Assembly (NCBI RefSeq): GCF_014925385.1
Contig: NZ_JACSDK010000001.1
Span: 62,001 to 126,000, forward strand
Length of the DNA: 64,000 bases
Reading direction: 5' to 3'
Source of the DNA: Pelagibius marinus
GTDB lineage: Bacteria; Pseudomonadota; Alphaproteobacteria; Kiloniellales; Kiloniellaceae
Of the stretch, positions 1 to 64,000 are shown piece by piece. The number at the start of each line of letters is the position of its first letter. Position 1 is the stretch's first letter. A program made the position numbers and the translations under genes. The notes under the pieces are model-generated. The model saw only the letters and a program-made list of their open reading frames with translations, did no database searches and was not told the origin of the DNA.

Positions 1-2
1 GC

Positions 3-617
3 GTCATCCTGGCCGCCCCGGCGGTCTGGGCACGCTCGACCATGCCGTTCCACCAGCGCGCCGCCCTGTGGCTCGGCGCGCGGCTGTTTCCCTGGGCCAA
101 GTTCACCGGCCGGGGCCTGGGCATCCAGGCCTCCGACAACATCGAGATGCTGCGCGCCCTGGGCCGCGACCCGCTGTTCATCAAGGAGACCCGGACCGAT
201 GCGATCTACGGCCTCGTCAACCTGATGGACGCCGCCCTGGCCGCCGCGCCCGAGGTGAAGACCCCCACCCTGCTGCTCTACGGCGAGAAGGACGAGGTGG
301 TGCCGGCCGAGCCGGTGTTCGCCTTCTGGCGCCACCTGCCGCCCGAGGCCGAGACCCGGACCCCGGGGCGCCGGCGCTTCGCCCTCTATCCCGAGGGTTG
401 GCACATGCTGCTGCGCGACCTGCAGGCCCAGGTGGTGATCGACGATATTGCCGCCTGGACCGGCGACAGGGCGGCGCCGCTGCCTTCCGGCGCCGAGGAA
501 ACCGCGGCCGCCGCCCTGAAGGGCGCGGCAGAAGGCGGGGCAGAGGACGGCGAAAAGGCCGGGGATGGGGCCGAGGGCGATGCCGCCGCCGCGGCCTGCG
601 AGGCCGCCGCCTGCTGA
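3..617 (+). CDS. alpha/beta hydrolase (monoacylglycerol lipase-like), 5' end outside the window
   Basis: The reading frame is already open at the left edge, so the start and the nucleophilic serine lie outside the window. The visible part begins with the stretch VILAAPAVW, which in lysophospholipase/monoacylglycerol lipases (Hydrolase_4 family) follows the GxSxGG elbow. The remaining triad members are visible as the Asp of GEKDEVVP and the His of GWHMLL. The last 45 or so residues are a low-complexity Ala/Gly/Glu tail ending in two cysteine-containing Ala runs, which is not part of the fold. Likely hydrolyses acylglycerol or lysophospholipid esters; the substrate is not readable from sequence. 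Confidence 0.8.
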   Translation, partial: VILAAPAVWARSTMPFHQRAALWLGARLFPWAKFTGRGLGIQASDNIEMLRALGRDPLFIKETRTDAIYGLVNLMDAALAAAPEVKTPTLLLYGEKDEVVPAEPVFAFWRHLPPEAETRTPGRRRFALYPEGWHMLLRDLQAQVVIDDIAAWTGDRAAPLPSGAEETAAAALKGAAEGGAEDGEKAGDGAEGDAAAAACEAAAC

Positions 618-730
618 AATCGTCGGATTTCCGGGCCCCGCAAAGCCCTTTGCGCCCCTCGGGTTCTTGCAGTATTGTCCCGGCGTTTCTTGGGGCCGTT
701 CCATCAGGGACCGCCCGGCCCCGCTCACGG

Positions 731-807
<77 letters not shown>

Positions 808-836
808 GACCCCCTGAAACTCCGAACCGCTAGCCC

Positions 837-2087
837 CTACAACGCTGCGCGCATGACCGCGATGAGGTCGTCGGCGAAGTTCGCGGTGGTGAACTCGGTG
901 AGCGCCTTCCGGCGGCCGGCCTCGGCGATGGCCTGGGCATCGTCGAGACGCTCGCGGAAATAGGGCTGCAGGCCGGAGGGATCGCAGTCGTCCATGAAGA
1001 GGATCTCCTTGCCCTCGCCGAAGCGTTCGGCCAGGTAGCTGTTCTTGTCGGAGATCACGCAGGCGCCCAGCAACATGGCGTTGCTCACCCGCTCCGTCAC
1101 GACGGTGGTGTAGGTCGGCGTCACGTTGATGGCGAACTTGGCGGCGAGGAAGAGCCGGCGGGCGCGCGCGGCCTCGACGGCGCCGACCAGCTCGATGTTG
1201 GGGCGCTGTTCCAGCCCCGGAATCATGGAGCGGCGTGTCGGATTCCAGGTGACGACGATGCGCAACGCCGGGTCCAGTCGCGCCAGCCCGGCGACGGTGT
1301 TCAGGCGGCGGTCGAGGCGAATGCGCAGGTCGAGGCAGGACAGCACCAGCATCACCGAGAGGTCGACCTTGGACATCGGGTGACTGAGCCTCGGCGGCTC
1401 GCCGAAGTGGCGCGTGCAGGAGTCCAGGAACAGCGTCAGCATGGAGCCGTCGCGCAGGGTCAGCCCGGTCTCGTAGACCTCGTCGATCACCTTGACCATG
1501 GGGCTCCCGGTTCTGACGTATTGCGCCCGCAGCTGCTCCACCGTGGGCGTCGTCTGGTTGAAGCCGCAGGACATGAAGACGTCGAGCGGCCTCTCGGCCA
1601 GGAGACGGATTTCCTCCGCCGCCGGCGGGACCTCGGTCACCACCGCCGCGACGGTGTGGAAATGACTGAGGCGCGGATTGACGAAGCGGGCCTCGGCCTC
1701 GAACTCCGGCGTCGGCGCGACGAAATGCGCGGTCTGCGAGGCTCCCTCGATGCGCGGCCACATGAAGCGGGAGAAGGGATGGTCCTGCAGCATCGCGAAG
1801 ACCGGCCGGTCCAGCACCTCGAAGAGGTTGCGGCGTGCGGGACCGCCGGCCTCGGAGTAGGTCAGGGAGAGGTCGTAGAAGCGATGCCCCAGGTAGAGGG
1901 CGGTGTGGGGCTCGGCCACGCAGGTCATGATCTGGCGCTGGAAATCGGCGCTGCCGCCGTCCAGGATCACGTGTTCCAGCCCGCGCGCCTCGATGGCCGC
2001 GCCCAGCAGTTCGACCGCGTTGCGCATGACATTGTGATTGAAGGTGCCGTCCGGCAGGACGCTGACCACCCGCTGCAGGTCGGACAT
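837..2087 (-). CDS. glycosyltransferase, CgeB/group-1 C-terminal type (paralogue 1)
   Basis: This 416-residue protein ends in a domain resembling Glyco_trans_1_2 (CgeB-like). The motif NVTPTYTTVVTERVSNAM followed by GACVISDKNSY corresponds to the nucleotide-sugar-binding C-terminal half of GT-B glycosyltransferases. The N-terminal half contains HPFSRFMW, shared with the second copy at 3163-4413. The two proteins have the same length and about half their residues in common along the N-terminal third. The ATG at 2087 (MSDLQRVV) aligns with the start of the paralogue (MSRLQRVV), so I prefer it to the upstream in-frame start at 2150. Donor, acceptor and glycan are unknown; neighbours point to decoration of a surface polysaccharide or protein. 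Confidence 0.7.
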   Translation of the reverse strand: MSDLQRVVSVLPDGTFNHNVMRNAVELLGAAIEARGLEHVILDGGSADFQRQIMTCVAEPHTALYLGHRFYDLSLTYSEAGGPARRNLFEVLDRPVFAMLQDHPFSRFMWPRIEGASQTAHFVAPTPEFEAEARFVNPRLSHFHTVAAVVTEVPPAAEEIRLLAERPLDVFMSCGFNQTTPTVEQLRAQYVRTGSPMVKVIDEVYETGLTLRDGSMLTLFLDSCTRHFGEPPRLSHPMSKVDLSVMLVLSCLDLRIRLDRRLNTVAGLARLDPALRIVVTWNPTRRSMIPGLEQRPNIELVGAVEAARARRLFLAAKFAINVTPTYTTVVTERVSNAMLLGACVISDKNSYLAERFGEGKEILFMDDCDPSGLQPYFRERLDDAQAIAEAGRRKALTEFTTANFADDLIAVMRAAL

Positions 2088-2357
2088 TGCTAAGGCTTCC
2101 CCAGTGGACAGGAAGGGCGCCCGGCCGTCAGACGGCGGAAAACCGCGCACCCCCCGATATGTCGCGGCACCGCATGGGGCGTTTTCCGGGCGACTTTGTC
2201 AACAACCCACAGGGCGGCTTTCGGCGATCCCTGGAATCCCGCGCCGGCGGTCTGCGAAAAACTCCTGGCCCGCCCGCGGCCAGGGGCCGCTAGACTGTGC
2301 GGGACGAACCGATTCGCCCTTGCCCGGCCGGAAGACACGACCCGAAAGCCCAGACCG

Positions 2358-3059
2358 ATGACGCCCCCCACCGCCCCTGATGCTTCCCGAAGCGCCCCGC
2401 GCAAGGTGGTGCTGTTCGGCGCCGGTGACTTCGCCAGCCTGGTCTGGTTCTGCCTGACCCACGACAGCCCGCACGAAGTGGTGGGCTTCACCGTCGACGG
2501 CGCGGCCTTGAAGAGCGGGCGCCTGCACGGCCTGCCGGTGGTGCCCTTCGAGAACCTGGAGCAGCACTTCGCGCCGCAGGACCACGACCTGCTGCTCGCC
2601 GTCGGCCCGCACCAGGTGAACGGGCTGCGCGCAGATCGCTACGAGGCGGCAAGGGCCCGGGGCTACGGCTTCGCCAGCTACGTCGCCAGCGGCGCGCGCA
2701 GCTGGCCGGACCTGTCGCTCGGCCCCGGCAGCCTGGTCTTCGAGAACGCGGTGATCGAGCCCTTTGCGGAGATCGGCGCCAACTGCGTCATCCGCGCCGG
2801 GGCGCAGATCTCGCATCATGCCCGCATCAGCGACCATGCTTTCCTGGCCCCCGGCGTGACCCTGGCCGGGGGGTGCCGGATCGGCACGCGGAGTTTCCTG
2901 GGGGTGAGGGCGACGCTGCGCGACGGCATCACCGTGGCCGACCGCTGTATCGTCGCCGCCGGCGCCCTGGTGGCCCGCTCGACCGAGCCCGGCGGCCTCT
3001 ACGTCGGCGTGCCGGCGCGGCGCAGCGGCGACGCCGAAGGCGTGAAGATCTTCTCCTAG
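2358..3059 (+). CDS. NeuD-like sugar O-acyltransferase (left-handed beta-helix)
   Basis: This 233-residue protein starts with a small Rossmann-like module (VVLFGAGDFA near residues 17-26). From about residue 110 it continues with hexapeptide repeats forming a left-handed beta-helix, visible in stretches such as LGPGSLVFENAVIEPF and IRAGAQISHHARISDH. It ends in the usual GGLYVGVPAR. This layout is that of NeuD/PglD-type acetyltransferases, which transfer an acetyl group to a sugar or nucleotide-sugar amine or hydroxyl. A DegT-type aminotransferase in the same cluster makes an N-acetylated amino sugar plausible. The TAG stop codon is the left end of repeat copy A. An earlier in-frame start at 2196 would add a non-homologous leader and is rejected. 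Confidence 0.8.
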   Translation: MTPPTAPDASRSAPRKVVLFGAGDFASLVWFCLTHDSPHEVVGFTVDGAALKSGRLHGLPVVPFENLEQHFAPQDHDLLLAVGPHQVNGLRADRYEAARARGYGFASYVASGARSWPDLSLGPGSLVFENAVIEPFAEIGANCVIRAGAQISHHARISDHAFLAPGVTLAGGCRIGTRSFLGVRATLRDGITVADRCIVAAGALVARSTEPGGLYVGVPARRSGDAEGVKIFS

Positions 3060-3166
3060 AGCGTCCCCGCCGCGTCCGGGCGGGCGCGGACAAGTTGCTC
3101 CGACCGTTTTAGATAGATCAACTTATCCTCGACCAGGTGTTTCCCTCTGACAGAGGATTGACCTAG
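3056..3166. repeat. CTAG-ended double-hairpin repeat, copy A
   Basis: The element fills the whole gap between two convergent genes. It starts with CTAGAGC and ends with GACCTAG. It aligns from end to end with the copy at 49471-49577, including the shared blocks GCGGACAAGTTGCTC, AGATAGATCAA and TTATCCTCGACCAGGTG. The first hairpin pairs GAGC/GCTC and an inner GC-rich arm, with a 4-base ACAA bulge; the second has the TTAT bulge on its left arm. The second hairpin has decayed compared with copy C. The terminal CTAGs provide the TAG stop codons of both flanking genes. Confidence 0.8.
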
Positions 3167-4413
3167 ATCACCGCTTCCATCACCGAGACGATTTCGTCGG
3201 CCAGGCGGGGAATGGAGAAGTCCGCCAGGACCCTTTCCCGCCCGCGCGCGGCGATGGCCTGCGCCGCGTCCTGCTGTGTCATCAGGAAATCGTTGAGCGG
3301 ACGCGCGTCGAAGCCCTTCATGAAGAGAATTTCGTGACCCTCGGTGAAAACGCCGGCGGTATGGGCCGACTTGTCGGAAATGACACAGCAGCCATGCGCC
3401 ATGGCGTTGCGCACCCGCTCGCTGACCAGTGAGACGTAAGTGGGATTGACGTTGACGACGAACTTGGAAGACAGGTAGAGGCGCTGCGCTTCGCCGGCAT
3501 CGACCTTGCCGAGGTATTCGATGTTCGGGCAGTCCTGCAGCTCGGCGATGTCACCGCGCTGATGTTCCATCATCGTAACCGCGATGCGCAGGCGGCGGTC
3601 CAGGCCGGCCAAACTTGCTAGCGCACTGAACCTGCGGTCGCACCTGATCTTCACATCGGTGGCGGAGAGCACCAGCAGCGCCTGCATGTCCCGCTCGGTC
3701 AGCGGCGTGGAAACCGAGAACGACTTCCCGGTGTGCCGCTCGCAGGCCTCCAGAAAGATGTCCAGCAGAGGCCGGTCACGCTCCATCAAGCCGCGCTCGT
3801 AGAGCTCATCGATGAGGCCCACGACAGGGCTGCCCCGATCCTTGTACTGCTGCCGGATATCTTCCATGGAGGGCACGGCGCCGTTGAAGCTGCAGGGCAT
3901 GAAGACGTCGATGGGCCGCTCCTCGAAGGGCCGGATGTCCTTCGGGTCCGGCAGCGGGACCGTCAGCGACGGCGTGACGGGGTGGAAGTTGGTCAGCCGT
4001 GCGTTGAGGAACTTGGCTTCACGCTCGAACTCCGGCGTCGGCGTAAAGAAATGCGTCGTCGGCGAGGCGTCGTCGAGGCGCGCCCACATAAAGCGGCTGA
4101 AGGGATGGTCGGCCAGACGGGCGAAGACCGGCCGGTCAAGCGCCTCGAAGAGGTTGGCGCGCTCGTCGCTATGGATCTCGGAATGGACGAGGCCCATGTC
4201 GTAGAAGCGATGGCCCGCGTAGACGGCCGTGGCCGGGTCGGCGGCGAGCTTCAGAAGGTTGCGCCGGAAGTCGGGCGCACCGCTGTCGAGCGCCACATGC
4301 TCCAGGCCGCGAGCCTCGATCGCCGCGCCGAGCTCGGCGACGAAGATCGGCAGGAGGTTGTGGTTGAAGTCCCCCTTCGGCACCAAGGTGACGACGCGCT
4401 GCAGTCTCGACAT
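3163..4413 (-). CDS. glycosyltransferase, CgeB/group-1 C-terminal type (paralogue 2)
   Basis: This protein is also 416 residues long and is a clear paralogue of the 837-2087 product. It shares the start (MSRLQRVV), the DFNHN and GLEHVALDSG stretches, GHRFYDMG, HPFSRFMW and the C-terminal VNVNPTYVSLVSERVRNAM / CCVISDKSA block. It lies 20 bp downstream of the DegT-type aminotransferase gene on the same strand, so the two are probably cotranscribed. The stop codon lies inside the terminal CTAG of repeat copy A. A longer frame to 4617 exists but would overlap the upstream aminotransferase gene and is rejected. Confidence 0.7.
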   Translation of the reverse strand: MSRLQRVVTLVPKGDFNHNLLPIFVAELGAAIEARGLEHVALDSGAPDFRRNLLKLAADPATAVYAGHRFYDMGLVHSEIHSDERANLFEALDRPVFARLADHPFSRFMWARLDDASPTTHFFTPTPEFEREAKFLNARLTNFHPVTPSLTVPLPDPKDIRPFEERPIDVFMPCSFNGAVPSMEDIRQQYKDRGSPVVGLIDELYERGLMERDRPLLDIFLEACERHTGKSFSVSTPLTERDMQALLVLSATDVKIRCDRRFSALASLAGLDRRLRIAVTMMEHQRGDIAELQDCPNIEYLGKVDAGEAQRLYLSSKFVVNVNPTYVSLVSERVRNAMAHGCCVISDKSAHTAGVFTEGHEILFMKGFDARPLNDFLMTQQDAAQAIAARGRERVLADFSIPRLADEIVSVMEAVI

Positions 4414-4433
4414 GACGTTCTCGCTGCCGCGGG

Positions 4434-5561
4434 TCAGCCGGCGGGCTGCGCCACGGCGTGGTGCAGCGCCCCGGCGATTTCCGCCATCGCCGCCGGCGAC
4501 AGCTCCGGATGGTAGGGCAAGGCCAGCGTGCGCCGGGCCAGGTCCTCGGTGACCGGCAATGGCTGGCGCGGTTCGTCCGCATAGACCGGCTGGGCATGGC
4601 AGCCGCCGCCCCACCACTGCCGTGCTTCGATGCCGCCGCGGTGCAGCTGCGCGATCACCTGCTGCGCGCGGGGATGCGCCAGCAGCAGGTTGCAGGTCGA
4701 GCTGACGGCGCTGCGCCGAAAGGGCGGCGCCAGCTCGAACCCTCCGGGGCCTGCCGCAAGAGCCTGGCGGAAATTCTCGCCCAGCCGCAGGAAGGCGCGG
4801 CGGGTCTGCGGCCAGGCATCGAGCGCGGCGAGGCCGACCGCGGCGCCGTACTCGCTGAGTTTGGCGTTGCTGCCGCGCCAGGCGGCGGCATGGTGCTGGT
4901 CGAAGCCGAAGTTGGAACGCCGCCGGATCGCTTCACCCTGGGCGGCGGTCTCGCTGATCACGAAGCCGCCCTCGCCGATACCCAGCGGCTTGGTCGCGTG
5001 CAGGCTGACCACCGCGGGGGCCGAAGCCGGCGTCACCGTGTCGAAGGCCGCGGCGGCGTCGGTGATCACCGGCAGGTCGTGACGGCGGCGGAAGGCGGCC
5101 CAGGCGGAGGCGTCGACCTGGTCCCCGAAGGCGGCCACGGTCAGCACGGCGCCGACCGCTCCCGGCGCCGCCGGCAGCGCGGCCTCGACGATTTCCGGCG
5201 TCAGCTGCCAGGTCTGTGAATCGACGTCCAGGAACCAGGGGACCAGTCCGGCCTGGCGCACCGCCGCGGCCGTGGCGACGAAGGTCCAGCTCGGCAAAGC
5301 GCAGAGGCTGCCCTGCGGCAGTTCGTAGGAGTCCAGAACCAGAATCAGCCCGAGAGTACAGTTGGCCACAGCGGTCACCCGCTCCGCCTCCAGGCCGTAG
5401 TGCGCAGCCAGGCGCGCTTCGAAGCGCCGCGAAAGGGGACCGAAGTTCGTGTACCAGCGGTTCCGGTCAATCTCCTCGAGATAGGGCAGCAGAGCCGCGG
5501 CGCTCGGCAGGCGCGGAGAATAGGTTCGATGGATGAAACCGGGCGCGGACTGCGACGCCAT
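4434..5561 (-). CDS. DegT/DnrJ/EryC1/StrS-family aminotransferase
   Basis: A 375-residue PLP enzyme of the sugar aminotransferase family, which converts keto-sugar nucleotides into amino sugars. Visible landmarks are the entry motif RWYTNFGPLSRRFEARLA (about 35-52), the cofactor-binding Asp168 in PVITDAAAAF, the Schiff-base Lys191 in SLHATKPLGIGEGG, and the family sequence SNAKLSEYGAAVGLA. The usual DAAHA or DCAQA stretch reads DAAAA here. It is the first gene of a two-gene unit with glycosyltransferase 2. The neighbouring NeuD-like gene suggests amination followed by N-acylation of one sugar. Confidence 0.85.
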   Translation of the reverse strand: MASQSAPGFIHRTYSPRLPSAAALLPYLEEIDRNRWYTNFGPLSRRFEARLAAHYGLEAERVTAVANCTLGLILVLDSYELPQGSLCALPSWTFVATAAAVRQAGLVPWFLDVDSQTWQLTPEIVEAALPAAPGAVGAVLTVAAFGDQVDASAWAAFRRRHDLPVITDAAAAFDTVTPASAPAVVSLHATKPLGIGEGGFVISETAAQGEAIRRRSNFGFDQHHAAAWRGSNAKLSEYGAAVGLAALDAWPQTRRAFLRLGENFRQALAAGPGGFELAPPFRRSAVSSTCNLLLAHPRAQQVIAQLHRGGIEARQWWGGGCHAQPVYADEPRQPLPVTEDLARRTLALPYHPELSPAAMAEIAGALHHAVAQPAG

Positions 5562-5808
5562 GGCGGCTCCTTCAAGGCTGACCGGCGTCCTGGAGAAAGG
5601 ACGAGGCAGGGTTTAGCACAAGATTACCTTAGGTTCCCGTAAAGAAGGCCCCGCCGCGCCAAGAGGGCAGCCCCTGCCGCTTCATTATTCCTGCGCGAGC
5701 AATAAAGACTTTCCCATTCTCCGGCTTCTGTGGGCCGGAGAAACTCTCTAGGGGTTGGGCGGCGCGCGAGACCCGGCTCCACCTGCCGACACCAAGGAGA
5801 CTTGACCG

Positions 5809-6240
5809 ATGCCCGAAACCGAAAGCGCCGGATCGCCGGCAACGCCCCCCGTGACCAGGGGCGCCCACCATGTCGGCCTGACCGTGCCGGACCTGGCCCA
5901 GGCCCGCACCTTCTTCCTCGACGTCCTGGGCTTCGCCCAGGTCGGCGAGAAACCGGACTACCCGGCGGTCTTCGTCTCCGACGGCGTCCTCATGATCACC
6001 CTCTGGCAGGCGGCGGACCCGCAAGGCGCCGTGCCCTTCGACCGCAAGAACGTCATCGGCCTGCACCACCTGGCTCTGCAGGTCGAAAACGGCGCGGCCC
6101 TGGAGGCCCTGCACGACAAGCTGGCCGCGACCCAGGGCGTAGCCGTCGAGTTCGCGCCGGAGCCCCTGGGCGGCAGCGCCATCCGCCACATGATGTGCAC
6201 CATTCCCGGCGGCATCCGCGTCGAGTTCATCGCCCCCTAA
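5809..6240 (+). CDS. VOC (glyoxalase/bleomycin resistance) family protein
   Basis: This 143-residue protein has a single VOC fold starting at HHVGLTVPDLAQARTFF. The metal-binding pattern fits a His near the start (GAHHVGL), a second His in GLHHLALQV and a Glu near the end (VEFIAP). These dimeric enzymes act on a wide range of substrates (lactoylglutathione, fosfomycin, extradiol catechols), and this one cannot be placed further. It stands alone: the aminotransferase upstream is divergent and the next gene begins 150 bp downstream. Confidence 0.75.
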   Translation: MPETESAGSPATPPVTRGAHHVGLTVPDLAQARTFFLDVLGFAQVGEKPDYPAVFVSDGVLMITLWQAADPQGAVPFDRKNVIGLHHLALQVENGAALEALHDKLAATQGVAVEFAPEPLGGSAIRHMMCTIPGGIRVEFIAP

Positions 6241-6390
6241 GGCGGAAAGGGCGGGCCTGTCCGCCAGCGTGTTTTTGCGCTCTCTCGCGCCAATCTCTGA
6301 TTGAAAATCGCCGCCGCCTGGGCAATCCTTCCTCCGAATTCGGGTTTTCGCCGCGGCTTTCGCTTTGGCCGCTTTCGGGGTGGGGCAGCT

Positions 6391-6915
6391 ATGCACATCG
6401 TCCTGGCGGTCCTGGGGATCGCCGCCGGTATCGGAATCTGGCTGTGGCGCGCCCATATGGCCGCGCGGGCGGCGGGCGAGCTGATGGAAACCGCCGACGA
6501 TATCCGCGCCGCCCTGCGCCGCTTCGGCTACCGCCGCAAGGCCAACGTCAGTCCCCTGGACGGCATCGACGATGCGCGCCTGGCCGCCGCCGGCATCCTG
6601 GCCGCCTTCGCCAACATGGAAGGCGGCATCGGCCGCGCCGAGATCGAGGCGATTTGCGAGGAGTGCCGCCGCGCCTTCAAGACCGACAGCGCCGAGGCCG
6701 CGCAGATCGGCGCCTACGGACGCTGGCTGGTGCAGCAGTCGGCCAACATGGACGAAGCCGTGCGTCGCCTCGCCCGCAACCTGGAAGGCAAGCTGGACGA
6801 GGCCGAGAAGGGTCAGCTCCTGGAGATGATCGAGCGCGTCGCCTCCATCGACGACGGCGCGCTGACCGACGGGCAGCGCTATACGCTGGCCCAACTCGCC
6901 CGCCAGCTGAGCTGA
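6391..6915 (+). CDS. TerB-like small membrane-anchored protein
   Basis: The chosen ATG gives 174 residues starting with a single hydrophobic segment (about residues 1-18, MHIVLAVLGIAAGIGIWLW). A helical, acidic domain of about 120 residues follows, with the pattern ARLAAAGILAAFANMEGG and LEMIERVASIDDG. This resembles the TerB/DjlA-N helical domain but lacks strong identifying residues, so the family call is tentative. A longer frame from 6301 would put a basic leader before the membrane segment and has no better ribosome site. The function is unknown. Confidence 0.6.
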   Translation: MHIVLAVLGIAAGIGIWLWRAHMAARAAGELMETADDIRAALRRFGYRRKANVSPLDGIDDARLAAAGILAAFANMEGGIGRAEIEAICEECRRAFKTDSAEAAQIGAYGRWLVQQSANMDEAVRRLARNLEGKLDEAEKGQLLEMIERVASIDDGALTDGQRYTLAQLARQLS

Positions 6916-6933
6916 CCGCCCGGGCGGCGCGGT

Positions 6934-7848
6934 CTAAGCCGTGCGCTCCTTCGCCTCCACCAGGATCCAGTCGCGGAAGGCCTTGGCCTGCGGGCTGAGC
7001 GGCTGGTCGCTGGGGATCAGCAGGTAGAAGGATTGCTCGGAGCGCAGCAGCGCCTCGATCGGCCGCACCAGCTGGCCGCGCGCCAGGAAGTCCTCCGCCA
7101 GGCGCCCGCCGCCCAGGGCGATGCCCTGGCCGTCCAGCACCGCCTGGGTCAGCACCAGGTAGTTGTCGAACTCCAGGCTCGGCCCGCGCGCCGGCGCGGT
7201 GACGCCCATGGCCGCCAGCCAAGCCTCCCAGCTCACCCAGTTGCGGTCGTACTCCACCAGGTGCAGCAGGGTTTCCTCCAGCAGGTCGGTAACCGACTGC
7301 AGCGGGCGGCGGCGCGCCATGTAGCTGGGCGCGCAGACCGGAAAGACGTGGTTGTCGAGCAGGTGCAGGGTCTCCACCCCGCCCCAGTTGCCGCGCCCAT
7401 AGCGCACCGCCAGGTCGATGCCGGAAGCGGTGAGATCGCGCACCGGCGCCGAGGCGACGAGGCGCAGCTGCACCTCCGGATGGGCGGCGCGGAACTTCGC
7501 CACCCGTGACATGAGCCAGTAGTTGGCGAAGGTGACGCTGGTGGAGACCGTCAGCTCCCCCGCGCGGCGCACCCGGCGCAGGTCGGCGGCGGTGGTGGCG
7601 ATGTGGCCCAGGCCCATGGTGACCGCCTCGTGCAGGCGCTGACCCGGCGCGGTCAGCCGCAGGCCGCGGGCCTGGCGCTCGAAGAGCTGGACCCCGAGGT
7701 TGTCTTCCAGCAGGTGGACCTGCCGGCTGACCGCCGCCTGGGTCACCCTGAGTTCGGCCGCCGCCCGGGTGAAGTTGAGATGCCGCGCCGCCGCCTCGAA
7801 GGTCACCAGGGAGTTCGCCGGCGGCAGCTTGCCTCTGAGTTTTACCAT
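6934..7848 (-). CDS. LysR-family transcriptional regulator (GcvA-like)
   Basis: This 304-residue protein has the LysR winged helix-turn-helix at about residues 8-66. It reads ANSLVTFEAAARHLNFTRAAAEL then VTQAAVSRQVHLLE, followed by LFERQARGLRLT. The rest is the periplasmic-binding-like effector domain, with the GcvA-type SGIDLAVRYGRGNW. It is transcribed away from a ketopantoate-reductase-like gene, the standard arrangement in which the regulator controls itself and its neighbour. The 210-bp gap between them contains a perfect palindrome at 7872-7886. Confidence 0.85.
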   Translation of the reverse strand: MVKLRGKLPPANSLVTFEAAARHLNFTRAAAELRVTQAAVSRQVHLLEDNLGVQLFERQARGLRLTAPGQRLHEAVTMGLGHIATTAADLRRVRRAGELTVSTSVTFANYWLMSRVAKFRAAHPEVQLRLVASAPVRDLTASGIDLAVRYGRGNWGGVETLHLLDNHVFPVCAPSYMARRRPLQSVTDLLEETLLHLVEYDRNWVSWEAWLAAMGVTAPARGPSLEFDNYLVLTQAVLDGQGIALGGGRLAEDFLARGQLVRPIEALLRSEQSFYLLIPSDQPLSPQAKAFRDWILVEAKERTA

Positions 7849-7871
7849 TACAAAACCTTATGCCTTGATGA

Positions 7872-7886
7872 GAATTGGTGCAATTC
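7872..7886. promoter_or_regulatory. palindromic operator candidate in the LysR/reductase intergenic gap
   Basis: GAATTG and CAATTC flank a 3-base centre (GTG), making a perfect 6+3+6 palindrome 24 bp upstream of the lysR-type start codon. It includes the ATTG...CAAT spacing seen in many LysR sites. It is the only perfect palindrome of this size I saw in the gap. Confidence 0.5.
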
Positions 7887-8058
7887 CCGAGGCCCCGTCT
7901 TTTACGGTCTAATAACCCTCGCTACAGGCAGTCGAGCGCGAATCAACTGGACTTTCCGGCGATCCAGGGCGGTCCGCCGGACAGACCGCCGCGGGACCGC
8001 AAGCCCCAAGAAAAAGCTATATGACGTCGTCGAAACAGCCAGTCGAGGAGGAGGAGAG

Positions 8059-9072
8059 ATGAAAGTCTGCATCTACGGCGCCGGCGCCATCGGCGGCTAT
8101 CTCGGCGCGCAGCTGGCCCAGGCCCCCGGCGTCCAGGTCTCCCTCGTCGCCCGTGGCGCCCACCTGGCGGCGCTGCGCGAGAACGGCCTGAAGCTGCTGA
8201 TCGAGGGCCAGGAGAAGCTGGTCCGCATCGCCGCCACCGACGATCCGGCCCGGCTGGGCCCGCAGGACTACGTCATCGTGGCGCTGAAGGCGCACCAGGC
8301 CTGGGAAGCGGCCGAGCACATGGCGCCCCTGCTGGGCCCCGACACGGCGGTGGTGACCTGTCAGAACGGCGTGCCCTGGTGGTACTTCCACGCCCTGGGC
8401 GGCGACTACGCCGAGCGCCGCCTGGCCAGCCTCGACCCCGACGACCGCCAGTGGCGCCTGGTCGGCCCGCGCCGCGCCATCGGCTGCGTGGTCTATCCAG
8501 CGACAGAGATCGTGGCGCCCGGCGTCGTCAAGCACATCTACGGCGACAAGTTCGCCCTGGGGGAGCCCGACGGCAGCCTCTCCCAGCGCTGCCTGGCGCT
8601 CAGCGAGGCCCTGGAGACCGGCGGCCTGAAGGCGCCGGTGCTGGAGAACATCCGCGACGAGATCTGGCTGAAGCTGTGGGGCAACCTCTGCTTCAACCCG
8701 ATCAGCGCGCTGACCCGCGCCACCCTGGACGTGGTCGCCAGCGACCCCGGGACCCGCGCCCTGGCCAGGGCCATGATGGCCGAGGCCGAGGCCATCGCCC
8801 GGGCGCTGGGGGCCGACTTCCGCGTCGACGTGGAACGGCGTATCAACGGCGCGGCGCGCGTCGGCGCGCATCGCACCTCCATGCTGCAGGACCTGGAGCG
8901 CGGCCGGCCGCTGGAGATCGACGCCCTCTTGACCGCGGTGCAGGAGATGGGCCGCCTGACCGGCGCCGCGACCCCCTACATCGACTCCGTCCTCGCCCTG
9001 GTGCAGCAGCTCGGCCGCAGCCAGGGTCTCTATCCCGTGTTTCCCGAGCAACCCGCCGCTGCCGCGGCCTGA
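8059..9072 (+). CDS. 2-dehydropantoate 2-reductase family protein (ApbA/PanE)
   Basis: This 337-residue NADPH enzyme opens with the Rossmann motif YGAGAIGGYLG (about 5-15). It has the family motif LKLWGNLCFNPISALT, which holds the catalytic Lys and the substrate-binding Asn, and RPLEIDALLTAV near the C terminus. PanE reduces 2-dehydropantoate to pantoate in coenzyme A synthesis, but genomes often carry several paralogues acting on other 2-oxo acids. Pairing with a divergent LysR regulator favours a catabolic or accessory reductase here. The start is fixed by a strong GAGGAGGAGGAG ribosome site; an open frame back to 7603 runs through the lysR gene and is not real. Confidence 0.8.
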   Translation: MKVCIYGAGAIGGYLGAQLAQAPGVQVSLVARGAHLAALRENGLKLLIEGQEKLVRIAATDDPARLGPQDYVIVALKAHQAWEAAEHMAPLLGPDTAVVTCQNGVPWWYFHALGGDYAERRLASLDPDDRQWRLVGPRRAIGCVVYPATEIVAPGVVKHIYGDKFALGEPDGSLSQRCLALSEALETGGLKAPVLENIRDEIWLKLWGNLCFNPISALTRATLDVVASDPGTRALARAMMAEAEAIARALGADFRVDVERRINGAARVGAHRTSMLQDLERGRPLEIDALLTAVQEMGRLTGAATPYIDSVLALVQQLGRSQGLYPVFPEQPAAAAA

Positions 9073-9147
9073 GTCCTGCCGGTCTGACCAGCGGCAGGAA
9101 GGGCAGCACCAAGCGCAGCGACTGGCTGCACTTTCCGACCTCACTCC

Positions 9148-9180
9148 GGCCGGTACCGCGTCAGCGGTGCCGGCCTTTTC
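9148..9180 (+). terminator. rho-independent terminator after the reductase gene
   Basis: GGCCGGTACCGC pairs with GCGGTGCCGGCC (one T:G wobble) around a GTCA loop and is followed by TTTTCTTT. It lies 75 bp after the reductase stop codon. Confidence 0.85.
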
Positions 9181-9224
9181 TTTCCGGCTTGCACCGGCAA
9201 AGGAGGTTCACTCCTTCAGGGCGG

Positions 9225-9797
9225 TCAGTCTTTCTGAGTCTGGGGCTCGAGACGCAGGCGCAGGGAGGCGAAGCGCAGGTCCTGGGCGCGCAGGTCCTCC
9301 GGCACCGCGGCGAGCAGTGCCGCCGCGTCGTCGTGCCGGTTCAGCTCCAGGTGCGCTTCGATGCGGGCGACGATGAGATCGGTCAGATGGCTGCGGTGCC
9401 GGGCGTCTTCCAGCCACGGCAAGGCCTCGTCAAGCAGGTTCAGGATGGCGACGTAGTCACCGTTGCTGCGCAGCGCGGTGATGGCGAAGTGAGCGCTGCG
9501 TCCGGCGGTGTTCACATAGACCTGCGCCGGGCCGGCGCCGTGCTGGTCGAAGAGCTGCCGGCAGACCTGATAGCAGGCCAGCGCCAAAATCAGACTGGTT
9601 TCGGAATCGCGGCTGCCGACGCAATCGGCGGTCACCTGGTCCAGCGCCACCACGGCAATGCTGGGTTCATCGGAGCCGGCCAGCTGCAGCGCGACGTCGC
9701 GGGTCATGGTCGCGGGCAGAGCGGCCAGGACGGCCTGCCGGTCCCGCGGGGTTCCCACCGTGAAGGCCTGAACGATCGCGCTGGTGTCTAGCCCCAT
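9225..9797 (-). CDS. hypothetical 190-residue helical protein
   Basis: I do not recognise this protein. The ATG at 9797 (MGLDTSAIVQAF) has a GGGGG run at ribosome-site distance and is preferred to a TTG 33 bp upstream. The sequence is largely helical with repeated Ala/Leu/Asp stretches (SLILALACYQVCRQLFDQH, HLELNRHDDAAALLAAVPEDL), which look like degenerate TPR-type helical pairs. It has no signal peptide or membrane segment. It is a single gene between the terminator of the reductase gene and the septation-protein gene. Confidence 0.6.
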   Translation of the reverse strand: MGLDTSAIVQAFTVGTPRDRQAVLAALPATMTRDVALQLAGSDEPSIAVVALDQVTADCVGSRDSETSLILALACYQVCRQLFDQHGAGPAQVYVNTAGRSAHFAITALRSNGDYVAILNLLDEALPWLEDARHRSHLTDLIVARIEAHLELNRHDDAAALLAAVPEDLRAQDLRFASLRLRLEPQTQKD

Positions 9798-10031
9798 GCA
9801 CTGCCCCCTGTCCAGGATGCCCTCGCACAACGGCGACCCAAGAGCGCCGCCCCGAAGGCACCTCCCGAAGGCCCCCTACAGCTTCATCACGGGGCTCGCT
9901 GCACCAAGTATGAGAAGTGCCCGCGCCGAGGGTCAATCGCCCCAAGGGGGTAGCCCGAAGGGGCGCAGCCGGCAGCCGCTGCCGGTGCACAGGGTGGGAA
10001 ATCCCGGGGTCAGGCGGGGATCAGTGCGGGT

Positions 10032-10673
10032 TCAATCGGCTTCCTGGCGGCTTTTCGCCTCCTCTTCCGCTTCGCTCAAGGCCGGCATATGCGCGCGCAT
10101 GAAATAGATCTGGGAGACGACGAAGACGAAGGTGAGCGCGAGAATGCCGAAGACCTTGAAAGTGACCCAGAGGTCCGTCGACTGGGTGCGCCAGACGATT
10201 TCGTTCAAGGCGGCCATGGCGACGAAGAAGAGGGCGAAGCGGAAAGAGAGCTTGTGCCAGCCTTCGTCGTCCAGCGGCCAGGCCGTGCCGAGCAGCGGTT
10301 TCAGCAGCGGCCGCTTGAACAGCAACCCGCCGAACAGCACCACCGCGAAGAAAAGCTGCACGATGGTCGGCTTCATCTTGAAGAAGCTCTCGTCCTGCAG
10401 CCACAGCGTCAGGCCGCCGAACACGCCGATGACGACCGCCGTCACCAGGGGCATCGGCGGTATCCGGCGCTCGATCGCCAGCGCCAGCCCCAGGGCCACG
10501 GCGGTCGTCACCATGATGGCCACCGTCGCGGCCATCAGGCCGTTCAGCCAGTAGACCGCGAAGAAGGCCGCCAGGGGGCCGTAGTCCACCAGCGGGCGCA
10601 GCCAGGACGGGCCGGTCTTCGACCCTGCTTCCTTCCCGGTCTCCGACCCGAGTTCCGGCGGGGATGACGCCAT
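10032..10673 (-). CDS. yciB: septation protein A (YciB/IspZ), inner membrane
   Basis: A 213-residue polytopic membrane protein of the YciB family, involved in cell-envelope and septum integrity. The landmarks are PLAAFFAVYWLNGLMAATV, KPTIVQLFFAVVLFGGL, KPLLGTAWPLDDEGWHKLS and LNEIVWRTQSTDLWVTFK, with five or six hydrophobic segments. The ATG at 10673 (MASSPPEL) is chosen; a longer frame to 10790 adds a leader not seen in the family. The N-terminal 20 residues before the first hydrophobic segment are polar and variable. Confidence 0.9.
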   Translation of the reverse strand: MASSPPELGSETGKEAGSKTGPSWLRPLVDYGPLAAFFAVYWLNGLMAATVAIMVTTAVALGLALAIERRIPPMPLVTAVVIGVFGGLTLWLQDESFFKMKPTIVQLFFAVVLFGGLLFKRPLLKPLLGTAWPLDDEGWHKLSFRFALFFVAMAALNEIVWRTQSTDLWVTFKVFGILALTFVFVVSQIYFMRAHMPALSEAEEEAKSRQEAD

Positions 10674-10953
10674 TGCGAGAAACCTCCGATACGCGACGTT
10701 TGCTTCAAGGCGAATATAGGGACCCGGCGCGGTGAATGCACCCCGCCCGGCGCACCCAACCCTGCCGTTTGTTCCTGCCGGCGCAATCAACGTGAAGCCG
10801 CGGGGCCGGCTGACGGCCCCCGCCGCAAAGCCGCCGTGGGCCTGCCGAATATGGCGGATTTGTGCGAAGTTTTAGGAAGCCCTTAAGAGCTTCTTAAAAG
10901 CTGCTGTGACAATCTCTGGATCAACCAGTGACAGATGGCAGGGAGCAAGGCCC

Positions 10954-11376
10954 ATGTTCCAGCAGACCGCAACGCCGGAAGAAATCAACCAGGCCGCCGT
11001 TCACGTTCCCGCCGCCTTGTCCGCCGCGCCCGACAAGAAGGGCGCCCCGCGCGATCCCTTCATCGACCACTACTTCAAACGCATCGACCCGCGCCTCGCC
11101 GAGACCTTCACGCCGGAACAGCGCGAAGCGATCAAGACCATGTTCGGCGCCCGCGGCATGGCGCAACACGCGGTGGAGATCCGCCGCTCCCTGCCGATCG
11201 GCCGGCGCCGCTACTATCTGGTGCTGCTGCTGGGCCGCGAGCGCCGCACCTTCGGCCGCCTCAACAGAGAGGGGGCGATCTCCGGCTCCTTCAACCTGCT
11301 GGGCTACGCCATCACCGCCGCGCTGTGGACTCTGCCCGCGGCCGGCGCCGCGCTGCTGCTGCAGGCCATTCTCTGA
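10954..11376 (+). CDS. hypothetical protein with one C-terminal membrane segment
   Basis: A 140-residue protein I cannot assign. A soluble N-terminal region of about 70 residues contains PFIDHYFKRIDPRLAETFT and EQREAIKTMFG. It is followed by a strongly basic patch (RRSLPIGRRRYYLVLLLGRE) and one hydrophobic helix close to the C terminus (ITAALWTLPAAGAALLLQAI). The basic patch before the membrane segment suggests an N-inside orientation. The start has a GGGAG site upstream. Confidence 0.6.
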   Translation: MFQQTATPEEINQAAVHVPAALSAAPDKKGAPRDPFIDHYFKRIDPRLAETFTPEQREAIKTMFGARGMAQHAVEIRRSLPIGRRRYYLVLLLGRERRTFGRLNREGAISGSFNLLGYAITAALWTLPAAGAALLLQAIL

Positions 11377-11467
11377 AGCAACTTTCCCTGATGCCTTTGG
11401 CATGAGGGCGTCAGTATGAGCTCCGCCCCCGAATGACAGCCGGCGGGCGCCGGGCTATGCTCGGGCC

Positions 11468-11989
11468 ATGCCCGTCCCACCGAACAGCCACCTGGCCATG
11501 ATGAAGGCCGATCCGGCGGTCGATCCGGCCGGCGAGCTGACCCGCGCCAACGCCGCCGGCCTGATCGCCCGAGGCCTGACCCGCAGCTTCGCCGCCCACG
11601 GCCTGGTGAGCCTGCCGGAGTTCACCCTGCGCTCGGGCCGCCGCGCCGATCTCTTCTGCCTTGACGCCAAGAGCCGTATCACCATCGTCGAGATCAAGTC
11701 GAGCGTGGAGGACTTCCGTACCGACCAGAAATGGCCGGACTACCTGGACTACTGCGACTACTTCTACTTCGCGGTGCCGGAGAGCTTCCCCCGGGAACTG
11801 ATCCCCGAGGACCAGGGGCTGATGGTGGCCGACGGCTACGGCGCCACGGTGATCCGCGAGTCCGCCGACTTCACCCTCAACGCCGCGCGGCGCCGCGCCC
11901 TGGTGCTGCAGTTCGCGCAGCTCGCGGCCCAGCGCCTGCAGGGCCTGATCGACCCGGACGCCCTGCCCGGCGCGCTCGAAAGTTTCTGA
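11468..11989 (+). CDS. mmcB: MmcB family DNA repair protein
   Basis: This 173-residue protein matches the MmcB family, first described as a LexA-regulated gene of Caulobacter. It has a PD-(D/E)XK-type nuclease core: RRADLFCLDAKSRITIVEIKSS supplies the D...ExK signature near residues 58-79. FRTDQKWPDYLDYCDYFYFAV and the LNAARRRAL end are conserved family stretches. It probably acts on damaged DNA alongside translesion synthesis; the exact reaction is not established. A LexA box was not evident immediately upstream. Confidence 0.8.
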   Translation: MPVPPNSHLAMMKADPAVDPAGELTRANAAGLIARGLTRSFAAHGLVSLPEFTLRSGRRADLFCLDAKSRITIVEIKSSVEDFRTDQKWPDYLDYCDYFYFAVPESFPRELIPEDQGLMVADGYGATVIRESADFTLNAARRRALVLQFAQLAAQRLQGLIDPDALPGALESF

Positions 11990-12030
11990 GAGAAAGCGTC
12001 AGAGCAAGAACGCCGGTGACGCAGCGGCGG

Positions 12031-13551
12031 TCAGCTGCCGCCCAGGCGCGCGATCGTGGCCGTGGTGGAGTGGCCCGGCGCCAGCTCGGCCAGCACGACC
12101 TTCCCGCCATAGGCCTGCACGATGTCCGCGCCCACCACCTGATCGACGCTGTAGTCGGCGCCCTTGACCAGCACGTCGGGCTTCAGCGCCTCGATCAGCG
12201 CCAGCGGCGTGTCCTCGCCGAAGATCACCACGCGGCTGACACTGGCCAGCGAGGCCAGCACCGCAGCCCGCGCGGCCTCGCCCTGCACCGGGCGCGCCTC
12301 CCCCTTCAGCCGGCGCACCGAGGCGTCGCTGTTGAGGCCGACAATGAGGCGGTCGCAGGCGGCGCGCGCCTGCTCCAGCAGCGAGACGTGGCCCGGATGC
12401 AGCAGGTCGAAGCAGCCGTTGGTGAAGCCGATCTTCAGACCCGCCTTGCGCCACTGCGCGACCTGTTCGCCGAGGCTGTCGAGGTCGACCACCTTGGCCT
12501 CGGCAGCCAGCAGGTCGGAGGCGTGGAGCGCACGCAGTATCTCGCCCGGCCGCGCCACGGCGGTGCCGAGCTTGCCGACCACGATGGCCGCCGCCACGTT
12601 GGCGAGCTGCGCCGCGGTCACCGGGTCCAGGCCCGCGCCCAGGGCGGCGGCGAAAGCGGCGACCACGGTGTCGCCGGCGCCGGAGACGTCATAGACCTCC
12701 CGCGCCTCCGCGTTCAGGTGACTGACATCCTGACCGCCCGCGCCGGAAACCAGCGTCATGCCCTGTTCGCTGCGCGTGGCCAGCACCGCGCCGATGCCGC
12801 TGTCGATGATGACCTTGCGCGCCGCGGCCGCCACCGCGTCGTCGTCGCCGGTGGGAAGACCGCTGGCCTCGGCCAGCTCGCGGCGGTTGGGCGTCACCCA
12901 GGCGGCGCCGCGGTAGCGGGCGAAGTCGCGGCCCTTGGGATCGACGATGACCGGGCAGCCGCGCTCGGCCGCCGCCGTCACCACGGCGGCGATCAGCGCC
13001 TCATCGAGCAGGCCCTTGCCGTAATCGGAGAGAATAACGGCGGAGGCCTTGGCCAGCGCCGCCAGGGCCGCGGCCTTCACGCGGGCCTGCGTATCGCTGT
13101 CCAGGTCGCCCTCCGGTTCCCGGTCGACCCGCAGCAACTGCTGGCCGGCGGCGATGAAGCGGTCCTTCATGGTGGTGCGCCGCGCCGGCGCGCGCAGCAG
13201 CTCGATCTCGCCCGTCACCGGTTCCAGACAGGTCCGCGCCAGTGCCTCGACCTCGGCGCCGGCCGCATCCTCGCCGACCACGGCGATGCAGTGCGGCCGC
13301 GCGCCCAGCGCCGCCAGGTTGCGCAGCACGTTGCCGGCGCCGCCCAGCATGGCGCTTTCCTGGGTGATGCGCAGCACCGGGATCGGCGCCTCGGGCGAGA
13401 TCCGCTCCACGCCGCCGTAGAGGAAGCGGTCCAGCATGATGTCGCCCAGCACCAGCACGGGCACGCCGGCGAGCTGCTCCAGCGCGGCGGCCAGATCCGG
13501 GCGCTCCGGAACCGGGAAAGGCGCTTCGCCGCTGTCCGCTCTCTTGTCCAT
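12031..13551 (-). CDS. hldE: bifunctional heptose 7-phosphate kinase / heptose 1-phosphate adenylyltransferase
   Basis: The 506-residue protein fuses the two activities that flank the phosphatase step in ADP-heptose synthesis for LPS inner core. The N-terminal ribokinase-type kinase (to about 330) shows GDIMLDRFLYG, the substrate loop MLGGAGNVLRNL and the catalytic YDVSGAGDTVVAAF. The C-terminal nucleotidyltransferase (about 350-506) has FTNGCFDLLHPGHVSLL, with the HxGH signature, and GLNSDASVRRLKG. The start MDKRADSG is chosen over longer frames because upstream residues have no kinase similarity. It indicates heptose-containing LPS. Confidence 0.93.
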   Translation of the reverse strand: MDKRADSGEAPFPVPERPDLAAALEQLAGVPVLVLGDIMLDRFLYGGVERISPEAPIPVLRITQESAMLGGAGNVLRNLAALGARPHCIAVVGEDAAGAEVEALARTCLEPVTGEIELLRAPARRTTMKDRFIAAGQQLLRVDREPEGDLDSDTQARVKAAALAALAKASAVILSDYGKGLLDEALIAAVVTAAAERGCPVIVDPKGRDFARYRGAAWVTPNRRELAEASGLPTGDDDAVAAAARKVIIDSGIGAVLATRSEQGMTLVSGAGGQDVSHLNAEAREVYDVSGAGDTVVAAFAAALGAGLDPVTAAQLANVAAAIVVGKLGTAVARPGEILRALHASDLLAAEAKVVDLDSLGEQVAQWRKAGLKIGFTNGCFDLLHPGHVSLLEQARAACDRLIVGLNSDASVRRLKGEARPVQGEAARAAVLASLASVSRVVIFGEDTPLALIEALKPDVLVKGADYSVDQVVGADIVQAYGGKVVLAELAPGHSTTATIARLGGS

Positions 13552-13827
13552 GCCTGCCTGCCGCATTCCGCCGGTTTGAGGGCTCTTGGTTGAACGAATA
13601 CCGGGATGGTCGCCTATTCGGCACTTCCCGGCACCCGCCCCTGGCCGTTGCCCTACTGGATCATGCGAAAGCAGGCAAGTGAAACCGCGCCGTCTGTCCG
13701 TTTCGTCTAGAAATGATGACGCCGGGGCAGGGTGCAAACAGAGAGTTAACCAAATCGAAAGCGTGAAGTCCCTATGCTCTCAAGGGGTTCAACAACGTGA
13801 ACCGCACCTCGGGAGCCGTTTTCGAAG

Positions 13828-15120
13828 ATGACGTCAGGATCTAGCCAGCAACCGCGCTTGCAGGAACAAGCCCTGCTGAACCACATCAGGCGCCTGGAGC
13901 GGTCCCGCGGCGATACCTTCGCCGTCCAGATCCATCTCTCCAAGCTGATCACCTTCCTGCGGCTGCCCGAGTGCCTGGACGTCGTGCGCACCATGATGGC
14001 CCGCGAGGCCAAGAAGGTCGACGCCAGCCTCTTCGCCCTGTTCAACAACGACCTCTTCGTCGTCTACAACCGCGATTCGCTGACCAAGATGGACGAGGCG
14101 CTGGCGCGGGTCTGCCAGATCCTGGGCAACGATCCCTTCTTCGCCGAGGAGGCCGAGGCGCAGCAGGCGTTCTGCACCTACTTCAACCTGGACACCCAGT
14201 TCGAGGACGTGGTCGAGCAGGTCAAGGACCTGGTGCAGCAACATGCCGATCAGCAGATTCTGGCGCGCACCCAGCGGCGCGACGACAGCGCCAGCAAGCC
14301 GCTGGACCCCAACAACCTAGCCGCCATCCAGAAGGCCATCGCCCAGGCCGATCTCTCCACCATGACCAGCCGCCAGGCGATCTGCGATGTCGGCGACAGC
14401 GGCCGGCCGCAGCCGCTGTTCTACGAGCTCTTTACCTCCATCGGCGCGCTGCAGCAGGCGCTGCTGCCGGACCAGAACCTGTATTCCGACCGCTGGCTGT
14501 TCCAGTACCTGACGACCAAGCTGGACGAGCGCATGCTTGCCTGGCTGATCAAGAACGACGACTCGACGCTGAAGCGTTCCTTCAGCCTGAACATCAACAT
14601 CGCCAGCGTGCTGTCGCCGCGCTTCCTGGAGTTCGACGCGCTGCTCGACAAGGAGCGGCGCAACACCATCGTCATCGAGCTGCAGAAGATCGACGTCTTC
14701 GCCGACATCGCGCGCTTCCTCTTCGCCAAGGAGTTTCTGCTCGACCGCGGCTACCGCATCTGCCTGGACGGCCTGACGACGCTGTCGCTGCCCTTCGTCG
14801 ACCGCCGCATGCTGGGCTTCGAGCTGGTGAAGCTGCACTGGACGCCGCAGCTGCGCCAGCAGCTGGAGGGCAAGGACGGCGGGCGCCTGCGCGAGGCCAT
14901 CGAAGCCACCAACCCGCGCCGCATCATCATGATGCGCTGCGAGACCGACGACGCCATCGAGCTGGGCCACGAGCTCGGCATCTCGCTGTTCCAGGGCTAT
15001 TTCCTGGATCACCTGCTGAAAGAAAAGATCAGCCGCGAGGAAGCGGCCGAGCGCCTGGGCGCCGCCATGACGCGACAGCGCCGCACCGCCGGCCAGCCGC
15101 AGACCGCGACCGGCGCCTAG
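13828..15120 (+). CDS. degenerate EAL-domain protein (probable c-di-GMP effector or scaffold)
   Basis: This 430-residue protein has an alpha-helical N-terminal half (1-180) and a C-terminal EAL-like fold. Family positions are traceable. The EAL motif reads YELFTS with Glu200 kept, the Asn site is SLNINIAS, the Glu site is IVIELQKI, the Lys is LVKLHW and the Gln is LFQGYF. The metal-binding DDFG segment reads LDGLTT, so the second Asp is lost. Catalysis of c-di-GMP hydrolysis is therefore unlikely; binding or protein interaction is the better guess. No GGDEF domain or membrane segment is present. It is transcribed away from hldE. Confidence 0.7.
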   Translation: MTSGSSQQPRLQEQALLNHIRRLERSRGDTFAVQIHLSKLITFLRLPECLDVVRTMMAREAKKVDASLFALFNNDLFVVYNRDSLTKMDEALARVCQILGNDPFFAEEAEAQQAFCTYFNLDTQFEDVVEQVKDLVQQHADQQILARTQRRDDSASKPLDPNNLAAIQKAIAQADLSTMTSRQAICDVGDSGRPQPLFYELFTSIGALQQALLPDQNLYSDRWLFQYLTTKLDERMLAWLIKNDDSTLKRSFSLNINIASVLSPRFLEFDALLDKERRNTIVIELQKIDVFADIARFLFAKEFLLDRGYRICLDGLTTLSLPFVDRRMLGFELVKLHWTPQLRQQLEGKDGGRLREAIEATNPRRIIMMRCETDDAIELGHELGISLFQGYFLDHLLKEKISREEAAERLGAAMTRQRRTAGQPQTATGA

Positions 15121-15157
15121 ACATTCTTCCCGAACTTGAGGCCAAAAGCCGCGCGAC

Positions 15158-15784
15158 TCAGTTGCGTGGCGCGTACTTGGCCAGAATGCGCTGCAGCGTG
15201 CGCCGGTGCATGCGCAGTCGCCGGGCCGTCTCCGAGACGTTGCGGTCGCACTGCTCGTAGACCCGCTGGATGTGTTCCCAGCGCACCCGGTCGGCGGACA
15301 TGGGATTGCAGGGCGGCGGCGGCAGCGCCTCGCCCCGTTCCAGCAGCGCCGCTTCCACCTGGTCGGCGTCGGCGGGCTTGGGCAGGTAGTCGGTCGCCCC
15401 GACCTTCACCGCCGCCACCGCCGTGGCGATGTTGCCGTAGCCGGTCAGCACGATGATGCGCGCATCCTCGCGCGCCTCGCGCAGGCTCTGCACCACCTCC
15501 AGACCGGAGCCGTCCTCCAGGCGCAGGTCGACCACCGCGTAGCTGGGCGCAAGGCGGCGCGCCAGGGCCAAACCGTCGGCGACGCTGTAGGCGGTCTGCA
15601 CCGTGAAGCCGCGTCGCTCCATGGCCCGCGCCAGCCGGTCGCAGAAGCGCTGGTCGTCATCGACGATCAGCAATTCGCGCGGCGCACCCTCGGGCAGGGA
15701 CGATTCCCTGTCCTGGGGATCGTCCCCATCCCGGGACTCTTCCCTGTCTTGGGTCTCCCCCTGCGGGTCCGAGTGACCTGTCAT
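15158..15784 (-). CDS. regA: redox response regulator RegA/ActR/PrrA
   Basis: The 208-residue protein has a receiver domain with the phosphoacceptor Asp86 in YAVVDLRLEDGSGLEV and the acidic pocket LLIVDDD. A Fis-type DNA-binding helix-turn-helix follows at the C terminus (NVSETARRLRMHRRTLQRIL), the hallmark of RegA/ActR/PrrA. It differs from the usual family length by an acidic, Asp/Glu/Arg-rich N-terminal extension of about 35 residues. It lies downstream of its sensor gene on the same strand, separated by a 142-bp gap almost filled by repeat copy B. The system globally controls respiration and energy genes in alphaproteobacteria. Confidence 0.92.
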   Translation of the reverse strand: MTGHSDPQGETQDREESRDGDDPQDRESSLPEGAPRELLIVDDDQRFCDRLARAMERRGFTVQTAYSVADGLALARRLAPSYAVVDLRLEDGSGLEVVQSLREAREDARIIVLTGYGNIATAVAAVKVGATDYLPKPADADQVEAALLERGEALPPPPCNPMSADRVRWEHIQRVYEQCDRNVSETARRLRMHRRTLQRILAKYAPRN

Positions 15785-15825
15785 ACCGCCTTCCTCACTT
15801 GCCTTTCCAGAAAGCCCTGGAGCAC

Positions 15826-15930
15826 CTGGACCGATCCTCTATCAGGCGGACGCCTTTGATAGAGGATAAATTGGTCCATCTCAAAAGGTCAGGGCACCTC
15901 ATCCGCCCGGACGCGGATAGGTTGCCCTAG
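15826..15930 (-). repeat. CTAG-ended double-hairpin repeat, copy B (inverted)
   Basis: Read on the minus strand, this copy begins CTAGGGCAACC and keeps the core ACCTTTTGAGATGGACCAAT and the TTAT bulge before CCTCTATCA. The second hairpin pairs TGGACC...CCTCTATCA with TGATAGAGG...GGTCCA. The arm sequences differ from copies A and C but pairing is kept. The far end reads CCAG instead of CTAG. The element occupies the regB-regA gap, and its CTAG supplies the regB stop codon. Confidence 0.75.
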
Positions 15931-17321
15931 GCCTTCCTGCGTTCACCGGCCAAGAGGCCGCCGTCCATCGTTTCCAATGCCGGCCGGCCCGGCGCCTGGA
16001 CCACTTCCAGGCTGCCGCGCGGCCAGCGGATCTCCACCACGGCGCCGCCGGCGACGTCGTTCGAGAACTCAAGCGTCGCCCCATGATGGGCCAGCAGCGT
16101 GCGGGCGATGAAGACACCGAGGCCCATGTGCTGCTCCTCGCCGCGCCGCCGCGCGCGGGCGCCCGTCGAATAGTAGGGCTCGCCGAGACGGCTGAGAACC
16201 GTGACGTCGAAACCCGGCCCATCGTCGGCGATGCGCAGCATCACCGACTCCTCGTCCCAGGTCAGCTCCACCAGCACGCGGTGCCGGGCGAATTGCACCG
16301 CGTTCTGGATCAGCGTGCCGACGCCGTGCAGCACCTCGGCGTTGCGCGTCACCGTGGGCTGCGGCGCGCTGCTGTCGACCGCCGGCGCGGCGGTGATCTC
16401 CAGCTCCACGCCGTCGCGCCTGTGCGGCGCCGCGGCCGCCTCGACCAGCGCCACCATGGGTAGCTGGTGATAGGGCGAGCCGTCGTCGCCGGCGGGGCGT
16501 TCGGCCAGGCCGGCGAGGATGGAGCGGCAGCGCAGCGATTCCGCGTGCAGCAGCTCCACGTCCTCGCGCAGCGGCGAATCCGCCGGCAGTTCGCGCTGCA
16601 GTTCGCGGGCCACCACCGCGATGGTGCCCAGCGGCGTGCCGAGTTCGTGCGCCGCGGCCGCGGCCAGGCCGCCCAGAGCCGAAAGCTGCTGTTCGCGCGC
16701 CAGGGCCAGCTGCGAGGCCGCCAGCGCCTGCGACATGCGCTGGCTCTCCTGGGCCACGGAGGAGACATAGGAAGCGATGAAGACCACGGCAACGACCAGT
16801 GCCGCCCACACGCCGGCGATATAGGTCGGCGACAGGAGGATGCCCGGCGCGGACCAGGGCAGGGGCAGGTACCAGACGCCCAGGAAGGAAACCAGGCAGA
16901 CCGCCATGGCCGAAAGAATCAGCGTGCTGCGCCGCGACAGCGCCCAGCCGGAGATCACCACCGGCGCCAGGATCAGAATCGAGAAGGGGTTCTGCAGTCC
17001 GCCGGTAAGGCACAGCAGCGCCGCCAGCAGCACCAGGTCGAAGCAGAGGTTCCAGAAGGCCTCGCGGTCGCTGGCCCAGGTCGCCGTGGGGCGGGCGAGG
17101 CTGATCACCACGTTGAGGGCGCCCGAGACGGCGATCACCGCCATGGCGGGAATGAAGGGAATCTCATAGCCGAGACCGAAGTAGACCACGGCCAGGCTGG
17201 TCGCCTGTCCGAGCAGGGCGATCCAGCGGATCAGCACCAGGGTCCTGAGCCGCAGGCGGCCCTGCTGGGTCGCAGCGATCCCCGTTGTCCACCCCGGATC
17301 TAGGCTGTGGGTTTCGGCCAT
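15927..17321 (-). CDS. regB: redox sensor histidine kinase RegB/ActS/PrrB
   Basis: This 464-residue membrane kinase has six hydrophobic segments in residues 25-185. The quinone-binding motif GGLQNPF is at 107-113. The H-box AAAAHELGTPLGTI carries the phosphoaccepting His225, and the redox-active Cys265 lies in ESLRCRSILAGL. Both positions match the numbering known for Rhodobacter RegB. The ATPase part shows NAVQFARH, IADDGPGFD and GLGVFIARTLL. It phosphorylates RegA when the quinone pool and cytoplasm are reduced. Conservation of both redox elements predicts a normal, responsive sensor. Confidence 0.94.
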   Translation of the reverse strand: MAETHSLDPGWTTGIAATQQGRLRLRTLVLIRWIALLGQATSLAVVYFGLGYEIPFIPAMAVIAVSGALNVVISLARPTATWASDREAFWNLCFDLVLLAALLCLTGGLQNPFSILILAPVVISGWALSRRSTLILSAMAVCLVSFLGVWYLPLPWSAPGILLSPTYIAGVWAALVVAVVFIASYVSSVAQESQRMSQALAASQLALAREQQLSALGGLAAAAAHELGTPLGTIAVVARELQRELPADSPLREDVELLHAESLRCRSILAGLAERPAGDDGSPYHQLPMVALVEAAAAPHRRDGVELEITAAPAVDSSAPQPTVTRNAEVLHGVGTLIQNAVQFARHRVLVELTWDEESVMLRIADDGPGFDVTVLSRLGEPYYSTGARARRRGEEQHMGLGVFIARTLLAHHGATLEFSNDVAGGAVVEIRWPRGSLEVVQAPGRPALETMDGGLLAGERRKA

Positions 17322-17392
17322 GACCCAGAGTTTCGCCGTCGGCGGGGAAATGGCAAGACCCCAGCCAGATCGGTCTTAAAATACTGTAATAT

Positions 17393-18427
17393 CTACTCGT
17401 TTTCGCTAGGACCGGAGACCCCGGCGTCGGCGAAGGTGGCCATGCCGTTATGGCAGGCCACCGCCGCCTTCAAGAGCAGCACGGCGACCATGGCGCCCGA
17501 GGCCTCGCCCAGGCGCATGTCGAGGTCGACCAGCGGGCGCTTGCCGATGCGCGCCAGCAGCCGCTTGTGGCCCGGCTCGGCGGACATATGGGAGACTTGG
17601 CAGTGGTCGAGCGCCTCGGGATCGAGGGCATAGAGCACCGCCGCCGCCGCGGTGCAGGCGTAGCCGTCCAGCATTACCGGGGTGCGGGCCATGCGGGCGG
17701 CCAGGATGGCCCCGGCAATGGCCGCCAGTTCGCGTCCGCCCAGGCGGCACAGCACCTGCAGGGGGTCGTCCAGGGCATCGCGGTGCAGGATCACCGCCTT
17801 TTCCACCAGGGCCGCCTTTTCGGCACGGCGCACGTCGTCGATGCCGGTGCCCGCGCCGACCCAGTCCGCCGCCTCGCCGCCGAAGAGACCATGGCACAGC
17901 GCGGCGGCCGCGGTGGTGTTGCCGATGCCCATCTCGCCCAGCGCCAGCACGTCGATGCCGCTTTCCACCGCCATCATGCCGTAGGCCATGGCCCGCGCGC
18001 AGTCTTCCTCGGACATGGCGGGCCCTTCGGAAAGGTCGCCGGTCGGCTCCTCCAGCGCCATCTCGTAGACGCGCAGGTCGGCGTTGGCGAGGCTGCAGAG
18101 CTGGTTCACCGCGGCGCCGCCCTCGATGAAGTTCTGCACCATCTGGGCGGTGACCTCCGGTGGGTAGGCGGAGACGCCCTTGGCGGCAACGCCGTGGTTG
18201 CCCGCGAAGACCGCGGTATAGGGACGATCGACCGAGGGGGGATTGCGGCCCTGCCAGGTCGCCAGCCAGACCGCCAGGTCCTCCAGACGGCCGAGCGAGC
18301 CGGCCGGCTTGGTCAGCTGCGCCTGGCGCTCGCGCGCGATCTCGCCGGCTTCCGCGTCGGCTGCCGGCAGAACCTTCAGCAGTTCGCGGATTTCCTCAAG
18401 GCTCGCTATGTCCTCGGCAGCCGCCAT
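17393..18427 (-). CDS. cobT: nicotinate-nucleotide--dimethylbenzimidazole phosphoribosyltransferase
   Basis: A 344-residue enzyme that makes alpha-ribazole phosphate for the lower ligand of cobalamin. Landmarks are TKPAGSLGRLEDLA, the substrate motif AGNHGVAAKGVSAYP, GGAAVNQL, LGEMGIGNTTAAAA and HVSAEPGH-like SHMSAEPGHKRLL. It is transcribed away from cobS-cobC, which carry out the next steps, so the three genes form a divergent lower-ligand assembly unit. I saw no cobalamin riboswitch in the 157-bp gap. Confidence 0.94.
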   Translation of the reverse strand: MAAAEDIASLEEIRELLKVLPAADAEAGEIARERQAQLTKPAGSLGRLEDLAVWLATWQGRNPPSVDRPYTAVFAGNHGVAAKGVSAYPPEVTAQMVQNFIEGGAAVNQLCSLANADLRVYEMALEEPTGDLSEGPAMSEEDCARAMAYGMMAVESGIDVLALGEMGIGNTTAAAALCHGLFGGEAADWVGAGTGIDDVRRAEKAALVEKAVILHRDALDDPLQVLCRLGGRELAAIAGAILAARMARTPVMLDGYACTAAAAVLYALDPEALDHCQVSHMSAEPGHKRLLARIGKRPLVDLDMRLGEASGAMVAVLLLKAAVACHNGMATFADAGVSGPSENE

Positions 18428-18584
18428 GTGAAATAACCTCCTGAACTGCCGCCCCCGGGGCCCTGCATCGGGAACCTTGGGCCGGGGCGGCGTGATGACT
18501 TATAACCGGCTGATACAAGAAGGCAAACCAGAGGTCGGTGCGTTCTTCGGGACACGACCCTCAACAGCGGCTAAGCGACGTAAG

Positions 18585-19391
18585 ATGCATTTCCCTTCCC
18601 TTTCCGGTTTCTGGTCGCCGCGCCGCTGGGGCGCCGATCTGCTGGAGGCCGCACGGCTGCTGACCCGGCTGCCCCTGCCGCGCCCGACCCAGCCGGGAGC
18701 GCGCGCGAGCCATTCCAGCCGCTGCTACCCGCTGGTCGGGGTCGGGGTGGGCCTTGTCGCCGGCCTGGGTTTCGCCGCGGCGGACTGGCTGGCGCTGCCG
18801 CCCTTCGCCGCAGCCCTGGCCGCGCTGACGCTTTCCATCCTGGTGACCGGCGCCTTGCACGAGGACGGCCTGGCCGATGTCGCCGACGGCTTCGGCGGCG
18901 GGCGCGACCGGGCGCGCAAGCTGGCCATCATGCGTGACAGCCGCATCGGCAGCTATGGCGTGCTGGCGCTGATCCTGGTGCTGGCGGCGCGCGGCGGCAG
19001 CCTGATCGCGATCGCCGAGAGCCCCGCCGGATCCTGCGCCGCCGCCGCGGCCCTGGTCGCCGCCCACAGCCTGTCGCGCGCCGGCCTAGCGCCGATCATG
19101 TGGGCCCTGCCGCAGGCCCGCAGCGACGGTCTGGCCGCGGCCACCGGGCGGCCCGGCGGCGCCGACGCCCTGGCCGCCGCCGTGATCGGCGCGGTCATCG
19201 CCCTGCTGCTGCTCGACCTTGCCGTCACCCTGGTGGCGGTCCTGGCCGTCGCCGTGCTACAGGGCGGGCTGGCGCTGCAGGCAAGGCGCCAGATCGGCGG
19301 CGTCACCGGCGACGTGCTGGGCGCCGCCCAGCAACTGGGCGAGGCGGCGGTGCTGCTGGTCGCCTGTGCAAGTCTTTCAGGAGGAAGTTGA
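18585..19391 (+). CDS. cobS: adenosylcobinamide-GDP ribazoletransferase (cobalamin synthase)
   Basis: This 268-residue polytopic membrane enzyme joins adenosylcobinamide-GDP and alpha-ribazole. Characteristic motifs are ARLLTRLPLPRP at the start, TGALHEDGLADVADGFGGG, the catalytic acidic motif, and KLAIMRDSRIGSYGVLAL. The C terminus has QIGGVTGDVLGAAQQLGE. The start MHFPSLSGFW fits the family length; earlier in-frame starts at 18495 or 18477 add about 30-36 polar residues and are less likely. The stop codon overlaps the cobC start (TGATG), which indicates translational coupling. Confidence 0.92.
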   Translation: MHFPSLSGFWSPRRWGADLLEAARLLTRLPLPRPTQPGARASHSSRCYPLVGVGVGLVAGLGFAAADWLALPPFAAALAALTLSILVTGALHEDGLADVADGFGGGRDRARKLAIMRDSRIGSYGVLALILVLAARGGSLIAIAESPAGSCAAAAALVAAHSLSRAGLAPIMWALPQARSDGLAAATGRPGGADALAAAVIGAVIALLLLDLAVTLVAVLAVAVLQGGLALQARRQIGGVTGDVLGAAQQLGEAAVLLVACASLSGGS

Positions 19392-20050
19392 TGACAATGA
19401 CGCGCTGGTGGTGGGTCCGCCACGCCCCGGTGACCAGCCATGCCGGAACCGTCTACGGCAACCAGGACGTGCCCTGCGACTGCAGCGACGAGGCGGTGTT
19501 CCGCGGCCTGGCCGCGCAGCTGCCCGATGACGCCGTCTGGGTCGTGACGCCGCTCGGCCGCACCCGCGCCACTGCCGAGGCCATCGCCCGCCACCACGGC
19601 GCCGTGCCGGGCGCCTTCGAGGTCGAGGCGCGCCTGGCCGAGCAGGACTTCGGCGACTGGCAGGGCCTGACCCACGACGAACTGGCCGCCCAGCGCAGCG
19701 GCGCCTGGCACCGCTTCTGGCTGGCGCCCGCCGAGGAGGTGCCGCCGGGCGGCGAGAGCTTCGCCGCCGTCAGCGCCCGCGTGGCCCAGGCCATCGCGGC
19801 CTTGACCCGACGCCATGCGGGGCGCGATATCGTCTGTGTCAGCCACGGCGGGCCGATTCGCGCGGCCCTGGGCCATGCCCTCGGCGTCACCCCGGAGCAG
19901 GCGCTGGCCTTCTCGGTCGACAACTGCGCGCTGACGCGGCTCGACCACTTCGCCGCGCCGGCGGCGCCGGGGCCGGATCCGGCGGGGGGAGATCTGGGCG
20001 GTTCGTGGCGTATTGCCCTGGTGAACGCCCGCGCCCATCTTGCGGCTTAG
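19391..20050 (+). CDS. cobC: histidine phosphatase family protein, probable alpha-ribazole phosphatase
   Basis: The 219-residue protein is a phosphoglycerate-mutase-type histidine phosphatase. The RHG-type motif is VRHAPV, with the nucleophile His near residue 11. The second catalytic His is in VCVSHGGPIRAAL, and RLAEQDFGDWQGLTHDEL is typical of CobC. Overlap with cobS by one base supports a role in removing phosphate from alpha-ribazole-5'-phosphate or cobalamin phosphate. The start MTMTRWWW follows a GAGGAAG site. Confidence 0.85.
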   Translation: MTMTRWWWVRHAPVTSHAGTVYGNQDVPCDCSDEAVFRGLAAQLPDDAVWVVTPLGRTRATAEAIARHHGAVPGAFEVEARLAEQDFGDWQGLTHDELAAQRSGAWHRFWLAPAEEVPPGGESFAAVSARVAQAIAALTRRHAGRDIVCVSHGGPIRAALGHALGVTPEQALAFSVDNCALTRLDHFAAPAAPGPDPAGGDLGGSWRIALVNARAHLAA

Positions 20051-20156
20051 ACGCGATCCCGCGCCGGGAATAACAGCCTGTGCCAGGGAGTCTTAGTTGG
20101 AATCACCGCCGTCCGAGAGACATGACAGCAAGCGAAAGCTTCAGGAAGGTTCACCG

Positions 20157-20855
20157 ATGATTGCTTCAGCGACCGCCCGCACCGCGCCAAGGTTTCTCGC
20201 TCTGCTCAGCGCCGCCCTGCTGGCGGTGCTGCCCGCCGGTGCCGGGACCGCCCGGGCCGAGAGCGAGTCGGAAGCCCTGGTCACCGAGGCCCGCCTGACC
20301 GTCGACAGCCTGATGGCCGACAAGGATTTCTTCGAGCTGCAGAAGTTCATCAGCGACGCCAAGGGCATCTACATCGTGCCGCAGCTGGTGAAGGGCAGCT
20401 TTATCCTGGGCGCGGAGGGCGGCACCGGCGTGTTCCTGGCGCGCGGGACCGACGGCAGCTGGTCGCCGCCGGCCTTCTACACCCTGGGCGCCGGTTCCAT
20501 CGGCTTTCAGATCGGCGGCGAGGTGAAGGAAGTCGTCTTCGTGATCATGAACGACAAGACGGTGGACGCCATGCTGTCGAGCGAGTTCAAGCTGGGCGCC
20601 GACGCCTCCCTCACCCTCGGTCCGGTGGGCCGCGGCGTCGAAGCTTCCCGCGGCACCGATTTCTCCTCCGACATCTACGCCTTTTCAAAGTCGGTGGGAC
20701 TCTTCGCCGGCGGCGCCCTGGAGGGCGCCAAGATCTTCGAGCGCACGTCCCTGAACCAGGAGTACTATGCCGTGGGCGCGACGCCGAAGAACATCGTCAT
20801 CGAGCGCAAGTTCACCAATACCCAGGCCGACGACCTGCGCGAGCTGCTGCCCTAG
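20157..20855 (+). CDS. SYLF/YSC84-domain secreted lipid-binding protein
   Basis: This 232-residue protein starts with a signal peptide (about 1-35, ending AGTARAES). The YSC84/SYLF domain follows, with AKGIYIVPQLVKGSFILGAEGG, GVFLARG and IGFQIGGEVKEVVFVIMN. The C terminal part (SKSVGLFAGGALEGAKI) is also typical. Family members bind phosphoinositides or other anionic lipids; in bacteria the role is unclear, probably in the periplasm or at the outer membrane. The start follows AGGAAGG. It is monocistronic, with the SCO gene 115 bp downstream. Confidence 0.85.
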   Translation: MIASATARTAPRFLALLSAALLAVLPAGAGTARAESESEALVTEARLTVDSLMADKDFFELQKFISDAKGIYIVPQLVKGSFILGAEGGTGVFLARGTDGSWSPPAFYTLGAGSIGFQIGGEVKEVVFVIMNDKTVDAMLSSEFKLGADASLTLGPVGRGVEASRGTDFSSDIYAFSKSVGLFAGGALEGAKIFERTSLNQEYYAVGATPKNIVIERKFTNTQADDLRELLP

Positions 20856-20970
20856 AACCGGGTATCGGGCCGCGACAGGGAGCCGCATTGCCCCGGCCGC
20901 CTCGCCGGCCTATGTGAGTGCCATGCCTGCCATCCCTGCCGCCGCGCGCTTCGGAGTTTGCTGAGGTCCC

Positions 20971-21615
20971 ATGTCGACGAAAACCCGCGTTATCCTCATC
21001 GCCGTGCTGGGCCTGGTGCTGGCCGGCGGCGGTTTTACCCTCTGGCGCGCCGTGCAGCCCGGCGGCATCGTCAGCCAGCAGGGAGAATCCACCGGCAAGG
21101 CGCTGATCGGCGGCGCCTTCACGCTGACCGACCAGAGCGGCGCGCGCCGCAGCGAGGCGGACCTGATGGGCCGCTACAGCCTGATCTACTTCGGCTACAC
21201 CTACTGCCCGGACGTCTGCCCGACCTCGCTCAGCACCATGACCCAGGGCCTCGACATCCTGGCCGAGAGCGACGCGGCCAAAGCGGCGGCGGTGCAGCCG
21301 GTCTTCATCACCATCGATCCCGAGCGCGACAGCGTGGAGGTCATGGCCGGCTACGCCGAACACTTCCACCCGCGCCTCCTGGCCCTGACCGGTACGGTCG
21401 AAGAGGTCGCCGGGGCCGCCAAGGCCTACCGCATCTACTACCAGAAGGTGGAGGAGCAAGGATCCAGCGACTACCTGATGGACCACTCCTCCATCCTCTA
21501 TCTCATGGGGCCCGACGGCAGCTACCTGACGCACTTCACCCACGCCAGCACCGCCGAGGACGTCGCCAAGGGCCTGGCCGAGCAGGTCGACCCGGCGCTG
21601 GTGGCGGGGAGCTAG
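20971..21615 (+). CDS. SCO1/SenC family copper chaperone
   Basis: The 214-residue protein has an N-terminal membrane anchor (about residues 7-24) and a periplasmic thioredoxin-like domain. Copper ligands are the CxxxC of YTYCPDVCPTS and the His of LMDHSSILYL. ITIDPERDSVEVM is a family stretch. SCO proteins load the CuA centre of cytochrome c oxidase, or act in copper and thiol homeostasis. The stop codon is only 3 bp from the convergent ugpC stop codon. Confidence 0.9.
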   Translation: MSTKTRVILIAVLGLVLAGGGFTLWRAVQPGGIVSQQGESTGKALIGGAFTLTDQSGARRSEADLMGRYSLIYFGYTYCPDVCPTSLSTMTQGLDILAESDAAKAAAVQPVFITIDPERDSVEVMAGYAEHFHPRLLALTGTVEEVAGAAKAYRIYYQKVEEQGSSDYLMDHSSILYLMGPDGSYLTHFTHASTAEDVAKGLAEQVDPALVAGS

Positions 21616-21618
21616 TTC

Positions 21619-22719
21619 CTAGAGGTCGGCGATCCGCCGGCCGCTTTCCGGATCGAAGAAGTGCAGTTCGCCGGGATCGGCGGCCAGCCCCAGGCTCTGC
21701 CCCTCGCTGAGTTGCGCGTTGCCGCCCAGACGCAGGGTCAGGGTCGCGTCCTCGTCGCCCAGGGCACGCCCGCCCAGCGTGCCGTGGGCCAGGGTGTCGG
21801 CGCCCAGCGTTTCCACCAGCTGTACCTGCATGGCGAAGGTCGCCTCGCCGTCACCGACCGGACGCAGATGCTCCGGGCGCACGCCCAGTATGACGCGGCG
21901 GTCCGCCAGGCTGGAAAGCCCGCCGGCGGGCAGGCGGATGTGACTGCCGCCGGCCAGCGCCGCCGCGGCGCCCGCGCCGGGGGTCTTCGCCGGCGGGAAG
22001 ATAATGGCCGGCGGGCCGGTGAAGCCGGCGGCGGAGAGGCTGGCCGGGCGCTCGTAGACCGCCATGGGCGAGTCGATCTGCTCGGCGTTGCCGGCGTTCA
22101 TCACGATCAGGCGGTCGGCCATGGTCATGGCCTCCACCTGGTCATGGGTCACGTAGACCGAGGTGGTGCCGAGGCGGCGCTGCAGGCGCTTTATCTCCAG
22201 GCGCATCTGCACGCGCAGCTTGGCGTCGAGGTTGGACAGCGGCTCGTCGAAGAGGAAGGCCGCCGGCTGGCGCACGATGGCGCGACCCATGGCGACGCGC
22301 TGGCGCTGGCCGCCGGAAAGCTGGCGCGGCTTGCGCTGCAGCAGTTCCTGCAGTTCCAGGATGCCCGCCGCCTCGTTCACGCGGGCGGCGATCTCGGCCT
22401 TGGACTTGCCGGCGATCTTCAGGCCGTAGGCCATGTTATCGTAGACCGTCATGTGCGGGTAGAGCGCGTAGTTCTGGAACACCATGGCGATGTCGCGGTC
22501 CTTGGGCTCCAGCTTGTTGACCACGCGCTCGCCGATGGAAATCTCGCCCTCTGTGATGACCTCCAGCCCGGCGATCATGCGCAACAGCGTCGACTTGCCG
22601 CAGCCCGAGGGGCCAACGATGACGATGAACTCGCCGTCGGCGATGTCGACCGAGACACCGTGGATGACGGCGGTGCTGCCGTAGTTCTTCTTCACATTGC
22701 GCAGGGAAATCTCTGCCAT
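21619..22719 (-). CDS. ugpC: glycerol-3-phosphate ABC importer, ATPase UgpC
   Basis: A 366-residue ATPase of the MalK/UgpC group. It shows Walker [10 protein letters not shown], signature [15 protein letters not shown], Walker [13 protein letters not shown], the H-loop [11 protein letters not shown], and a C-terminal TOBE-type regulatory domain ([10 protein letters not shown]). It is the last gene of ugpB-ugpA-ugpE-ugpC, 17 bp after ugpE. It powers uptake of glycerol-3-phosphate and probably glycerophosphodiesters. The frame extending to 22845 has no better start. Confidence 0.93.
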
Positions 22720-22736
22720 GGGGTGCTTTCGTTCTT

Positions 22737-23585
22737 TTACTTCTCGGTTTCCACCAGGCCCTTCACGAAGAGCCGCTGCATGGCGATCACCACGAAGACC
22801 GGCGGGATCATCGCCAGGATCGCGGTGGCCATGATAAGGTGCCACAGCGGCTCGGAGTCCGGCACCGCGACCATGCGCTGAATGCCCATGACGATGGTGT
22901 AGTAGGACTCGTCGGTGGTCACCAGCAGCGGCCAGAGGTACTGGTTCCAGCCGTAGATGAAGAGGATGACGAAGAGGGCGGCGACGTTGGTGCGCGACAG
23001 CGGCAGCACCACGTCGAAGAAGAAGCGCAAGGCCCCTGCGCCGTCGACCCGCGCCGCCTCCAGCAGCTCATCGGGGATGGTCAGGAAGAACTGGCGGAAC
23101 AGGAAGGTCGCCGTCGCCGAGGCGATGAGCGGAATGGCCAGGCCCGCGTAGCTGTCAAGCATGCCCAGGTTCGCCACCACCTCGTAGGTCGGCAGGATGC
23201 GCACCTCGACCGGCAGCATTAGGGTCATGAAGATGATCCAGAAGGCCGTGGCGCGGAAGGGGAAGCTGAAATAGACGATGGCGTAGGCCGAGATGATGGA
23301 GATGGCGATCTTGCCGACGGCGATGGCCAGCGCCATGACCAAGCTGTTCATCATCATCAGCAGCACCGGCGGGCTGCCCGCCGCCTCGACGCCGCCGGTC
23401 AGCGCCGAGCCGTAGTTGATCCAGAACTGGTCCCCGGGCCACAGCGGCAGCACGCCGGAGACCAGGCCGTCGACCGGATAGGTCGAGGCGACGAAGGCCA
23501 GCCAGATGGGAAAGGCGACGGCCGCCACGCCGAGCAGCAGCACGATGTGCGTGACCAGGGTGACGATCGGGCGGTTCTCGATCAT
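22737..23585 (-). CDS. ugpE: glycerol-3-phosphate ABC importer, permease UgpE
   Basis: The 282-residue permease has six hydrophobic segments and the cytoplasmic EAA loop [21 protein letters not shown], which docks on Ugp[18 protein letters not shown] is characteristic of the UgpE/MalG type. The start ATG overlaps the ugpA stop codon (TGATG), so the two permeases are translationally coupled, as expected for a heterodimer. Confidence 0.93.
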
Positions 23586-24469
23586 CAGTACTGCACCTTG
23601 CGCTCGATGTAGCGGAACTGCACCACGGTCAACGCGATGACGATGAGCATGAGGATCACCGACTGGGCCGCCGAGCCGCCGAGGTCGAGGCCGATGAAGC
23701 CGTCGTTATAGACCTTGAAGACCAGGATATTGGTGGCCTGGGCCGGGCCGCCGGAGGTGGTGGCGTGGACGATGCCGAAGGTCTCGAAGAAGGCGTAGAC
23801 CACATTGACCACCAGCAGGAAGAAGGTGGTCGGCGACAGCAGCGGGAAGATGATGGTCCAGAAGCGCTTCACCGGCCCGGCGCCGTCGATGGCCGCGGCC
23901 TCGATCAGCGACTTGGGGATCGCCTGCATGCCGGCCAGGAAGAAGAGGAAGTTGTAGCTGACCTGCTTCCACGACGCGGCGATGATCACCAGGATCATGG
24001 CATCGCTGCCGCTGAGGAAGTGGTTCCAGTCATAGCCGAGCTGCCGCAGGGCGTAGGCGAAGACGCCGATGGTGGGGTTGAAGATGAACCACCACAGCAC
24101 GCCGGCGACGGCGGGGGCCACGGCGTAGGGCCAGATCAGCAGCGTCTTGTAGGCCGTGGCGCCACGCACCACCCGGTCGGCCATGGCGGCCAGGACCAGC
24201 GCCGCGATCATCGACAGCGTGGTGACGCCGAGCGAGAAGACGACGGTGGTCTTGAAGGAATTCAGATAGCTGGGATCGGCGAAGAGGTCCTCGAAGTTCT
24301 CGAACCAGACAAACTCAGTGCTGAGGCCGAAAGCGTCCTCCAGAAGCACCGACTGGTACAGCGCCTGGGAGGCCGGCCAGATGAAGAAGACCAGCGTGAC
24401 GATAAGCTGGGGCAGGACCAGGAAATAGGGCAGGACGCGGCCCTGGAAGATCACCCGCTTGTGCTGCAT
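23585..24469 (-). CDS. ugpA: glycerol-3-phosphate ABC importer, permease UgpA
   Basis: A 294-residue UgpA/MalF-type permease. It has an N-terminal membrane segment after [13 protein letters not shown] and the EAA loop [21 protein letters not shown]. The stretch [21 protein letters not shown] is typical of UgpA. It is separated from ugpB by 71 bp containing an 11-bp perfect hairpin. Confidence 0.93.
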
Positions 24470-24495
24470 GGAAAGCCGAACCCCGAAAGGCGGGA

Positions 24496-24520
24496 GGCCG
24501 GCCGGGAAACCCGGCCGGCC
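24496..24520. other. intercistronic hairpin between ugpB and ugpA
   Basis: GGCCGGCCGGG and CCCGGCCGGCC form a perfect 11-bp stem around AAA. No T-tract follows in the direction of transcription, so it is not a classical terminator. Its place just after the binding-protein gene suggests an mRNA-stabilising or attenuating stem that raises UgpB relative to the permeases. Confidence 0.65.
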
Positions 24521-24540
24521 GTCCTAACCGGAAAAGCCGC

Positions 24541-25863
24541 TCAGTTGGCGGTCTTTTCGAATTTGCGCAGCAGCGCGTTGCCGCGCTCCACGGCTTCGTC
24601 GAGGCCCTCCTGGGCGGTCTTGTCGCCGTTCCAGATGGCCTCCAGCTCCTCGTTGATCACGTCGCGGATCTGCACGAAGTTGCCGAGGCGCAGGCCCTTG
24701 GAGTTGGCCGTCGGTTCATGGGCGGTCATCTGCATGATGGCCACGTCGGTGCCCGGGTTCTTGGCGTAGAAGCCCTGCTCCTTGGTCAGCTTGGCCGCGG
24801 CGTGGGTGATCGGCAGGTAGCCGGTGAACTGGTGCCAGTCGGCCTGCACTTCCGGCGAGGAGAGGTAGGAGAAGAACCTGGCGACACCCTTGTACTCCTC
24901 GTCCGAATGGCCGTTCAGCACCCAGAGGGTGGCGCCGCCGATGATGGAGTTCTGCGGCTTACCCGCCTCCGGCCAGTAAGGCAGCTGGCCGACGCCGAAT
25001 TCGAAGTCCTTGGCGTTGGCCTTGATGCCCGCGTAGGCCGCCGAGGAGTTCATGTACATGCCGCATTCCTGGTTATAGAACTTCGGCGCCGAGTCCGAGC
25101 GGCGGCCGCCGTAGTCGAAGACCTTGTCCTTCTGCCAGGACGCCATGGTGGAGATGTGCTTGACGTGCAGCGGGCTGTTGAAGGCCAGCTCCGTGTCGAC
25201 GCCCTCAAAGCCGTTGGCCTTGGTGGCGAAGGGCACGTTGTGCCAGGCGCTGAAGTTTTCCAGCTGCACCCAGGATTGCCAGCCCGTGGTGAAGCCGCAG
25301 GGATAGCCGGCGGCCTGCAGCTTCTTGGCCGCGGCCTCGACCTCCGGCCAGGTCGCCGGCGGGCTGTCCGGATCCAGGCCGGCCTTCTGGAAGGCGGTCT
25401 TGTTGTAATAGAGCACCGGCGTCGAGCTGTTGAAGGGCATCGACAGCATGTTGCCCTCGGCATCGGTGTAGTAGCCGGTGACGGAGGAAAGGTAGTCGGC
25501 AGGGTCGAAGGGCTCGCCCGCCTCTTCCATCAGCTGGTAGACCGGCTTGATGGCGCCCTTGGCGGACATCATCGAGGCGGTGCCGACCTCGAAGACCTGA
25601 ACGATCGCCGGCTGCTGCTCGGCGCGGAAAGCGGCGATGGCGGCGGTCATGGTCTCGGTGTAGTTGCCCTTGTAGACGGGCTTGAGGACGTAATCGCTCT
25701 GAGAGGCGTTGAAGCCCTCGGCGATCTCGTTGACTTTCTCGCCCAGCTTGCCGCCCATGGCATGCCACCACTCGATTTCCGTGGCCGCCAGCGCGGCCTG
25801 CGGCAGGCTGCCGGCGAAGGCCGCGGCGGCGGCCCAGGTGATGATTCTGCGGTCTAAACGCAT
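24541..25863 (-). CDS. ugpB: glycerol-3-phosphate periplasmic binding protein UgpB
   Basis: This 440-residue binding protein has a signal peptide (about 1-26, ending AALAAT). The mature start is EIEWWHAMGGKLGEKVNEIAEGFN, followed by YKGNYTETMTA, GTASMMSAKGAIKPV and GGATLWVLNGHS; these are UgpB landmarks. It is the first gene of the operon and lies 100 bp from a PHO-box-like site. Together with ugpQ at 61784-62569 it allows use of glycerophosphodiesters as a phosphate or carbon source. Confidence 0.95.
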   Translation of the reverse strand: MRLDRRIITWAAAAAFAGSLPQAALAATEIEWWHAMGGKLGEKVNEIAEGFNASQSDYVLKPVYKGNYTETMTAAIAAFRAEQQPAIVQVFEVGTASMMSAKGAIKPVYQLMEEAGEPFDPADYLSSVTGYYTDAEGNMLSMPFNSSTPVLYYNKTAFQKAGLDPDSPPATWPEVEAAAKKLQAAGYPCGFTTGWQSWVQLENFSAWHNVPFATKANGFEGVDTELAFNSPLHVKHISTMASWQKDKVFDYGGRRSDSAPKFYNQECGMYMNSSAAYAGIKANAKDFEFGVGQLPYWPEAGKPQNSIIGGATLWVLNGHSDEEYKGVARFFSYLSSPEVQADWHQFTGYLPITHAAAKLTKEQGFYAKNPGTDVAIMQMTAHEPTANSKGLRLGNFVQIRDVINEELEAIWNGDKTAQEGLDEAVERGNALLRKFEKTAN

Positions 25864-25962
25864 AAGAGGTTCTCCCTAGTTCGTGCGACTCGGATCCCCC
25901 AGGGGGGCCGCGCAATGCGGCGCAAAGCTAGCGGCCCGTCGCGATGCTCTTTTGATTGTTTT

Positions 25963-25980
25963 GTTACGACTATATGACAA
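25963..25980 (-). promoter_or_regulatory. PHO-box-like PhoB site upstream of ugpB
   Basis: On the minus strand the site reads TTGTCAT-ATAG-TCGTAAC. It has two direct half-sites in the 7+4+7 layout of the PhoB consensus (CTGTCAT-N4-CTGTMAY): six of seven bases match in the first and five of seven in the second. It lies 100 bp upstream of the ugpB start. PhoB control of ugp is established in enterobacteria and rhizobia. Confidence 0.55.
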
Positions 25981-26122
25981 TGGGACTGTTCGCCTAATAA
26001 CAAATTCGGGAACCTGCTGAGTTTTTCACCGGCGATTGCCGCGCAAGCTTCGGATAGAGCCGAAGTCCTTTGTCCCGCTACAAAACGGCCGAGAATGGCT
26101 ATTGTCGGCAGGAGAGAAAGCG

Positions 26123-27004
26123 ATGGACATGCAGAAAGCCAAGAGCGCCGCGCGGCCCCAGGCCAAGGCCTCCGCCAGGCAGCTGGACCTGGTGCGCCGG
26201 GCCTGTGACCTGATCGACGCGCAGGAGGGCGAGCGCCTGACCCTGGCCGAGATCGCCCAGGCGCTGGACGTGAGCCCCTGGCACCTGCAGCGCCTCTTCA
26301 AGCGAGTCATGGGCGTCAGCCCGCGCGACTATGCCGACGCGCGCCGCAATGCCGCCTTCCGCGAGCAGCTGAAGAACGGCGAATCCATCGCCCAGGCCAC
26401 CTACGGCGCCGGCTACGGCTCCTCCTCCCGCGTCTACGAGCGCGCCGAGCGCATGCTGGGCATGACCCCGGCCTCCTACGCCAAGGGCGGCAAGGGCGCG
26501 GTCATCGTCTACGACATCGTCGCCTCGCCGCTGGGCCGCCTGCTGGTGGCCGCCACCGCCAAGGGCCTCTGCTTCCTCAGCCTGGGCGACGACGACAAGC
26601 TGCTGGTCGAGGAACTGGAGCACGAGTTCCCCCAGGCCGAGAGCATCACCCGCGACCAGCATTCCATTGCCCAGTCGGTCTCCCTGGTCATCGACTTCCT
26701 GGAGGGCAAGATCCCGCACGCCGAATTGCCCCTCGACGTGCGCGCCACCGCCTTCCAGCGCCGGGTGTGGAACGAGCTGATCGCCATTCCCTGCGGCGAG
26801 ACCCGCACCTATTCTGAGATTGCAGAGATCCTGGGCGCGCCGCGCGCCCAGCGCGCCGTCGGCCGGGCCTGCGCCACCAACCCGGTCTCCCTGGTCATCC
26901 CCTGCCATCGCGCCCTGCGCGAGGACGGCGGCCTGGGCGGCTACCGCTGGGGCGTGGAGCGCAAGGCCGCCCTCCTGGAAGGCGAGGCGGAGCACCCGGA
27001 GTAG
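26123..27004 (+). CDS. Ada-like AraC/methylguanine-DNA methyltransferase fusion lacking the N-terminal Ada domain
   Basis: The 293-residue protein has an AraC-type DNA-binding region (about 25-115; LTLAEIAQALDVSPWHLQRLF, RVYERAERMLGMTPASY). It is fused to a C-terminal O6-methylguanine methyltransferase domain with acceptor Cys261 in VIPCHRALREDG and the RAVGRACATNPV loop. E. coli Ada begins with a zinc domain whose cysteine takes methyl groups from phosphotriesters and triggers activation. That domain is absent, since the frame opens only about 10-25 residues before the HTH. The protein can still repair O6-methylguanine, but its transcriptional switch must differ. The start follows AGGAGAG. 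Confidence 0.85.
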   Translation: MDMQKAKSAARPQAKASARQLDLVRRACDLIDAQEGERLTLAEIAQALDVSPWHLQRLFKRVMGVSPRDYADARRNAAFREQLKNGESIAQATYGAGYGSSSRVYERAERMLGMTPASYAKGGKGAVIVYDIVASPLGRLLVAATAKGLCFLSLGDDDKLLVEELEHEFPQAESITRDQHSIAQSVSLVIDFLEGKIPHAELPLDVRATAFQRRVWNELIAIPCGETRTYSEIAEILGAPRAQRAVGRACATNPVSLVIPCHRALREDGGLGGYRWGVERKAALLEGEAEHPE

Positions 27005-27012
27005 GTTTTTTG

Positions 27013-27106
27013 GTCACCCTCGGACTTGTTCCGAGGGTCCAGGGTTTCAGGGGCTCTGCCGTCGAAGCGCCCGCCCTGAATGCCCGGGACCAGCCCGAGC
27101 ATGACA
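27013..27106. repeat. palindromic intergenic repeat, alphaproteobacterial GTCA(C/T)-type, copy 1
   Basis: The sequence opens with GTCACCCTCGGACTTGTTCCGAGGGTCC, of which CCCTCGGA/TCCGAGGG forms a hairpin, and ends with CCCGGGACCAGCCCGAGCATGAC, an inverted version of the same edge. A sister copy is at 49311-49407. This edge-inverted type is very common between genes in alphaproteobacteria. It fills the gap after the ada-like gene. Confidence 0.7.
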
Positions 27107-27120
27107 TCGGTGAATTGGCC

Positions 27121-27381
27121 TCACAGGTAGCGGCCGCGCTCCAGGATCTCCAGGGTGTACTCGCGGTAGGACATGCCGAGCGCCTGGGCGCGCTTCAGGC
27201 GGCGGCGCACCACCTCGATCGGCGGGTTGTCCCAGGCCTTCTTGTGGGCCATCCGCCAGGCGGCCAGATGCCACTGGGATTCCACCAGCGGCGGTCCCTC
27301 GTTGTGGCCGATCCCGACCCCAGATCCTTGCGCAATCGCCGGTGCGGCCATGCTCTGCGAAGAAACGCTGTCCAAGCGCAT
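27121..27381 (-). CDS. small conserved hypothetical protein
   Basis: This 86-residue protein has the recognisable layout of a small alphaproteobacterial family: GIGHNEGPPL, then W..A.WR.A.KKAW, then RRLKRAQALGMSYREYTLEILERGRYL. No function is known to me. It is basic and soluble, with no membrane segment. It sits between the repeat at 27013-27106 and the divergent metallopeptidase gene. Confidence 0.75.
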   Translation of the reverse strand: MRLDSVSSQSMAAPAIAQGSGVGIGHNEGPPLVESQWHLAAWRMAHKKAWDNPPIEVVRRRLKRAQALGMSYREYTLEILERGRYL

Positions 27382-27509
27382 AACACCCTGACAAAGCGGC
27401 CGGAATCGCCGCCGCCGAGAAGGCTAGCACGGCCCCGAAGCCCGCCGCCAGCCTGCGTTGTAGCTGCCCGCACTTGCCCCCTTTGGAGTCGCCGGGATAT
27501 AGAGAATCC

Positions 27510-28217
27510 ATGGCTCTCAGACTGGATGCGCCGCGCAGCCTGCGGCTCGGGGAGCGGGACGTGCCGCTGGAACTCAGGCGCCACCCGCAGGCCCGGCGCA
27601 TTACCCTGCGGCTGACCCCCGAGGGCGACGGCGTGCGCCTCGTCCTGCCCAACCGCACCCCGATCCACGAAGCGGTCGCCTTCGCCGAGCGCAACAGCGG
27701 CTGGATCCTGAAGCACCTGGCCAAGGTGCCCGAGCGCATTCCCTTCGCCGACGGCGCGGTGATCCCGCTGCTGGGCGAGAACCACGTCGTCACCCACGAC
27801 CCGGCCGCGCGCGGCGGCGTGATCCGCGAGCCCGGCCTGCTGCGCGTCTCGGGCCAGCCGGAGCACCTGCCGCGGCGCCTCGGCGACTTCCTGAAGCGCG
27901 AGGCCCGCGCGGAGATCGGCGCGCGCGCCCGCGACAAGGCCGCGCGCGTCGAGCGGCGCGTCGGGCGCCTCAGCCTGCGCGACACGCGCAGCCGCTGGGG
28001 CTCCTGCAACTCCGACGGCGACCTCAACTTCTCCTGGCGCCTGATCCTCGCCCCGGAAGTGGTGCTGGACTACGTCGTCGCCCACGAGGTGGCGCATTTG
28101 GTCCACCTGAACCACTCCCAGCGCTTCTGGAAACTGGCCGGCCGGCTCAGCGAGGACATGAGCGGCGCCAAGATCTGGCTGCGCCGCAACGCCAACGAGC
28201 TCTGGCGCTACGGCTGA
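27510..28217 (+). CDS. YgjP/WssE-type zinc metallopeptidase (DUF45)
   Basis: The 235-residue protein has the zinc signature HEVAHLVHLNHSQRFW, giving ligands His192, His196 and His202 with catalytic Glu193. The family stretch TRSRWGSCNSDGDLNFSWRL also matches YgjP-like M48-clan peptidases. It has no signal peptide. Function in bacteria is poorly known; the fold relates to SprT. The ATG at 27510 is chosen over an earlier in-frame start at 27474 because MALRLD begins the conserved region. Its 3' end overlaps the convergent VOC gene by 10 bp. Confidence 0.85.
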   Translation: MALRLDAPRSLRLGERDVPLELRRHPQARRITLRLTPEGDGVRLVLPNRTPIHEAVAFAERNSGWILKHLAKVPERIPFADGAVIPLLGENHVVTHDPAARGGVIREPGLLRVSGQPEHLPRRLGDFLKREARAEIGARARDKAARVERRVGRLSLRDTRSRWGSCNSDGDLNFSWRLILAPEVVLDYVVAHEVAHLVHLNHSQRFWKLAGRLSEDMSGAKIWLRRNANELWRYG

Positions 28218-28657
28218 TCTTTCGCCGCCTTGTGCACCGAGGGCACCCAGACATAGCCGTCGGGCCCGGCGATGTAGGCCTCGCGCAGGCCGTGCGGCTT
28301 GTCGGTCGCCGGCTGCAGCACGGCGTGCCCCGCCGCCTCTGCCTTGGCCGCCGCCGCATCCGGGTCGATGCCGTAGAGTCGGAGCTCCAACCCGGCGCCG
28401 CGGATCGCCCCGTCGCCGGTCAGCGCCAGCAGGGGATTGGCGTGATAGCTGGCATCGGAATGCAGCATCCATTCCTGGCCGCCGTGGCGGCAGACCGCGA
28501 AGTCGCGGTCGGCGTAGACCACCTCGACCCCCAGCACTTCCGTCAGGAAGGCCAGTGTCGCCGCCACGTCGCGCACCAGCAGGTTCACGCCGAAGCCGGT
28601 CAGCGAGCGCCCGTAGGTGTCGGCATCGGGGAAGGGGGGCTTTTCGGTTTCGCTCAT
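28208..28657 (-). CDS. VOC family protein
   Basis: This 149-residue protein has one VOC/glyoxalase fold (FGVNLLVRDVAATLAFLTEVLGV; the last strand reads AGPDGYVWVPSVHK). A typical ligand pattern is incomplete, so a binding role without catalysis is possible. It overlaps the metallopeptidase 3' end tail to tail. Its start is divergent from the MFS gene across a 182-bp gap that holds a 15-bp tandem repeat. Confidence 0.75.
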   Translation of the reverse strand: MSETEKPPFPDADTYGRSLTGFGVNLLVRDVAATLAFLTEVLGVEVVYADRDFAVCRHGGQEWMLHSDASYHANPLLALTGDGAIRGAGLELRLYGIDPDAAAAKAEAAGHAVLQPATDKPHGLREAYIAGPDGYVWVPSVHKAAKDQP

Positions 28658-28671
28658 CTGCCGGGTCCCTT

Positions 28672-28731
28672 GGCTTTTCTTGTGGCGGCTTTTCTTGTGG
28701 CGGCTTTTATTGCGGCGGCTTTCCTTGCGGG
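28672..28731. repeat. four tandem 15-bp units in a divergent promoter gap
   Basis: Four consecutive units of GGCTTTTCTTGTGGC occur. The first two are identical in the core and the last two are diverged (ATTGCGGC and CCTTGCGGG). The block starts 15 bp upstream of the VOC gene and ends 109 bp before the MFS gene. Confidence 0.8.
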
Positions 28732-28839
28732 CACTTGCCTGGGGCGACTATAAGCGGAGGCGGGTTCTCCCCGTAAACATCCACTTTCGCACCACCTTTC
28801 CGGACCAGTTCCGCCGCTGGCCCGCTCACCGGAGTTTCC

Positions 28840-30042
28840 ATGGCGCGCGCCGAGAGCCTGATCGTCTCCGTCCTGCTGACCGCCATGGTCGCCCTGGGCC
28901 CGATCTCCACCGATCTCTACCTGCCCTCCCTGCCGGCCATCGGCCGCGACTTCGGCGTCACCAACGCCGAGGTGCAGCTGACGCTTTCCATCTTCCTGGC
29001 CGGTTTCGCCTTCAGCCAGCTCGCCTACGGCCCTCTGTCAGACCGCTTCGGCCGCCGCCCGGTGATTCTGGGCGGGCTGGCGCTCTACCTGCTGGCCACC
29101 CTGGTCTGCGCCTTCGCGACGGGCATCGAGGTGCTGGTCCTGGCCCGTTTCTTCCAGGCCGTCGGCGCCTGCGTCGGACCGGTGCTGGGCCGCGCGGTGG
29201 TGCGCGACATCTACGGGCGCGAGCGCGCCGCGCGCATGCTGTCCTACATGGGTATGGCCATGGCGCTGGCCCCCGCCTTCGGGCCGATCCTGGGAGGCTT
29301 CCTGGAGGTCTGGTTCGGCTGGCGCGCCAACTTCGCGGTGCTGGGAATCTTCGCCGCCGCCACCCTGGCCGCGGCGCTGATGACCCTGCCGGAGACCAAC
29401 CAGTGGAAGAGCCCCGACGCCACCCGGCCGGGGCACATCCTCGGCAACTACCGAGCCCTGCTGCGCCACCGCAGCTACCTGGGCTACGTCATCATCACCG
29501 CCTGCACCTATTCCGGCATCTTCTCCTTCATCTCCGGCTCCTCCTTCGTGCTGATCGGCCTGCTGGGGCTGACGCCCGACGTCTACGGCTTCTGCTTCGC
29601 CGCCATCGTCGTCGGCTACATGATCGGCACCTTCCTCTCCGGGCGGCTGACGGTGAAGCTGGGGCTGGAGCGCATGGTGCAGCTCGGCACTGCGGTGCAG
29701 GTGGCGGGCGGCCTTGCGGGCCTGGCGCTCTATTTCGCCGGGATCGTCACCGTGCCCGGCATCGTCGGCCCGGTGATGGTCTTCATGGCCGGCACCGGTC
29801 TGGCGATGCCCAATGCCCAGGCCGGGGCCATCGGGCCCTTCCCGCAGATGGCGGGCTCGGCCTCGGCCTTGCTCGGCTTTTTCCAGATGGGGCTCGCCGC
29901 CCTGGTCGGCATCGCCGTCGGCCACGGCAGCGGCGAGTCCGCCTTCGCCATGATGGCGGCCATCGCCCTGGTCGCCCTGGGCGGCGCACTGGCCTACTGG
30001 CTGGTGGTGCATCCCGCCCCACGGCCGGCGGCGGGAGACTAG
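28840..30042 (+). CDS. Bcr/CflA-type MFS multidrug exporter
   Basis: The 400-residue protein has 12 hydrophobic segments and the DHA1 signature of the Bcr/CflA subfamily. Landmarks are GPISTDLYLPSLPAIGRDF near the N terminus, the motif A equivalent GPLSDRFGRRPVILGG, and the antiporter motif C-like MALAPAFGPILGGFLE. Such proteins expel bicyclomycin, sulfonamides or other small molecules by proton antiport; the substrate here is unknown. Upstream is the 15-bp tandem repeat block. Confidence 0.88.
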   Translation: MARAESLIVSVLLTAMVALGPISTDLYLPSLPAIGRDFGVTNAEVQLTLSIFLAGFAFSQLAYGPLSDRFGRRPVILGGLALYLLATLVCAFATGIEVLVLARFFQAVGACVGPVLGRAVVRDIYGRERAARMLSYMGMAMALAPAFGPILGGFLEVWFGWRANFAVLGIFAAATLAAALMTLPETNQWKSPDATRPGHILGNYRALLRHRSYLGYVIITACTYSGIFSFISGSSFVLIGLLGLTPDVYGFCFAAIVVGYMIGTFLSGRLTVKLGLERMVQLGTAVQVAGGLAGLALYFAGIVTVPGIVGPVMVFMAGTGLAMPNAQAGAIGPFPQMAGSASALLGFFQMGLAALVGIAVGHGSGESAFAMMAAIALVALGGALAYWLVVHPAPRPAAGD

Positions 30043-30058
30043 GAAACAGGATTCGGGC

Positions 30059-32179
30059 TCAGTCCCGCTGGTCTTCGCGCTTCCAGAAAGGCTTGTCGTC
30101 CTGCTGGCGGGCCGCCGGAGCGGCCGGCTTGGACGGCCGCTGCGCCGCCGCCGGCTTTTCGGCGGTGAGGCCCTTGAGGATGCGGCCGATGAAGCCGCCG
30201 ATGCTGTCGTCCTGGGTCTGGGCGACCAGCGCGCCGCCGCCGGGCAACGGGCGCTGCGGCAGGCCGTCCAGGTTGCGCCGCATGAAGCGGCCCCACAACT
30301 GCGCTGGCAGGGAGCCGCCGGTGACCTTCTGCATCGGCGCGCCGTCGTCGTTGCCGAACCATACGCCGGTCACCAGCTCGGCGGTGTAGCCAACGAACCA
30401 GGCATCGCGGAAGTCCTGGCTGGTGCCGGTCTTGCCCGCGGCGGCACGCCCGGGCTGGGCCGCCTTGCCGGTACCCCAGACGACGGTGGCCGACATCAAG
30501 TTGGCCATCTGCGCCAGGTGGCGGGCGGAAACCACCGTATCGCCGGGCGCGCGGTCGCGCTGGAACAGCAGCTGCCCGCGCGCGTCGCGGATTTCGGTGA
30601 TGCCGTAGGGCGTCACCCGCCGGCCCTGGTTGGCGAAGGCGGCATAGGCGCCGGTCAGTTCCAGCAGCGTCACCTCGGAAGCGCCCAGGGCGATGCCGCC
30701 GGTGGGCCTCAGTTCGCTGGTGATGCCCAGACGCCGGGCCGTCGCCATCACGGTCTTGGGCCCGACCTTCTGGGTCACCCGCACGGCCACGGAGTTCATG
30801 GAGCGGGCGAAGGATTCCCGCAGCGTGACCTCGCCGTAGTAGCGCCCGCCGTAGTTGCCCGGCGTCCACTTGCCGACGCGCACCGGCGCATCCTTGACGA
30901 GGCTGTCGGGGGTGAGGCCCGCCTCCAGCCCCGAGAGATAGACGAAGGCCTTGAAGGCCGAGCCCGGCTGGCGCAGCGCCTGGGTCACGCGGTTGAACTG
31001 GCTGTCGGCGTAGTCACGCCCGCCGACCAGGGCGCGCACCGCCCCGTCGGGCGCGAGGCTGACCAGCGCCGCCTGGCCGGCGCTGCGCTTGGCACCTTCC
31101 TCGTCCAGGATCTTGGCCAACTCCTCGCGGGCGACGATCTGCGCGGTGGGGTCGATGGTGGTGACGACGCGGATGTCGTCGTCGATGCCGCCCAGGAAGT
31201 CGCGCACCTGGGCCAGGATCCAGTCGGCGAAGTAGGGCGCGATGTCATCGCGCGCCACGCGCGCCGAGGTTTTCTTCGCAACGGCTTCCTCCGCCTGCTC
31301 GCCGGTGATGAAACCCGCCTCGACCATGGTCTGCAGCACCAGGGCGGCGCGCTGGTCGGCGCCGGCGGGATCGTTCGTCGGGTTGAGCCGCGAAGGCGCC
31401 TTCAGGAGGCCCGCCAGCAGCGCCGCCTCGTAGAGGCCGACCCGCGTCGCCGGCTTGCCGAAGTAATGCCGCGCGGCGGCGTCGACGCCGTAGGTGCCGG
31501 CGCCCAGATAAACCCGGTTCAGGTAAATGGTGAGGATCTGATCCTTGGTGAAACGATTCTCCAGCCAGTAGGCCAGCATGACCTCCTGGATCTTACGCTT
31601 CAGCGTGCGGTCGGGGGTAAGGAAGAGGTTCTTGGCCAGCTGCTGGGTCAGCGTCGAGCCGCCCTGGGAGATGCGTCCGTCACGGATGTTCACGTAGACC
31701 GCGCGCAGGAGGCCGCGGAAGTCGATACCGCCGTGCTCGTAGAAGCGCCGGTCCTCCACCGCGATGACCGCGTGCGGCAGGTGCGGCGGCAGCTCCTGCA
31801 GACTCCGCGTCGCGCCGAAGCGGTCGCCGAAGGAGGCCAGGCGCGTGCCGTCGGACGCCAGCAGGGTGACGTTCGGCCGCCGAGTCATCTTCTCGATTTC
31901 GCCGATGTCGGGCAGGTCGTAGGCGTACCAGGCCAAGACGCCGGTCAGCACCACGCCACACCAGATGGAGGCCACCAGCCCCCAGGTGATCACACGGCGC
32001 AGCAGGCCGGCGGCGCGCACCGCCTTCTGTTTCCTGGTCGCCTTGGACGTCGACTTGCCTTTGCGGCCGCCCCCCGACTTCCGCCCGCCGCCTTTCGACG
32101 AACGGCCGGACGCGGTGGTCTTGCGGCTGCGACCGGCATCCCCCGACCGGCTCTTCGTGGCACGATTCCTTTCGGCCAT
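30059..32179 (-). CDS. penicillin-binding protein 1A family (bifunctional class A PBP)
   Basis: This 706-residue peptidoglycan synthase has a very basic Lys/Arg/Ser/Gly-rich cytoplasmic tail (1-60) and one membrane helix (about 65-85). The GT51 glycosyltransferase domain shows EDRRFYEHGGIDFRGLLRA and QGGSTLTQQLAKNLFL. The transpeptidase domain has the SxxK motif in PGSAFKAFVY, the SxN motif in RSMNSVAVR and the KTG motif in AGKTGTSQDF. A Pro/Ala/Lys-rich C-terminal tail follows. All catalytic motifs are intact. It polymerises and cross-links peptidoglycan in the periplasm. It lies downstream of gyrB on the same strand, with a 109-bp gap. Confidence 0.92.
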   Translation of the reverse strand: MAERNRATKSRSGDAGRSRKTTASGRSSKGGGRKSGGGRKGKSTSKATRKQKAVRAAGLLRRVITWGLVASIWCGVVLTGVLAWYAYDLPDIGEIEKMTRRPNVTLLASDGTRLASFGDRFGATRSLQELPPHLPHAVIAVEDRRFYEHGGIDFRGLLRAVYVNIRDGRISQGGSTLTQQLAKNLFLTPDRTLKRKIQEVMLAYWLENRFTKDQILTIYLNRVYLGAGTYGVDAAARHYFGKPATRVGLYEAALLAGLLKAPSRLNPTNDPAGADQRAALVLQTMVEAGFITGEQAEEAVAKKTSARVARDDIAPYFADWILAQVRDFLGGIDDDIRVVTTIDPTAQIVAREELAKILDEEGAKRSAGQAALVSLAPDGAVRALVGGRDYADSQFNRVTQALRQPGSAFKAFVYLSGLEAGLTPDSLVKDAPVRVGKWTPGNYGGRYYGEVTLRESFARSMNSVAVRVTQKVGPKTVMATARRLGITSELRPTGGIALGASEVTLLELTGAYAAFANQGRRVTPYGITEIRDARGQLLFQRDRAPGDTVVSARHLAQMANLMSATVVWGTGKAAQPGRAAAGKTGTSQDFRDAWFVGYTAELVTGVWFGNDDGAPMQKVTGGSLPAQLWGRFMRRNLDGLPQRPLPGGGALVAQTQDDSIGGFIGRILKGLTAEKPAAAQRPSKPAAPAARQQDDKPFWKREDQRD

Positions 32180-32288
32180 GACTTATAGATAGAGAAATCC
32201 GACGCGCTTCACCACAAATCCCATAAGCGCGGATGGTGGCAATCTTGAGGCGGCGGAGCTTGTCGGTCCAGGCCCCCGGCGCCCGGTC

Positions 32289-36010
<3,722 letters not shown>

Positions 36011-36112
36011 GCGCTGCGACACGGCGCCGGACTCCGCATCGCCGAAGGCAGCGGGGCTCAGCAAGAGGTGCGGCGTTGGTTGTTGCGGCGAAAGCTCATC
36101 CGGGGCCTCGGC

Positions 36113-37231
36113 TTACACGCGCATCGGCATCAGCACGTAGAGGGCGCTGCTGTCGGCCACCTCGCGTACAATGGTGGGCGAGGCCGGGTCGGCCATGGTG
36201 AACTGCGCGGCCTCGCCCTCGATCTGCTGGGCGATGTCCAGCAGGTAGCGCGAATTGAAGCCGATCTCGATGCCGGCGCCGTCGTAGTCGATCTCCAGCT
36301 CCTCCACGGCGGTACCGTTTTCCGGGCTGTTGGCCGAGAGGGTCAGGGCACCGTTGTTGACGGCCATCTTCACCGCGCGGCTCTTTTCCGAGGAAATGGT
36401 GGAGACACGGTCCACCGCCTCGGCGAAGGACTTGCAGTCCACCTCCAGCACCTTGTCGTTGCCGGCGGGAATAACGCGCTCGTAATCCGGAAAGGTGCCG
36501 TCGATCAGCTTGGAGGTCAGCACCGTGGGGCCGAAGGCGAAGCGGATCTTGGTTTCCGACAGGGCGAGTTCCACGGGATCGTCGACGCCTTCGACGAGGC
36601 GGCGCAGCTCGCTCACGGTCTTGCGCGGCACGATGACCCCAGGCATGTCCTTGGCGGCGTCGGGCAGCGGCATCTCGACCCGCGCCAAGCGGTGGCCGTC
36701 GGTGGCCACGGCGCGCAGCACCGGCAGGGAGTTGCTCTGGGCGGCGTGCAGGAAGATGCCGTTCAGGTAGTAGCGCGTCTCCTCGGTGGAGATGGCGAAG
36801 CGCGTACGGTCGATGAGGGTCTTCAACTCGCCGGCCTGCAGGGTGAAGCTCTGCGGCAGGTCGTCGCCGGAAGTCGCCGGGAAGTCCTCGCGCGGCAGCG
36901 TTGCCAGGGTGAAGACGGAACGCCCGGCCTGCAGCTTCAGGCGCGCGTCGTCGCCGCCAGCCTCGATCTCCACCTGCGCGCCCTCGGGCAACTTGCGCAC
37001 GATGTCGTAGAGCGTGTGCGCCGGCGCCGTGGTCGCGCCCGGCTGGCTGACCTCCGCGGCGATCTTGTCGATCACCGTCAGGTCCATGTCCGTGGCGGTC
37101 AGCGACAGCGAGGCGCCGTCGGCCTCGATCAGCACGTTGGAGAGGATGGGGATGGTGTTGCGGCGTTCCACGACGCTTTGCACGTGCGTGAGGGATTTGA
37201 GGAGCGCAGCGCGTTCAATGGTCAGCTTCAT
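36113..37231 (-). CDS. dnaN: DNA polymerase III beta sliding clamp
   Basis: The 372-residue ring-forming clamp begins MKLTIERAALLKSLTHVQSV. It has the three-domain beta-clamp pattern, with VVERRNTIPILSNVLIEA, ATDGHRLARVEMPLP and the conserved C-terminal ending YVLMPMRV, part of the hydrophobic pocket that binds polymerase and Hda. The longer frame to 37558 has no family similarity before MKLTIE. It lies 103 bp upstream of recF and 419 bp downstream of dnaA, with its own promoter candidate at 37473-37500. Confidence 0.97.
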   Translation of the reverse strand: MKLTIERAALLKSLTHVQSVVERRNTIPILSNVLIEADGASLSLTATDMDLTVIDKIAAEVSQPGATTAPAHTLYDIVRKLPEGAQVEIEAGGDDARLKLQAGRSVFTLATLPREDFPATSGDDLPQSFTLQAGELKTLIDRTRFAISTEETRYYLNGIFLHAAQSNSLPVLRAVATDGHRLARVEMPLPDAAKDMPGVIVPRKTVSELRRLVEGVDDPVELALSETKIRFAFGPTVLTSKLIDGTFPDYERVIPAGNDKVLEVDCKSFAEAVDRVSTISSEKSRAVKMAVNNGALTLSANSPENGTAVEELEIDYDGAGIEIGFNSRYLLDIAQQIEGEAAQFTMADPASPTIVREVADSSALYVLMPMRV

Positions 37232-37472
37232 GATGGGACGCTTGGCCTTCAGGCAATGATGTTGATCGTTCTCTTGGGTGCCATGTGGGGACTTTTTGAG
37301 GCCCCTTTTATGTACGCAGGTCCTTGGTGTGTACGCTTGTGATGGGGGCCCCGGATCAGGGCCCGCGCGGCCCCTGATTCCGCCGCGGCGCGCCAGCCGC
37401 CGGCAGCGATTTCGGGACCCATCGGCACCGCGCGCCAGAGCCCGGAAATGCGGCTCCGCAGCGCGGTCGCCG

Positions 37473-37500
37473 AGTATAGCATGGAAGGGCGAAAACGTAA
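37473..37500 (-). promoter_or_regulatory. promoter candidate for dnaN
   Basis: On the minus strand TTACGT and TATACT are 16 bp apart. The -10 hexamer is good and the -35 is weak. It gives a leader of about 235 bases before dnaN. Confidence 0.4.
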
Positions 37501-37625
37501 GCTTTAAGCGCACTTGCGGCGCCCCGGCCGCCCCATTTGCCGGGGGCGGCGGGTGCACCTGCTAAGCGACTCTTTTGGCTCGCTTTTCCCGCCCCCAAAA
37601 GGCCGGAAAACCGGCGCCGGGGCGG

Positions 37626-37646
37626 CAAAAACCCTGCCGGAGGGTC
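37626..37646 (-). terminator. short terminator after dnaA
   Basis: On the minus strand ACCCT pairs with AGGGT around CCGGC and TTTT follows, starting a few bases after the dnaA stop codon. The stem is only 5 bp, so termination may be partial, which would allow some dnaN readthrough. Confidence 0.5.
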
Positions 37647-37650
37647 GGTT

Positions 37651-39144
37651 TCAGGCCTCCAGCATGCGCCGCAACAGCTCCACGTCCTCCGCGAAGCTGG
37701 AATCGGTGGCCTTCAGCTCCTCGACCTTGCGCACGGCGTGCATCACCGTGGTGTGGTCGCGCCCCCCGAACTTCCGGCCGATTTCCGGCAGGGAACGGGA
37801 GGTCAGCTGCTTGGAGAGGTACATGGCCACCTGGCGCGGCCGGGCCACGGCACGGGCCCGGCGGGCCGAGTGCATGTCGGCGATGCGCACGTTGAAATGA
37901 GCCGAGACGCGCTTCTGGATCTCCTCGATGGTGACCCGGCGGTCGTTGGCCCGCAGCAGGTCGTGGAGGACCTCCTGGGTGGTCTCCAGGGTGATCGGGC
38001 GGCCCACCAGGGTGGCGTGCGCCATGATGCGGTTCAGGGCGCCCTCCAGCTCGCGCACGTTGGAGGTGATCTTGTGCGCCAGGAACTCCAGCACCTTCAC
38101 CGGAATGTCGGTGCTCGACTGCTCGGCCTTGGCCTGCAGGATGCCGAGACGCAACTCGTAGGTGGTGGGGTGGATGTCGGCCACCAGGCCCCAGCCGAGT
38201 CGCGAGCGCATGCGCTCCTCGACGCCCTCCAGGTCGCTGGGGCTCTTGTCCGCCGAGATGATGACCTGGCGGTTCTGATCGACCAGCGCATTGAAGGTAT
38301 GGAAGAACTCTTCCTGCGTCGCCTCGCGCCCGCCGATGAACTGCACGTCGTCGATCATCAGCACGTCGACGGAACGGAACTGTTCCTTGAAGGCCATGGT
38401 GTCCTTCGTGCGCAACGCGCGCACAAACTGATACATGAACTTCTCGGCGGAGAGATAGATGATGCGGCGCTCGGGCGACTGCTTCTTGATGTGCAGGCCG
38501 ATGGCGTGCATCAGGTGCGTCTTGCCCAGGCCGACGCCGCCGTAGAGAAACAGCGGATTGAAGGGCGCGATCGGCGCTTCCGCAACACGACGCGCCGCGG
38601 CATAGGCCAATTCGTTCGGCTTGCCGACGACAAAGTTGTCAAATGTGAAGCGCGGATCCAAGGGCGCGGAAATCCCGTCGCGCGCTGCGCTTTCCGATGC
38701 GGCTTCGCCGCCCGCGGCGCTCCCCCGCGGCATAATGCCTGCAGGAGCGGAGGCCGCAACTTCACAGACCTTCCCCATCGCTGCGCCATTTACCGCTGCG
38801 TCGCCGCGCGTTTCCGTCGCACCGCCGATGAGCGGCGCTCCTGCGCCGGGCTTCGGAGTCGGACGCGCCGGCGGCTGCACGACAATCTCGATGCCGCCGA
38901 CATCCGGATCCTCTTCGCTCCACAAAGCGCGCAGACGTTCGGCATAGTTGCTCGCAACCCAATCGCGCATGAAACGCGTCGGCACTGCGAGTCGAAGTTT
39001 TCCGTTACGCGACCCGGCAAGAGTCAGTGGTTTCAGCCAAGAACGGTAAGCCGCTTCACCGACTTCCGCACGCAACCGCCCGCGTACCCGACTCCATTGC
39101 TCGATGACCGTCGCCTCACCGTCACCACCAACCATCTTAGACAT
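37651..39144 (-). CDS. dnaA: chromosomal replication initiator DnaA
   Basis: The protein is 497 residues from the chosen ATG. Domain I ([17 protein letters not shown]) is followed by a variable linker. The AAA+ domain has [20 protein letters not shown] (Walker A) and [13 protein letters not shown] (Walker B). Domain IV carries the DnaA signature [18 protein letters not shown]. An ATG three codons further in (39135) has the G-rich ribosome site GGGGGGA at better spacing and may be the true start; a TTG at 39153 is unlikely. It is the first gene of the dnaA-dnaN-recF-gyrB block, with a promoter candidate about 310 bp upstream. Confidence 0.97.
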
Positions 39145-39590
39145 TCCCCCCAAGCGGCGTGTGCACTGCGACCCAATCCCTGCACATCATTTGCAAGAGG
39201 TAAAACTCCGCGAAAGCACAAGCATCGTCCATGACGTGGCCAGCAACCTCATTCGTCATTAGTTGTTCCAGCGATCGACTTGGGAAGGGCTCCAAGAGCC
39301 AGGCGGGTCGGAAAAAAACAACGGCGACCTAGAGAAGCGTTTAGCCCCTGCCGCGCCTGCGGCGAAATCAATAATTCATTTCAGGAATTACTTGATCGGC
39401 GCGACTTTTTATTTTGCTTTTTCCTAGAATTTCTTACTCAGAACCCCCAAGCGCGATAGAGTTAATGTACCCGCATAGACTTCGGGTGACAAGCGGATCG
39501 AATAGGGAACGGGATTTTTTTTGACCCACCGACCGATCTGCAACACTCGGATGCGACTAGGGAGTCTGACGAGAGCCCATCATCAAACAC
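39145..39590. other. AT-rich region between dnaA and rpsT (candidate regulatory or origin region)
   Basis: This 446-bp stretch has no convincing gene and is clearly richer in A+T than its surroundings, especially 39361-39530, where runs such as GACTTTTTATTTTGC and GGGATTTTTTTTGAC occur. It holds a dnaA promoter candidate (39464-39492) and a single GANTC site (near 39562). I could not find DnaA boxes of the TTATCCACA type on either strand, so an origin call is not supported. Confidence 0.6.
39464..39492 (-). promoter_or_regulatory. promoter candidate for dnaA
   Basis: On the minus strand TTGTCA and TACATT are separated by exactly 17 bp. These match five and four of six consensus positions. 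The dnaA leader would be about 310 bases. Confidence 0.5.
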
Positions 39591-39623
39591 GAAAAACCGC
39601 GCCCTCTTCAAAGAAGGCGCGGC
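39591..39623 (-). terminator. terminator after rpsT
   Basis: Reading leftward, CCGCGCC and GGGCGCGG pair around TTCTTTGAAGA and are followed by TTTTTC. It starts about 40 bp after the rpsT stop codon. Confidence 0.8.
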
Positions 39624-39663
39624 CTCGTCATGTCCCGGGCTTTTTTTCCCGGCGGAAGCGGGG

Positions 39664-39927
39664 TCAGCCGATGGCTTTGACGCGGGCCGAAAGGCGCGAC
39701 ATCTTGCGCGACGCCGTGTTCTTCGGCAGCACGCCGCTGCGCACGCCGCGGGCCAGCTCCGGCTGGGCCGCCTTCAGCGCGGCCTGGGCCGCCGTCTTGT
39801 CGCCGCTGGCGATCGCCAGTTCCACCGCCTTCACGTGGGTGCGAATGCGGCTGACGCGCGCACCGTTGATCACGGTGCGGCGGGCGTTGCGGCGGATCCG
39901 CTTCTTGGCAGATTGATGGTTTGCCAT
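39664..39927 (-). CDS. rpsT: 30S ribosomal protein S20
   Basis: The 87-residue basic protein begins [19 protein letters not shown] and ends [18 protein letters not shown], both diagnostic of S20, which binds 16S rRNA in the small subunit. A strong promoter candidate (39967-39995) lies 40 bp upstream and a terminator follows, so it is monocistronic. Placement upstream of dnaA is usual in alphaproteobacteria. Confidence 0.98.
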
Positions 39928-39966
39928 GTGCTTGAAACTTCGTACTCAGTGCATGAGGAAGGCGGG

Positions 39967-39995
39967 GTTATAGCCCCCGCCCCCGGCCTCGTCAA
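39967..39995 (-). promoter_or_regulatory. rpsT promoter
   Basis: On the minus strand TTGACG and TATAAC are exactly 17 bp apart, each close to the sigma-70 consensus. The -10 lies 40 bp before the rpsT start codon. Confidence 0.65.
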
Positions 39996-40074
39996 GCGGC
40001 CATTCACCCCCCGGTGACCCGCGCAAAATCGCGCGAAACCAGGGTTAACGGCGCCCTCGCGCCCGGGGCCCGCC

Positions 40075-40851
40075 TCAGCGGTTCCTCCAGGCCGGCGCCC
40101 GCTTCTCGGCGAAGGCGGCCATGCCCTCCTTCTGGTCGTCCAGCGCGAAGGTGCTGTGGAAGACCCGGCGCTCGAACCTGATGCCCTCGGCCAGGGTGGT
40201 CTCGTAGGCCCGGTTGACCGACTCCTTGGCCATCATCACCACCGGGCGCGACAGCCCGGCGATCTTCTGCGCGGTCTTCTTGGCCTCCACCATAAGATCC
40301 GCAGCCGGAATGATGCGCGCCACCAAGCCGGCGCGCTCGGCCTCCTCGGCATCCATCATGCGCCCGGTCAGGCACAGCTCCATGGCCTTGGACTTGCCGA
40401 CGAAGCGGGTCAGGCGCTGGGTGCCGCCGGAGCCGGGAATGGTGCCGATGGTAATCTCCGGCTGGCCGAACTTGGCGGTGTCGGCGGCCAGGATGAAGTC
40501 GCACATCATGGCAATCTCGCAACCGCCGCCCAGGGCGTAGCCCGCCACCGCGGCGATCACCGGCTTGCGGGTTTTCGACAGGCGCTCCCAGCCTACGGTG
40601 ATGAAGTCCTCGGCGTAGGCCTGCTGGTAGGTCTTGTCTTTCATTTCCTTGATGTCGGCGCCGGCGGCGAAAGCCTTCTCGGAACCGGTGAGCAGGATGC
40701 AGCCGATGGCGTCGTCGCCCTCAAGGTCGTCCAGCGCCTGCTCCAGTTCGTCGATCAGCGCCTTGCAGAGCGCGTTAAGCGCCTTGGGACGGTTGAGGGT
40801 GACGATCCCGACGCCTTCTTCCTTTTCGACGATGATGTTTTCGTAGCTCAT
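40075..40851 (-). CDS. enoyl-CoA hydratase
   Basis: A 258-residue crotonase-fold enzyme that hydrates trans-2-enoyl-CoA in fatty acid oxidation. The oxyanion-hole stretch [14 protein letters not shown] and the two catalytic glutamates in [12 protein letters not shown] and [18 protein letters not shown] are in place. It fits short-chain enoyl-CoA hydratase (EchA/FadB1/PaaF type). It is monocistronic between rpsT and a small secreted protein gene; the hydratase-mutM neighbourhood is common in alphaproteobacteria. Confidence 0.9.
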
Positions 40852-40982
40852 GGCCTCTTCCTTCCTACCTCTTTAGATCACGCCGGTCCGTGCCGGGCGG
40901 CGGCGGCTTCGCGCGACCGCTGTGGCGACTCGGCGGCTGTTCTCCCGTCGCGGGTTCCCCCAGGGCATCGCGTGCTCGCCGC

Positions 40983-41375
40983 TTACTGGGGAAACAGTCT
41001 GAAATGCACGGTAAGACGCCCGGCCTCTTCGCTGAGATCGAGCTTCAGCCGCTCGCCCTCGCGCAGATAGGCGCCCGCCGCTTCGCGCCGCCAGCCGAGT
41101 TGCGGCAGCGTCTGGTCGTAGAAACCGTGCACCGCCTGCGCGGCGACGTCGCCTTCGGCGAAGGCTTCGACGATGCGACCGCCCGGCTTGTCGAAGACCA
41201 CGCCGCTGTCGGGCAGCGTTTGCAACCCCGGCATCAGCGGCAGGTCGGGAATTCCGGCAACGTATCCGTCCCCCGGCCCGTCCTTTTCCTGCGCCTGAAG
41301 CGGCGCGGCCGGCGTGAGGACGGCCAGGGCCAGCAGGGCGGCGAGAAGAACGCGGTGCAGCGGCGTGCGAAGCAT
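40983..41375 (-). CDS. hypothetical secreted protein
   Basis: A 130-residue protein with a signal peptide (about 1-28, ending PLQAQE). The mature domain includes IPDLPLMPGLQTLPDSGVVFD, then GRIVEAFAEGD and FYDQTLPQLGWRRE. I know this only as a conserved alphaproteobacterial protein of unknown function, often found between mutM and an enoyl-CoA hydratase gene. It is probably periplasmic. Confidence 0.7.
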   Translation of the reverse strand: MLRTPLHRVLLAALLALAVLTPAAPLQAQEKDGPGDGYVAGIPDLPLMPGLQTLPDSGVVFDKPGGRIVEAFAEGDVAAQAVHGFYDQTLPQLGWRREAAGAYLREGERLKLDLSEEAGRLTVHFRLFPQ

Positions 41376-41449
41376 GGCGGTTTCCTACCCCAGAGCCGCG
41401 CCCAGGGAAACAGAATCCTCGCAGGCGCCCCGCCGCCGACTCTCTGCGC

Positions 41450-42349
41450 TCATCTTTGACATTGCGGGCAATAAAAGGTGGAGCGCCCGCTCTGCACCAG
41501 GCGCTTGATCGGCGCGCCGCAGGCTTTGCAGGGCGCGCCCTCGCGGCCATAGACCGCCCACTCGTGCTGAAAGTAGCCGAGCTCGCCGTCGGCCTGCACG
41601 TAGTCGCGCAGGGAGGAGCCCCCGGCCTGGATGGCGCGGGTCAGCACTTGGCGCACCGCCGCCGCCAGCTTTTCCGCGCGCCCGCCCTGCACCGTATAGG
41701 CCTGGCGGCGCGGCGAGATTCCGGCGAAGTAGAGCGCCTCGCAGACATATATATTGCCGAGCCCGGCCACCACCCGTTGATCCAGCAGCGCCGCCTTGAT
41801 CGGCGAGCGCTTGCCCTTCAGGGCCGCGGCCAGGCCGGGGCCGTTGAAATCGTTGCCCAAGGGCTCCGGCCCCAGGTCGCGCAGCAGGGGGTGCGCCTCC
41901 AGCGCGTCGGCGGCGACCAGGTCCATGATGCCGAAGCGCCGGGCGTCGTTGAAACGGACCTCCACCCCGGCGTCGGTGGTGAAGATGACGTGGTCGTGCT
42001 TGTCCAGCGGCGGACGCGGGCCGGCTCGCCCTCCTTTCTTGGCGGGCGGCTCGACGATCGTCATGCGCCCGGACATCCCCAGGTGGCAGAGCAGCACTTC
42101 GCCGCCTCCTGGGCCGCCGCCTGGGCCGCCGCCTGGGCCGCCGCCTGGGCCGTCGTCGAGGTGTAACAGCATGTACTTGGCGCGGCGCTGAATGCGCGCC
42201 ACCCGGCGGCCGGTCAGGCGCCCGGCGAAGTCCGCCGGCAGGGGAAAGCGCAGGTCCGGACGGCGCTGCTCGACCCGTTTCAGGCGGTGGCCCTCCAGTT
42301 TGGGGCGCAGGCCGCGCACCACGGTCTCGACTTCGGGCAACTCGGGCAT
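41450..42349 (-). CDS. mutM: formamidopyrimidine-DNA glycosylase (Fpg/MutM)
   Basis: This base-excision enzyme removes 8-oxoguanine and formamidopyrimidines. The 299-residue protein starts [14 protein letters not shown], with catalytic Pro1 (after Met removal) and Glu2. Lys58 lies in [10 protein letters not shown] and the helix-two-turn-helix motif is [18 protein letters not shown]. The C-terminal zinc finger CKAC...CPQC is intact. An inserted GPGG repeat, encoded by four 12-bp units (42108-42155), lengthens the loop after YMLLHLDD. It is divergent from ubiE. Confidence 0.95.
42108..42155. repeat. four in-frame 12-bp tandem units inside mutM
   Basis: Three identical units CCTGGGCCGCCG are followed by a fourth, CCTGGGCCGTCG. 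They encode four consecutive GPGG tetrapeptides on the minus strand. The copy number can change without shifting the frame. Confidence 0.95.
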
Positions 42350-42423
42350 CTCGGGGGAAATCCGGCAAAACAGGGGTCGCGGCGAAATGGCGCGCAGAGT
42401 AGCGCGCCGCCGCCGCGCGCGCT

Positions 42424-43266
42424 ATGGTCCGCGCGATGAACGCAAACCCAGTTTCAGAGCCGCCGGAAAAAGCCGCAGAAGACCCCGCGGAAGAGCAGGG
42501 CAGGACCCACTTCGGCTACCGCGAGGTGGACGAGGCCGAGAAGCCTTCACTGGTGCGCGGCGTCTTCCAGTCGGTCGCCGGCCGCTACGACCTGATGAAT
42601 GACCTCATGTCCGGGGGCATCCACCGGCTGTGGAAGGCCGCCATGGTCGACTGGCTGAACCCGCGCCCGGGCATCACGCTGCTGGACACCGCCGGCGGCA
42701 CCGGCGACATCGCCCTCCGCGTGCTGGAGCGCCTGGAGAAACAAGGACATGCAGGAGCCTCCGCTGATCCCGGGGGGCACGTCATCGTCTGCGACCTGAC
42801 GGCGGACATGCTGGCGGTGGGCCGCGACCGCGCCATCGACCACGGGCGGCTGAGGGGCCTCTCCTGGGTCTGCGGCGACGCCGAGCGCCTGCCGCTGCCC
42901 GACCGCTCGGTCACCGCCTACACCATCGCCTTCGGCCTGAGGAACGTCACTCACGTCGAGCGGGCGCTGGCCGAGGCGCGCCGCGTCCTGAAGCCCGGCG
43001 GGCGCTTCCTCTGCCTGGAGTTCAGCCGCGTGGTGCTGCCGGTCTTCGCCGAACTCTACGACCAGTACTCCTTCAAGGTGCTGCCGGCCATGGGCGCCGC
43101 CGTCGCCGGCGACCGCGACTCCTACCTTTATCTGGCGGAATCGATCCGCCGCTTCCCGCCGCAGGAGGAGCTGGTGGAGATGATGGGCGCGGCCGGCCTG
43201 GCCCAGGTCCGCTACCGCAATCTCTCCGGTGGGATCGCCGCGCTGCATTCCGGCTGGCGCGTTTAA
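42424..43266 (+). CDS. ubiE: ubiquinone/menaquinone biosynthesis C-methyltransferase
   Basis: A SAM-dependent methyltransferase of ubiquinone synthesis. The N-terminal HFGYREVDEAEK, the family stretch VFQSVAGRYDLMNDLMSGGIHRLWK and the SAM motif LLDTAGGTGDIALRV are diagnostic, as is IAFGLRNVTHVERAL. Two ATGs (42424 and 42436) precede the conserved region and neither has a clear ribosome site, so the exact start is open. It is followed after 17 bp by ubiB, forming a ubiquinone unit. Confidence 0.95.
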   Translation: MVRAMNANPVSEPPEKAAEDPAEEQGRTHFGYREVDEAEKPSLVRGVFQSVAGRYDLMNDLMSGGIHRLWKAAMVDWLNPRPGITLLDTAGGTGDIALRVLERLEKQGHAGASADPGGHVIVCDLTADMLAVGRDRAIDHGRLRGLSWVCGDAERLPLPDRSVTAYTIAFGLRNVTHVERALAEARRVLKPGGRFLCLEFSRVVLPVFAELYDQYSFKVLPAMGAAVAGDRDSYLYLAESIRRFPPQEELVEMMGAAGLAQVRYRNLSGGIAALHSGWRV

Positions 43267-43283
43267 CCGGATTCACGACAACC

Positions 43284-44876
43284 ATGCTCCGTACCCTCCG
43301 GTCCCTGCTGCGCTTCCAGCGCATCGCCCGCACCCTGGCGCGCCACGACGCCCTGGCGCCGCTGGAGGAGATGGGCGTGGCGCCCGGCCTGGTGTGGTTC
43401 GCCCGCCGCTTCTCGCGCCGCCAGGCGGAGGGACGGCCGGGCGAGAAGCTGGCCCGCGCCCTCACCGAGATGGGGCCGAGCTTCATCAAGCTGGGCCAGG
43501 CGCTGTCCACCCGCGCCGACCTGGTGGGCGAGCAGATCGCGCTGGACCTGGCCGAGCTGCAGGATCACCTGCCGCCCTTCGACACCGCCATCGCACGCGA
43601 GATCATCGAGGAAGAGCTGGGCCGGACGGTCGAAGAGCTGTTCCTTTCCTTCGACCCGGAGCCGGTCTCCGCCGCCTCCATCGCCCAGGTGCATCACGCC
43701 ACCGTGGCCCCGCAAGAGGAGGCCGAAGAAGAGGGCGAGGGTGAAGGCGGCGAAACCCGGCCGCGCGAACCGCTGCAGGTGGCGGTGAAGATCCTGCGGC
43801 CCGGCATCGAGAAGGCCTTCGACCGTGACCTGGAGTTCTTCTACTGGGTGGCCGAGCTGATCGAGCGCACCCAGCCCAAGCTGCGCCGCTTCCGCCCGGT
43901 GGAGGCCGTGCGCGTCTTCGAGAACACCGTGCGACTGGAAATGGACCTGCGCATGGAAGGGGCGGCGGCCTCCGAGTTGGCGGAGAACTTCGCCGGGGAC
44001 CCGACCTATAACGTGCCGGCCATCGACTGGCGGCGGTCCTCGCGCCGGGTGCTGACCATGTCGCGGGTCAGCGGCATCCCCATGGACGACCGCGCCGCGC
44101 TGCAGGCCGCCGGCCACGACCTGGGGGACGTCCTGACCAAGGCGGCAGGCATCTTCTTCAACCAGGTCTTCCGCGACGGCTTCTTCCACGGCGACCAGCA
44201 CCCCGGCAACATGTGGGTCGACCGCGAGGGCAATATCCTGGCCGTCGACTTCGGCATCATGGGGCGCATGGACTGGCGCACCCGGCGCCACCTGGCCGAC
44301 ATGCTGATCGCCACGCTGGACGGCGACTATCACCGGCTGGCCGCGGTCTACATGGAGGCCGGCTACCTGCCGCAGAGCCGCGACCTCGACGTCTTCGCCC
44401 AGGCACTGCGCTCGGTCTGCGAGCCCATCGCCGGGCGGCCGCTGAACGAAATCTCTTTCGCGCGGCTGCTGGCGCAGCTGCTGCGCCTCACCGAATCCTT
44501 CGAGCTGCCGGTGCAGCCGCAGTTGCTGCTGTTGCAGAAGAACATGCTGATGGCCGAGGGCGTGAGCCGCAGCCTCGATCCCTCGCTCAACATCTGGACC
44601 CTGGCCCAGCCGCTGATCGACGCCTGGATGCGCGAGAACCGCGGCCCCGAGGCGCGCCTGCGCGAGGGCGTGGAGGACGTGCTGCACGGCCTGCGCCAGC
44701 TCCCCGCCCTGGCCGACAACCTGGAGCGCGCCACCGAGGAACTGGCCGCCGGGCGCATCCGCCTGCACCCGGAGACCATCGCCCGCCTGACCAACCGGCC
44801 GGGCGGGAACCTGGGACGCTGGGCCCTGCCGGTCGCCGTGGCCGCGCTGGTCATCGCCCTGGTCGCCCTGCTTTAG
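43284..44876 (+). CDS. ubiB: ubiquinone biosynthesis kinase-like protein UbiB
   Basis: The 530-residue UbiB/ABC1/COQ8 atypical kinase has the KxGQ motif SFIKLGQALSTRADLV, the Ala-rich loop SAASIAQVHHA, the catalytic FHGDQHPGNMWV and metal site AVDFGIMG. The C-terminal membrane helix (WALPVAVAALVIALVALL) is intact. It supports ubiquinone synthesis and lipid presentation at the inner membrane. An acidic insert of about 17 residues (PQEEAEEEGEGEGGE) lies between the Ala-rich loop and the next strand, which is unusual. Cotranscribed with ubiE. Confidence 0.95.
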   Translation: MLRTLRSLLRFQRIARTLARHDALAPLEEMGVAPGLVWFARRFSRRQAEGRPGEKLARALTEMGPSFIKLGQALSTRADLVGEQIALDLAELQDHLPPFDTAIAREIIEEELGRTVEELFLSFDPEPVSAASIAQVHHATVAPQEEAEEEGEGEGGETRPREPLQVAVKILRPGIEKAFDRDLEFFYWVAELIERTQPKLRRFRPVEAVRVFENTVRLEMDLRMEGAAASELAENFAGDPTYNVPAIDWRRSSRRVLTMSRVSGIPMDDRAALQAAGHDLGDVLTKAAGIFFNQVFRDGFFHGDQHPGNMWVDREGNILAVDFGIMGRMDWRTRRHLADMLIATLDGDYHRLAAVYMEAGYLPQSRDLDVFAQALRSVCEPIAGRPLNEISFARLLAQLLRLTESFELPVQPQLLLLQKNMLMAEGVSRSLDPSLNIWTLAQPLIDAWMRENRGPEARLREGVEDVLHGLRQLPALADNLERATEELAAGRIRLHPETIARLTNRPGGNLGRWALPVAVAALVIALVALL

Positions 44877-45142
44877 GGCGGCCCGCCATTTCCGTCTCCG
44901 AAAAAGAGCGACAAATGGACCCGCCTGTTCTTCGAAGGCGCGCCCGGCGACGCAAGTCTTCAGCCTGACTTCAGTTCAGCTTCCTTAAGTCAGCCTCGAG
45001 GCGATACAACGACGGCTTTTCGCCTTCCTGTTGTTTACCTGAGCCCGTCGCCGTGCAGGGCACGGCTCATAGAATTTGTTGTGGTTTATGAAATGCCGTA
45101 TTCTTCAAGTCTCGGCGTTCGGATTCATGGAGGGCAATGCAA

Positions 45143-45937
45143 ATGCTGTCCCGCCGTTCTGTCGTTGCCGCGGTTCTCGCTGGCGTCCCGGCTCTCGGCT
45201 TTGTCCGAGCCCGCGCACAAGAGTCGAAACAGGTACTGATCCGCGCGGTCTATTATCGTGATTTTCGGCCCTACTCCTTCTTTGATGAAGAGGAGGGAAG
45301 GATGCGCGGCATTCTCATCGACCTGATGGGAGTCCTTGGTGAGGCCTGTGGCTATGCCATGACGCACGAGGGATTCCCCTGGGCGCGTGCGCAATACATG
45401 GTAGCCAACGATCTTGCGGATGCTTTGTGCTGCCCCATCACCGAGAAACGAAAGGAATACGTCTATTTCGCCCCCACGATCGTGACCCCGCTGGCAGAAG
45501 CCCATTTATTCGTCACCGTCGACAATCCCCGTGCCGATGAGATCCGCGCCGTCCATTCCAAGGAAGGACTCTACGCCTTCAACGTGGTGGATTTCATCGG
45601 AAACAGCTCCGGCGAACACATCTGGCAAGACCACCCGCAACGGCTAACCGTCAGAAACATCCAGCAGATTCTCAAGATGCTGCTGCGGGGCCGCGCGGAC
45701 TTTTACTACGCCGACCCGCTGGTGACGTGGATCCAACTGGCCGAACTGGGCGTGCTCGATAAGTTCTTCAGTATCCCTGCCGACTATGTGACCAAAGGGC
45801 ACAGGGGCGCCATGAGCTTCGGCCTGCGCAAGACCTATCCCGACGCGCAGGCCGTCGTCGCCCGGGTGGAGGAGGCAATCCGGACGGAGATCACACCGGA
45901 CCTGCACGACGGGATCATCGCCCGCTATACCAGATGA
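45143..45937 (+). CDS. periplasmic amino-acid-type solute-binding protein (SBP_bac_3 family)
   Basis: A 264-residue protein starting MLSRRSVVAAVLAGVPALG, with a signal peptide whose twin arginines resemble a Tat leader (R-R-S without a full SRRxFLK). The mature protein has the layout of family-3 solute-binding proteins (YRDFRPYSFFD, GILIDLMGVLG, ADALCCPIT, FIPTEK-like loops). GGAGG-type spacing (GGAGGG eight bases before 45143) selects this ATG over the one at 45137. No permease or ATPase lies beside it. Codons are visibly less GC-rich than in its neighbours, and it splits the usual ubiB-coaBC block, so lateral acquisition is likely. Confidence 0.7.
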   Translation: MLSRRSVVAAVLAGVPALGFVRARAQESKQVLIRAVYYRDFRPYSFFDEEEGRMRGILIDLMGVLGEACGYAMTHEGFPWARAQYMVANDLADALCCPITEKRKEYVYFAPTIVTPLAEAHLFVTVDNPRADEIRAVHSKEGLYAFNVVDFIGNSSGEHIWQDHPQRLTVRNIQQILKMLLRGRADFYYADPLVTWIQLAELGVLDKFFSIPADYVTKGHRGAMSFGLRKTYPDAQAVVARVEEAIRTEITPDLHDGIIARYTR

Positions 45938-46056
45938 CAGGGCGCACCGGATCACTGACAAGATGATCTAACTCCCTGGGAAAGCGCTGGAAACCGGCTT
46001 TGCTTGCCTTCCCGCAGGCAAGCCCCTAGGTTATTCACGCTTCGTTGCCGTGAAAT

Positions 46057-47271
46057 ATGGGCTTAACCGCTGTGCTGACTGGTAAACGGGTTCTTCTGAT
46101 CGTCTCGGGGGGCATCGCCGCCTACAAGTCGCTGGAACTGATCCGCCGTCTCAAGGAAAGGGGCGCGGCGGTGCGCTGCGTGCTGACCCGGGCCGGCGCC
46201 CAGTTCGTGACGCCGCTGTCGCTCTCGGCGCTGAGCGGCGACAAGGTCTACGGCGAGCTCTTCGACCTCACCGACGAAGCGGAGATGGGCCACATCCAGC
46301 TGTCGCGCGACGCCGACCTGCTGGTGGTGGCGCCGGCCAGCGCCGACCTGCTGGCCAAGATGACCCAGGGCCGCGCCGACGACCTGGCCTCCACCGCCCT
46401 GCTGGCCACCGACAAGCCCGTCCTGGTCGCCCCGGCCATGAACGTGCGCATGTGGGAGCATCCGGCGACGCAGGCCAACATCGCCGCCCTGAAGCAGCGC
46501 GGCGTCCTGACCGTCGGCCCCAACGAGGGTGACATGGCCTGCGGCGAGTACGGCTTCGGGCGCATGGCCGAGCCCCACGAGATTCTGGCGGCCATCGAAG
46601 CCGCCCTCGATGCCCCGCGTCCGCTCAGCGGCCTGCGCGCCCTGGTGACCAGCGGGCCGACCCACGAGCCCATCGACCCGGTGCGCTACATCGCCAACCG
46701 CTCCTCCGGCAAGCAGGGCCACGCCATCGCCGCCGCCCTGGCGCGCCACGGCGCCGAGACCACCCTGGTCTCCGGCCCCAGCCAGCTGCCGGACCCCGAG
46801 GGCCTGAAGACCGTGCACGTGGAAACCGCCCAGGAGATGCTGGCCGCCTGTCGCGCCACCCTGCCGGTGGAGATCGCGGTCTGCGCCGCCGCCGTGGCCG
46901 ACTGGCGCGTCGCCGCCGCGGCCCAGCAAAAGCTCAAGAAGGACAACGGCATCCCCGCCGCCTTGGAGTTGAAGCAGAACCCCGACATCCTGGCCGCGCT
47001 GTCGCAGGCGGGCCCGGAGCGCCCCAGCCTGGTGATCGGCTTCGCCGCCGAGACCGAAAAGGTGATCGAGCAGGGCCGCGCCAAGCTGACGCGCAAGGGC
47101 TGCGACTGGATCCTCGCCAACGACGTGGCGCCGGGCACGGCGACATTCGGAGGTGACGACAACCGTATTCACCTGATCACGGCCGAGGGCGTCGACGACT
47201 GGCCGCAGATGACCAAGGCGGAGGTGGCCGAGCGCCTCTGCCGGCAGATCGCCGTGACCCTCGGACGCTAA
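46057..47271 (+). CDS. coaBC: bifunctional phosphopantothenoylcysteine decarboxylase/synthetase
   Basis: The 404-residue Dfp protein catalyses two steps of coenzyme A synthesis. The N-terminal flavin decarboxylase keeps the catalytic His79 in EMGHIQLSR, Asn129 in VAPAMNVRMW and Cys162 in DMACGEYGFGRM. The C-terminal synthetase (from about 195) begins LVTSGPTHEPIDPVRYIANRS and has VCAAAVADWRV and KLKKDNG. Followed 44 bp later by dut. Confidence 0.96.
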   Translation: MGLTAVLTGKRVLLIVSGGIAAYKSLELIRRLKERGAAVRCVLTRAGAQFVTPLSLSALSGDKVYGELFDLTDEAEMGHIQLSRDADLLVVAPASADLLAKMTQGRADDLASTALLATDKPVLVAPAMNVRMWEHPATQANIAALKQRGVLTVGPNEGDMACGEYGFGRMAEPHEILAAIEAALDAPRPLSGLRALVTSGPTHEPIDPVRYIANRSSGKQGHAIAAALARHGAETTLVSGPSQLPDPEGLKTVHVETAQEMLAACRATLPVEIAVCAAAVADWRVAAAAQQKLKKDNGIPAALELKQNPDILAALSQAGPERPSLVIGFAAETEKVIEQGRAKLTRKGCDWILANDVAPGTATFGGDDNRIHLITAEGVDDWPQMTKAEVAERLCRQIAVTLGR

Positions 47272-47315
47272 ACAAGACGAAGAACAAGAACCTGACAGGG
47301 ACCGCGTAGACCGAC

Positions 47316-47810
47316 ATGACCGCTCTCAGCGTTGCCATCAAGCGCCTCGACCACGCCGCCGACCTCAGCCTGCCCGCCTATGCCACCAGTGACTCCGCCG
47401 GCATGGACCTGCTGGCCGCCGTCGAGCAGACGGTGACCCTGGCGCCCGGCGAAAGGCGCCTCATTCCCACCGGCATTGCCATCGCCCTGCCGCCGGGCAC
47501 CGAGGCGCAGGTCCGCCCGCGCTCCGGCCTGGCCCTGAAGCAGGGCGTCACGGTGCTGAACGCGCCGGGCACCATCGATGCCGACTACCGCGGCGAGGTC
47601 GGGGTGATCCTGATCAACCACGGCGACCAGCCCTTCGTCGTCGAACGCGGCAGCCGCATCGCCCAGATGGTGGTGGCGGCCTATGCCCGCGTCGCCTGGA
47701 CGGTGAGCGACGACCTGGAGGAAAGCGCCCGCGGCGCCGGCGGCTTCGGCTCCACCGGCGTCGGCGCCCAGGACAATGTGGCGGGCGACAAAGCCGCGGC
47801 GGGCGACTGA
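47316..47810 (+). CDS. dut: dUTP diphosphatase
   Basis: The trimeric dUTPase has its five motifs: [49 protein letters not shown], and the C-terminal P-loop-like [11 protein letters not shown]. It prevents uracil incorporation and supplies dUMP. At 164 residues it exceeds the common length by a short C-terminal tail. It is coupled to coaBC, and the Rrf2 gene begins 3 bp after its stop codon. Confidence 0.96.
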
Positions 47811-47813
47811 ACC

Positions 47814-48269
47814 ATGCTGAGACTCTCGAAAAAGCTGCTCTTCGCCATCGAGGCCGTGGTCGACATCGCCTACCACGCCGGCGCCGGGCCGGTGCGCTCC
47901 ACCGACATCTCGCGCCGCCAGGGCATCCCGCGGCGCTACCTGGAGCAGGTGCTGCAGCAGCTCGTGCACCACGACATCCTCTCCGGCCAGCGCGGCCCCA
48001 AGGGCGGCTACCGCCTGGCGCGCGAGCGCCGGCGCATCTCCGTCGGCGAGATCATCCGCATCGTGCGGCAGCTGGAGGGCACCAGCGACCCGGCCGCCGA
48101 CCCGGAAGGCTCGGAGTTGGGCGTGAAGGTGCTGAGGCCGATCTGGATCGACATGCAACGCCAGATGATGGAGCGCTTCGACAACCTGACCATCGAGGAG
48201 CTCTGCGAGAGGGCGCGCGAGCAGGGCATCACCAGCGAGGCCCGGCAGATCACCGATTTCACGATCTAG
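47814..48269 (+). CDS. Rrf2-family transcriptional regulator without Fe-S cysteines
   Basis: The 151-residue winged-helix regulator has the Rrf2 HTH (STDISRRQGIPRRYLEQVL) and the wing GQRGPKGGYRLARERRRISVGEII. IscR and NsrR place an Fe-S cluster on three clustered cysteines; here only one isolated Cys is present (ELCERA), so it should not sense by a cluster. Its position 42 bp upstream of cysK suggests a CymR-like regulator of cysteine synthesis that responds to O-acetylserine or the CysK enzyme. It starts 3 bp after dut. Confidence 0.85.
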   Translation: MLRLSKKLLFAIEAVVDIAYHAGAGPVRSTDISRRQGIPRRYLEQVLQQLVHHDILSGQRGPKGGYRLARERRRISVGEIIRIVRQLEGTSDPAADPEGSELGVKVLRPIWIDMQRQMMERFDNLTIEELCERAREQGITSEARQITDFTI

Positions 48270-48311
48270 GGAAGAGCAGGAAACACCACTTCAGGGAACG
48301 GACGGCGCAAC

Positions 48312-49295
48312 ATGGAAGCAGTGAAGGCAGAGACATCTGCCCAGGAAACGGGTGAGTTCCGCGGCAAAATCTACGACTCCATCCTCGACACCATCGGCGC
48401 CACGCCCATCGTGCGGGTGCCGAAGCTTGCCGCCGCCTACGGCGCCAAGGCCGACATCGCCGGCAAGTGCGAGTTCTTCAACCCCCTGGCCTCGGTGAAG
48501 GACCGCATCGGCCTGGCCATGGTCGAGGCGCTGGAGCGCGAGGGCAAGCTGAAGGAAGGCGGCATGATCGTCGAGCCGACCAGCGGCAACACCGGCATCG
48601 CCCTGGCCTTCGTCTGCGCCGCCAAGGGCTACCGCCTGATCCTCACCATGCCGGAGACCATGTCCCAGGAACGCCGCAAGATGCTGCGCCTGCTGGGCGC
48701 CGAGCTGGTGCTGACCGAGGGCGCCAAGGGCATGACCGGGGCGCTGGCCAAGGCCGAGGAGATCCTGGCCGAGAACCCCGGCGCTGTCATGCCGCAGCAG
48801 TTCAACAACCCGGCCAACCCGGCGATCCACGAGCGCACCACGGCGGAGGAAATCTGGAAGGACACCGGCGGCAAGGTGGATGTCGTCGTTTCCGGCGTCG
48901 GCACCGGCGGGACGCTGACCGGCGTCGGCCGTGTCCTGAAGGCCCGCAAGCCGGGGCTGAAGATGGTGGCGGTGGAACCGGAGGACAGCCCCGTGCTGTC
49001 CGGCGGCCAGCCGGGCCCGCACAAGATCCAGGGCATCGGCCCCGGCTTCGTGCCCGGCAACCTGGACACCGCCCTGATCGACGAAGTCCTGCCCATCGGC
49101 AACGACACGGCCTTCCGCATGGCGCGCAAGGCCGCGGCCCTGGAGGGCCTGCCGGTCGGGATTTCCTCCGGCGCCGCCCTCTGCGCGGCCATGGAGATCG
49201 GCGAGCGCCCGGAGATGGAAGGCAAGCTGATCGTCGCCATCCTGCCGTCCTTCGCCGAACGCTACCTTTCGACGGCGCTCTTCGAAGGGCTGTAA
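48312..49295 (+). CDS. cysK: cysteine synthase A (O-acetylserine sulfhydrylase)
   Basis: A 327-residue PLP enzyme that makes cysteine from O-acetylserine and sulfide. The Schiff-base Lys63 is in [11 protein letters not shown], the substrate loop is [12 protein letters not shown], and the phosphate-binding loop is [32 protein letters not shown] and GISSGAA are also conserved. It is about 20 residues longer than CysK of E. coli at the N terminus. The gene follows an Rrf2 regulator on the same strand. Confidence 0.94.
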
Positions 49296-49310
49296 GGAGT
49301 TCATTTTCGT

Positions 49311-49407
49311 TGTCATGCTCGGGCGTGACCCGAGCATCCATGGCAAGGCCGGACCGGGCCGGCGCAAGCTGAGGAATGGACCCTCGGGTCAAGCCCGAGG
49401 GTGACGA
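49311..49407. repeat. palindromic intergenic repeat, alphaproteobacterial GTCA(C/T)-type, copy 2
   Basis: It opens with TGTCATGCTCGGGCGTGACCCGAGCATCC and closes with GGACCCTCGGGTCAAGCCCGAGGGTGAC. Each edge is a hairpin and the two edges are inverted relative to each other. It matches the copy at 27013-27106 in layout. It follows cysK by 16 bp and may act as a transcript end. Confidence 0.75.
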
Positions 49408-49470
49408 CCGAGTGGCGGAAGCGTCCGAGTGCGCCCCCTCACACCCCCTTTGTCCAACAGGCTCAAGGCG

Positions 49471-49577
49471 CTAGAGCAACCCGCGTCCAGAGGGACGCGG
49501 ACAAGTTGCTCTAACCTTTTAAGATAGATCAATTTATCCTCGACCAGGTGATTCCACCTGGTCGAGGATTGATCTAG
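49471..49577. repeat. CTAG-ended double-hairpin repeat, copy C (best preserved)
   Basis: Both ends are CTAG. Hairpin 1 pairs AGAGCAAC with GTTGCTCT and CCGCGTCC with GGACGCGG around AGAG, with ACAA bulged on the right arm (49473-49512). Hairpin 2 pairs TAGATCAAT and CCTCGACCAGGTG with their exact complements around ATTC, with TTAT bulged on the left arm (49525-49576). The linker CTAACCTTTTAAGATAGATC is conserved with copy A. The element ends 10 bp before the moeB start codon. Confidence 0.85.
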
Positions 49578-49587
49578 ACTTCGCCCC

Positions 49588-50418
49588 ATGGATTTCAGCG
49601 ACGACCAGATCGACCGCTACGCGCGCCACCTGGTGCTGCCGGAGATCGGCGAGGAGGGCCAGGAAAGGTTGCTGAAGGCCCGGGTGCTGGTGATCGGCGC
49701 CGGCGGCCTCGGCTCGCCGCTGCTGCTCTACCTCGCGGCCGCCGGTATCGGCACGCTCGGCATCGTCGACGACGACGTGGTCGACCTCTCCAACCTGCAG
49801 CGCCAGGTGCTGCACGACACCGCCAACATCGGCATGGCCAAGGTGGAGTCCGCCCGGCGGCGGATCGCCGAGATCAATCCCGAGGTGACGGTCGAGGCGC
49901 ACAACCAGCGCCTCTCGCCCGACAACGCCCTGGACCTGATCGGCCGCTACGATCTGGTGGCCGACGGCTCCGACAACTTCCCGACCCGCTATCTGGCCAA
50001 CGACGCCTGCTACCTGGCGGGCAAGACCCTGGTCTCCGCCGCCATCATGCGTTTCGACGGCCAGCTCTCCACCTTTAAGGCTTATGAGGGCAAAGCGCAC
50101 GAGGGCGGGACGCCCTGCTACCGCTGCCTCTTCGGCCCGCAGCCGGGCGACCCCAAGGAAAGCTGCGCCGACGTCGGCGTGCTCGGCGCGCTGGCCGGCA
50201 CGCTGGGCGCCCTGCAGGCCAACGAGGTGGTGAAGGAGATCCTCGGCATCGGCAGCTCGCTGGCCGGCCAGCTGGTGCTCTTCGATTCCCTGGAGACCAC
50301 CTTCCGCAAGGTGAGCGTGCCGCGCGACCCCGACTGCGCCCTCTGCGGCTCCCAGGCGACCATCCGCGACCTCAAGACCGTGGACTACCGGACCGGCGAG
50401 CCGCTCTGCGCGGTTTAG
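49588..50418 (+). CDS. moeB: molybdopterin-synthase adenylyltransferase family (MoeB/ThiF/HesA)
   Basis: The 276-residue E1-like enzyme adenylates the C-terminal Gly-Gly of a small sulfur carrier (MoaD or ThiS). It has the ATP-binding loop VIGAGGLGSPLLLYLAAAG, the DDDVVDLSNLQRQVLHDT stretch and the arginine pocket NFPTRYLANDACYL. Two CxxC pairs for zinc (CYRCLF and CALCGS) are intact. It lacks the C-terminal rhodanese domain. MoeB against ThiF cannot be settled, since neither moaD nor thiS is adjacent. Copy C of the repeat lies directly upstream. Confidence 0.85.
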   Translation: MDFSDDQIDRYARHLVLPEIGEEGQERLLKARVLVIGAGGLGSPLLLYLAAAGIGTLGIVDDDVVDLSNLQRQVLHDTANIGMAKVESARRRIAEINPEVTVEAHNQRLSPDNALDLIGRYDLVADGSDNFPTRYLANDACYLAGKTLVSAAIMRFDGQLSTFKAYEGKAHEGGTPCYRCLFGPQPGDPKESCADVGVLGALAGTLGALQANEVVKEILGIGSSLAGQLVLFDSLETTFRKVSVPRDPDCALCGSQATIRDLKTVDYRTGEPLCAV

Positions 50419-50491
50419 GAGCGTCTTCCGGGCGGCACGGAAATCGCCTAGAGTCCAAGGCCTTGTCACCTGCCGCTTCGGGAGCCGCCGC

Positions 50492-51481
50492 TTGACCCTT
50501 CGCCCGATCCTGCTCGCCGTCCTGCTCGGCCTTTTCGCCTCCGCCGCCTCGGCCAAGCCCGCTGTCGTCTATTCCGTCGGCGGCAAGTTCGACGGCTCCT
50601 TCAACGAGGCCGCCTACGACGGTGCCCAGCGCTTCAAGGAGGAGACCGGCGAGGACTACGGCGAGTTCGAGATTTCCACCCAGGCTCAGAGCGAGCAGGC
50701 ATTGCGCAACTTCGCCCAGCGCGGCTTCTCGCCCATCGTCGCCATCGGCTTCACCCACGCCTCGGCCCTGGCCAGCGTGGCCCCGCAGTTCCCCGACACC
50801 CGCTTCGCCATCGTCGACTCCGTGGTCGAGGCACCCAACGTGCAGTCGGTGGTGTTCAGGGAGCAGGAGGGGTCCTACGTCGTCGGCCTGCTGGCGGCCA
50901 TGGCCTCCCAGTCGCACACCATCGGCTTCGTCGGCGGCATGGACATCCCTCTGATCCGCAAGTTCGCCTGCGGCTACATCCAGGGCGCGCGCAGCGCCGA
51001 CCCCAAGGTGACGGTGCTGGTCAACATGACCGGGCCGACGCCGGCGGCCTGGAGCGACCCGGTGCGCGGCGGCGAACTGGCGCGCTCCCAGATCGAGCAG
51101 GGCGCCGACGTCATCATCCAGGCGGCCGGCGGTACCGGCATCGGCGTGCTGCAGGCAGCCGCCGACGCGGGCATCCTGGGCATCGGCACGGACTCCAACC
51201 AGAACGCCCTGCATCCCGGCAAGGTGCTGACCTCCTTGAGAAAGCGCATCGACAACGTGGTCTACGACAACTTCGTCACCGCGCTGGACGGCACCTGGCA
51301 GCCCGGCGTCCAGGTCAAGGGCCTGGCCGAGGGCGGCCTGGACTGGGTGATCGACGACGACAACGTGCGCCTCATAACCCAGGAGATGGAAGCCGCCGCC
51401 GAGGCGGCCGAGGAGGGCATCGCCGGCGGCAGCATCAAGGTGCACGACGTCACCCGCGACGGCCCCTGTCCCTTCAAGTAA
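50492..51481 (+). CDS. BMP-family (PnrA-like) solute-binding protein
   Basis: The 329-residue protein begins with TTG, preceded by GGGAG at normal spacing; no ATG lies in a better position. A signal peptide covers about residues 1-22 (ending SAASAKP). The domain has the BMP pattern: KFDGSFNEAAYDGAQRF, GFVGGMDIPLIRKFACGYIQGA and IQAAGGTGIGVLQAA, then LTSLRKRIDNVVYDNFV. Family members bind nucleosides or related solutes for an ABC importer, but no permease or ATPase gene is adjacent. Confidence 0.85.
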   Translation: MTLRPILLAVLLGLFASAASAKPAVVYSVGGKFDGSFNEAAYDGAQRFKEETGEDYGEFEISTQAQSEQALRNFAQRGFSPIVAIGFTHASALASVAPQFPDTRFAIVDSVVEAPNVQSVVFREQEGSYVVGLLAAMASQSHTIGFVGGMDIPLIRKFACGYIQGARSADPKVTVLVNMTGPTPAAWSDPVRGGELARSQIEQGADVIIQAAGGTGIGVLQAAADAGILGIGTDSNQNALHPGKVLTSLRKRIDNVVYDNFVTALDGTWQPGVQVKGLAEGGLDWVIDDDNVRLITQEMEAAAEAAEEGIAGGSIKVHDVTRDGPCPFK

Positions 51482-51520
51482 GGGCTCAGTGAAATAACCG
51501 GATGTGGCGATGATCCGCCT

Positions 51521-51623
51521 CGCCCTTCGAGACGGCGCTCACGCACTTCCTCAGGGTGAGGCTAACCAACGAAACCCGACCTCGTGCTGAGGAGCTTGCG
51601 CAGCAAGCGTCTCGAAGCATGAA
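51521..51623. repeat. palindromic intergenic repeat, CCTTCGAGACG type, copy 1
   Basis: CCCTTCGAGACGGCGC near the start and AAGCGTCTCGAAGC near the end are inverted. Inside are the complementary motifs CTTCCTCAGGGTGAGG and CCTCGTGCTGAGGAG. This layout is widespread in alphaproteobacteria. It lies between the convergent BMP and hydrolase genes. Confidence 0.75.
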
Positions 51624-51636
51624 GCCGTGAGCGCTC

Positions 51637-52563
51637 CTAAAGGATTGCCTTGAAGGTGCTGGTCACCGGCAGGTGCCAGTCCAGCTCCGTGTTGGTGTGG
51701 TGCAGGGCCAGGGGCACGGTGACGTCGACGGGAATGCCGGCGCGCGAGTTGAAGGCGCCGAAAAGGTCCCACTGGCCCATCACGTCGACAATGTCGGTGA
51801 AGGCCGGCGGCATGGCGATGACCGCGCTGACGGTGATGATCCTGGTATCGCGGGCAATCGGCAGGCTGGGGCCGTCATAACGCACCAGGGCGTTGAGCGC
51901 CTCGGAGAGCACCAGGTTGCCCTTGGAGTGGCCGGTCAGCAAGTCGAAGTCGAAGCGTGGGTCGCGCAGCAGGCCCAGCACCGCCGCCGTGTCGTCGCCG
52001 CGCCGCTCGCCGAAGAGCGCCGGCACGGTGCCGACCAGGGAGTGCTGCTCCAGCAGTTCCTCCAGCTCCTGCTCGAAGTGGCGCAGGCGGTTGCGGGCGC
52101 TGAAGAAGAACCAGCCGCCCAGCGCCTCGGTCACGAAGTCGCCCAGGCCATAGCCGGAAACCACCGCGGCCACCGGCGCGCCCAGGGCGTCGGCGACGTT
52201 GCGCGCGAAGGCGGCCGAGCCCAGGGCCGAGCTGCCGACCCCGGCCACCGCCAGGCCGCGCAGCGGCCCCGCGGCCTCGCCGGCCTGGATCAGGGCGTCG
52301 CGCCCGGCGCAGAGCTTGAGCTCACCCGCACCCGTCGGCGGCACGTAGAGCAGGGAGCCCTCGCGGGCCAGCCAGGGGCTGATCGCCCGGGCCTCGGCCC
52401 CCGCGATGCGGGAGACGTCGTAGAACAGGGTATCGAGGAGGGCGTTCCTCTGGTGGAAGGCCTCCAGAAACGGCGCGGCCTCGGCCGGGTCCAGCGTGGC
52501 AGTGGGCAGGCAGGCCGCGCGGGCCGCCTGGGTATCCTGAAGCGTGGCAAGGGACGAGAGCAT
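51637..52563 (-). CDS. lipase-like alpha/beta-hydrolase fold protein, uncharacterised
   Basis: I cannot name this 308-residue family. It has a probable nucleophile elbow GHSKGN (serine flanked by Gly-His and Lys-Gly) preceded by DFDLLT and followed by LVLSEALNALV, the usual strand-turn-helix of lipases. A possible catalytic His lies in LPVTSTFKAIL or in ALHHTNTELDWHLP near the end. No signal peptide is visible. AGGAGG lies seven bases before the ATG. It may act on a polyester or lipid; the substrate is unknown. Confidence 0.65.
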   Translation of the reverse strand: MLSSLATLQDTQAARAACLPTATLDPAEAAPFLEAFHQRNALLDTLFYDVSRIAGAEARAISPWLAREGSLLYVPPTGAGELKLCAGRDALIQAGEAAGPLRGLAVAGVGSSALGSAAFARNVADALGAPVAAVVSGYGLGDFVTEALGGWFFFSARNRLRHFEQELEELLEQHSLVGTVPALFGERRGDDTAAVLGLLRDPRFDFDLLTGHSKGNLVLSEALNALVRYDGPSLPIARDTRIITVSAVIAMPPAFTDIVDVMGQWDLFGAFNSRAGIPVDVTVPLALHHTNTELDWHLPVTSTFKAIL

Positions 52564-52664
52564 GCGGGGACCTCCTGTTGCGGGTCGCGGCAGGCAAAGC
52601 GGCCCTCAGCTTAGGCTTAAGGCGCTATTTCGCAACTGCGAAAAGAGTCGCAGGGCCGCCCCGG

Positions 52665-53285
52665 CTAGATGCCGTCCTTACGGAACGCCAGGCGCGTCCA
52701 GGAGATTTCCGGGCGATGGAAGAAACCGTCATCATGGTCCTGCTGGAACACCGGCACCAGGCCTTCGGGTGCGGCAAGAGCGATGGTTTCCGCGCCGGTT
52801 ATTTCGAACATGCGGCGCCCGGGCGGCACCGGGCCATGGCGCAGGGTGAGGATCAGCACGCCGCCGGCCGCCAGCAGACGCGCCACCGCCGGCATTCCCC
52901 GGCGGCGCTGGTCCGCGTCGAGATGCATCCAGACGGCAGTCATCATGATGACGTCGAAGGCGCCGGGGCGGTCGGCCAGCCGCGCCAGCTCCGGCAGGCT
53001 GTCGTCGATCCATTCGATGCTCGATGCGCAATGCAGGGCCTTGCCCGGCTCGCGCAGTCCGGCGGTCGGCTCCACGGCAACCACCCGATGACCGCGCGCG
53101 GCCAGCGCCGCCGCGTCGCGCCCGGTGCCGGCGCCGATGTCGAGCACGGCGGCGGGCGGCGGCGGCAGCAGGTGCAGCACGTCGGCATGCGCGATGTCGA
53201 AAACCGGACGTTCGTAGCTGTCGACGAGGTTGGGGGCCTCTTCGCCGTAGCCTTCGGTACCGCTGACGACGGGGCCGTCTTCCAT
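52665..53285 (-). CDS. class I SAM-dependent methyltransferase
   Basis: A 206-residue Rossmann-type methyltransferase. It shows the SAM loop VLDIGAGTGRDAAALAARGH, the acidic end of strand 2 in VVAVEPTAG, and the post-I motifs IDDSLPEL and FDVIMMTAVWMHL, followed by GGVLILTLRHGPVPPGRRMFE. The substrate cannot be read. It lies 20 bp downstream of gyaR on the same strand and is probably cotranscribed. Confidence 0.8.
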   Translation of the reverse strand: MEDGPVVSGTEGYGEEAPNLVDSYERPVFDIAHADVLHLLPPPPAAVLDIGAGTGRDAAALAARGHRVVAVEPTAGLREPGKALHCASSIEWIDDSLPELARLADRPGAFDVIMMTAVWMHLDADQRRRGMPAVARLLAAGGVLILTLRHGPVPPGRRMFEITGAETIALAAPEGLVPVFQQDHDDGFFHRPEISWTRLAFRKDGI

Positions 53286-53305
53286 GGGATTCGAGTGCCC
53301 GTCGC

Positions 53306-54292
53306 CTAGAACATCGTCTCGAGGACGCGGTCCGGCGGGGTGTGGCCGTCGACGAAGGTCTTGATGGAGATGATGACCTTCTCGCCCATGGCGATGCGCC
53401 CCTCGATGGTGGCCGAGCCCATGTGCGGCAGCAGCACCACGTTGTCGAGGCGGATCAGCTTGGGATTGACCGCCGGCTCGTGCTCGAAGACGTCCAGGCC
53501 GGCGCCGGCGATCTCGCCGGCCTCCAGGGCGCGGGTGAGCGCATTCTCGTCCACCACCTCGCCGCGCGAGGTGTTGACGATGTAGGCGTCCTCGCGCAGC
53601 AGCTTGAGGCGGCGCGCCGAGAGCAGGTGGAAGGTGGCCGGGGTGTGCGGGCAGTTGATGGAGATGATGTCCATGCGGGACAGCATCTGGTCGAGGCTCT
53701 CCCAGTAGGTCGCCTCCAACTCCTCCTCCACCGAGGGGTGCACGCGCCGCCGGTTGTGATAGTGGATCGACATGCCGAAGCCCTTGGCCCGGCGCGCCAC
53801 GGCGCTGCCGATGCGGCCCATGCCGATGATGCCCAGGCGCTTGCCGTTGACCCGGTGGCCCAGCATGCCGGTCGGCGCCCAGCCCTGCCACTCGCCGGTG
53901 CGCACCAGGCGCTCGCCCTCGGCCAGGCGCCGCGGCACCGAGAGGATGAGGGCCATGGTCATGTCCGCCGTGTCCTCGGTCAGGACACCCGGGGTGTTGG
54001 TCACGGTGATGCCGCGCTGGCGTGCCGTCTTCAGGTCGATGTGGTCGACGCCGGTGCCGAAGGAGGCGATCAGCTTCAGCTGCGGGCCGGCCTGGGACAG
54101 CACCGCCGCGTCGATGCGGTCGGTCACCGTGGGCACCAGGACCTCCGCCTCCTTTACCGCCTCGATGAGCTGCGCCTGGCTCATCGGCTTGTCCTCGATG
54201 TTCAGGTGACAGTCGAAGAGCTCCATCATCCGCGTCTCGATGACGTCGGGCAGGCGGCGGGTGACGATTACGCGGACCTTCTTGTGGGGCAT
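53306..54292 (-). CDS. gyaR: 2-hydroxyacid dehydrogenase (glyoxylate/hydroxypyruvate reductase type)
   Basis: This 328-residue NAD(P)-dependent enzyme has the substrate loop SFGTGVDHIDL, the dinucleotide motif LGIIGMGRIGSAVARRAKGF, the catalytic Arg in NTSRGEVVDENAL, Glu in GLDVFEHEP and His in LLPHMGSAT. This arrangement fits GyaR-type glyoxylate or hydroxypyruvate reductase. The start follows AGGAAG. It is divergent from the SH3 gene across 274 bp, an arrangement shared by many alphaproteobacteria. Confidence 0.9.
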   Translation of the reverse strand: MPHKKVRVIVTRRLPDVIETRMMELFDCHLNIEDKPMSQAQLIEAVKEAEVLVPTVTDRIDAAVLSQAGPQLKLIASFGTGVDHIDLKTARQRGITVTNTPGVLTEDTADMTMALILSVPRRLAEGERLVRTGEWQGWAPTGMLGHRVNGKRLGIIGMGRIGSAVARRAKGFGMSIHYHNRRRVHPSVEEELEATYWESLDQMLSRMDIISINCPHTPATFHLLSARRLKLLREDAYIVNTSRGEVVDENALTRALEAGEIAGAGLDVFEHEPAVNPKLIRLDNVVLLPHMGSATIEGRIAMGEKVIISIKTFVDGHTPPDRVLETMF

Positions 54293-54566
54293 TGCTTCCT
54301 AACTCGAAATGCGGGCCGGGAAGGCCACGGTCATGACCATGCGATGGGCGAAAAGGCTGGAAGCCCGCGGGGCCGGCCAAGCTTCCGGCGCCCCGGGTTC
54401 GCGCCTTGCCATAGCAGGCGGGGCGGCGGCTTGTCCAGGGGACAGCCCACTTTCCGGGCCTCCGGCGGGCATTCCGCCTCCGGGCCGGGAAAATTCCGGG
54501 GCAGGCGGGCGGACAGGCGGCGGGGCCGTCTTGACCCGGCGCGAGGGCGGGGGGTAGGAGGAAAAC

Positions 54567-55151
54567 ATGCCGAGGCTTCATCAGCTGGCCCCCATCGCGA
54601 GGATCTCCCTGCTCGCCGCCCTGCTCCTCTTGGGCTGGAGCGGGCCTGCCCGGGTGCAGGAGGCCCCTGAGGGCGCTTCCCAGGGCGGCGGGGAGGAAAC
54701 CCAGGCGCCCCCCGGGCGCCCGGCGCCGCCGGGGCGCACGGGCCTGCCGCTGCCGAGGTTCGTCACCCTGCGCGCCGACGAGGTGAACCTGCGCATCGGC
54801 CCGGGCATCCGCTATCCCATCGACTGGGTCTACCACCGGGCCGGCCTGCCGGTGGAGATCATCGACGAGTTCGACACCTGGCGGCGCATCCGCGACTGGC
54901 AGGGCACCGAGGGCTGGGTGCACCAGTCCATGGTCCAGGGCCAGCGCGGCATCCTGGTCACCGGCAAGCGCCACACCCTGCGCCGCCGCCCGGAGGCCGA
55001 GGCCCCCGGCGTGGCCCTGGTCGACGCCGGCGTGGTGGGGGTGCTGGAGCGCTGCGAGACCGACTGGTGCAAGGTCAGCGTCGACGGCTACAGCGGCTGG
55101 CTGCAGCGCGGCGCCTTCTACGGCCTCTATCCCGGCGAAAAGGTGGAGTAG
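54567..55151 (+). CDS. secreted protein with two SH3-like domains
   Basis: The 194-residue protein has an N-terminal signal peptide (about 1-30) and a Pro/Gly-rich linker. Two bacterial SH3 repeats follow: LRADEVNLRIGPGIRYPIDW...WRRIRDWQGTEGWVHQSM and TLRRRPEAEAPGVALVDAG...DWCKVSVDGYSGWLQR. Such proteins are probably periplasmic and bind peptidoglycan or envelope proteins. Two cysteines (ERCETDWCKV) could form a disulfide. The start has a strong GTAGGAGGAAA ribosome site. Confidence 0.85.
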   Translation: MPRLHQLAPIARISLLAALLLLGWSGPARVQEAPEGASQGGGEETQAPPGRPAPPGRTGLPLPRFVTLRADEVNLRIGPGIRYPIDWVYHRAGLPVEIIDEFDTWRRIRDWQGTEGWVHQSMVQGQRGILVTGKRHTLRRRPEAEAPGVALVDAGVVGVLERCETDWCKVSVDGYSGWLQRGAFYGLYPGEKVE

Positions 55152-55167
55152 GGACAGAAAAACTCCC

Positions 55168-55270
55168 CGCCCTTCGAGACGGCCCTTTCAGGGCCCCCTC
55201 AGGACGAGGAGTTTATCGTGCCTTTACCCGCCTCACCCTGAGGAGGACAGAGCCCGTCTCGAAGGGTGAG
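55168..55270. repeat. palindromic intergenic repeat, CCTTCGAGACG type, copy 2
   Basis: It starts CGCCCTTCGAGACGG and ends CCCGTCTCGAAGGGTGAG, with the inner motifs CCCTCAGGACGAGGAG and CCTCACCCTGAGGAGG. It aligns in layout with 51521-51623. It lies between the convergent SH3 and DUF3501 genes. Confidence 0.8.
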
Positions 55271-55282
55271 AGCCCCGGCGCT

Positions 55283-55885
55283 TCAGTCGAAATCCTGGGC
55301 CAGGGCGGCGCGCACGTCTTCCGACAGGATGGTCATGTGACCGTATTCCGGGTGGGTGAAGCCCAGGATGACGCGGGTGCCCGGGGTCTTGAACCTCTCG
55401 GCCTGGGCGTCGGTGAAGGGGAAGTGGATGAACTGCACCGAGGAGGCCTTGCCGTCGGCGGTGGTGCGGTCCACATCCTCCTCCGGCTTGCCGACGATGC
55501 GCTCGCCGTCGACCTCGAAGAAGGCCGTCTCCTCGATGCCGCCCAGCTTGGAGAGGAAGGTCTTGCGGCGCAGGGCGTCGTCGATCTCGAACATCACCGT
55601 GGCGACCAGCTCGCGGCCCTGCGGGATCAGCGGGTTGTAGGCGCTGAGCTCGTCGGCGATCTGCTCCTCGCCGCCCTTTTCGATGTAGAGCATCTCGTGG
55701 ACCTGGGCCCACATGGTCTCGTAGTTCTCGAAGTAGAAGGTGCAGACCGGGCCGACGTCCTGGCGGCGGAACTTCTTCTTGGCGACGAGGTCGCGGCGCA
55801 GCTCCCGGCGCTCGGCCTCGTAGGTCGCCATCGGAAGAATGTCTTCGCGGGTGATCTCTTTCTTCATGGCAAGTCCGGTGCTCAT
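55283..55885 (-). CDS. DUF3501 family protein
   Basis: The 200-residue protein has the DUF3501 layout: EITREDILPMATYEAERRELRR, VGPVCTFYFENYETMWAQVHEML, then LSAYNPLIPQGRELVATVM and the C-terminal GFTHPEYGHMTILSE. The function is unknown. The ATG at 55885 follows GAGGAG at nine bases; a TTG at 55894 is less likely. It is the third gene of a rubrerythrin/Fe-S oxidoreductase/DUF3501 unit, an association I recognise from other proteobacteria, so a role in peroxide or iron handling is a guess by context. Confidence 0.8.
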   Translation of the reverse strand: MSTGLAMKKEITREDILPMATYEAERRELRRDLVAKKKFRRQDVGPVCTFYFENYETMWAQVHEMLYIEKGGEEQIADELSAYNPLIPQGRELVATVMFEIDDALRRKTFLSKLGGIEETAFFEVDGERIVGKPEEDVDRTTADGKASSVQFIHFPFTDAQAERFKTPGTRVILGFTHPEYGHMTILSEDVRAALAQDFD

Positions 55886-55953
55886 CTCGTTCAACTCCTC
55901 TTCATCTGAGGCCGGCGGCGCGTGGCCGCCACCCCTTTGGCCGATTCAGCTCC

Positions 55954-57300
55954 CTAGTCGGCCAGGCCGTAGGCCTTGGCGAAGAGCTCGATGGGGTGGT
56001 AGCTGCGCGCGACCTCGGGTTTGTTCTCCATCTGCAGGCGGTCGATGCCCTGCAGGATGTGCTGGCCGGCCAGCGGGCATTCAGAAGCCACATAGGCCTT
56101 GCCGGCCTGCGCGGTCTGCCGCGCCGCCGTGCGCCCGACCTTGATGGCGGTGTCGAAATTCTCCTTCAAGATGCCCCAGGAGCCGCCGTGGCCCGAGCAG
56201 CGCTCGACGACCTTCACGTCGGCATCGGGCATGAGGCGGAGCATCTCCGCGGCCTTGGCGCCGATGTTCTGGGCGCGGGCGTGGCAGGCCATGTGCAGGG
56301 CGACGCCGCCTTCCAGGGTGCCCAGGCCCTCGGCCAGGCCTTCCTTCTTGGCGATGTCGACCACGTACTCGGTGATGTCGAAGGTATGCTGCGAGAGCTT
56401 CTTCACCGTGTCGTTGTCCGGCAGGATCAGCGGCCACTCGAACTTCAGCATCAGCGCGCAGGACGGCGTCAGCGCGACGATGTCGTAGCCCTTGTCGATC
56501 CATTCGCAGAGTTCGGCGGAGACGCGCCCGGCGGACTCGGCGACCTTCTCGATGTCGCCCTGCTCGAGCTGCGGCATGCCGCAGCAGGAGGGATAGACCA
56601 CCTCGGTCTCGACGCCGTTCCTGGCCAGCACCGCGCGGGCGGCCGCGCCGATGTCCGGGTTGTTGTAGTTCACGAAGCAGGTGGCGTAGAAGGCCACCTT
56701 GCGGCCCTTGGCCGGGGCCTCGGGGTTGACCGCCGGCACCTCGTCCTTGGCGCGCAGGGCGAAGGTTTTGCCGTGGAACTTCGGCAGGTCGGCCTCGCGG
56801 TGCACGTCGGCGACCTTTTCCATGACCGGGCGCGTCAGCTTGTTCTTGGTGTCGCCGGCCCAGTTCACCAGCCCCGGCGCGATGCCGGCCAGCTTGCCGT
56901 TGCGGTCGGTCTTGATGAGCTGCTCGACGCGGCCGTCGATGTGGCCGCGCTTCCGCTCGGCCGCGCGGTAGCGCAGCATGAGGTGCGGGAAATCGATGTT
57001 GAACTCATGGGGCGGCACGTAGGGGCAGCTCACCATGAAGCACATGTCGCACAGCGTGCAGGCGTCGACGACGGGCTTGTAGTCGGCCTTGTCGACGCTA
57101 TCCAGCTCGCCGGTTTCCGACTCGTCGATGAGGTCGAAGAGGCGCGGGAAGGAGTCGCAGAGATTGAAGCAGCGCCGGCAGCCGTGGCAGATGTCGAAGA
57201 CGCGCTCGACCTCGGCGTTCAGCTTCTCCCAGTCGTAGAAATCCGGATCGTTCCAGTCGATCGGGTGACGCACCGGGGCGTTCAAACCACCTTCGCTCAT
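55954..57300 (-). CDS. Fe-S oxidoreductase, GlpC/heterodisulfide reductase type
   Basis: This 448-residue protein has two [4Fe-4S] binding sites near the N terminus, CHGCRRCFNLC and CTLCDMCFMVSCP. Two C-terminal CCG domains follow. The first is complete (YPSCCGMPQLEQGD), but the second reads RCSGHGGSWG, with Ser for one of the paired cysteines. It is probably a cytoplasmic electron-transfer or quinone-linked module, but it lacks an accompanying catalytic dehydrogenase gene. Context is rubrerythrin upstream and DUF3501 downstream on the same strand. The ATG at 57300 (MSEGGLN) is chosen over 57324. Confidence 0.85.
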   Translation of the reverse strand: MSEGGLNAPVRHPIDWNDPDFYDWEKLNAEVERVFDICHGCRRCFNLCDSFPRLFDLIDESETGELDSVDKADYKPVVDACTLCDMCFMVSCPYVPPHEFNIDFPHLMLRYRAAERKRGHIDGRVEQLIKTDRNGKLAGIAPGLVNWAGDTKNKLTRPVMEKVADVHREADLPKFHGKTFALRAKDEVPAVNPEAPAKGRKVAFYATCFVNYNNPDIGAAARAVLARNGVETEVVYPSCCGMPQLEQGDIEKVAESAGRVSAELCEWIDKGYDIVALTPSCALMLKFEWPLILPDNDTVKKLSQHTFDITEYVVDIAKKEGLAEGLGTLEGGVALHMACHARAQNIGAKAAEMLRLMPDADVKVVERCSGHGGSWGILKENFDTAIKVGRTAARQTAQAGKAYVASECPLAGQHILQGIDRLQMENKPEVARSYHPIELFAKAYGLAD

Positions 57301-57434
57301 GTCTTCCCCTCGCTGATATCGCACAGGCCGGACCGGCGGGATCTGCCCTCGACGGTACCGGAAAGGCTCCTCCGTCGACCATGACGGCAGGCGCCCAACT
57401 GAATGAAGTGACTGCTTTCTTTGTGCTGCAAGAC

Positions 57435-57485
57435 GCAGGGGCTGGAGCGGCGGCCCTTCGCGGCGAACCGCCGCTCCAGTCCTGC
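57435..57485. other. long hairpin between rubrerythrin and Fe-S oxidoreductase genes (unit 1)
   Basis: GCAGG and CTGGAGCGGCGG pair with their complements across a 14-base loop, leaving a small asymmetric bulge (GG against A), for about 17 paired positions. The loop carries CCCTTCGCGG, repeated in the second hairpin. Confidence 0.75.
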
Positions 57486-57515
57486 ACTTACATGAGAAAC
57501 CCGGAGAGGACCGAA

Positions 57516-57543
57516 GAGGCGGCGCTTCGCGGTGTGCCGTCTC
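57516..57543. other. related hairpin next to it (unit 2)
   Basis: GAGGCGG pairs with CCGTCTC (one mismatch) around GCGCTTCGCGG. The apex GGCGGCGCTTCGCGG resembles GGCGGCCCTTCGCGG of unit 1. It lies 18 bp downstream of the rubrerythrin stop codon in transcription order. Confidence 0.6.
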
Positions 57544-57561
57544 CCCGATCCCGCAGCCGGA

Positions 57562-57978
57562 TCAAGCCATCGTGTCGAGGGCCTTCTGGAAACGGCCGGC
57601 GTGGCTCTTTTCGGCCTTCGCCAGGGTCTCGAACCAGTCGGCGATCTCGTCAAAGCCCTCTTCGCGGGCCGTGCGGGCCATGCCGGGGTACATGTCGGTG
57701 TACTCGTGGGTCTCGCCGGCGATGGCGGACTTGAGGTTCAGCGTGGTGTCGCCGATCGGCTCGCCGGTCGCGGGGTCGCCGACCTCCTCGAGGTACTGCA
57801 GGTGGCCGTGCGCGTGGCCGGTCTCACCCTCCGCGGTCGAACGGAAGACCGCGGCAACGTCGTTGAAGCCCTCGATGTCGGCCTTCTGCGCGAAGTAGAG
57901 ATAGCGGCGGTTGGCCTGGCTCTCGCCGGCGAAGGCTTCCTTCAGATTGGCTTCGGTCTTCGAGTCTTTTAGCGACAT
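57562..57978 (-). CDS. rubrerythrin-type ferritin-like di-iron protein
   Basis: The 138-residue four-helix protein has the di-iron ligand pattern in [46 protein letters not shown] and [10 protein letters not shown]. It has no rubredoxin domain at either end, so it must receive electrons from a partner, possibly the Fe-S protein encoded next. Rubrerythrins reduce hydrogen peroxide. A good promoter and an Irr-type ICE box lie upstream (58083-58131). The start follows AGGAGAG. Confidence 0.9.
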
Positions 57979-58082
57979 GGCTTTGTCTCTCCTGTAGGTG
58001 AGATTTTCTGATCCTGTTTTCGGGGCTTGTTGCGTCGCCGGCCGCCAGCAAGACAGCCGGAAGGCGCCCCTTCACGAGAGAC

Positions 58083-58111
58083 TAAATAGACCCCCAACGG
58101 GGGCCTGTCAA
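58083..58111 (-). promoter_or_regulatory. rubrerythrin promoter
   Basis: On the minus strand a perfect TTGACA is followed after exactly 17 bp by TATTTA. The spacer contains a GC-rich inverted repeat (CCCCCAACGGGGG read on the plus strand). It lies 105 bp upstream of the rubrerythrin start. Confidence 0.65.
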
Positions 58112-58114
58112 CAG

Positions 58115-58131
58115 TTTAGAATGATTCTAAG
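58115..58131. promoter_or_regulatory. ICE box (Irr operator) upstream of rubrerythrin
   Basis: TTTAGAA-TGA-TTCTAAG matches the iron control element TTTAGAA-N3-TTCTAAA at 13 of 14 positions and contains a perfect 15-bp palindrome. It lies 3 bp upstream of the -35 box, and irr itself is the adjacent gene. Confidence 0.8.
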
Positions 58132-58160
58132 GAGGTTTTTAAGGGCGTGGAGGAGCGGCT

Positions 58161-58592
58161 TTATTCGCCGCTCTCATTGACCCGGATGATGACGTCGACG
58201 CGGGCCACCTTGGCGCCGACGGGCGGCGTCGGCAGGTTTTCGAGCTGCACCATTTCGCCCGGGATGTCCTGCAGGCGGCCGCTGTCCTCGAAATAGAAAT
58301 GGTGATGGTCGGTGACGTTGGTGTCGAAGTAGGACCGCCCGGACTCCACCACGACCTCGCGCAGCAGACCGGCTTCGGTGAACTGGTGCAGGCTGTTGTA
58401 GATGGTGGCGAGCGAAACCCGCACGTTGTCGGCCACCGCCTCGGCATGCAGCTGCTCCGCCGTGATGTGGCGGTCGTGGCCCCCGGGCGCCTCGAACAGC
58501 AGCTTGGCCAGGGCCAGCCGCTGACGGGTCGGGCGCAGGCCAGCCACCTTGAGGCGCTGGACGAGCGCGCTGTATGGACGATCCTTGGTCAT
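58161..58592 (-). CDS. irr: iron response regulator Irr (Fur superfamily)
   Basis: The 143-residue regulator has the Fur-type winged helix (GLRPTRQRLALAKLL; RVSLATIYNSLHQFTEAGLL). It carries the Irr triple His motif at His96-98 (TDHHHFYFE), the haem-binding site of alphaproteobacterial Irr. The regulatory Fur cysteine pairs are absent. It binds ICE sites when iron or haem is low. One ICE site lies directly downstream, before rubrerythrin, and a weaker one lies upstream (58659-58675). The location beside fabA-fabB-fabI is common in this group. Confidence 0.93.
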   Translation of the reverse strand: MTKDRPYSALVQRLKVAGLRPTRQRLALAKLLFEAPGGHDRHITAEQLHAEAVADNVRVSLATIYNSLHQFTEAGLLREVVVESGRSYFDTNVTDHHHFYFEDSGRLQDIPGEMVQLENLPTPPVGAKVARVDVIIRVNESGE

Positions 58593-58658
58593 TGCATCCC
58601 GATATATAGATCCCAGCTGCCAGAATTAAAGTGGCAATTACAGTCCTATGTCAACTTC

Positions 58659-58675
58659 TTTGGAACAAGTTTAAA
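58659..58675. promoter_or_regulatory. weak ICE-like site upstream of irr
   Basis: TTTGGAA-CAA-GTTTAAA agrees with TTTAGAA-N3-TTCTAAA at 11 of 14 positions. It lies 67 bp upstream of the irr start, in place for autoregulation. Confidence 0.35.
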
Positions 58676-58872
58676 TATCAGGAGTTTTCCCTGAGAACCG
58701 CGCCGCCCGTTAACCATGGCGGGCCAGCAGCTGCGCCGCTCCGCCCGCCGCGCCGCGCGACCATGGCCTGGGGGCGCATCAAGCCGGGCGGCCTCTTTCT
58801 CACCCCCGGAGGGAGCTCCGCCCCGGGGGCGGCACCAGGGCGCGCCTTGCTTTCGGCGCCATGCGAAGCTGT

Positions 58873-58899
58873 TTGACAGCCCTCTTCCTATGCTATAGT
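58873..58899 (+). promoter_or_regulatory. promoter candidate for fabA-fabB-fabI
   Basis: TTGACA is followed after 15 bp by TATAGT, which is extended by an upstream TG (TGCTATAGT). The short spacing is unfavourable but the extended -10 compensates. It gives a leader of about 115 bases before fabA. Confidence 0.5.
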
Positions 58900-59020
58900 T
58901 CGCGAGGCGTTGGCCGGAACTCCTCTGGACGCCAGGGGAATTCGTGCGGCAACGCTTTTTGTCGTGGTGACGTTCCGGAGAGCTGCTTATCTAGGGAGAT
59001 AGCGGTTCCGGGAAGAGGCC

Positions 59021-59635
59021 ATGAAAAATATGGGAGTCGGCAGCGCATCGAGGGGTCCCGGACCCGCCAAGGCTGCCGGTCGATACGAACAAGTGGCGGA
59101 CTGGGTGGATCTATTGACCGAGCGACAGAACAGTTTTCCTTACGAAGATCTGCTGAAGTGTGCGCACGGGAAGCTCTTCGGTCCTGGTAACGCGCAGCTG
59201 CCCCTCCCGCCGATGTTGATGTTCGATCGCATCACCGAAATCCGCGAGGACGGCGGCGAGCACGGCAAGGGCCATATCGTGGCCGAAATGGACATCAAGC
59301 CCGATCTCTGGTTTTTCGATTGCCATTTCGAGGGCGATCCGGTCATGCCCGGGTGTCTGGGCCTTGATTCCCTCTGGCAGCTTCTCGGCTTCTTTCTCGG
59401 CTGGCTCGGCGCCCCGGGGCGCGGACGCGCGCTGGGCGTCGGCGAGGTAAAATTCAGCGAGATGGTGACGCCGACGGTGAAGATGGTGAGCTATCATCTG
59501 GACCTGAAACGGGTGCGCATGGGCAAGCTGGTCCTGGGTATCGCCGATGGAATCATGAAGGCCGACGGCAAACCGATCTACGAAGCCAAAGACCTGAAGG
59601 TCGGGCTCTTTAAAAGCGAAGCTCAAGGCGCCTGA
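59021..59635 (+). CDS. fabA: 3-hydroxydecanoyl-ACP dehydratase/isomerase
   Basis: FabA introduces the cis double bond of unsaturated fatty acids. The active His102 and Asp116 lie in [20 protein letters not shown] with the same 14-residue spacing as His70 and Asp84 of E. coli. [10 protein letters not shown]-like [15 protein letters not shown] also fits. The 204-residue frame has an N-terminal extension of about 33 residues compared with E. coli. The start (MKNMGVGS) follows GGAAGAGG. Confidence 0.94.
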
Positions 59636-59720
59636 GGCGGGCGCGGCGCGCCCCAGGCCGGACAGTATAAGCAAGACGACCAGTATCACGTATCACAGTC
59701 GCAGGACGGACAGGTTTTAT

Positions 59721-60941
<1,221 letters not shown>

Positions 60942-60957
60942 AGGGCGGGCTCGGTAA

Positions 60958-61761
60958 ATGGCTGGGTTGATGGCCGGCAAGCGCGGCCTGATCATGGGAG
61001 TGGCCAACGACCACTCCATCGCTTGGGGCATCGCAAAGGCTCTGCACGGCCACGGGGCGGAACTCGCCTTCACCTACCAGGGCGCGGCCTTCGAGCGCCG
61101 GGTGCGGCCGCTGGCGGCCTCCGTCGGCTCCGAGACGGTGCTGCCCTGCGACGTTGAGCAGGAAAGCGAGATCGCCGGCGCCTTCGATGCGCTGGGCAAG
61201 AGCTGGGGCTCGGTCGACTTCGTGGTCCACGCCATCGCCTATTCCGACAAGGAAGAGCTGAAGGGCCGCTACCTCAACACCAGCCGCGCCAACTTCCGGC
61301 GCACCCTGTCGATTTCCTGCTACTCCTTCACCGCCGTGGCGCGCCAGGCCGTCACCATCATGCCGAACGGCGGCAGCCTGATGACGCTCACCTACCTGGG
61401 CGCCGAGCGGGTGACCCCCAACTACAACGTCATGGGCGTGGCCAAGGCGGCGCTGGAGGCCAGCGTGCGCTACCTGGCCGTCGATCTGGGCGAGCAGGGC
61501 ATCCGCGTCAACGCCATCTCCGCCGGGCCCATGCGCACCCTGGCCGGCTCGGCCATCGGCGATGCGCGCTTCGTCTTCGGCTGGAACCGCGACCACGCGC
61601 CGCTGAAGCGCAACGTGCTGCTGGAAGAGGTCGGCTCGGCCGGGCTCTACCTCGCCTCCGACCTCTCGAAGGGGGTCACCGGCGAGGTGCACTACGTCGA
61701 CGGCGGTTACAACATCGTCGGCATTCCCTCGCCCGGCCGCATGAGCCGCTCGGGCGAATAG
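60958..61761 (+). CDS. fabI: enoyl-ACP reductase (NADH) FabI
   Basis: The 267-residue short-chain dehydrogenase carries out the last step of each fatty acid elongation cycle. Tyr146, Tyr156 and Lys163 are at the same positions as in E. coli FabI, in the motif Y-x6-K. GVANDHSIAWGIAKALH is the NADH-binding start. The reading ends in GRMSRSGE. It lies 16 bp after fabB, completing an irr-adjacent fabA-fabB-fabI unit; sensitivity to FabI inhibitors is predicted. Confidence 0.95.
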   Translation: MAGLMAGKRGLIMGVANDHSIAWGIAKALHGHGAELAFTYQGAAFERRVRPLAASVGSETVLPCDVEQESEIAGAFDALGKSWGSVDFVVHAIAYSDKEELKGRYLNTSRANFRRTLSISCYSFTAVARQAVTIMPNGGSLMTLTYLGAERVTPNYNVMGVAKAALEASVRYLAVDLGEQGIRVNAISAGPMRTLAGSAIGDARFVFGWNRDHAPLKRNVLLEEVGSAGLYLASDLSKGVTGEVHYVDGGYNIVGIPSPGRMSRSGE

Positions 61762-61783
61762 AGCCTGACATCTCCGGAATAGT

Positions 61784-62569
61784 TCAGCCCGCCAGCGCCG
61801 GGACCAGCAGGTCCGGCCGATCGGTGATGAGGCAGTCGACACCCTTGTCGAGCAGCCGCCGGCCGGCGCGCACCCCGTTTACCGTGTAGACCGCGAAGGC
61901 ATAGCCCGCCGCCTTCACCGCCGCCACCTCGGCGCGCCGGGTGCGCCGCCAGTACATGTGGAAGGAGGCGCAGTCCAGCTCGGCCAGGGCTTCGCGCCAG
62001 TCCGCCGGAAAGTCCTCCGCCAGCAGGCCGCGCGGCCAGTCCGGCGCGACGCGGCGCGACGCCGCCAGGGACTCGCGCTCGAAGCTGCTGACCAGCGGCG
62101 CCGGGCGGTCGGCCGGCCAGAGTTTCCGCAGCCGGGTGAGCGCCACCTCCGCCGTCTCGGCGGCCAGGCCCCGGGTCGGCTTGATCTCCACGTTGGGGGT
62201 GAGGCCGAGATCCAGCAGGCAGGCCGCGGTCTCCTCCAGGGTCGGCACCCGACAGTCGGGCTGTCCCTTGAAGCGCTTGCCGGCGCGCCGGCTGTACTTC
62301 TGCGTGAAGTGTCGGGTGGCGTCGAGGCCGCGCAGCTCGGAAAGCGGCGTCCGGTCCATGTCGCCCCTCGCGCCGGTGGTGCGCCGCAGGGTCTCGTCGT
62401 GGAACAGCACCGGCTGGCCGTCGCCGGTCAGCATGACGTCGAACTCGACCCAGCTGACCCCGGCCGCCGCCGCCGCCTTCATGGAGGCGAGGGTGTTCTC
62501 CGGCGCCAGCGCCTTGGCGCCGCGATGCCCCATGATCCTGGGCAAAGAAAAAGCCGGCGGAGAGGTCAT
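61784..62569 (-). CDS. ugpQ: glycerophosphodiester phosphodiesterase
   Basis: A 261-residue cytoplasmic-type phosphodiesterase with the GDPD signature MGHRGAKALAPENT, the second catalytic His in FDVMLTGDGQPVLFHDETLRRTTG, and NVEIKPTRG. It hydrolyses glycerophosphodiesters to glycerol-3-phosphate plus alcohol. No signal peptide is visible. In enterobacteria it is the last gene of the ugp operon; here the importer lies about 36 kb away, and ugpQ follows pnp on the same strand. Confidence 0.9.
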   Translation of the reverse strand: MTSPPAFSLPRIMGHRGAKALAPENTLASMKAAAAAGVSWVEFDVMLTGDGQPVLFHDETLRRTTGARGDMDRTPLSELRGLDATRHFTQKYSRRAGKRFKGQPDCRVPTLEETAACLLDLGLTPNVEIKPTRGLAAETAEVALTRLRKLWPADRPAPLVSSFERESLAASRRVAPDWPRGLLAEDFPADWREALAELDCASFHMYWRRTRRAEVAAVKAAGYAFAVYTVNGVRAGRRLLDKGVDCLITDRPDLLVPALAG

Positions 62570-62620
62570 GTCGCCATCACCCCGCCGCCGGCCGGTTCTT
62601 GAACTGAAGCTTGAGGCGCC

Positions 62621-64000
<1,380 letters not shown>

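Follow-up and report, generated by a model that had tools for sequence, protein, structure and literature searches.

Double-hairpin intergenic elements of Pelagibius marinus form part of a CIR-type MITE lineage probably mobilised by IS630-family transposases

The window analysed here, a stretch of 64,000 nucleotides from Pelagibius marinus (contig NZ_JACSDK010000001.1), contains three copies of a double-hairpin intergenic element. This element is a real mobile repeat of a CIR-type MITE lineage, decayed in the genome from which the window is drawn. On the basis of shared ends and target, such elements are very probably mobilised in trans by IS630-family transposases (Tc1/mariner superfamily) at the TA of CTAG. 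The first-pass annotation of the window matched the repeat to no known family, a view that cannot be kept given that CcrM-associated intergenic repeats (CIR; Chen and Shapiro 2003) are in print. These are described, in the available text of a review, as intergenic repeats of Alphaproteobacteria of approximately 110 bp, with two inverted-repeat arms, a linker, GANTC in the loop, and terminal TA (PMC2229807). Compared by description rather than by letters, the elements studied here agree with that account: they have the same length, arms, linker, and TA termini (copy A being decayed), they carry the loop GANTC in six of ten copies of the window genome and in 49 of 74 distinct elements of a wider set, and they are intergenic in Alphaproteobacteria among the matches listed. 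They differ in that GANTC is confined to these six of the ten copies, with none in copies A and B. They also differ in that IS630 is proposed here as the mover; the available text of the review gives none and says that more must be learned about how CIR repeats move (PMC2229807).

All three copies lie between called open frames, at the places and with the lengths first reported. Copy A (3056..3166, forward strand, 111 bp) is full length and decayed, copy B (15826..15930, reverse strand, 105 bp) sits between regB-like and regA-like genes, and copy C (49471..49577, forward strand, 107 bp) is the best preserved. Their mean column identity is 84% when aligned. The two bulged stems claimed for the best copy were recovered: copy C folds into two nearly perfect stems, with four unpaired bases on one arm of each. 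In hairpin 1 (49472..49513, forward strand), the outer stem is formed by the TIR TAGAGCAAC and its inverted copy, and the ACAA bulge is on the 3′ (right) arm. Hairpin 2 (49525..49576, forward strand) is bulged on its 5′ (left) arm, where the register of the four bases is ambiguous (ATTT/TTTA/TTAT). The stems of copy B have changed with pairing retained, as the annotation had noted. Its description of the ends as CTAG applies to both ends of copy A, but not to the right end of copy B, which reads CCAG on its own strand. RNA folding gave z-scores of −12.4 for copy C and −6.9 for copy B, with none of 200 shuffles as good for either; copy A folds no better than shuffles, either as RNA (z −1.0, 34/200 as good) or as DNA (z −1.3, 22/200). 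A loose element pattern matches once in the window, at copy C, versus no matches in 100 shuffles. Searching the window against Rfam at gathering thresholds yielded one tRNA and no match on the elements.

The window genome (5.44 Mb, 35 contigs) holds ten full copies and several half copies, as opposed to only the three first seen. BLAST with copy C finds nine places at E<1e-17 and copy B more weakly (8e-8), with the ten full copies 74–90% identical to copy C; a covariance model built from the ten copies gives the same total, though these ten matches are its training set and are not independent of the BLAST count. Five more places hold mainly hairpin 1 (L020, L021, L022, L024, L026), and in the first of these hairpin 2 looks to have been lost by deletion between GATC repeats. 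Within the bacterial family of the window, 11 of 23 genomes, including its own, have a match at E≤0.1, representing four of five genera. Many of these elements have different stems on a common plan, with sizes near 107, 119, 129, and 141–143 bp. The plan runs CTAGAGC, a stem with a 3′-arm bulge, GCTCTAAC, a linker, TAGAGC or TAGATC, a 5′-arm bulge, a stem, and CTAG. Each element consists of two predicted mirror-image hairpins, usually bulged, each bounded by the TIR and its inverted copy. The bulge is usual rather than obligatory, since some copies have lost or filled it (L103, L180, L182).

Scanning named genomes with the pattern gave at least 110 loci. Among the matches listed, 107 of 111 passed the fold cut, and those that passed, with the exception of one from Nodosilinea, belong to alphaproteobacterial records or to records named only to phylum. 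Host groups among the matches listed include Caulobacteraceae, Phenylobacterium, Kiloniellales, Hyphomicrobiales, Sinorhizobium, Pseudochrobactrum, and Brucella. The four listed matches that failed the cut (Shewanella, Helicobacter, two Winogradskyella) were rejected, as was the Nodosilinea match, which passes the cut and has no second arm. The record titled Bacillus subtilis SK6B4 (JAHREI010000001.1, L149), with its Pseudochrobactrum-type element at 53% GC, probably bears the wrong name. Seven viral contigs match the loose pattern, and in only one of them (L088) were two arms seen by eye.

The suggestion that the structure is under selection is supported most clearly by comparison across lineages. 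In an alignment of 11 elements from several lineages, double changes occur at 21 of 39 pairs and 92.7% of cells are paired. The covariation score is 0.445 versus 0.193, and none of 500 shuffles scores as high, although these shuffle figures are not probabilities given that the rows are related and the structure is taken from one of them. Sliding the structure along the alignment drops pairing to 28–36%, and the number of further pair types in this set is not above that of shuffles (38 vs 38.2). Four rows (S. psoraleae, Pseudochrobactrum, B. pituitosa, S. chiapasense) were removed by eye before the count because hairpin 2 was misaligned in the Brucellaceae rows and gapped in the Sinorhizobium rows. 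Covariation within the ten copies of the window genome is modest, with double changes at 10 of 39 pairs and a level reached by 3 of 500 shuffles. As judged by these alignments, maintenance of the structure across lineages is supported.

Presence and absence at matching sites point to mobility, as the first-pass annotation anticipated. The gap orthologous to that of copy A is empty in a relative (genome G016), where 54 bases stand in place of query bases 728–878. Full copies number 21 on a single plasmid of Sinorhizobium chiapasense; identity to the query copy is 95% or more in 19, and three of the plasmid's loci (217, 218, 221) were compared with relatives. A single CTAG is present at the empty site of locus 217 in S. 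mexicanum and S. terangae, and of locus 221 in S. terangae, where S. mexicanum could not be aligned; the net gain per insertion over these sites is 103 bp. At locus 218, the empty site reads CTG in S. terangae; S. mexicanum and two S. fredii have CTGG there. The target may be less strict than CTAG, or else a mutation had created CTAG at this site by the time of insertion. Where copies stand in tandem, they have one CTAG in common (L251, L137). At another locus (L072, G022 C2:534683-534926), an element of the 107-bp class directly adjoins one of the 141-bp class, and the two model matches overlap by four bases.

These observations bear on whether the element might instead be a non-mobile DNA or RNA feature maintained by the host, such as a bidirectional terminator, an mRNA-end hairpin, or a CcrM-linked regulator. 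Conserved pairing across lineages, the frequency of GANTC in one loop, and the six of ten window-genome copies that end a frame of at least 150 codons would all suit such a role. We nevertheless consider it improbable in view of the near-identical copies scattered in one plasmid, the empty sites in relatives, and the tandem copies; presence in 11 of 23 family genomes is a further sign of mobility. The mobile and host-used readings are compatible, as the host may use mobile copies.

The same evidence separates the two forms of trans-mobilisation that had been suggested, through REP or MITE-type elements. REPINs consist of two inverted, usually bulged hairpins of approximately 100 bp in all, and in RAYT/REPIN systems the Y1 transposase gene is flanked by the same hairpins. 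The element resembles them in its two inverted bulged hairpins, and the window genome contains one Y1_Tnp gene (L321, G000:C18:34176-34466; IS200-like/RAYT-like). However, the 3.3-kb locus of this lone gene contains no element, CTAGAGC end, or model match, and the single-CTAG empty sites, the net gain of 103 bp, and the IS630-like ends and target suit a DDE transposase. Judged from the Y1 content of the window genome and from these sites and ends, it is very unlikely that a RAYT/Y1 transposase moves these elements as single-stranded DNA, and the REP side of the suggestion is not supported. Support for the MITE side comes from the number of copies, the empty sites, and a transposase family whose ends and target match those of the elements.

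That family is IS630, which provides a candidate for the CTAG-specific enzyme the annotation proposed looking for, in relatives and not in the window genome. A search of 13 genomes or records for IS630-type DDE_3 domains was positive in nine, including the S. chiapasense plasmid and S. psoraleae; the window genome, G022, G024, and G028 gave no such domain, and all four have elements or source loci thereof. Of 22 DDE_3 loci, seven have GCTCTAG shortly behind the domain, and two full IS630 elements of approximately 1,050 bp with TAGAGC inverted repeats were recovered. With one intact protein as query (NCBIfam IS630, 215.9 bits versus a cut-off of 100), relatives were identified in 18 of 61 genomes of the window’s order, with no match in the window genome. 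Right ends at 25 IS630 loci, several of them copies of one element, read GCTCTA in 18 cases, GCTTTA in three, ATCTA in two, and GCTCTG in one, with no end at the remaining locus. Where the left end was also read, 13 of 17 are flanked by C and G, i.e. lie in CTAG. Likeness between MITE and IS ends continues past TAGAGC, with a mean best identity of 5.28/8 versus 4.54 for shuffled IS ends (maximum 5.12 in 500). The longest common run, TAGAGCATTTTCCGAT, is shared by Phenylobacterium or Caulobacteraceae MITEs (L100, L140, L132) and an IS of G042, and TAGAGCAGATCCTG is common to MITEs of G016 and G021 and an IS of S. psoraleae. Long matches of this kind are between genomes; within a genome, the likeness is mostly TAGAGC alone.

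In the proposed mechanism, an IS630 transposase would recognise TA-GAGC…GCTC-TA ends and insert the element at the TA of CTAG, and duplication of this TA would recreate CTAG at both ends. The first base of the element is G and its last is C, so that insertion would leave a TAG stop of the target intact on either strand. The accessible text of PMC2170065 states that IS630 inserts at TA with duplication, and the title of one of its references gives a preference for TA in CTAG. Insertion at TA with duplication is supported by two of the three Sinorhizobium loci. Our confidence in the IS630 reading is slightly lowered by locus 218 and by the weak likeness of ends within genomes. The mechanism does not account for the conserved bulges and near-perfect stems. 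Since no IS630 was detected in the window genome, its copies look like relics.

On a Sinorhizobium plasmid (NZ_CP133152.1), a left and a right end 1.8 kb apart were considered as an autonomous partner. This reading was rejected, as the two ends belong to one element (L245, 162412-164275) that an IS with the TIR GGGTCAGGAC has interrupted at a CTAG inside it. We take this IS, by eye from its protein sequence, to be IS5-like; the arrangement recalls IS711 in Bru-RS. A second 106-bp double-hairpin family with ends CTACAGC…GCAGTAG has many copies on the same plasmid (L246, L247, L250, L252, L253, L254), and the copy checked contains no GANTC. An IS5-family transposase with a YTAR/CTAG target might itself be thought to move the element; according to the accessible text of two papers, IS711 inserts at YTAR with TA duplication and reportedly favours Bru-RS (PMC3163539, PMC2266754). 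This is very unlikely given that the one such insertion seen here, at L245, sits within an element and has a TIR unlike TAGAGC.

A GANTC, the site of the methylase CcrM, further connects the elements with IS630 through its fixed position. Copy C has it as GATTC (49550..49554, forward strand) in the hairpin 2 loop, at a distance of 23 nt from the TA that ends the copy on the right. Counting from the T of this terminal dinucleotide, all 14 distinct IS630 left ends have a GANTC beginning at exactly position 23, and in these ends positions 7–22 are only 36–64% conserved; one further IS (L293), missed by the end pattern of this count, has a left end with GANTC at the same position. Among distinct right ends, any GANTC within 60 bases occurs in 1 of 18. 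The MITEs have the site at position 23 of one end in the window-genome copies that carry it (C included), in 16 of 23 elements of the family set, and in 49 of 74 distinct elements of the wide set, far above the number in shuffles (mean 0.6, maximum 4 in 1000). In the class of approximately 103–118 bp it lies at the right end, whereas longer elements mostly have it at the left. Common descent from an IS left end accounts for this position. Because the site survives through divergence, a function is suggested.

One such function would involve CcrM. The window genome encodes a CcrM-like methylase, for which the best NCBIfam match is CcrM (NF050803) at 643.5 bits, below the curated cut-off of 830, and Pfam N6_N4_Mtase and RAMA domains score above their own cut-offs. 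The GANTC at position 23 suggests, rather than shows, methylation-gated transposition. We tentatively propose a CcrM switch built into the IS630 group of Alphaproteobacteria and into its mini-elements, by which transposase expression or end binding would depend on methylation and be tied to hemimethylated DNA behind the replication fork. Dam methylation controls IS10 and IS50, and a CcrM counterpart is proposed here. If correct, this would provide a reason why CIR repeats have GANTC at all. A real alternative is that the motif is a protein-binding GAATCG and not a methylation site: the middle letter is A in 12 of 14 IS630 left ends, and the site is followed by G in 86%. In 39 short-class MITEs, the middle letter is A in 26, C in 10, T in two, and G in one. 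As a control, related transposases were found in 5 of 369 gammaproteobacterial genomes; at these five loci only, GANTC at position 23 is absent from two with clear TACAGC ends (L317, L319) and present in one (L316), and the other two have no clear ends (L318, L320). The position-locked GANTC appears to be new, and it offers an inexpensive test of transposition control by a cell-cycle methylase.

Several known repeats are similar to those described here. RIME1 (Rhizobium-specific intergenic mosaic element) comprises two palindromes over approximately 108 bp. The accessible literature describes it as a rhizobial intergenic palindromic repeat (PMC2573895, PMC2245857), and elements of the same build occur in Sinorhizobium, the likeness being one of host group, size, and build. 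Bru-RS1/2 are described, in the texts available, as palindromic intergenic repeats of 103–106 bp in Brucella (PMC2267715, PMC10800456, PMC3163539, PMC2266754, PMC2677664). Elements of our build are present in Brucella pituitosa, B. grignonensis, and Pseudochrobactrum, again agreeing in host group, size, and build, and their stems are unlike those of the window copies. RUP of Streptococcus pneumoniae, at 107 bp, has a TA target and proposed trans-mobilisation by IS630-Spn1 with like TIRs, as given in the accessible text of PMC2229807 and PMC3049150. It differs in phylum and letters, its TIRs pair in a duplex with one another as opposed to forming two separate arms, and no GANTC feature appears in the parts of these descriptions available. 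The available text of PMC9296519 treats GANTC and IS630 as separate topics. Within the literature available to us, most subscription papers being beyond reach, no paper links these alphaproteobacterial repeats to IS630. CIR, RIME, and Bru-RS have been described separately; given a common build with the ends and target of IS630, mobilisation could be tested using a single transposase and a single mini-element.

The elements are closely fitted to gene ends. CTAG is rare in the window, which has 35 occurrences where base frequencies would give 189 and a Markov estimate gives 86. Each terminal CTAG of copy A (3056-3059, 3163-3166) provides the TAG stop of a convergent open frame. Both ends do so, for frames of at least 150 codons, in three of the six window-genome copies mentioned above (A, 690844, C15). 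Open frames in GC-rich DNA are not proven genes, and the counts are read with this in mind: of 14 terminal CTAGs with an intact TAG, nine end a frame of at least 150 codons versus a mean of three in the other two frames, and at 30 other window CTAGs examined the figure is 16 of 60 end-frames versus 11. In the wide set, a frame of at least 100 codons is found in the TAG frame at 34 of 99 left ends (versus 20 and 13 in the other frames) and at 20 of 50 right ends (versus 14 and 5). Retention of a TAG stop on either strand, which follows from the terminal G and C, helps to explain why the element lies at gene ends; stop-preserving insertion into CTAG is a possible reason for the tight fit of such repeats between convergent genes. 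Copy C ends 10 nt before the ATG (49588) of a moeB/thiF-like gene, and its hairpin 2, lying in the leader of this gene, may affect translation. Copy B is flanked, on the reverse strand, by the genes of a regB/actS-like kinase (15927-17321) and of a regA/actR-like regulator (15158-15784), and its CTAG at 15927-15930 supplies the stop codon of the kinase gene.
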